Translations under genes and position numbers: made by a program
In this document: positions 1-12,264 of the stretch, piece after piece
Position numbering within the stretch: position 1 is the first letter of the stretch
How the letters are laid out: each line of letters opens with the position of its first letter
Source: Candidatus Liptonbacteria bacterium RIFCSPLOWO2_01_FULL_53_13
Lineage (GTDB): Bacteria > Patescibacteriota > Minisyncoccia > UBA6257 > 2-01-FULL-56-20
Length of the DNA: 12,264 nt
Direction of reading: 5' to 3'
NCBI GenBank assembly: GCA_001818895.1
Contig: MHLB01000064.1
Span: 444 to 12,707 of the forward strand
The notes under the pieces: model-generated
The model's input: the letters and a program-made list of their open reading frames with translations, nothing else
Told to the model about the DNA's origin: nothing
Database searches by the model: none

Positions 1-193
1 TTATCTTTATGATTTCAGGATTGGTATTCGCCTTGCAGGCATAATATAAATCCATTCCGGGGAAGCTCTCTTGCAATTCGCGGCATCGCGTACGGATATC
101 ATCCTCGTCATACGCGTACAAAGGCGACCCGAAATCTTTCACGATGCGCTCCGGTGAAATTCCCCCGATTGATATGCTTTTATGAATGCTCAT
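1..193 (-). CDS. lysA: Diaminopimelate decarboxylase-like protein, N-terminal part (runs off the window)
   Basis: The first 64 residues of a fold-type III PLP decarboxylase are visible, reading leftward from ATG at 193 to the window edge. FGSPLYAYDEDDIRTRCREL is the usual N-terminal strand and helix of this family. YYACKANTNPEIIKI holds the PLP-binding lysine, here Lys54, in the YA(V/C)KAN motif. LysA makes L-lysine from meso-diaminopimelate in the cytoplasm. Family membership is clear, but substrate choice cannot be settled because the catalytic C-terminal half is missing; ornithine, arginine or carboxynorspermidine decarboxylase remain possible. There is no good Shine-Dalgarno next to ATG 193. 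The frame stays open upstream to about position 293, but that stretch has no ATG, GTG or TTG codon, so ATG 193 is the only sensible start. A strong promoter lies at 287-314, giving a leader of about 86 nt. Confidence 0.8.
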   Translation of the reverse strand, partial: MSIHKSISIGGISPERIVKDFGSPLYAYDEDDIRTRCRELQESFPGMDLYYACKANTNPEIIKI

Positions 194-280
194 GTCGTTT
201 ACCGGCGCGCGCCATAGCTCCGACCAAACTACGTTATCGCTGGCGGGGCGGGACGATAATCCCGCGCCATGGCAATCGCA
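194..280 (-). promoter_or_regulatory. 5' leader of the lysA-like gene with hairpin and 13-codon mini-ORF
   Basis: The predicted leader of about 86 nt contains a GC-rich hairpin: a 6-bp stem of 248-253 with 260-265 and a 6-nt loop, with a further G-C pair or two outside a mismatch. It also contains a 13-codon frame starting ATG at 270 and ending TAG at 229-231 (MARDYRPAPPAIT). The mini-ORF has no lysine codons, and the leader is far too short for a lysine riboswitch. A control role is only a guess. Confidence 0.3.
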
Positions 281-286
281 GGGATT

Positions 287-314
287 ACTATATCAGATTT
301 TAACAGAATTTCAA
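287..314 (-). promoter_or_regulatory. Promoter of the lysA-like gene
   Basis: On the minus strand, TTGAAA (314-309) is followed after 16 nt by TATAGT (292-287), preceded by TGA as an extended -10. The predicted start of transcription is near 280. This is one of the few promoters in the window with both boxes and a real 5' leader. Confidence 0.6.
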
Positions 315-325
315 ATCAAAATTCA

Positions 326-346
326 GCGGATTCTTACCTAATCCGC
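326..346 (-). terminator. Possible intrinsic terminator of the 369-614 gene
   Basis: On the minus strand GCGGAT pairs with ATCCGC across a 9-nt loop and is followed by TGAATTTTGATTTG. The stem is short and the T-run is interrupted, so this is a weak call. It sits between the stop codon at 369 and the lysA promoter, where a terminator would be expected. Confidence 0.35.
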
Positions 347-368
347 ACAGCTCCGAATCCGCGATATC

Positions 369-614
369 CTACCCGCTCTTTTCGTATTCTTCAATTTTGC
401 CGGTGAGAAACTCGCGCGCTGAAGCGTCTGTCATGCGGGGAAGATATTCGCGCGCCGCGCCGAGGTAGAACTCCCGTATGTCCGCGACTTTACCGGGTGC
501 GATTTCCACTTCGCACGGTTTATCAATGTGCCCGCTCAACCATACCGCCATTTCCATGTCGCTTGCTCCTTGGGGCAACTGTTCCGGTCCTTCTATCTTC
601 GGCTCTTTTCTCAT
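369..614 (-). CDS. Small conserved-looking protein of unknown function
   Basis: An 81-residue acidic soluble protein, or 83 residues if ATG 620 is used. I do not recognise its family. It has no membrane segment or signal peptide. Two likely amphipathic helices are visible, one around DIREFYLGAAREYLP and one at the C-terminus around AREFLTGKIEEYEKSG. I prefer ATG 614 because an extended -10 box (TGTTAGAAT, 629-621) puts the transcription start at 614 itself, so the message would begin with this codon; ATG 620 would lie upstream of the transcript. The gene follows the 639-1484 gene on the same strand after a short gap but appears to have its own promoter. It may be real but is uncharacterised. 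Confidence 0.6.
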   Translation of the reverse strand: MRKEPKIEGPEQLPQGASDMEMAVWLSGHIDKPCEVEIAPGKVADIREFYLGAAREYLPRMTDASAREFLTGKIEEYEKSG

Positions 615-620
615 ACGCAT

Positions 621-629
621 ATTCTAACA
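621..629 (-). promoter_or_regulatory. Extended -10 promoter, leaderless start of the 369-614 gene
   Basis: TGT then TAGAAT on the minus strand. The -10 ends at 621, 6 nt before ATG 614, so the predicted +1 coincides with the start codon. No clear -35. Confidence 0.5.
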
Positions 630-638
630 TATAACGCC

Positions 639-1484
639 CTACCGTATCCCGCTGTCGCAACTCACATCAACGCTCGTGAACGCGCCGGTTTTCACCTCCG
701 CTTCTTTTGTTTCACAGAACGGGAGAGGACTGCCGGTCGGCGAAGAAACCTCTATCGCGTACGCGCCGGGCGCAAGCGCCGCTCGGAAGTTCCCCTTCAG
801 GTCGGAAGCGGACTGGCTCGCCACCGCGCCGTTCGCCTTGTTTCGGATAACCACTTTGGCATTCGCGTAGGGCCGGTCGGCGCAATTCGGGTCGGGCGGC
901 ATCCGTTCAACGGGGCACGTCGGGCCCGTGTGAATAAAACCGCTTATCCCGCTCGCGGGCACGGGAGCGACAGCCACGACCGCCGTCGCGCTCTCCGGCG
1001 TTGCGCTCTGCAAAGTAAACGTATAGCCCTTGAGAACGGCGCTTTGTTTCATAACCGTGCCGAGACGCAACTCTTCCGAAACTCCTCCAAGAGTTACGGA
1101 AAAAAGCGCCGAGAGTTCTCCCTGCCAGACGCATTGGACATCCTGCGGGCACCGCGAGTCATTGATTTCTTTAAGCGTGAGCGATAACTCACCGGGGAAA
1201 ACCGCTTTGCCGCCGGTGCGGAGAGTAACGGGCTTGCCGAGAACCGCGGTTTGAGCGGTCGTAGTGGCAACGGAGCCGGAATCATCTATGGCATGGGTAA
1301 ACGTGCGCCCGTCCGGAAGCTTGCATTGCTCCGGATAGGTCTCCAGGACAGGGTAGCCCGCCGCAACGCAATCTTCATATGACGCAATGTTTGAATAGGT
1401 GTCGGGCGGAGCAAAGAAAAGCCACGCGCCCCCTGCGATCACTGCGGCGCCAATCCCCGCGGCAATAAGTGTTTTTTGGTTCAT
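639..1484 (-). CDS. Anchored extracytoplasmic protein with Cys-pair motifs and a carboxypeptidase-regulatory-like domain
   Basis: 281 residues. Residues 6-24 are a single hydrophobic N-terminal segment (signal anchor or uncleaved signal; no lipobox). Residues 36-62 carry a Cys39/Cys54 motif, DCVAAGYPVLETYPEQC then PDGRTF, that I associate from memory with secreted CPR proteins. Residues 83-175 form a second module with DSRCPQDVQCVWQGE (Cys112, Cys118), a pattern seen in bacterial secreted proteins of unknown role. From about residue 180 a beta-rich module (SGISGFIHTGPTC, YANAKVVIRN, LKGNFRAALAPGAYAIEV) resembles carboxypeptidase regulatory-like domains. The paired cysteines suggest disulfides outside the membrane. 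An extended -10 starts transcription 1-2 nt before ATG 1484, and palindrome copy 1 lies about 70 bp upstream of that. Function unknown. Confidence 0.8.
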   Translation of the reverse strand: MNQKTLIAAGIGAAVIAGGAWLFFAPPDTYSNIASYEDCVAAGYPVLETYPEQCKLPDGRTFTHAIDDSGSVATTTAQTAVLGKPVTLRTGGKAVFPGELSLTLKEINDSRCPQDVQCVWQGELSALFSVTLGGVSEELRLGTVMKQSAVLKGYTFTLQSATPESATAVVAVAPVPASGISGFIHTGPTCPVERMPPDPNCADRPYANAKVVIRNKANGAVASQSASDLKGNFRAALAPGAYAIEVSSPTGSPLPFCETKEAEVKTGAFTSVDVSCDSGIR

Positions 1485-1492
1485 CGGTACTT

Positions 1493-1501
1493 ATGATACC
1501 A
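1493..1501 (-). promoter_or_regulatory. Extended -10 promoter of the 639-1484 gene
   Basis: TGG then TATCAT on the minus strand, ending 8 nt before ATG 1484. The predicted transcript starts 1-2 nt upstream of the start codon. Confidence 0.5.
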
Positions 1502-1539
1502 CGCCGAACGAAAATTGCTCCCATCACCATCAACCCCCA

Positions 1540-1567
1540 TGTTATGATGTACTAGTACATCATAACA
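1540..1567. repeat. Perfect 28-bp palindrome, copy 1 (GTACTAGTAC core)
   Basis: The half TGTTATGATGTACT is followed directly by its exact reverse complement, with the centre between 1553 and 1554. It lies between the divergent genes starting at 1484 and 1705. The same core occurs at 3823-3858 and 4265-4296. There is no T-tract on either side, so it is not an intrinsic terminator. Its inner CTAG/GTAC core resembles E. coli TrpR half-sites. An operator for the TrpR-like protein encoded at 3904-4206 is the favoured inference. Confidence 0.85.
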
Positions 1568-1666
1568 CCGCGCCGGACGCGCGCGGCGGACGGCGCGATG
1601 GGCGACGGGTGGGCGCAACGGGCGGCGCAGCGCGGCGCGGCGGGCAAAATGAGCCCTCCTTTTTTG
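1568..1666 (+). other. Extremely GC-rich block ending in a small terminator-like hairpin; possible small RNA
   Basis: About 78 nt (1568-1645) hold only nine A/T bases, roughly 88% GC, unlike the surroundings. The block ends in GGGC (1642-1645), a 7-nt loop, GCCC (1653-1656) and a run of mostly T to 1665. No convincing protein frame is present. A plus-strand transcript starting in palindrome copy 1 and stopping here would be a structured RNA of about 110 nt. It could equally be degenerate spacer. No homology to a known RNA family was recognised. Confidence 0.3.
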
Positions 1667-1688
1667 ATTAAGAATATTCTGCATTCCG

Positions 1689-1697
1689 TGCTACAAT
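1689..1697 (+). promoter_or_regulatory. Extended -10 promoter of the DUF4230 gene
   Basis: TGC then TACAAT, ending 7 nt before ATG 1705. The predicted transcription start is one base ahead of the start codon. Confidence 0.55.
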
Positions 1698-1704
1698 TTC
1701 CCGT

Positions 1705-2310
1705 ATGAAACTGCGCATCTATTTCCGGCTGGGATTCACCCTTGTTCTCCTCGCCCTTGTCCTTTGGGGGCTTTATGCGGTCGGCCTCATCGGCAATCAA
1801 TCCCCCGCCGGGATTTCCACCACCGCCGTAATCCGCGAACTGCGGGAGCTTGACCGGCTTGAAACCGCCTCATTCACCATAGAGAAAATCATTGACGCGG
1901 GCACGGCGGGAAACGGCATCAAGGAAATGCTCTTCGGCGACAGGATACTTCTCGTCGCCCACGGCGAAGTGGTGGCGGGATTTGACCTTTCCGAGCTCAA
2001 AGACAAAGATATCAAGATTGAGGGCAAGATGATTACGCTCGCGCTTCCCCCGCCCGCCATATTGATCTCGCGGTTGGACAACGAGGCGACGCGCGTCTAC
2101 GACCGGAAGCTCGGCCTTCTCGCCACGGGCGACAAAAATCTTGAGTCCGAGGCGCGGCTCACGGCGGAGAAATCCATCATAAGCGCCGCATGCAAGGGCG
2201 GCATCTTGAACGAGGCGTCCCAAAACGGCAGAAATCAGCTCTCCGCGCTCCTCGGCTCGCTCGGATTCACCACGATTATCGTAAACATCCCCGATGGGAG
2301 CTGTTCGTGA
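1705..2310 (+). CDS. DUF4230 family membrane-anchored protein
   Basis: 201 residues. One N-terminal membrane segment (about residues 8-28, LGFTLVLLALVLWGLYAVGL) anchors an extracytoplasmic domain. The rest fits my recollection of DUF4230: an early LETASFTIEKIID strand, GDRILLVAHGEVVAGFDLSEL, a strand ending in LPPPAIL, VYDRKLGLL, and a C-terminal helix with an ILNEASQNGRNQLSALLGSLGF-like stretch before the last strand TTIIVNI. The molecular role of the family is unknown. Its stop codon TGA overlaps the likely GTG start of the next gene (GTGA at 2307-2310), so the two are probably translationally coupled. The start is supported by the -10 box 7 nt upstream. Confidence 0.82.
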   Translation: MKLRIYFRLGFTLVLLALVLWGLYAVGLIGNQSPAGISTTAVIRELRELDRLETASFTIEKIIDAGTAGNGIKEMLFGDRILLVAHGEVVAGFDLSELKDKDIKIEGKMITLALPPPAILISRLDNEATRVYDRKLGLLATGDKNLESEARLTAEKSIISAACKGGILNEASQNGRNQLSALLGSLGFTTIIVNIPDGSCS

Positions 2311-3743
2311 TAACGAGTATGACGAAACAGGAGACGCATACTTTGGACGTGAGCAATGTTTGCAGGCAGGTCAAAGAAGCGTACCGGCAAAAAAATAAGC
2401 TTTCCGTATATCATGGAACAACCAATTCCACGCGGTCGCTTCGGTTTAAAACGGGAGAGTTTGTTGACATCAGCAAGCTGAACCGAATTCTTGCGATCAG
2501 CGAGAAAGAACGATACGCGCTGGTGGAACCGAACGTGCCGATGGATAAGCTCCTGCGCGCAACGCTCAAGGCGGGGTTGATGCCGGCTGTCGTGCCCGAA
2601 TTTCCGGGAATAACTTTGGGAGGAGGGATTCAGGGCGGTGCCGGAGAAAGCAGCTCTTTCAAATATGGCGGAGTCCACAACGGATGCGAGGAATATGAAA
2701 TGGTGCTCGGCAACGGAGAGCTGGTAAAAGCTTCGGCAAACGAAAACGCGGACCTGTATTGGGGAACCGCCTGTTCATACGGAACGCTCGGAATAATAAC
2801 GCTGGCAAAATTGCATCTTCTGCCGGCGAAGCGCTATGTGCGCCTCGCCTACCGGACGGTGCGCGGCGCCGAAGAGGCCGTCGCATTGCTCGCTGCAAGC
2901 GCCCGAAAGGACTTTGATTATATTGACGGCATACTATTTTCTAAAAACTTCGGGGTGGTTATGACGGGCAAGCTGACAGACGACAATCAGAATCTTCCGA
3001 TAGCAACGTTCCATAAGGCAACGGACGAATGGTTCTATCTGCACGCAGAAAGTTTCTCGCAGCGGCACCCGAATGGCGAAGAATGCATCCCGCTGGTTGA
3101 TTACTTGTTCAGATACGACAGAGGTGCGTTCTGGGCGGGCAAGTATGCCTTTCGCCGCGCGAATGTGCCTTTCAACAGAGTCACTCGATTTCTGCTCAAT
3201 CCATTCTTCAAGACGAGGACGATGTACCGCCTTTTGCACACGACGAACGCTTCACAGCAATACGTGTCGCAAGATATTTGTTTCCCGCAGAAAACCACCT
3301 TGCAATTCATCCGGTTCGTAGATGAAACATTGAACATATATCCGCTTTGGCTCTTGCCCATAAAACCGGCGCTTCACGAAAAATTGGCTCCGAGTTGGCT
3401 CCAAGATAATCTTGCGATAAATGTCGGCGTGTGGAGCGAATCAACCCGCGATGCGGATAAATTCATCTCGCTTAACAGAACCATGGAGGCCGTGGCTAAA
3501 AATCTTGGCGGGCGCAAAACGCTCTACGCCCATGCGTACTATACGCGGGAAGAATTTTGGAAAATCTACGACTTGGGATGGTATGAGGCATTGAGAAAGA
3601 AATATTATGCAACGGATGTTTTCCCGGATATCTATGAGAAGACCAACGTTTCCCGCAAATACACGCCTTCTCTGCGGAAAGGATTATGGGATTTTATAAA
3701 ATCCCCTTTCAAGATTCCCATTGACGCTTCCAAGCCCGAATAA
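2307..3743 (+). CDS. FAD-dependent oxidoreductase, delta(24)-sterol reductase (DHCR24)-like
   Basis: About 478 residues of a VAO/PCMH-fold flavoprotein. N-terminal FAD_binding_4-type features include FVDISKLNRILAI, YALVEPNVPMDKLL, VVPEFPGITLGGGIQGGAGE, SSSFKYGGVHNGCEEYEMVL and ENADLYWGTACSYGTLGI. These match human DHCR24 and plant DWARF1 nearly block for block. The C-terminal half also follows DHCR24: YIDGILFSKNFGVVMTGKLTD, YVSQDICFP, IYPLWLLPI, LYAHAYYTREEFWKIYD and ATDVFPDIYEKTNVS. Unlike human DHCR24 it has no N-terminal membrane helix. DHCR24 reduces the C24 double bond of sterols; nothing here shows a sterol pathway, so the true substrate is unknown. GTG 2307 is chosen because GGGAG (2296-2300) lies 6 nt upstream and the start overlaps the previous stop; ATG 2319 is the alternative (474 residues). 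Confidence 0.85.
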   Translation: MITSMTKQETHTLDVSNVCRQVKEAYRQKNKLSVYHGTTNSTRSLRFKTGEFVDISKLNRILAISEKERYALVEPNVPMDKLLRATLKAGLMPAVVPEFPGITLGGGIQGGAGESSSFKYGGVHNGCEEYEMVLGNGELVKASANENADLYWGTACSYGTLGIITLAKLHLLPAKRYVRLAYRTVRGAEEAVALLAASARKDFDYIDGILFSKNFGVVMTGKLTDDNQNLPIATFHKATDEWFYLHAESFSQRHPNGEECIPLVDYLFRYDRGAFWAGKYAFRRANVPFNRVTRFLLNPFFKTRTMYRLLHTTNASQQYVSQDICFPQKTTLQFIRFVDETLNIYPLWLLPIKPALHEKLAPSWLQDNLAINVGVWSESTRDADKFISLNRTMEAVAKNLGGRKTLYAHAYYTREEFWKIYDLGWYEALRKKYYATDVFPDIYEKTNVSRKYTPSLRKGLWDFIKSPFKIPIDASKPE

Positions 3744-3779
3744 AGTTGGCTGCCCGCCGAGTGCTTCCTACGTTCCCCT

Positions 3780-3813
3780 CAACGGCTCAACGACGACTCT
3801 CGTTGAGCCGTTG
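3780..3813. repeat. 14-bp stem-loop downstream of the DHCR24-like gene
   Basis: A perfect 14-bp stem (3780-3793 with 3800-3813) has a 6-nt loop. It sits 37 nt after the stop codon, in the convergent gap before the TrpR-like gene. It is followed by AAAAAC rather than a T-run, and the minus strand has no T-run on the far side, so it is not a classical intrinsic terminator. It could still block 3' exonucleases or help transcription end. It lies just 9 nt before palindrome copy 2. Confidence 0.6.
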
Positions 3814-3822
3814 AAAAACTTT

Positions 3823-3858
3823 CCCATGTTATGATGTACTAGTACATCATAACATGGG
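3823..3858. repeat. Perfect 36-bp palindrome, copy 2 (GTACTAGTAC core)
   Basis: The longest of the three copies: CCCATGTTATGATGTACT followed by its exact reverse complement, centred between 3840 and 3841, with one G-T and one A-T match outside. It lies between the 3' ends of the DHCR24-like gene and the TrpR-like gene, so here it is not in a promoter region for either. There is no T-tract on either side. Confidence 0.85.
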
Positions 3859-3903
3859 GACCGCGCAACTTACGCGCGTCAAAAGGCGGAACGAAACCAA
3901 TGT

Positions 3904-4206
3904 TCAGGATTTGCGCCGGTAATGCACCGCGCGCGCCAGAACGCCCGTTCCCGTTTCAAGGACCCGGGCGCCGCGATTCACGGTCTGCAGGGCTACGTGC
4001 AATTCCTCGCACACCGTACGCTGGGGCATTTCCTCCGCGAGCCGCTTCACTATTTGCAAGCGAGCGACAAATTCATGCATCTCGCCCGGAGTGAATATGT
4101 CTTCAAGCAGGGACTCAAACGCCTCCCGCCGGGAAGCGTGCGCGCGCAACAGCTCAATGAACTCATCCCTGTCTTTTCTGGCAATTTTGGCGTTTATATT
4201 TCTCAT
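3904..4206 (-). CDS. TrpR/YerC-superfamily DNA-binding repressor
   Basis: 100 residues, all-helical, close in length to E. coli TrpR (108). Residues 38-83 track TrpR: FTPGE at 38-42 (TrpR LTPDE), RLQIV at 49-53 (TrpR RVRIV), EMPQRTVCEEL at 59-69 (TrpR EMSQRELKNEL), then TVNRG at 75-79 (TrpR TITRG). One residue is missing between helices C and D. The helix-turn-helix spans about 60-83. TrpR residues Thr44, Arg54, Arg84 and Gly85 have counterparts (Thr39, Arg49, Arg78, Gly79), but TrpR Ser88 is Val82, so tryptophan binding is doubtful; some of these residues are also shared by non-tryptophan YerC-type proteins. Palindromes at 3823-3858 and 4265-4296 bracket the gene, and their cores resemble TrpR half-sites. 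Autoregulation and control of neighbours is inferred. No Shine-Dalgarno or close -10 was found; ATG 4206 is the only reasonable start. Confidence 0.82.
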   Translation of the reverse strand: MRNINAKIARKDRDEFIELLRAHASRREAFESLLEDIFTPGEMHEFVARLQIVKRLAEEMPQRTVCEELHVALQTVNRGARVLETGTGVLARAVHYRRKS

Positions 4207-4227
4207 GGTTTTTATTTGGTTTTTATT
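4206..4227. repeat. Two tandem 11-bp repeats at the TrpR-like gene start
   Basis: TGGTTTTTATT occurs twice head-to-tail on the plus strand, at 4206-4216 and 4217-4227. On the coding strand this is an A-rich stretch touching the ATG. It could be an unstructured ribosome-access region replacing a Shine-Dalgarno, or simple slippage. Confidence 0.6.
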
Positions 4228-4264
4228 CCCGCATTTATGAATTAATTACGGATCGACTCTTTGC

Positions 4265-4296
4265 TATGTTATGATGTACTAGTACATCATAACATA
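4265..4296. repeat. Perfect 32-bp palindrome, copy 3 (GTACTAGTAC core)
   Basis: TATGTTATGATGTACT followed by its exact reverse complement, centred between 4280 and 4281. It sits in the divergent promoter region of the TrpR-like gene (ATG 4206, minus) and the DUF2000 operon (ATG 4354, plus), at about -57 to -88 from the predicted plus-strand start. This is a classic place for an autoregulatory operator. Confidence 0.85.
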
Positions 4297-4337
4297 TGAA
4301 TGCTTTTTGCGTTCAACCGCGAAAATGCGTTGAAAAA

Positions 4338-4346
4338 TGATATAAT
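4338..4346 (+). promoter_or_regulatory. Extended -10 promoter of the DUF2000 operon
   Basis: TGA then a consensus TATAAT, ending 7 nt before ATG 4354. The predicted +1 is at 4353. It rules out the in-frame ATG at 4300 as the start for this promoter. No clear -35. Confidence 0.65.
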
Positions 4347-4353
4347 CAAACAT

Positions 4354-4791
4354 ATGGGCAACCAAGATGTAACGACTTATAAATTCGCGGCTGTTCTTAG
4401 CAAAAAAGTCGACTTAGGGAAGGTTATGAACGCTCTGGCGCATATGTCACTCGGACTTGCCGCGGGCGCAACTCCCGAGCAGATAAAGGAAATGGGATTC
4501 ATTGATTACGTGGATAAGGACGAAAACCACCACCGCAACTTATCAAAAAACAGCTACGTTATTCTGCGCGCCGACAATTCAAGCCGGATCAGGACCGTGC
4601 GCTCGCAAGCGATTGAAAGAGGAATCCTCTGCGTTGACTTCGCGCATACGATGCAGGAAGGCACCTATGCCGAACAGCTTGAGAGAACCAAGGGAACTCC
4701 GGAGGCGGATCTTGAATATTATGGTATCTGCCTGTTTGGCCCGATAACCGATGTAAGCGAGCTGACTAAAAAGTTTTCTCTGTGGAGATGA
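4354..4791 (+). CDS. DUF2000 family protein
   Basis: 145 residues. The N-terminus [30 protein letters not shown] is the hallmark of DUF2000, a small alpha/beta family thought to share the fold of peptidyl-tRNA hydrolase 2. Other typical pieces are [52 protein letters not shown] and [12 protein letters not shown]. The cellular role of the family is not established. ATG 4354 is chosen over the in-frame ATG at 4300 because of the promoter and because family similarity begins just after it. It is first in a tight plus-strand cluster: the GIY-YIG gene starts 13 nt after its stop. Confidence 0.85.
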
Positions 4792-4804
4792 GAGAAAAAC
4801 AACG

Positions 4805-5068
4805 ATGTACGCCGTCTATATTCTTGAGTGCGCCGATAAGACCCTGTATGCGGGCTCTACGAACGATTTGAAAAAGAGATTGCGGCAACATAACGAATCC
4901 AAGCAGGGCGCGCACTACACGAAAATCCGCCGTCCGGTAACGCTCAAATATTCCGAACAGTTCCGCACGCTTGGGAGAGCCCGCGCCCGCGAAGCGGAAA
5001 TCAAGCGCTGGAGTCGGGAGAAAAAACTGGAATTGATCCGACGACCTCGCCAATCCGCCAAAAAATAA
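4805..5068 (+). CDS. GIY-YIG domain nuclease, UPF0213/YhbQ-like
   Basis: 87 residues, the usual size for a stand-alone GIY-YIG protein. The motif pair is VYI at residues 4-6 and YAG at 15-17 within [17 protein letters not shown], including the conserved arginine. [18 protein letters not shown] carries the family glutamate at the C-terminal end of the domain. Such proteins resemble the nuclease domains of UvrC and homing endonucleases; the cellular role of this small class, probably DNA repair or metabolism, is unclear. It sits between the DUF2000 and SanA-like genes with gaps of 13 and 19 nt, consistent with an operon. Confidence 0.88.
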
Positions 5069-5087
5069 TTTTCATGCAACTCAAAAT

Positions 5088-5732
5088 ATGAAGCGTTTCC
5101 TGCATCGCCTGGCGCTCGTAGGCGGCATATTGCTTGCGCTTATTGTCATCACGAACGCAATTATTTACTTGAGCACCAGATCCTATATGTATGCCGGCGC
5201 GAAAGACGCTCCAAACGCCCAAGCCGCGGTAATCCCCGGCGCAGCCGTCTTAAAGAACGGCGCGCTCTCCCCTATCTTTAAAGACCGCGTGGATGCCGCC
5301 ATCGGGTTGTACCGGGAAAACAAAGTATCAAAAATCCTCGTGTCCGGCGACAATAGTACGGTGAGCTATAATGAGGTGAACCCCGTTCGCAATTATCTTT
5401 TGGAGAAGGGCGTCCCGGACCGGGATATCTTTCTTGACCACGCGGGGTTTGATACCTATAGCACCATGTACCGCGCCCGCGATATTTTCGGCATTGCCTC
5501 TATGCTCATTGCCACGCAGTCGTTCCACTTGCCGCGCGCCGTTTTTATCGCCCGCAATCTCGGCATCACTGCCTATGGCGTGAACGCCGACAACGGGGCA
5601 TCGCTCTTGCGCAACTATATCCGCGAAGCGCTCGCAAATGTTAAAGCGATGCTCAATCTTATGCTTGACCGAAAACCGAAATATCTGGGAGAGAAAATTC
5701 CCATTGCCGGCGACGGAAGAAATTATCCTTAA
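5088..5732 (+). CDS. SanA/YdcF-like protein (DUF218 family)
   Basis: 214 residues. An N-terminal membrane helix (about residues 8-29) is followed by a DUF218 domain: AAVIPGAAV, RVDAAIGLYRENKVSKILVSGD, EVNPVRNYLLEKGVPDRDIFLD, GFDTYSTMYRARDIFGI and LIATQSFHLPRAVFIARNLGI. SanA of enteric bacteria is an inner-membrane protein with a domain facing out, linked to envelope barrier function and vancomycin exclusion. YdcF binds S-adenosylmethionine in vitro; the enzymatic activity of the family is not established. The order helix-then-domain suggests the domain faces out. It is third in the 4354-6893 cluster, 6 nt before the DUF2914 gene. Confidence 0.85.
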   Translation: MKRFLHRLALVGGILLALIVITNAIIYLSTRSYMYAGAKDAPNAQAAVIPGAAVLKNGALSPIFKDRVDAAIGLYRENKVSKILVSGDNSTVSYNEVNPVRNYLLEKGVPDRDIFLDHAGFDTYSTMYRARDIFGIASMLIATQSFHLPRAVFIARNLGITAYGVNADNGASLLRNYIREALANVKAMLNLMLDRKPKYLGEKIPIAGDGRNYP

Positions 5733-5738
5733 TCCATT

Positions 5739-6893
5739 ATGAAAATTTTCTTCACCCGCGCGAGAGATTGGTACGCCCGGTACGAACGGCCGGTGTCTTC
5801 CGCTTCGCTCATCGGCGGTTTCGTGTTTGACGCGGTCACTCTGCACCGCGTGGACCTCTTTTGGGAAAACCTGTGGGTGCTCGCCCACCTCGTTATCGTC
5901 GCCGTCTGCATCGTGCTCATCAACCGCCAGGAAAACGAGGCGATGGAGAGCTACGACCCCTCGCATGCGCATTTCTGGTATATCAACGTACTCCAGTTCT
6001 TCTTCGGCGGGCTTTTGAGCACTTATCTCGTCTTTTATTTCCGAAGCGCGACGCTCTCGGTCGCCTGGCCGTTCCTGCTGCTCCTCGCGGCCGCATTCAT
6101 CGCCAACGAATCGCTCAAAAGGCACTATGCACGGCTCGTCTTCCAGATCAGCTTGTTCTTTTTGTCCCTGCTTGCGTTCTCCGTCTATATCGTGCCCGTG
6201 CTCTTCCACCGGATAGGAACCGATATCTTTTTGTTGAGCGGTGCGGCAAGCTTGCTTGTCTTGTGGCTTTTTCTCCGCGGACTCAAATTTTTTGTGGAGC
6301 CACGCCAATTTCATAATGGGGCGGAACCCTCCGAAGCTTTGCGAAGGAGGGCGAAGGAAAGATTTTCTCTAAGCAGGAAAGCGCTCATGCTCTCCATCGC
6401 GGGCATATTCCTTGCCACGCATATCCTCTACTTTCTGAATCTCATCCCGCCGATTCCCCTGTCGCTTAAAGACGGGGGCATTTATCATTCGCTTGTCCGC
6501 GGCGCGCCGGGAACGTATGTCGTGAAATCCGAAGAAACGGGCTGGCTGGATTATTTTTCCCTGCACGAAACGTTTCATTCGTCTCCGGGGAATACTGCCG
6601 CCTATGCCTACAGCGCCATATTTTCTCCCGCATCGTTTGACACCGACATCGTCCACGAGTGGCAAAAATATGATTCCACTGCCGGCAAGTGGATTACGGC
6701 GAGCCGCGTAGCGCTTTCGGTCCTGGGCGGGCGCGAAGGAGGATACAGAACCTATTCGTACATAAACAATGTCGCCCCCGGCAAGTGGCGCGTGGATGTG
6801 AAAACCGCAGGAGGGCAAGTCATCGGCCGGTTGCGATTCAATGTCATTCGGGCGGATACCGCGCCGGTTTTGGAAACTATCGTGAAGGACTAA
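5739..6893 (+). CDS. Polytopic membrane protein with C-terminal DUF2914 domain
   Basis: 384 residues. The N-terminal two-thirds has about seven hydrophobic segments (roughly residues 20-36, 42-61, 81-99, 103-122, 131-149, 155-177 and 210-230). The C-terminal 140 residues form a soluble domain ending in GYRTYSYINNVAPGKWRVDV and GQVIGRLRFNV, the pattern I recognise as DUF2914. That family has no known enzymatic role; it probably acts at the cell surface. Between the sixth and seventh segments lies a charged loop, EPSEALRRRAKERF, encoded by a small palindromic sequence (6327-6351) that may be an inserted repeat. It is last in the plus-strand cluster and ends 16 nt from the convergent 6910-7134 gene. 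Confidence 0.82.
   Translation: MKIFFTRARDWYARYERPVSSASLIGGFVFDAVTLHRVDLFWENLWVLAHLVIVAVCIVLINRQENEAMESYDPSHAHFWYINVLQFFFGGLLSTYLVFYFRSATLSVAWPFLLLLAAAFIANESLKRHYARLVFQISLFFLSLLAFSVYIVPVLFHRIGTDIFLLSGAASLLVLWLFLRGLKFFVEPRQFHNGAEPSEALRRRAKERFSLSRKALMLSIAGIFLATHILYFLNLIPPIPLSLKDGGIYHSLVRGAPGTYVVKSEETGWLDYFSLHETFHSSPGNTAAYAYSAIFSPASFDTDIVHEWQKYDSTAGKWITASRVALSVLGGREGGYRTYSYINNVAPGKWRVDVKTAGGQVIGRLRFNVIRADTAPVLETIVKD
6327..6351. repeat. Short palindromic element inside the DUF2914 gene
   Basis: CCCTCC (6327-6332) pairs with GGAGGG (6346-6351) around GAAGCTTTGCGAA. It is in frame and encodes PSEALRRR, a residue string I associate from memory with dispersed repeats in CPR genomes. The 10-mer GAAGCTTTGC recurs at 8259-8268, also between short inverted arms. 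Confidence 0.45.
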
Positions 6894-6909
6894 GGAATCG
6901 GCTGATTTG

Positions 6910-7134
6910 TTAAAACCCGAACCCGCCCAAATCCCCAAATCCGCCCAAACTGGAGGTGAGCGTTTTGAGATAATACGGAATGACGAACGCGAGCCCGATA
7001 AGCGGCAGGACAATCGCAAGCACGGTGACGATAAGCGTCCACTTGAAATATTTCCGCGTCTTCTCCACCGAGCGGTAGATCGCGTCTATTTTCTTTTCCA
7101 GCTCGGCAATCCGCGCCAAAATTTGTTCGTCCAT
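6910..7134 (-). CDS. Small coiled-coil plus membrane-helix protein
   Basis: 74 residues. Residues 1-30 form a charged helix with heptad character (ILARIAELEKKIDAIYRSVEKTRKY). Residues 32-56 form one long or two short membrane segments (WTLIVTVLAIVLPLIGLAFVIPYYL). The tail is glycine/phenylalanine-rich (GGFGDLGGFGF). I know similar small membrane proteins from CPR genomes but no function. It has its own promoter (7142-7150) with a predicted start one base before ATG 7134, and is insulated from the upstream phosphoribosyltransferase gene by a terminator. It converges on the DUF2914 gene. Confidence 0.75.
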   Translation of the reverse strand: MDEQILARIAELEKKIDAIYRSVEKTRKYFKWTLIVTVLAIVLPLIGLAFVIPYYLKTLTSSLGGFGDLGGFGF

Positions 7135-7141
7135 ATGCGTA

Positions 7142-7150
7142 AGTATACCA
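7142..7150 (-). promoter_or_regulatory. Extended -10 promoter of the 6910-7134 gene
   Basis: TGG then TATACT on the minus strand, ending 7 nt before ATG 7134. The T-run of the preceding terminator ends just upstream. Confidence 0.6.
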
Positions 7151-7151
7151 C

Positions 7152-7213
7152 AAAAAACGACTAGAGGGAGAGAAGCGACAGACAGAGCGTTGCCTGTTCT
7201 TCTCTCCCCCTCT
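7152..7213 (-). terminator. Terminator of the uracil phosphoribosyltransferase gene
   Basis: Read on the minus strand, a purine-rich arm (7213-7199) pairs with a pyrimidine-rich arm (7175-7163) in a stem of about 13 bp with a 2-nt bulge. A partly paired 23-nt loop lies between them. After AGTCG comes T6 (7157-7152). The stem begins 15 nt after the stop codon. Confidence 0.6.
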
Positions 7214-7227
7214 TTGTGCGACCCGGC

Positions 7228-8172
7228 TTACGACAGCCGGGCCATCGCGTCCATCCGCTGTTGGAGCGCAAGGGCAGCTTCGTACGAGAGCATGCCCTTG
7301 GTGTGCCACTCCGAGATACGGCTGTGGTGCAACCCGTCGCACAACCGGTCCCCGAAGTCCCCGATGCCGGGCTTGATATACGCGTTGGGGTCGAGGCCCT
7401 CGTCCAGCGCCCCCACCACCATACGCACACCGGGGTGGCCCTGGAGCACGCGGACAACGCCTTCGGGGGCGACGATGACCGATGCGATCCGTATGCGGCC
7501 GTTGGAGAACCCACGTCCCCGCAGCACTTCGATTGCTTCGAGAAGCGACCCTCCGGTTGCGAGCATCGGGTCGCAGATGAGGATTCTCGCCTCCGGATTC
7601 GTGACGAGGATCTTCTCGCGGAAGTACGTCTCTGGCTTGGCGGTCTTCTCGTCGCGCGCCATCCCGAGGTGAACGAACCAGTTGAATCCCCTGCGCTTGG
7701 CGGCGGAGAGGAACGCGAGTCCCGCACGCCAGATGACGCAGATGAGGTCCCGCTCCGGCCTGATGTCGAGCTGGCACATTGCCTGTACGAGCAGGTCGTC
7801 CACGACGATGTCGGACGCCGCCCGAAATTCAGCGGGTGAAGTGAGCGGAAACCCTCCTTCGATGTAGTCCCGCCGGAGGGGGTAATAGGCGCGCTTCACG
7901 CCCTTCGCGTCCTTGTGGTCGCCGTGGCAGACGATGAGCGGTCCACCGTTCTTGCTGTCGTATCGCCGTATCGCCCATTCCAGGAGCACGAGCTCTTCCT
8001 CGGTGAGCGGGTGGAACGCCTCGTCCTTCTCCTGACGTCCGAACATGACTCGCCGGAGGCGCTGCAACGCCTCCGCATGGTTTTCCGGGAGAAGCTCCAT
8101 GCGCTTCTTCCTGCGCCGTTCCACCTCGGACAGCGTGAAGCTGACTGTGTCGCGCGTCAGTGTGCAACTCAA
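7228..8172 (-). CDS. upp: Uracil phosphoribosyltransferase-like protein with N-terminal extension
   Basis: 314 residues, against about 208 for typical Upp. The UPRT core covers roughly residues 105-285: WRAGLAFL (family RAGLG), DEKTAKPETYFREK, the PRPP loop ICDPMLATGGS, VIVAPEGVVRVLQGHP, and the uracil-site signature YIKPGIGDFGDRLCDG. UPRT makes UMP from uracil and PRPP in pyrimidine salvage. The first ~105 residues are an extra, mostly helical region (ELLPENHAEALQRLRRVMF, LTEEELVLLEWAIRRYD) that I do not recognise. The TTG start at 8172 is supported by AGGTGG 4 nt upstream; ATG 8100 is the alternative. Unlike its neighbours it has a full promoter, a leader, a Shine-Dalgarno and a terminator, and its codons look more GC-ended, hinting at different origin or expression class. 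The activity on uracil is inferred. Confidence 0.85.
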   Translation of the reverse strand: MSCTLTRDTVSFTLSEVERRRKKRMELLPENHAEALQRLRRVMFGRQEKDEAFHPLTEEELVLLEWAIRRYDSKNGGPLIVCHGDHKDAKGVKRAYYPLRRDYIEGGFPLTSPAEFRAASDIVVDDLLVQAMCQLDIRPERDLICVIWRAGLAFLSAAKRRGFNWFVHLGMARDEKTAKPETYFREKILVTNPEARILICDPMLATGGSLLEAIEVLRGRGFSNGRIRIASVIVAPEGVVRVLQGHPGVRMVVGALDEGLDPNAYIKPGIGDFGDRLCDGLHHSRISEWHTKGMLSYEAALALQQRMDAMARLS

Positions 8173-8176
8173 TTTG

Positions 8177-8182
8177 CCACCT
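8177..8182 (-). promoter_or_regulatory. Ribosome-binding site supporting TTG start
   Basis: AGGTGG on the minus strand, 4 nt before TTG 8172. It decides the start of the phosphoribosyltransferase gene. Confidence 0.55.
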
Positions 8183-8229
8183 GCCTTTCTTTGGTCTCTA
8201 TGCGTCTTTTTTTCCTTACGGCTGGCGTT

Positions 8230-8258
8230 AGCATAAATCGTTTGCCTGTTCTCCGCAA
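8230..8258 (-). promoter_or_regulatory. Promoter of the uracil phosphoribosyltransferase gene
   Basis: TTGCGG (8258-8253), 17-nt spacer, TATGCT (8235-8230) on the minus strand. The predicted start near 8223 gives a leader of about 50 nt. Confidence 0.45.
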
Positions 8259-8322
8259 GAAGCTTTGCTCCTTGCCACTTTCCTGTTTGTAACTAATACT
8301 TACTATTGCGCTCCGGTTCCAT

Positions 8323-8350
8323 CACCTAACACCTATCACCTCACACCTTA
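8323..8350 (+). repeat. Four tandem CACCTNN heptamers in front of obg
   Basis: CACCTAA, CACCTAT, CACCTCA and CACCTTA follow one another without gaps, ending 6 nt before the obg ATG. CACCT also appears in the anti-Shine-Dalgarno end of 16S rRNA, so this leader lacks and even mimics the complement of a Shine-Dalgarno. The rest of the gap 8173-8356 holds the divergent promoter at 8230-8258 and no gene. Confidence 0.65.
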
Positions 8351-8356
8351 TCTATC

Positions 8357-9376
8357 ATGCTTATTGACGATGTCACGATAACGGTTGCCGCTGGCCATGG
8401 AGGCATGGGCGCGGTCGCGTTTAACACAAACCTGATGAGCCTGGGGCCGGCGGGCGGGAGCGGGGGCCTCGGCGGGAGCGTTTTCGTTGAAGGCGTCTCC
8501 GACTTGAGCGCGCTCAATAATTTCCGCTATCGGAAGGTCCACAAGGCGAAAGACGGCGAGAACGGCAGGCCTCAATTCAAAGACGGGCACGATGGCGTGG
8601 ATATCACGCTTAAAGTCCCCGTCGGCACCGTGATTCATTTCCTTACAAAACGCTCGCACACGGAAGCGGGTTCGCACGAAACAAAGGAGGGAGAAGATCG
8701 CGAGATCGTCCGCGTGGGCGAGCGCATTCTTGTGGTGCAGGGCGGGCGCGGAGGCAAGGGCAATTTCCAGTTCCGCTCTTCAACAAATACTTCTCCCCGG
8801 CAGTTTCAGGAAGGCATCTCGGGCGAGGAAGCGACCCTCCGGCTTGAACTCAAGCTTATCGCGGACGTTGGGCTTATCGGTTTGCCGAACGCCGGAAAAT
8901 CAAGTTTATTGAACGAGCTCACGAACGCGAAAAGCAAAGTGGCGAACTATGCGTTCACGACGCTTGAACCGAATCTCGGCGCTTATTACGAACTGATTCT
9001 CGCCGACCTCCCGGGTTTGATTGAGGGCGCCTCGTCCGGCAAAGGGCTCGGCATAAAATTCCTGCGCCACGTGGAGCGCACGAACACGCTCTTTCATCTC
9101 GTCTCCGCCGAGTCCGAGGACATCGCCGACGATTACAAAACCATCCGCAAAGAGATTGGTTCGTACAATAAAGCGCTCCTCAAAAAACAGGAGTATGTGT
9201 TTTTGAGCAAAACCGATATGGTTGACGCAAAAGACGCGAAGAAAAAACTCGCGGCGCTTAAACGGCTAAATCGCAACGTGTTAGCCGTTTCCATCCACGA
9301 CTGGGATGCGCTGGAGAAGGTGAAAAAGATTTTGAATAAGATAAAGGAGAAAAAAATAGGGCGGGAAAATTCTTGA
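8357..9376 (+). CDS. obg: GTPase Obg/CgtA
   Basis: 339 residues. Residues 1-160 are the glycine-rich Obg domain (AAGHGGMGAVAF, GPAGGSGGLGGSVF, GRPQFKDGHDG, VPVGT, VVQGGRGGKGNFQFRSSTN, QEGISGEE). A GTPase domain follows with G1 GLPNAGKS (175-182), switch I TTLEPNLG, G3 DLPG (217-220), G4 SKTD (284-287) and G5 near SIHD (312-315). Obg is an essential GTPase that binds the large ribosomal subunit late in assembly. Oddities: the usual RREK.x.PxGGPDGGDGG stretch is reduced to NTNLMSLGPAGGSGG, and about 20 extra residues (TKRSHTEAGSHETKEGEDRE) lie before GERILVVQGG. There is no C-terminal OCT domain. No Shine-Dalgarno is present; the ATG is fixed by the conserved N-terminus. Confidence 0.95.
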   Translation: MLIDDVTITVAAGHGGMGAVAFNTNLMSLGPAGGSGGLGGSVFVEGVSDLSALNNFRYRKVHKAKDGENGRPQFKDGHDGVDITLKVPVGTVIHFLTKRSHTEAGSHETKEGEDREIVRVGERILVVQGGRGGKGNFQFRSSTNTSPRQFQEGISGEEATLRLELKLIADVGLIGLPNAGKSSLLNELTNAKSKVANYAFTTLEPNLGAYYELILADLPGLIEGASSGKGLGIKFLRHVERTNTLFHLVSAESEDIADDYKTIRKEIGSYNKALLKKQEYVFLSKTDMVDAKDAKKKLAALKRLNRNVLAVSIHDWDALEKVKKILNKIKEKKIGRENS

Positions 9377-9402
9377 CTTTTCGCTTCAGATTAGTGTAAT
9401 AT
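9373..9402 (+). promoter_or_regulatory. Promoter of the 9471-9830 gene
   Basis: TTGACT (9373-9378), 18-nt spacer, TAATAT (9397-9402). The -35 overlaps the obg stop codon. The predicted start near 9409 leaves a leader of about 62 nt. Confidence 0.6.
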
Positions 9403-9427
9403 CTCCCCAGTATCCGGCGACGTAGAC

Positions 9428-9463
9428 ATGGGTATGACCCTCGTTTGAGGGTCAGAAAGAGGG
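9428..9463 (+). promoter_or_regulatory. Leader hairpin, tiny uORF and Shine-Dalgarno of the 9471-9830 gene
   Basis: TGACCCTC (9435-9442) pairs perfectly with GAGGGTCA (9447-9454) around a GTTT loop. A 6-codon frame (MGMTLV, 9428-9448) starts before the hairpin and stops inside it. GAGGG (9459-9463) follows as a Shine-Dalgarno 7 nt before ATG 9471. The layout could allow translation of the uORF or hairpin folding to affect the main start; that is a guess. Confidence 0.45.
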
Positions 9464-9470
9464 TGCGACG

Positions 9471-9830
9471 ATGAAGGAAGTCGTGGTCGTTTGTCAGAGG
9501 GAAGTGGTGGAGTGGGCGGGAACCCTGTCCGGAATGATCAATGCTGCCGTCGGCGAGGACGCCGTTCACGTGGAGGTCGTCGACAGCGATGACGTCGGTG
9601 GCATCAAGGAACCCCCGGATGCGGTTTTCTTCACCAGCATCCGTGGGGGAGGGTTGGAGATGGCCGAGAGGTTCCAGCAAGAACATCCCGACTGCAGGGT
9701 CTTCGCGCTGACGGCGCACCCTCGCTACATCGACGAGAAGCCGGCGCCTCCATTCCATCCCGGGGAGGTGATGATGGTCTCCAAGGTGTTGCTCGACATG
9801 GACTTCCTCAGGGCACTCCTCGGCGACTGA
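9471..9830 (+). CDS. Receiver-like protein lacking the phospho-acceptor Asp (uncertain)
   Basis: 119 residues, soluble and acidic. The order of strands and helices fits a response-regulator receiver: EVVVVCQ, HVEVVDSDD, then DAVFFTSIRGGGLEMAERFQQEHPDCRVFALTAH, which lines up with the receiver pattern DLVLLDIRMPGMDGLELARRL...VIVLTAH. MVSKVLLDMDFLRALL carries a lysine where receivers have theirs. At the phospho-acceptor position there is Thr (FFTS) rather than Asp, so it would be a pseudo-receiver. No output domain and no sensor kinase nearby. The similarity is by eye and could be coincidental. It is well equipped with promoter, leader hairpin, Shine-Dalgarno and terminator, and like the phosphoribosyltransferase gene its codons look more GC-ended than its neighbours. 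Confidence 0.7.
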   Translation: MKEVVVVCQREVVEWAGTLSGMINAAVGEDAVHVEVVDSDDVGGIKEPPDAVFFTSIRGGGLEMAERFQQEHPDCRVFALTAHPRYIDEKPAPPFHPGEVMMVSKVLLDMDFLRALLGD

Positions 9831-9900
9831 AGACAAACCCACCGTACCCGACGCACCTACAGGGCTATCCCGGACGGCCGCCCAAGATGCTGTTCACCGA

Positions 9901-9929
9901 AGAGCCATCGCGCCGCGCGCGATGGCTCT
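9901..9929 (+). terminator. Hairpin terminator after the 9471-9830 gene
   Basis: A 13-bp GC-rich stem (AGAGCCATCGCGC with its complement) and 3-nt loop, 70 nt after the stop codon. It is followed by AGAAATTTCTATTCCTCC, then more T-rich sequence. The immediate T-run is weak, but the strong stem and following pyrimidine tract favour termination. Confidence 0.55.
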
Positions 9930-9933
9930 AGAA

Positions 9934-10050
9934 ATTTCTATTCCTCCTTTTTACTGTTTTATCACACCACCTTTTCGCCTCATCACTCCCATTTTCTTTT
10001 TTTTCCTCTTCGTCTCTCCAGTCTCCTCTTCCGTCCACCACTTTCCAATT
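9934..10050 (+). other. C/T-rich, G-poor tract between genes
   Basis: Within the 289-nt gap 9831-10119, this stretch is almost entirely pyrimidine or A with only about five G. Such C-rich, G-poor RNA resembles Rho-utilisation sequence and follows a hairpin. I see no gene in it. The gap also holds the terminator at 9901-9929, the palindrome at 10039-10068 and the thermonuclease promoter. Confidence 0.4.
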
Positions 10051-10068
10051 CGCGCGAATTGGAAAGTG
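10039..10068. repeat. Perfect 30-bp palindrome upstream of the thermonuclease gene
   Basis: CACTTTCCAATTCGC followed by its exact reverse complement, centred between 10053 and 10054. It is unrelated in sequence to the GTACTAGTAC palindromes. It ends 39 nt before the -10 box at 10108. A following A-run and no T-run argue against an intrinsic terminator. It could be an operator or a dispersed palindromic repeat. Confidence 0.8.
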
Positions 10069-10107
10069 AAAAAACTATCGGTTATTCCGTATCGTAGGCC
10101 ATTCGCG

Positions 10108-10113
10108 TATACT
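10108..10113 (+). promoter_or_regulatory. -10 box of the thermonuclease gene, leaderless GTG start
   Basis: TATACT ends 6 nt before GTG 10120, so the predicted +1 is the G of the start codon. No extended -10 TG and no clear -35. Confidence 0.45.
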
Positions 10114-10119
10114 TAATCA

Positions 10120-10746
10120 GTGACTTTTTCCAAAACGCGTCTTCTCCGCATCCTCGGCACATGCGCCGTTCTGCTTCTCGCTATCCTCGCGCGCGAAGCT
10201 ATCCCGCAGAATAATTTCATCGCGCCAATCCCCTCCGTCCAAACGCCCGAGGCCGACACCGCCGCCATTGCCGACACTCTCGCGCAAAAATCGGCGGGCG
10301 GGCAGAACGTAAAAAACGAGCAAAATTTATTTGAAGTCGTCCGCGTCATTGACGGCGACACGATTGAAGTGCAAAAAAACGGTACGGTGAAAAAAGTGCG
10401 CTTCATCGGCATAGACACCCCCGAAACCGTTGACCCACGCAAATCCGTGCAATGCTTCGGCAAGGAAGCGTCGGCAAAGGCAACCGAATTGCTTTTGGGC
10501 AAGCGCGTGCGCCTTGAGACCGACGCGACGCAAGACGCCTACGACCGGTATGGCCGCCTGCTCGCCTACGCCTATCTTCCGAACGGCGTGTTTTTCAATA
10601 GCTATATGATTGAGGAGGGATACGCGCACGAATACACCTACGAACTCCCCTATCGGTATCAAAAAGAATTCAAGGCCGCCGAAGCGCGGGCGCGCGAAGC
10701 CGGAAAGGGGTTATGGAATCCGGCGATGTGTAATGGGAAAAAATAA
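10120..10746 (+). CDS. Membrane-anchored or secreted thermonuclease (SNase-like)
   Basis: 208 residues. Residues 8-24 are hydrophobic (LLRILGTCAVLLLAILA), a signal peptide or anchor. A 40-residue linker follows, then an SNase domain (about 70-205). Staphylococcal nuclease active-site residues have counterparts: Asp80 in VIDGDTIEV (Asp21), Arg94 in KVRFIGIDTPE (Arg35), Asp99 (Asp40), Glu102 (Glu43) and Arg146 in YDRYGRLLAY (Arg87). It is therefore predicted to be an active Ca2+-dependent nuclease acting outside the membrane. In host-dependent CPR cells such enzymes may help salvage nucleotides, which fits the UPRT gene in the same window. The GTG start is chosen because the -10 box lies 6 nt upstream and there is no better ATG before the hydrophobic segment. 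Confidence 0.9.
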   Translation: MTFSKTRLLRILGTCAVLLLAILAREAIPQNNFIAPIPSVQTPEADTAAIADTLAQKSAGGQNVKNEQNLFEVVRVIDGDTIEVQKNGTVKKVRFIGIDTPETVDPRKSVQCFGKEASAKATELLLGKRVRLETDATQDAYDRYGRLLAYAYLPNGVFFNSYMIEEGYAHEYTYELPYRYQKEFKAAEARAREAGKGLWNPAMCNGKK

Positions 10747-10754
10747 ATGAAAGA

Positions 10755-10843
10755 GATACTCATTGATACTGATGGATATTCGTAGATATGCCTTGCTCAT
10801 TACAAAAAATATCCACGAGTATCAACGTATATCTATTGATATC
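10755..10843. repeat. Two facing arrays of four 10-bp GATAYNNNNN repeats
   Basis: On the plus strand GATACT, GATACT, GATATT and GATATG begin at 10755, 10765, 10775 and 10785, exactly 10 nt apart. The reverse complements AATATC, AGTATC, TATATC and GATATC begin at 10808, 10818, 10828 and 10838, again 10 nt apart. The arrays face each other. 10755-10780 can pair with 10808-10833 at 21 of 26 positions, leaving a 27-nt loop, and other registers are possible. It starts 8 nt after the thermonuclease stop; the rest of the gap to 10916 holds the next promoter. Confidence 0.75.
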
Positions 10844-10899
10844 ACTGTTCTCTCTGTAACTGACACAATTGATTAGAGGGTATGCAATGCGGGCAAGAA

Positions 10900-10908
10900 T
10901 GCTATAAT
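10900..10908 (+). promoter_or_regulatory. Extended -10 promoter of the surface-protein gene
   Basis: TGC then consensus TATAAT, ending 8 nt before ATG 10917. Predicted +1 at 10915, two bases before the start codon. Confidence 0.65.
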
Positions 10909-10916
10909 TGATAGCA

Positions 10917-11984
10917 ATGCAGGACAAAAAGTATCTCATTGTCATTTATGTGGCGCTCGTAGGCGTCATCATCGGAAGCACGGCGTTCGTCTATGTGCTT
11001 CTCCCGCAGGCGGGACAAAAAAATCTGGTGAGTCCCGCCACGAACCTGCAACAGCCGAAGCCGAAAGCGGAAGTGCATTTGTACAAAAAACAGGGGGCAT
11101 TGGTGCTCGCGTGGGCGAATCTCCCCGATGGCACCGAGCGCGTGGATATTTTCCGTTCCGTGCGCGGAACGAACAAGTGGGAAAAATGGAAATCTTTTAC
11201 CATTACCTCGGGGAGCGCTTCGGGTGACACTATTGAAATCCCGGTTTCCTCCCGCGAGGACCTGGCTCTGTACTCGTTTTATGCGCAGGCGGTGGGCACG
11301 TATATCCCAGGCTCCGCAGGAAGCGGTGGAGCGCAGAATCCTTTTTCAGGCTCTCCCTCCGGCCCTGCGATGGGCGATGGGGCAATCGGCGCGTTTTTGA
11401 ACGAAGAGGGCGAGTCGGTGCTTTGGGTGTCCATGGAAACAGAATTGGAAACCTACGTACCCCCTCCCCCGCCGGCGCCCGCACAGCCGGGAGCGCCGAA
11501 TCAGAGCCAAACCTCCACCCCTACGGGCAACGAACCGCCTTCCATGATTATTCCGATTCTCTCTCCGGGGAGCACTTCTTCGCCGGCATCGCCCGCTTCA
11601 TCGTCGTCCGCACCACAGACCACCCCGGCGCAGGCACAGCCGGGGACGCCCGGCCAGGCCATTTATTACGCGCCGAACGGGACTATTTCCGGATACGGCT
11701 CTGCAGAACCGGCGGCAAGTTTCTGGGTGGAGCATGTGAACAAGAACATTGAGATCGGCTGGCAGGGAATCCCCGCAAGTACCACGCTTGCCATCGTGTA
11801 TCGCTCGTCTTCCGAAACCGGCCCGTGGAGCGAACTCCTGCGCCAGACGGGGCCGCACACGTCATACCTCATCCGCCTTATTGATAACACGCTGGACCGG
11901 GCGTTCTATTACAAAATGGCTGCCCGCGAGGGAACAACGGTGCTCCAGACCTACGGCCCGCTCTTTCTGCCGGCGCTTGAATAA
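10917..11984 (+). CDS. Membrane-anchored surface protein with two Fn3-like modules and a Pro/Ser-rich linker
   Basis: 355 residues. Residues 6-30 form a membrane anchor ([24 protein letters not shown]). Module 1 (about 50-125) and module 2 (about 265-352) share a pattern: [20 protein letters not shown] with GTNKWEKW in the first, [20 protein letters not shown] with [10 protein letters not shown] in the second, each ending in a Tyr-rich strand ([18 protein letters not shown]). This resembles fibronectin type III folds. Between them a linker of about 90 residues is rich in Pro, Ser, Thr, Ala and Gln ([27 protein letters not shown]). Likely an extracellular adhesive or scaffold protein; no enzymatic motif. 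ATG 10917 follows a consensus extended -10. The ddl gene follows 28 nt downstream with its own -10. Confidence 0.8.
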
Positions 11985-11999
11985 GTCCCGATACGCGTG

Positions 12000-12005
12000 T
12001 AAAAT
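12000..12005 (+). promoter_or_regulatory. -10 box of the ddl gene
   Basis: TAAAAT ends 7 nt before ATG 12013, giving a predicted +1 one base before the start codon. A TG directly precedes the hexamer without the usual one-base spacer. Confidence 0.45.
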
Positions 12006-12012
12006 CCCGTTC

Positions 12013-12264
12013 ATGAAACGCCAAAAAAGAAAACTGCGCGTGGGGCTGATTTTCGGAGGAAAATCCGCCGAGCATGAGGTATCCATCCATTCCGCAAAAA
12101 ATATCTACGACGCGCTGGATAAAAAGAAATACGAGGTGACGCTTATCGGCATTGACAAGCAGGGCCGCTGGCGTTTCGGCAACCGGAATTTTCTTGCGCG
12201 CGCGAAAGACAAGCTTTTACCGGAGATCGCCTCGGGGTCCGCGCATGACACGATTGCCGCAACT
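12013..12264 (+). CDS. ddl: D-alanine--D-alanine ligase, N-terminal part (runs off the window)
   Basis: 84 residues are visible. After a short basic start, [46 protein letters not shown] is the signature N-terminal Rossmann-like region of Ddl, including the GGxSxEHEVS motif. Ddl joins two D-alanines with ATP to make the dipeptide at the end of peptidoglycan stems, in the cytoplasm. The ATP-grasp domains lie beyond the window, so completeness cannot be judged. The -10 box 7 nt upstream supports ATG 12013. Confidence 0.92.

Follow-up and report, generated by a model that had tools for sequence, protein, structure and literature searches.

A TrpR-type gene between perfect palindromes

The window analysed here is a stretch of 12,264 nucleotides on contig MHLB01000064.1 of Candidatus Liptonbacteria bacterium RIFCSPLOWO2_01_FULL_53_13, whose genome we denote G000; other G-numbers refer to the genomes compared with it. 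Within the window, a short TrpR-family gene lies between two long palindromes, with the following features around it:

639-1484, reverse strand: gene for a 281-aa protein, 55 nt from the third palindrome copy; weak match to CarboxypepD_reg (28.5 bits, below the cut-off of 32.3)
1540-1567: third copy of the 28-bp palindrome core, between the divergent 281-aa and DUF4230 genes
1705-2310, forward strand: DUF4230 gene, downstream of the third site (Pfam DUF4230, 7.5e-31)
2319-3743, forward strand: FAD_binding_4 ORF (Pfam FAD_binding_4, 1.1e-16 on 2265-3743; start taken from the codon-score call)
3779-3814: terminator-like 15-bp inverted repeat with a 6-nt loop, after the FAD-binding ORF and just before the 36-bp palindrome
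3823-3858: perfect 36-bp palindrome (28-bp core 3827-3854), between the convergent 3' ends of the trpR-like gene and the FAD-binding ORF
3904-4206, reverse strand: TrpR-family gene, 100 aa (Pfam Trp_repressor)
4265-4296: perfect 32-bp palindrome (28-bp core 4267-4294), upstream of the divergent trpR-like and DUF2000 genes
4300-4791, forward strand: DUF2000 gene, divergent from the trpR-like gene (Pfam DUF2000, 2.3e-34)

The FAD-binding ORF ends 79 nt from the 36-bp palindrome, and the DUF2000 gene has a possible alternative start at 4354, 7 nt past a TATAAT at 4341-4346. A preliminary description of this DNA had reported two perfect palindromes bracketing the gene; both are present, with the common centre GTACTAGTAC, while the third copy in the window and ten more in the genome had been missed. 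All three occurrences of GTACTAGTAC in the window are exact, and with one mismatch allowed the mean in shuffled sequence is 0.06, with 0 of 200 shuffles reaching three. Elsewhere in the window, positions 10120-10746 encode a thermonuclease-like protein (NCBIfam NucI, 118.8 bits, below its cut-off), and 7228-8172 encode a 314-aa protein with a uracil phosphoribosyltransferase-like domain (match 141-277) and a long N-terminal extension.

The protein belongs to a TrpR-family clade

The protein had been described as TrpR-like through its helix-turn-helix, which is borne out by the Pfam scan (Trp_repressor, E 1.8e-13, 50.8 bits, above the cut-off of 27). Trp repressors made up 15 of the 16 distinct sequences matched in a PDB sequence search, and a PDB profile search gave E 1.5e-7; the structure model was poor (pLDDT 61), with TrpR accounting for 11 of 16 PDB matches, all at E 0.58 or worse. 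A protein on a 34-kb JGI contig (P0003) is 70% identical. Since the NCBIfam TrpR equivalog cut-off of 67.25 bits is missed both by the protein (40.3 bits) and by three trp-linked relatives (39.2, 49.2, and 53.3), we refer to a TrpR-family clade rather than to a TrpR equivalog.

Identity as a HisR or YerC/YecD protein was considered and rejected: the YerC/YecD model scores 22 bits against a cut-off of 42.2, and the site differs from cacTTTAnnnnnnTAAAgtg, given as the common HisR operator consensus in the part of PMC9413887 that concerns it. HisR-like proteins are also separated from the clade and E. coli TrpR by a branch (98/96) in our tree, in an analysis where the bootstrap had not settled, the E. 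coli branch is long, and its position inside the clade is unsure. Placement of the protein as a TrpR-family member with a lineage-specific operator is supported.

Residues Thr44, Arg54, Arg84, Gly85, and Ser88 are positions of the ligand pocket in E. coli TrpR numbering. On our alignments, T39, R49, R78, and G79 correspond to the first four and V82 to Ser88, so the mapping first proposed for these positions holds. The Arg54 and Arg84 equivalents are invariant (11/11 aligned sequences) and the Gly85 equivalent is kept in 10 of 11. The valine does not speak against tryptophan as ligand, since the trp-linked relatives aligned here (G138, G093, G493, and G487) also lack serine at that position. 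In G059 the Gly85 position is instead Trp. The portion of PMC8745587 on this point reports that in some relatives a tryptophan residue fills the place of the ligand, and the G059 residue would occupy that same position.

Thirteen identical sites in one genome

The 28-bp palindrome TGTTATGATGTACTAGTACATCATAACA occurs 13 times in G000 (777,595 bp in 66 contigs, 81% complete), three times in the window; every copy is exact in a search allowing 3 mismatches, at which the reversed control gave 0 copies in the same genome. It is absent from 37/37 other genomes of the family that were searched. The arms remain complementary for 1-5 bp past the 28 bp in 11/13 copies, with differing letters (CCCT/AGGG, CCCA/TGGG), and arm lengths run from 14 to 19 bp. 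Two pairs among the 13 copies have common sequence directly beside the site and a few share short repeats farther away; most flanks are unrelated, and 0/13 copies are abutted by direct repeats of at least 3 bp of the kind left by target-site duplication.

Viral origin was rejected as a candidate, with the 18-bp core and the palindrome of a second genome (G169, below) each found in 0 viral contigs. The 18-bp core matched three unrelated contigs in an 84,980-species set from which records near G000 were possibly excluded, against a chance expectation of ~4. A looser site pattern occurs in four viral contigs, two of which show weak similarity to the protein (tblastn E about 0.04). Two related viral contigs (L142, 8738-8765; L144, 465-492) carry a site near the G062/G138 type and a weak TrpR-like tblastn match each.

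Protein and site occur together across genomes

A query of four close sequences matched 16/244 genomes of the order at E 1e-6, and one of 13 sequences matched 66/244 at E 1e-4. The TrpR-type clade comprises 10/244 genomes at E 6.5e-35 or lower, with the next match at 7.8e-15, a gap to be read knowing that the clade supplied most query rows, which favours its scores. The next group of matches is HisR/YerC-like in appearance, and several of these genomes also encode HisR-like proteins in genes of their own. A 383-genome draw of the class gave five matches at E 1e-18, of which G480, G487, and G493 were new.

The pattern RNYGTACTAGTACRNY was found in 8/244 genomes: 16 times in G062, 13 in G000, nine in G109, seven in G098, twice in G060, and once each in G063, G138, and G011; its reversed control matched three other genomes once each. 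The GTACTAGTAC-centred site is present in 7/10 clade genomes vs 1/234 others (Fisher p 1.0e-10), and with the looser protein set in 8/16 vs 0/228 (p 4.6e-11); the genomes are related, and so both p values overstate independence. Sites in other genomes were selected for GTACTAGTAC, and support for GTACT half-sites there comes from co-occurrence with the protein. The co-occurrence of palindrome and orthologues that the preliminary description had proposed as a check is supported; one of the cases it had named as refuting, a palindrome in a genome without the protein, exists in G109, with nine sites in a 91%-complete assembly where no clade member turned up. Each of the three clade genomes lacking the site carries a different palindrome, at the gene or close by: ATTATGTACTGCTATAGCAGTACATAAT in G093, TATACTATACTAGTATACTATA in G059, and GATAATACGGCAATTGCCGTATTATC in G061, where it occurs once in the genome.

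These distributions bear on whether another DNA-binding protein reads the palindrome, the co-occurrence reflecting shared ancestry of a few lineages. G109 and the non-independence of the Fisher test cases would suit such a reader, whereas the carriers are spread over families f1, f4, and f8, with many non-carriers around them, the half-site agrees with the printed TrpR half-site, and the site abuts the start of the gene in G138 and G011. On balance, we regard a different reader as highly improbable, and the evidence supports the earlier claim that protein and palindromes belong together.

Half-sites and operator geometry

We read 49 of the 50 sites counted, one of the 16 in G062 not having been located. 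All copies are identical only in G000; the forms in other species are CTATGTTACAGYGTACTAGTACRCTGTAACATAG (G062), TGTATCAGTGTACTAGTACRCTGATACA (G109), and TGTATCACYGTACTAGTACRGTGATACA (G098). At positions -14 to -11 the commonest letters (TGTT/TGTA) occur in 100% of arms in G000, 88-100% in G109, 93-96% in G062, and 57-71% in G098. Deviations of the outer half-site include A rather than G at -13 in both arms in G011, an outer motif in just one of the two arms in G138, and a shift of one base in G063. Across genera, the TrpR half-site in the core is kept while the flanks vary.

The TrpR half-site is given as GNACT with an 8-bp spacer in the relevant part of PMC9413887. On this frame, the inner GTACT would be matched with an outer half-site that begins at G-13, so that the centres of two dimers would fall 4 bp to the left and right of the middle; agreement of the outer half-site with GNACT is only partial. 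Judged from the letters of the sites, most would fit TrpR half-site spacing if the central CTAG were shared by two dimers. The preliminary description had likewise proposed half-sites overlapping on a shared CTAG, and the GTACTAGTAC centre agrees with it; its view that this shape differs from the classic trp operator is weakened, as synthetic tandem-dimer operators are in print, with two dimers side by side on synthetic TrpR operators according to the portion of PMC8745587 that treats them. What appears to be new is the natural, multi-copy use of the CTAG-centred shape beside no trp gene. In addition, our scan found the classic TrpR geometry (GTACT/ATACT-N8-AGTAC/AGTAT) near the gene in G093, G480, and G493, where trpB-type genes are nearby, such that one clade has both TrpR operator shapes in nature, N8 in these genomes vs CTAG-centred in the others.

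Site placement and neighbouring genes

Genes at the sites were called with our own codon-score method (coding fraction 0.81). Among the 49 sites, 46 are intergenic, one is at a contig edge, and two are inside called ORFs (one in G098 that lacks outer arms and one in G109 within a weakly scored call). The intergenic gaps are tandem in 35 cases, divergent in eight, and convergent in three, a weak depletion of convergent gaps (p 0.085). A site precedes the start of the trpR-like gene itself in five genomes; the distance is 3 bp in both G138 and G011, 9 bp for G098, 48 bp for G062, and 60 bp for G000. In addition, G000, G062, and G098 carry another copy on the 3' side of the gene, where G060 has one too.

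The other 11 G000 copies are intergenic and each upstream of at least one gene. Genes transcribed away from the G000 sites include the following:

Part 1: metal-sensitive repressor family member, methyltransferase, cupredoxin, transglycosylase-like protein, pyrE
Part 2: NYN protein, cysteinyl-tRNA synthetase, two cysteine-rich ~600-aa paralogues, M23 peptidase
Part 3: sortase, S-adenosylhomocysteine hydrolase, DUF4230, DUF2000

No common pathway was seen among these genes, no trp family was found among the genes either side of the 13 sites, all of which were scanned, and the tryptophan content of putative targets did not differ (17 vs 77 genes, p 0.65). Distances from the site centre to the predicted -10 boxes of the downstream genes are mostly 38-138 nt, and some genes have no clear box. 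The earlier proposal that the protein controls neighbouring genes is weakened accordingly: the targets lack a theme and predicted promoters tend to be distant from the site, so the principal role may be something other than simple repression.

Several side observations concern these neighbourhoods. G000 has five ~600-aa cysteine-rich paralogues (L024, 2219-5903; L025, 4803-8409; L022, 5019-6854), with CQNC...FCPxCR in the four whose sequences were read; three were scanned and had no Pfam match, and the same three adjoin palindrome copies. The 3' end of a UPF0102 gene faces the site in G062, G063, and G098, and dnaX is by the site in G062 (3' side) and G098 (5' side); the UPF0102 recurrence may reflect only a shared locus, since UPF0102 also adjoins the gene, by eye, in G059, G060, and G061. 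A LAGLIDADG endonuclease-like gene is beside UPF0102, near the trpR-like locus or site, in G062 (L116, 15102-15563, by Pfam) and G063 (L128, 4171-4641, a homologue).

SlmA (TetR family) and MatP use scattered palindromes, and the protein might similarly bind its palindromes chiefly to mark or organise the chromosome rather than to control promoters. The identity of 13/13 G000 sites over 28 bp and the targets lacking a pathway theme would both follow from such a role; many sites are near 3' ends, with -10 boxes often 50-138 nt away, and those of G062 are dispersed along a 602-kb contig. A core chromosome function, however, would hardly be expected to show a patchy presence in 10/244 genomes, clade members adjoin trp genes in 5/12 relatives, and the site is at the gene's own start in several genomes. 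We therefore consider chromosome marking as the main work of the protein unlikely.

Tryptophan genes near the relatives

The trpR-like gene is beside tryptophan genes in those five relatives, namely G138, G093, G480, G493, and G487. The fullest set is in G138, where trpE, trpD, trpF, and genes for DAHP synthase, aroB, aroQ, and aroA are divergent from the gene with a site between, trpE, DAHP synthase, and aroB scoring below NCBI cut-offs (aroB by one bit). A TrpB-like gene is downstream in G093 and G480; G493 has trpS upstream and trpB downstream; and in G487 trpS is upstream, with a 40-bp palindrome (one mismatch) around ATCATGTACTAGTACATGAT on the 3' side of the gene. A trpD-like gene, under the cut-off, is nearby in G011 and G062, and no trp gene was seen by eye near the gene in G059, G060, G061, G063, and G098, where some contigs are short.

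Across the order, trpF was found in 3/244 genomes, only one of which (G138) has a clade member, and it was not found in the 81%-complete G000. The G000 organism thus seems unable to make tryptophan, a dependence deduced from one gene. Other neighbours of the trpR-like gene, in two families, include BtpA/SgcQ-like genes with a trpD-like gene in G011 (L174, 4755-9414) and, by eye, in G062 (L180, 10655-14162); a gene resembling class II amidotransferases was also seen by eye in G011 and G060.

Unrelated palindromes around related genes

Palindromes of unrelated sequence also bracket other genes of the superfamily, as two genomes show. In G099, a different palindrome occurs twice in the genome, bracketing its gene. 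In G169, the palindrome TTGCTTACGTGCTTTAAAGCACGTAAGCAA has eight copies, seven exact; two bracket the gene for a HisR-like protein, and another takes up the greater part of the 53 bp separating two convergent genes, tsaD-like and uvrA-like by eye. A further copy is in a CRISPR array (L136, G169:C42, 145-1340): the final spacer (174-214), which adjoins a degenerate repeat, equals the whole 30-bp palindrome plus 11 nt (30 of 41 nt). These last 11 nt are beside none of the other seven G169 copies on either side, which indicates that the spacer came from another DNA or a lost locus. The bracketed TrpR-superfamily genes noted are L133 (G169) 842-1483, L047 (G099) 1295-1839, L048 (G032) 1420-1781, and L051 (G138) 1387-1907. 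We also observed a transposase-like gene, by eye, adjoining the trpR-like gene in G093 (L176, 5937-6824).

These patterns raise the prospect that the palindrome is a small mobile or selfish REP-like repeat, with the TrpR-like gene caught between copies or serving the repeat. Its copies are perfectly identical and bracket the gene in G000, G062, and G098, as unrelated palindromes do in G169 and G099, and the spacer copy in G169, the G000 site pairs with common adjacent sequence or repeats farther off, and the G093 transposase-like gene point the same way. On the other hand, no transposase family was found in the window ORFs scanned (10 with Pfam and nine with NCBIfam, four of the latter with NCBIfam only) or at the site neighbours scanned in other loci, most flanks are unrelated and without abutting direct repeats, and the half-site is kept across genera while flanks change. 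Weighing these, we think a mobile repeat very unlikely.

A probable tryptophan-responsive regulator

The reading that best accounts for the whole, and which we hold to be probable, is of an autoregulated, probably tryptophan-responsive TrpR-type repressor with a lineage-specific operator and an enlarged site set. The data establish the protein family, the site copies with their intergenic placement and spacing, the co-occurrence, and the trp linkage of relatives; we infer that the protein binds the palindromes with a ligand, regulates its own gene and its neighbours, and places two dimers on each site. A TrpR-type dimer with L-tryptophan or a close analogue bound would most likely recognise GTACT half-sites, two of which would overlap at the centre of an operator centred on CTAG. 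Each inner half-site would pair with an outer TGT(A/T) half-site 8 bp farther out, so that one perfect palindrome could accommodate two adjacent dimers. The 4265-4296 copy would control the trpR-like gene and perhaps DUF2000 as well, and the 3' copy (3823-3858) could help by looping. Autoregulation is likely, as is tryptophan as the ligand, given the trp neighbours of the clade and the open Gly85 position; a regulon of the genes next to the 13 sites is no more than possible.

A broader scenario, which we offer as speculative and rather doubtful, is that in small bacteria presumed to depend on tryptophan a tryptophan repressor has outlived its pathway, its operator having been copied or converged to 7-16 near-perfect tandem-dimer palindromes that make it a genome-wide regulator or chromosome marker reporting tryptophan supply, with a like event occurring separately in the TrpR-superfamily member of G169 (eight copies of an unrelated palindrome). 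In the open-access collection searched, which leaves out most subscription papers, no paper mentions TrpR together with "Candidate Phyla Radiation", and one, PMC10655421, mentions TrpR and Patescibacteria, once each. The locus offers a short, testable case of an amino-acid repressor without a trp gene near its sites, a classic regulator separated from its classic pathway.

Comparison with known systems

The operator geometry of TrpR, a textbook repressor, is known from E. coli and synthetic DNA as either one dimer on an 8-bp spacer or several in tandem. The system described here resembles gammaproteobacterial TrpR (PF01371) in its family match, its equivalents of Arg54, Arg84, and Gly85, its candidate GTACT half-sites, the site upstream of its own gene, and relatives beside trp genes. 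For proteobacterial TrpR regulons, the table entry in PMC5343134 names tryptophan and aromatic amino acids and gives 53 genomes, with 5.9 in the last column. Unlike these, the present case has 13 sites with no trp family next to them, a CTAG centre, and valine for Ser88.

HisR and YerC/YecD share the Pfam family and palindromic operators; for HisR, the pages of PMC9413887 concerned describe palindromic operators whose consensus is lineage-specific, with almost half of the genomes carrying a site ahead of hisR. The operator here is not cacTTTAnnnnnnTAAAgtg, however, and the protein is on the TrpR side of the tree. REP/RAYT-type mobile palindromes have an associated transposase, and none was found among the window ORFs scanned. 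In operator shape there is a likeness to synthetic DNA: the tandem-dimer TrpR operator of Lawson and Carey 1993 (1TRR) reportedly has an overlapping GTACTAGTAC centre. The G000 sites share this overlapping centre with the synthetic tandem-dimer operators; unlike them, they are genomic, 28-38 bp long, and repeated 13 times.
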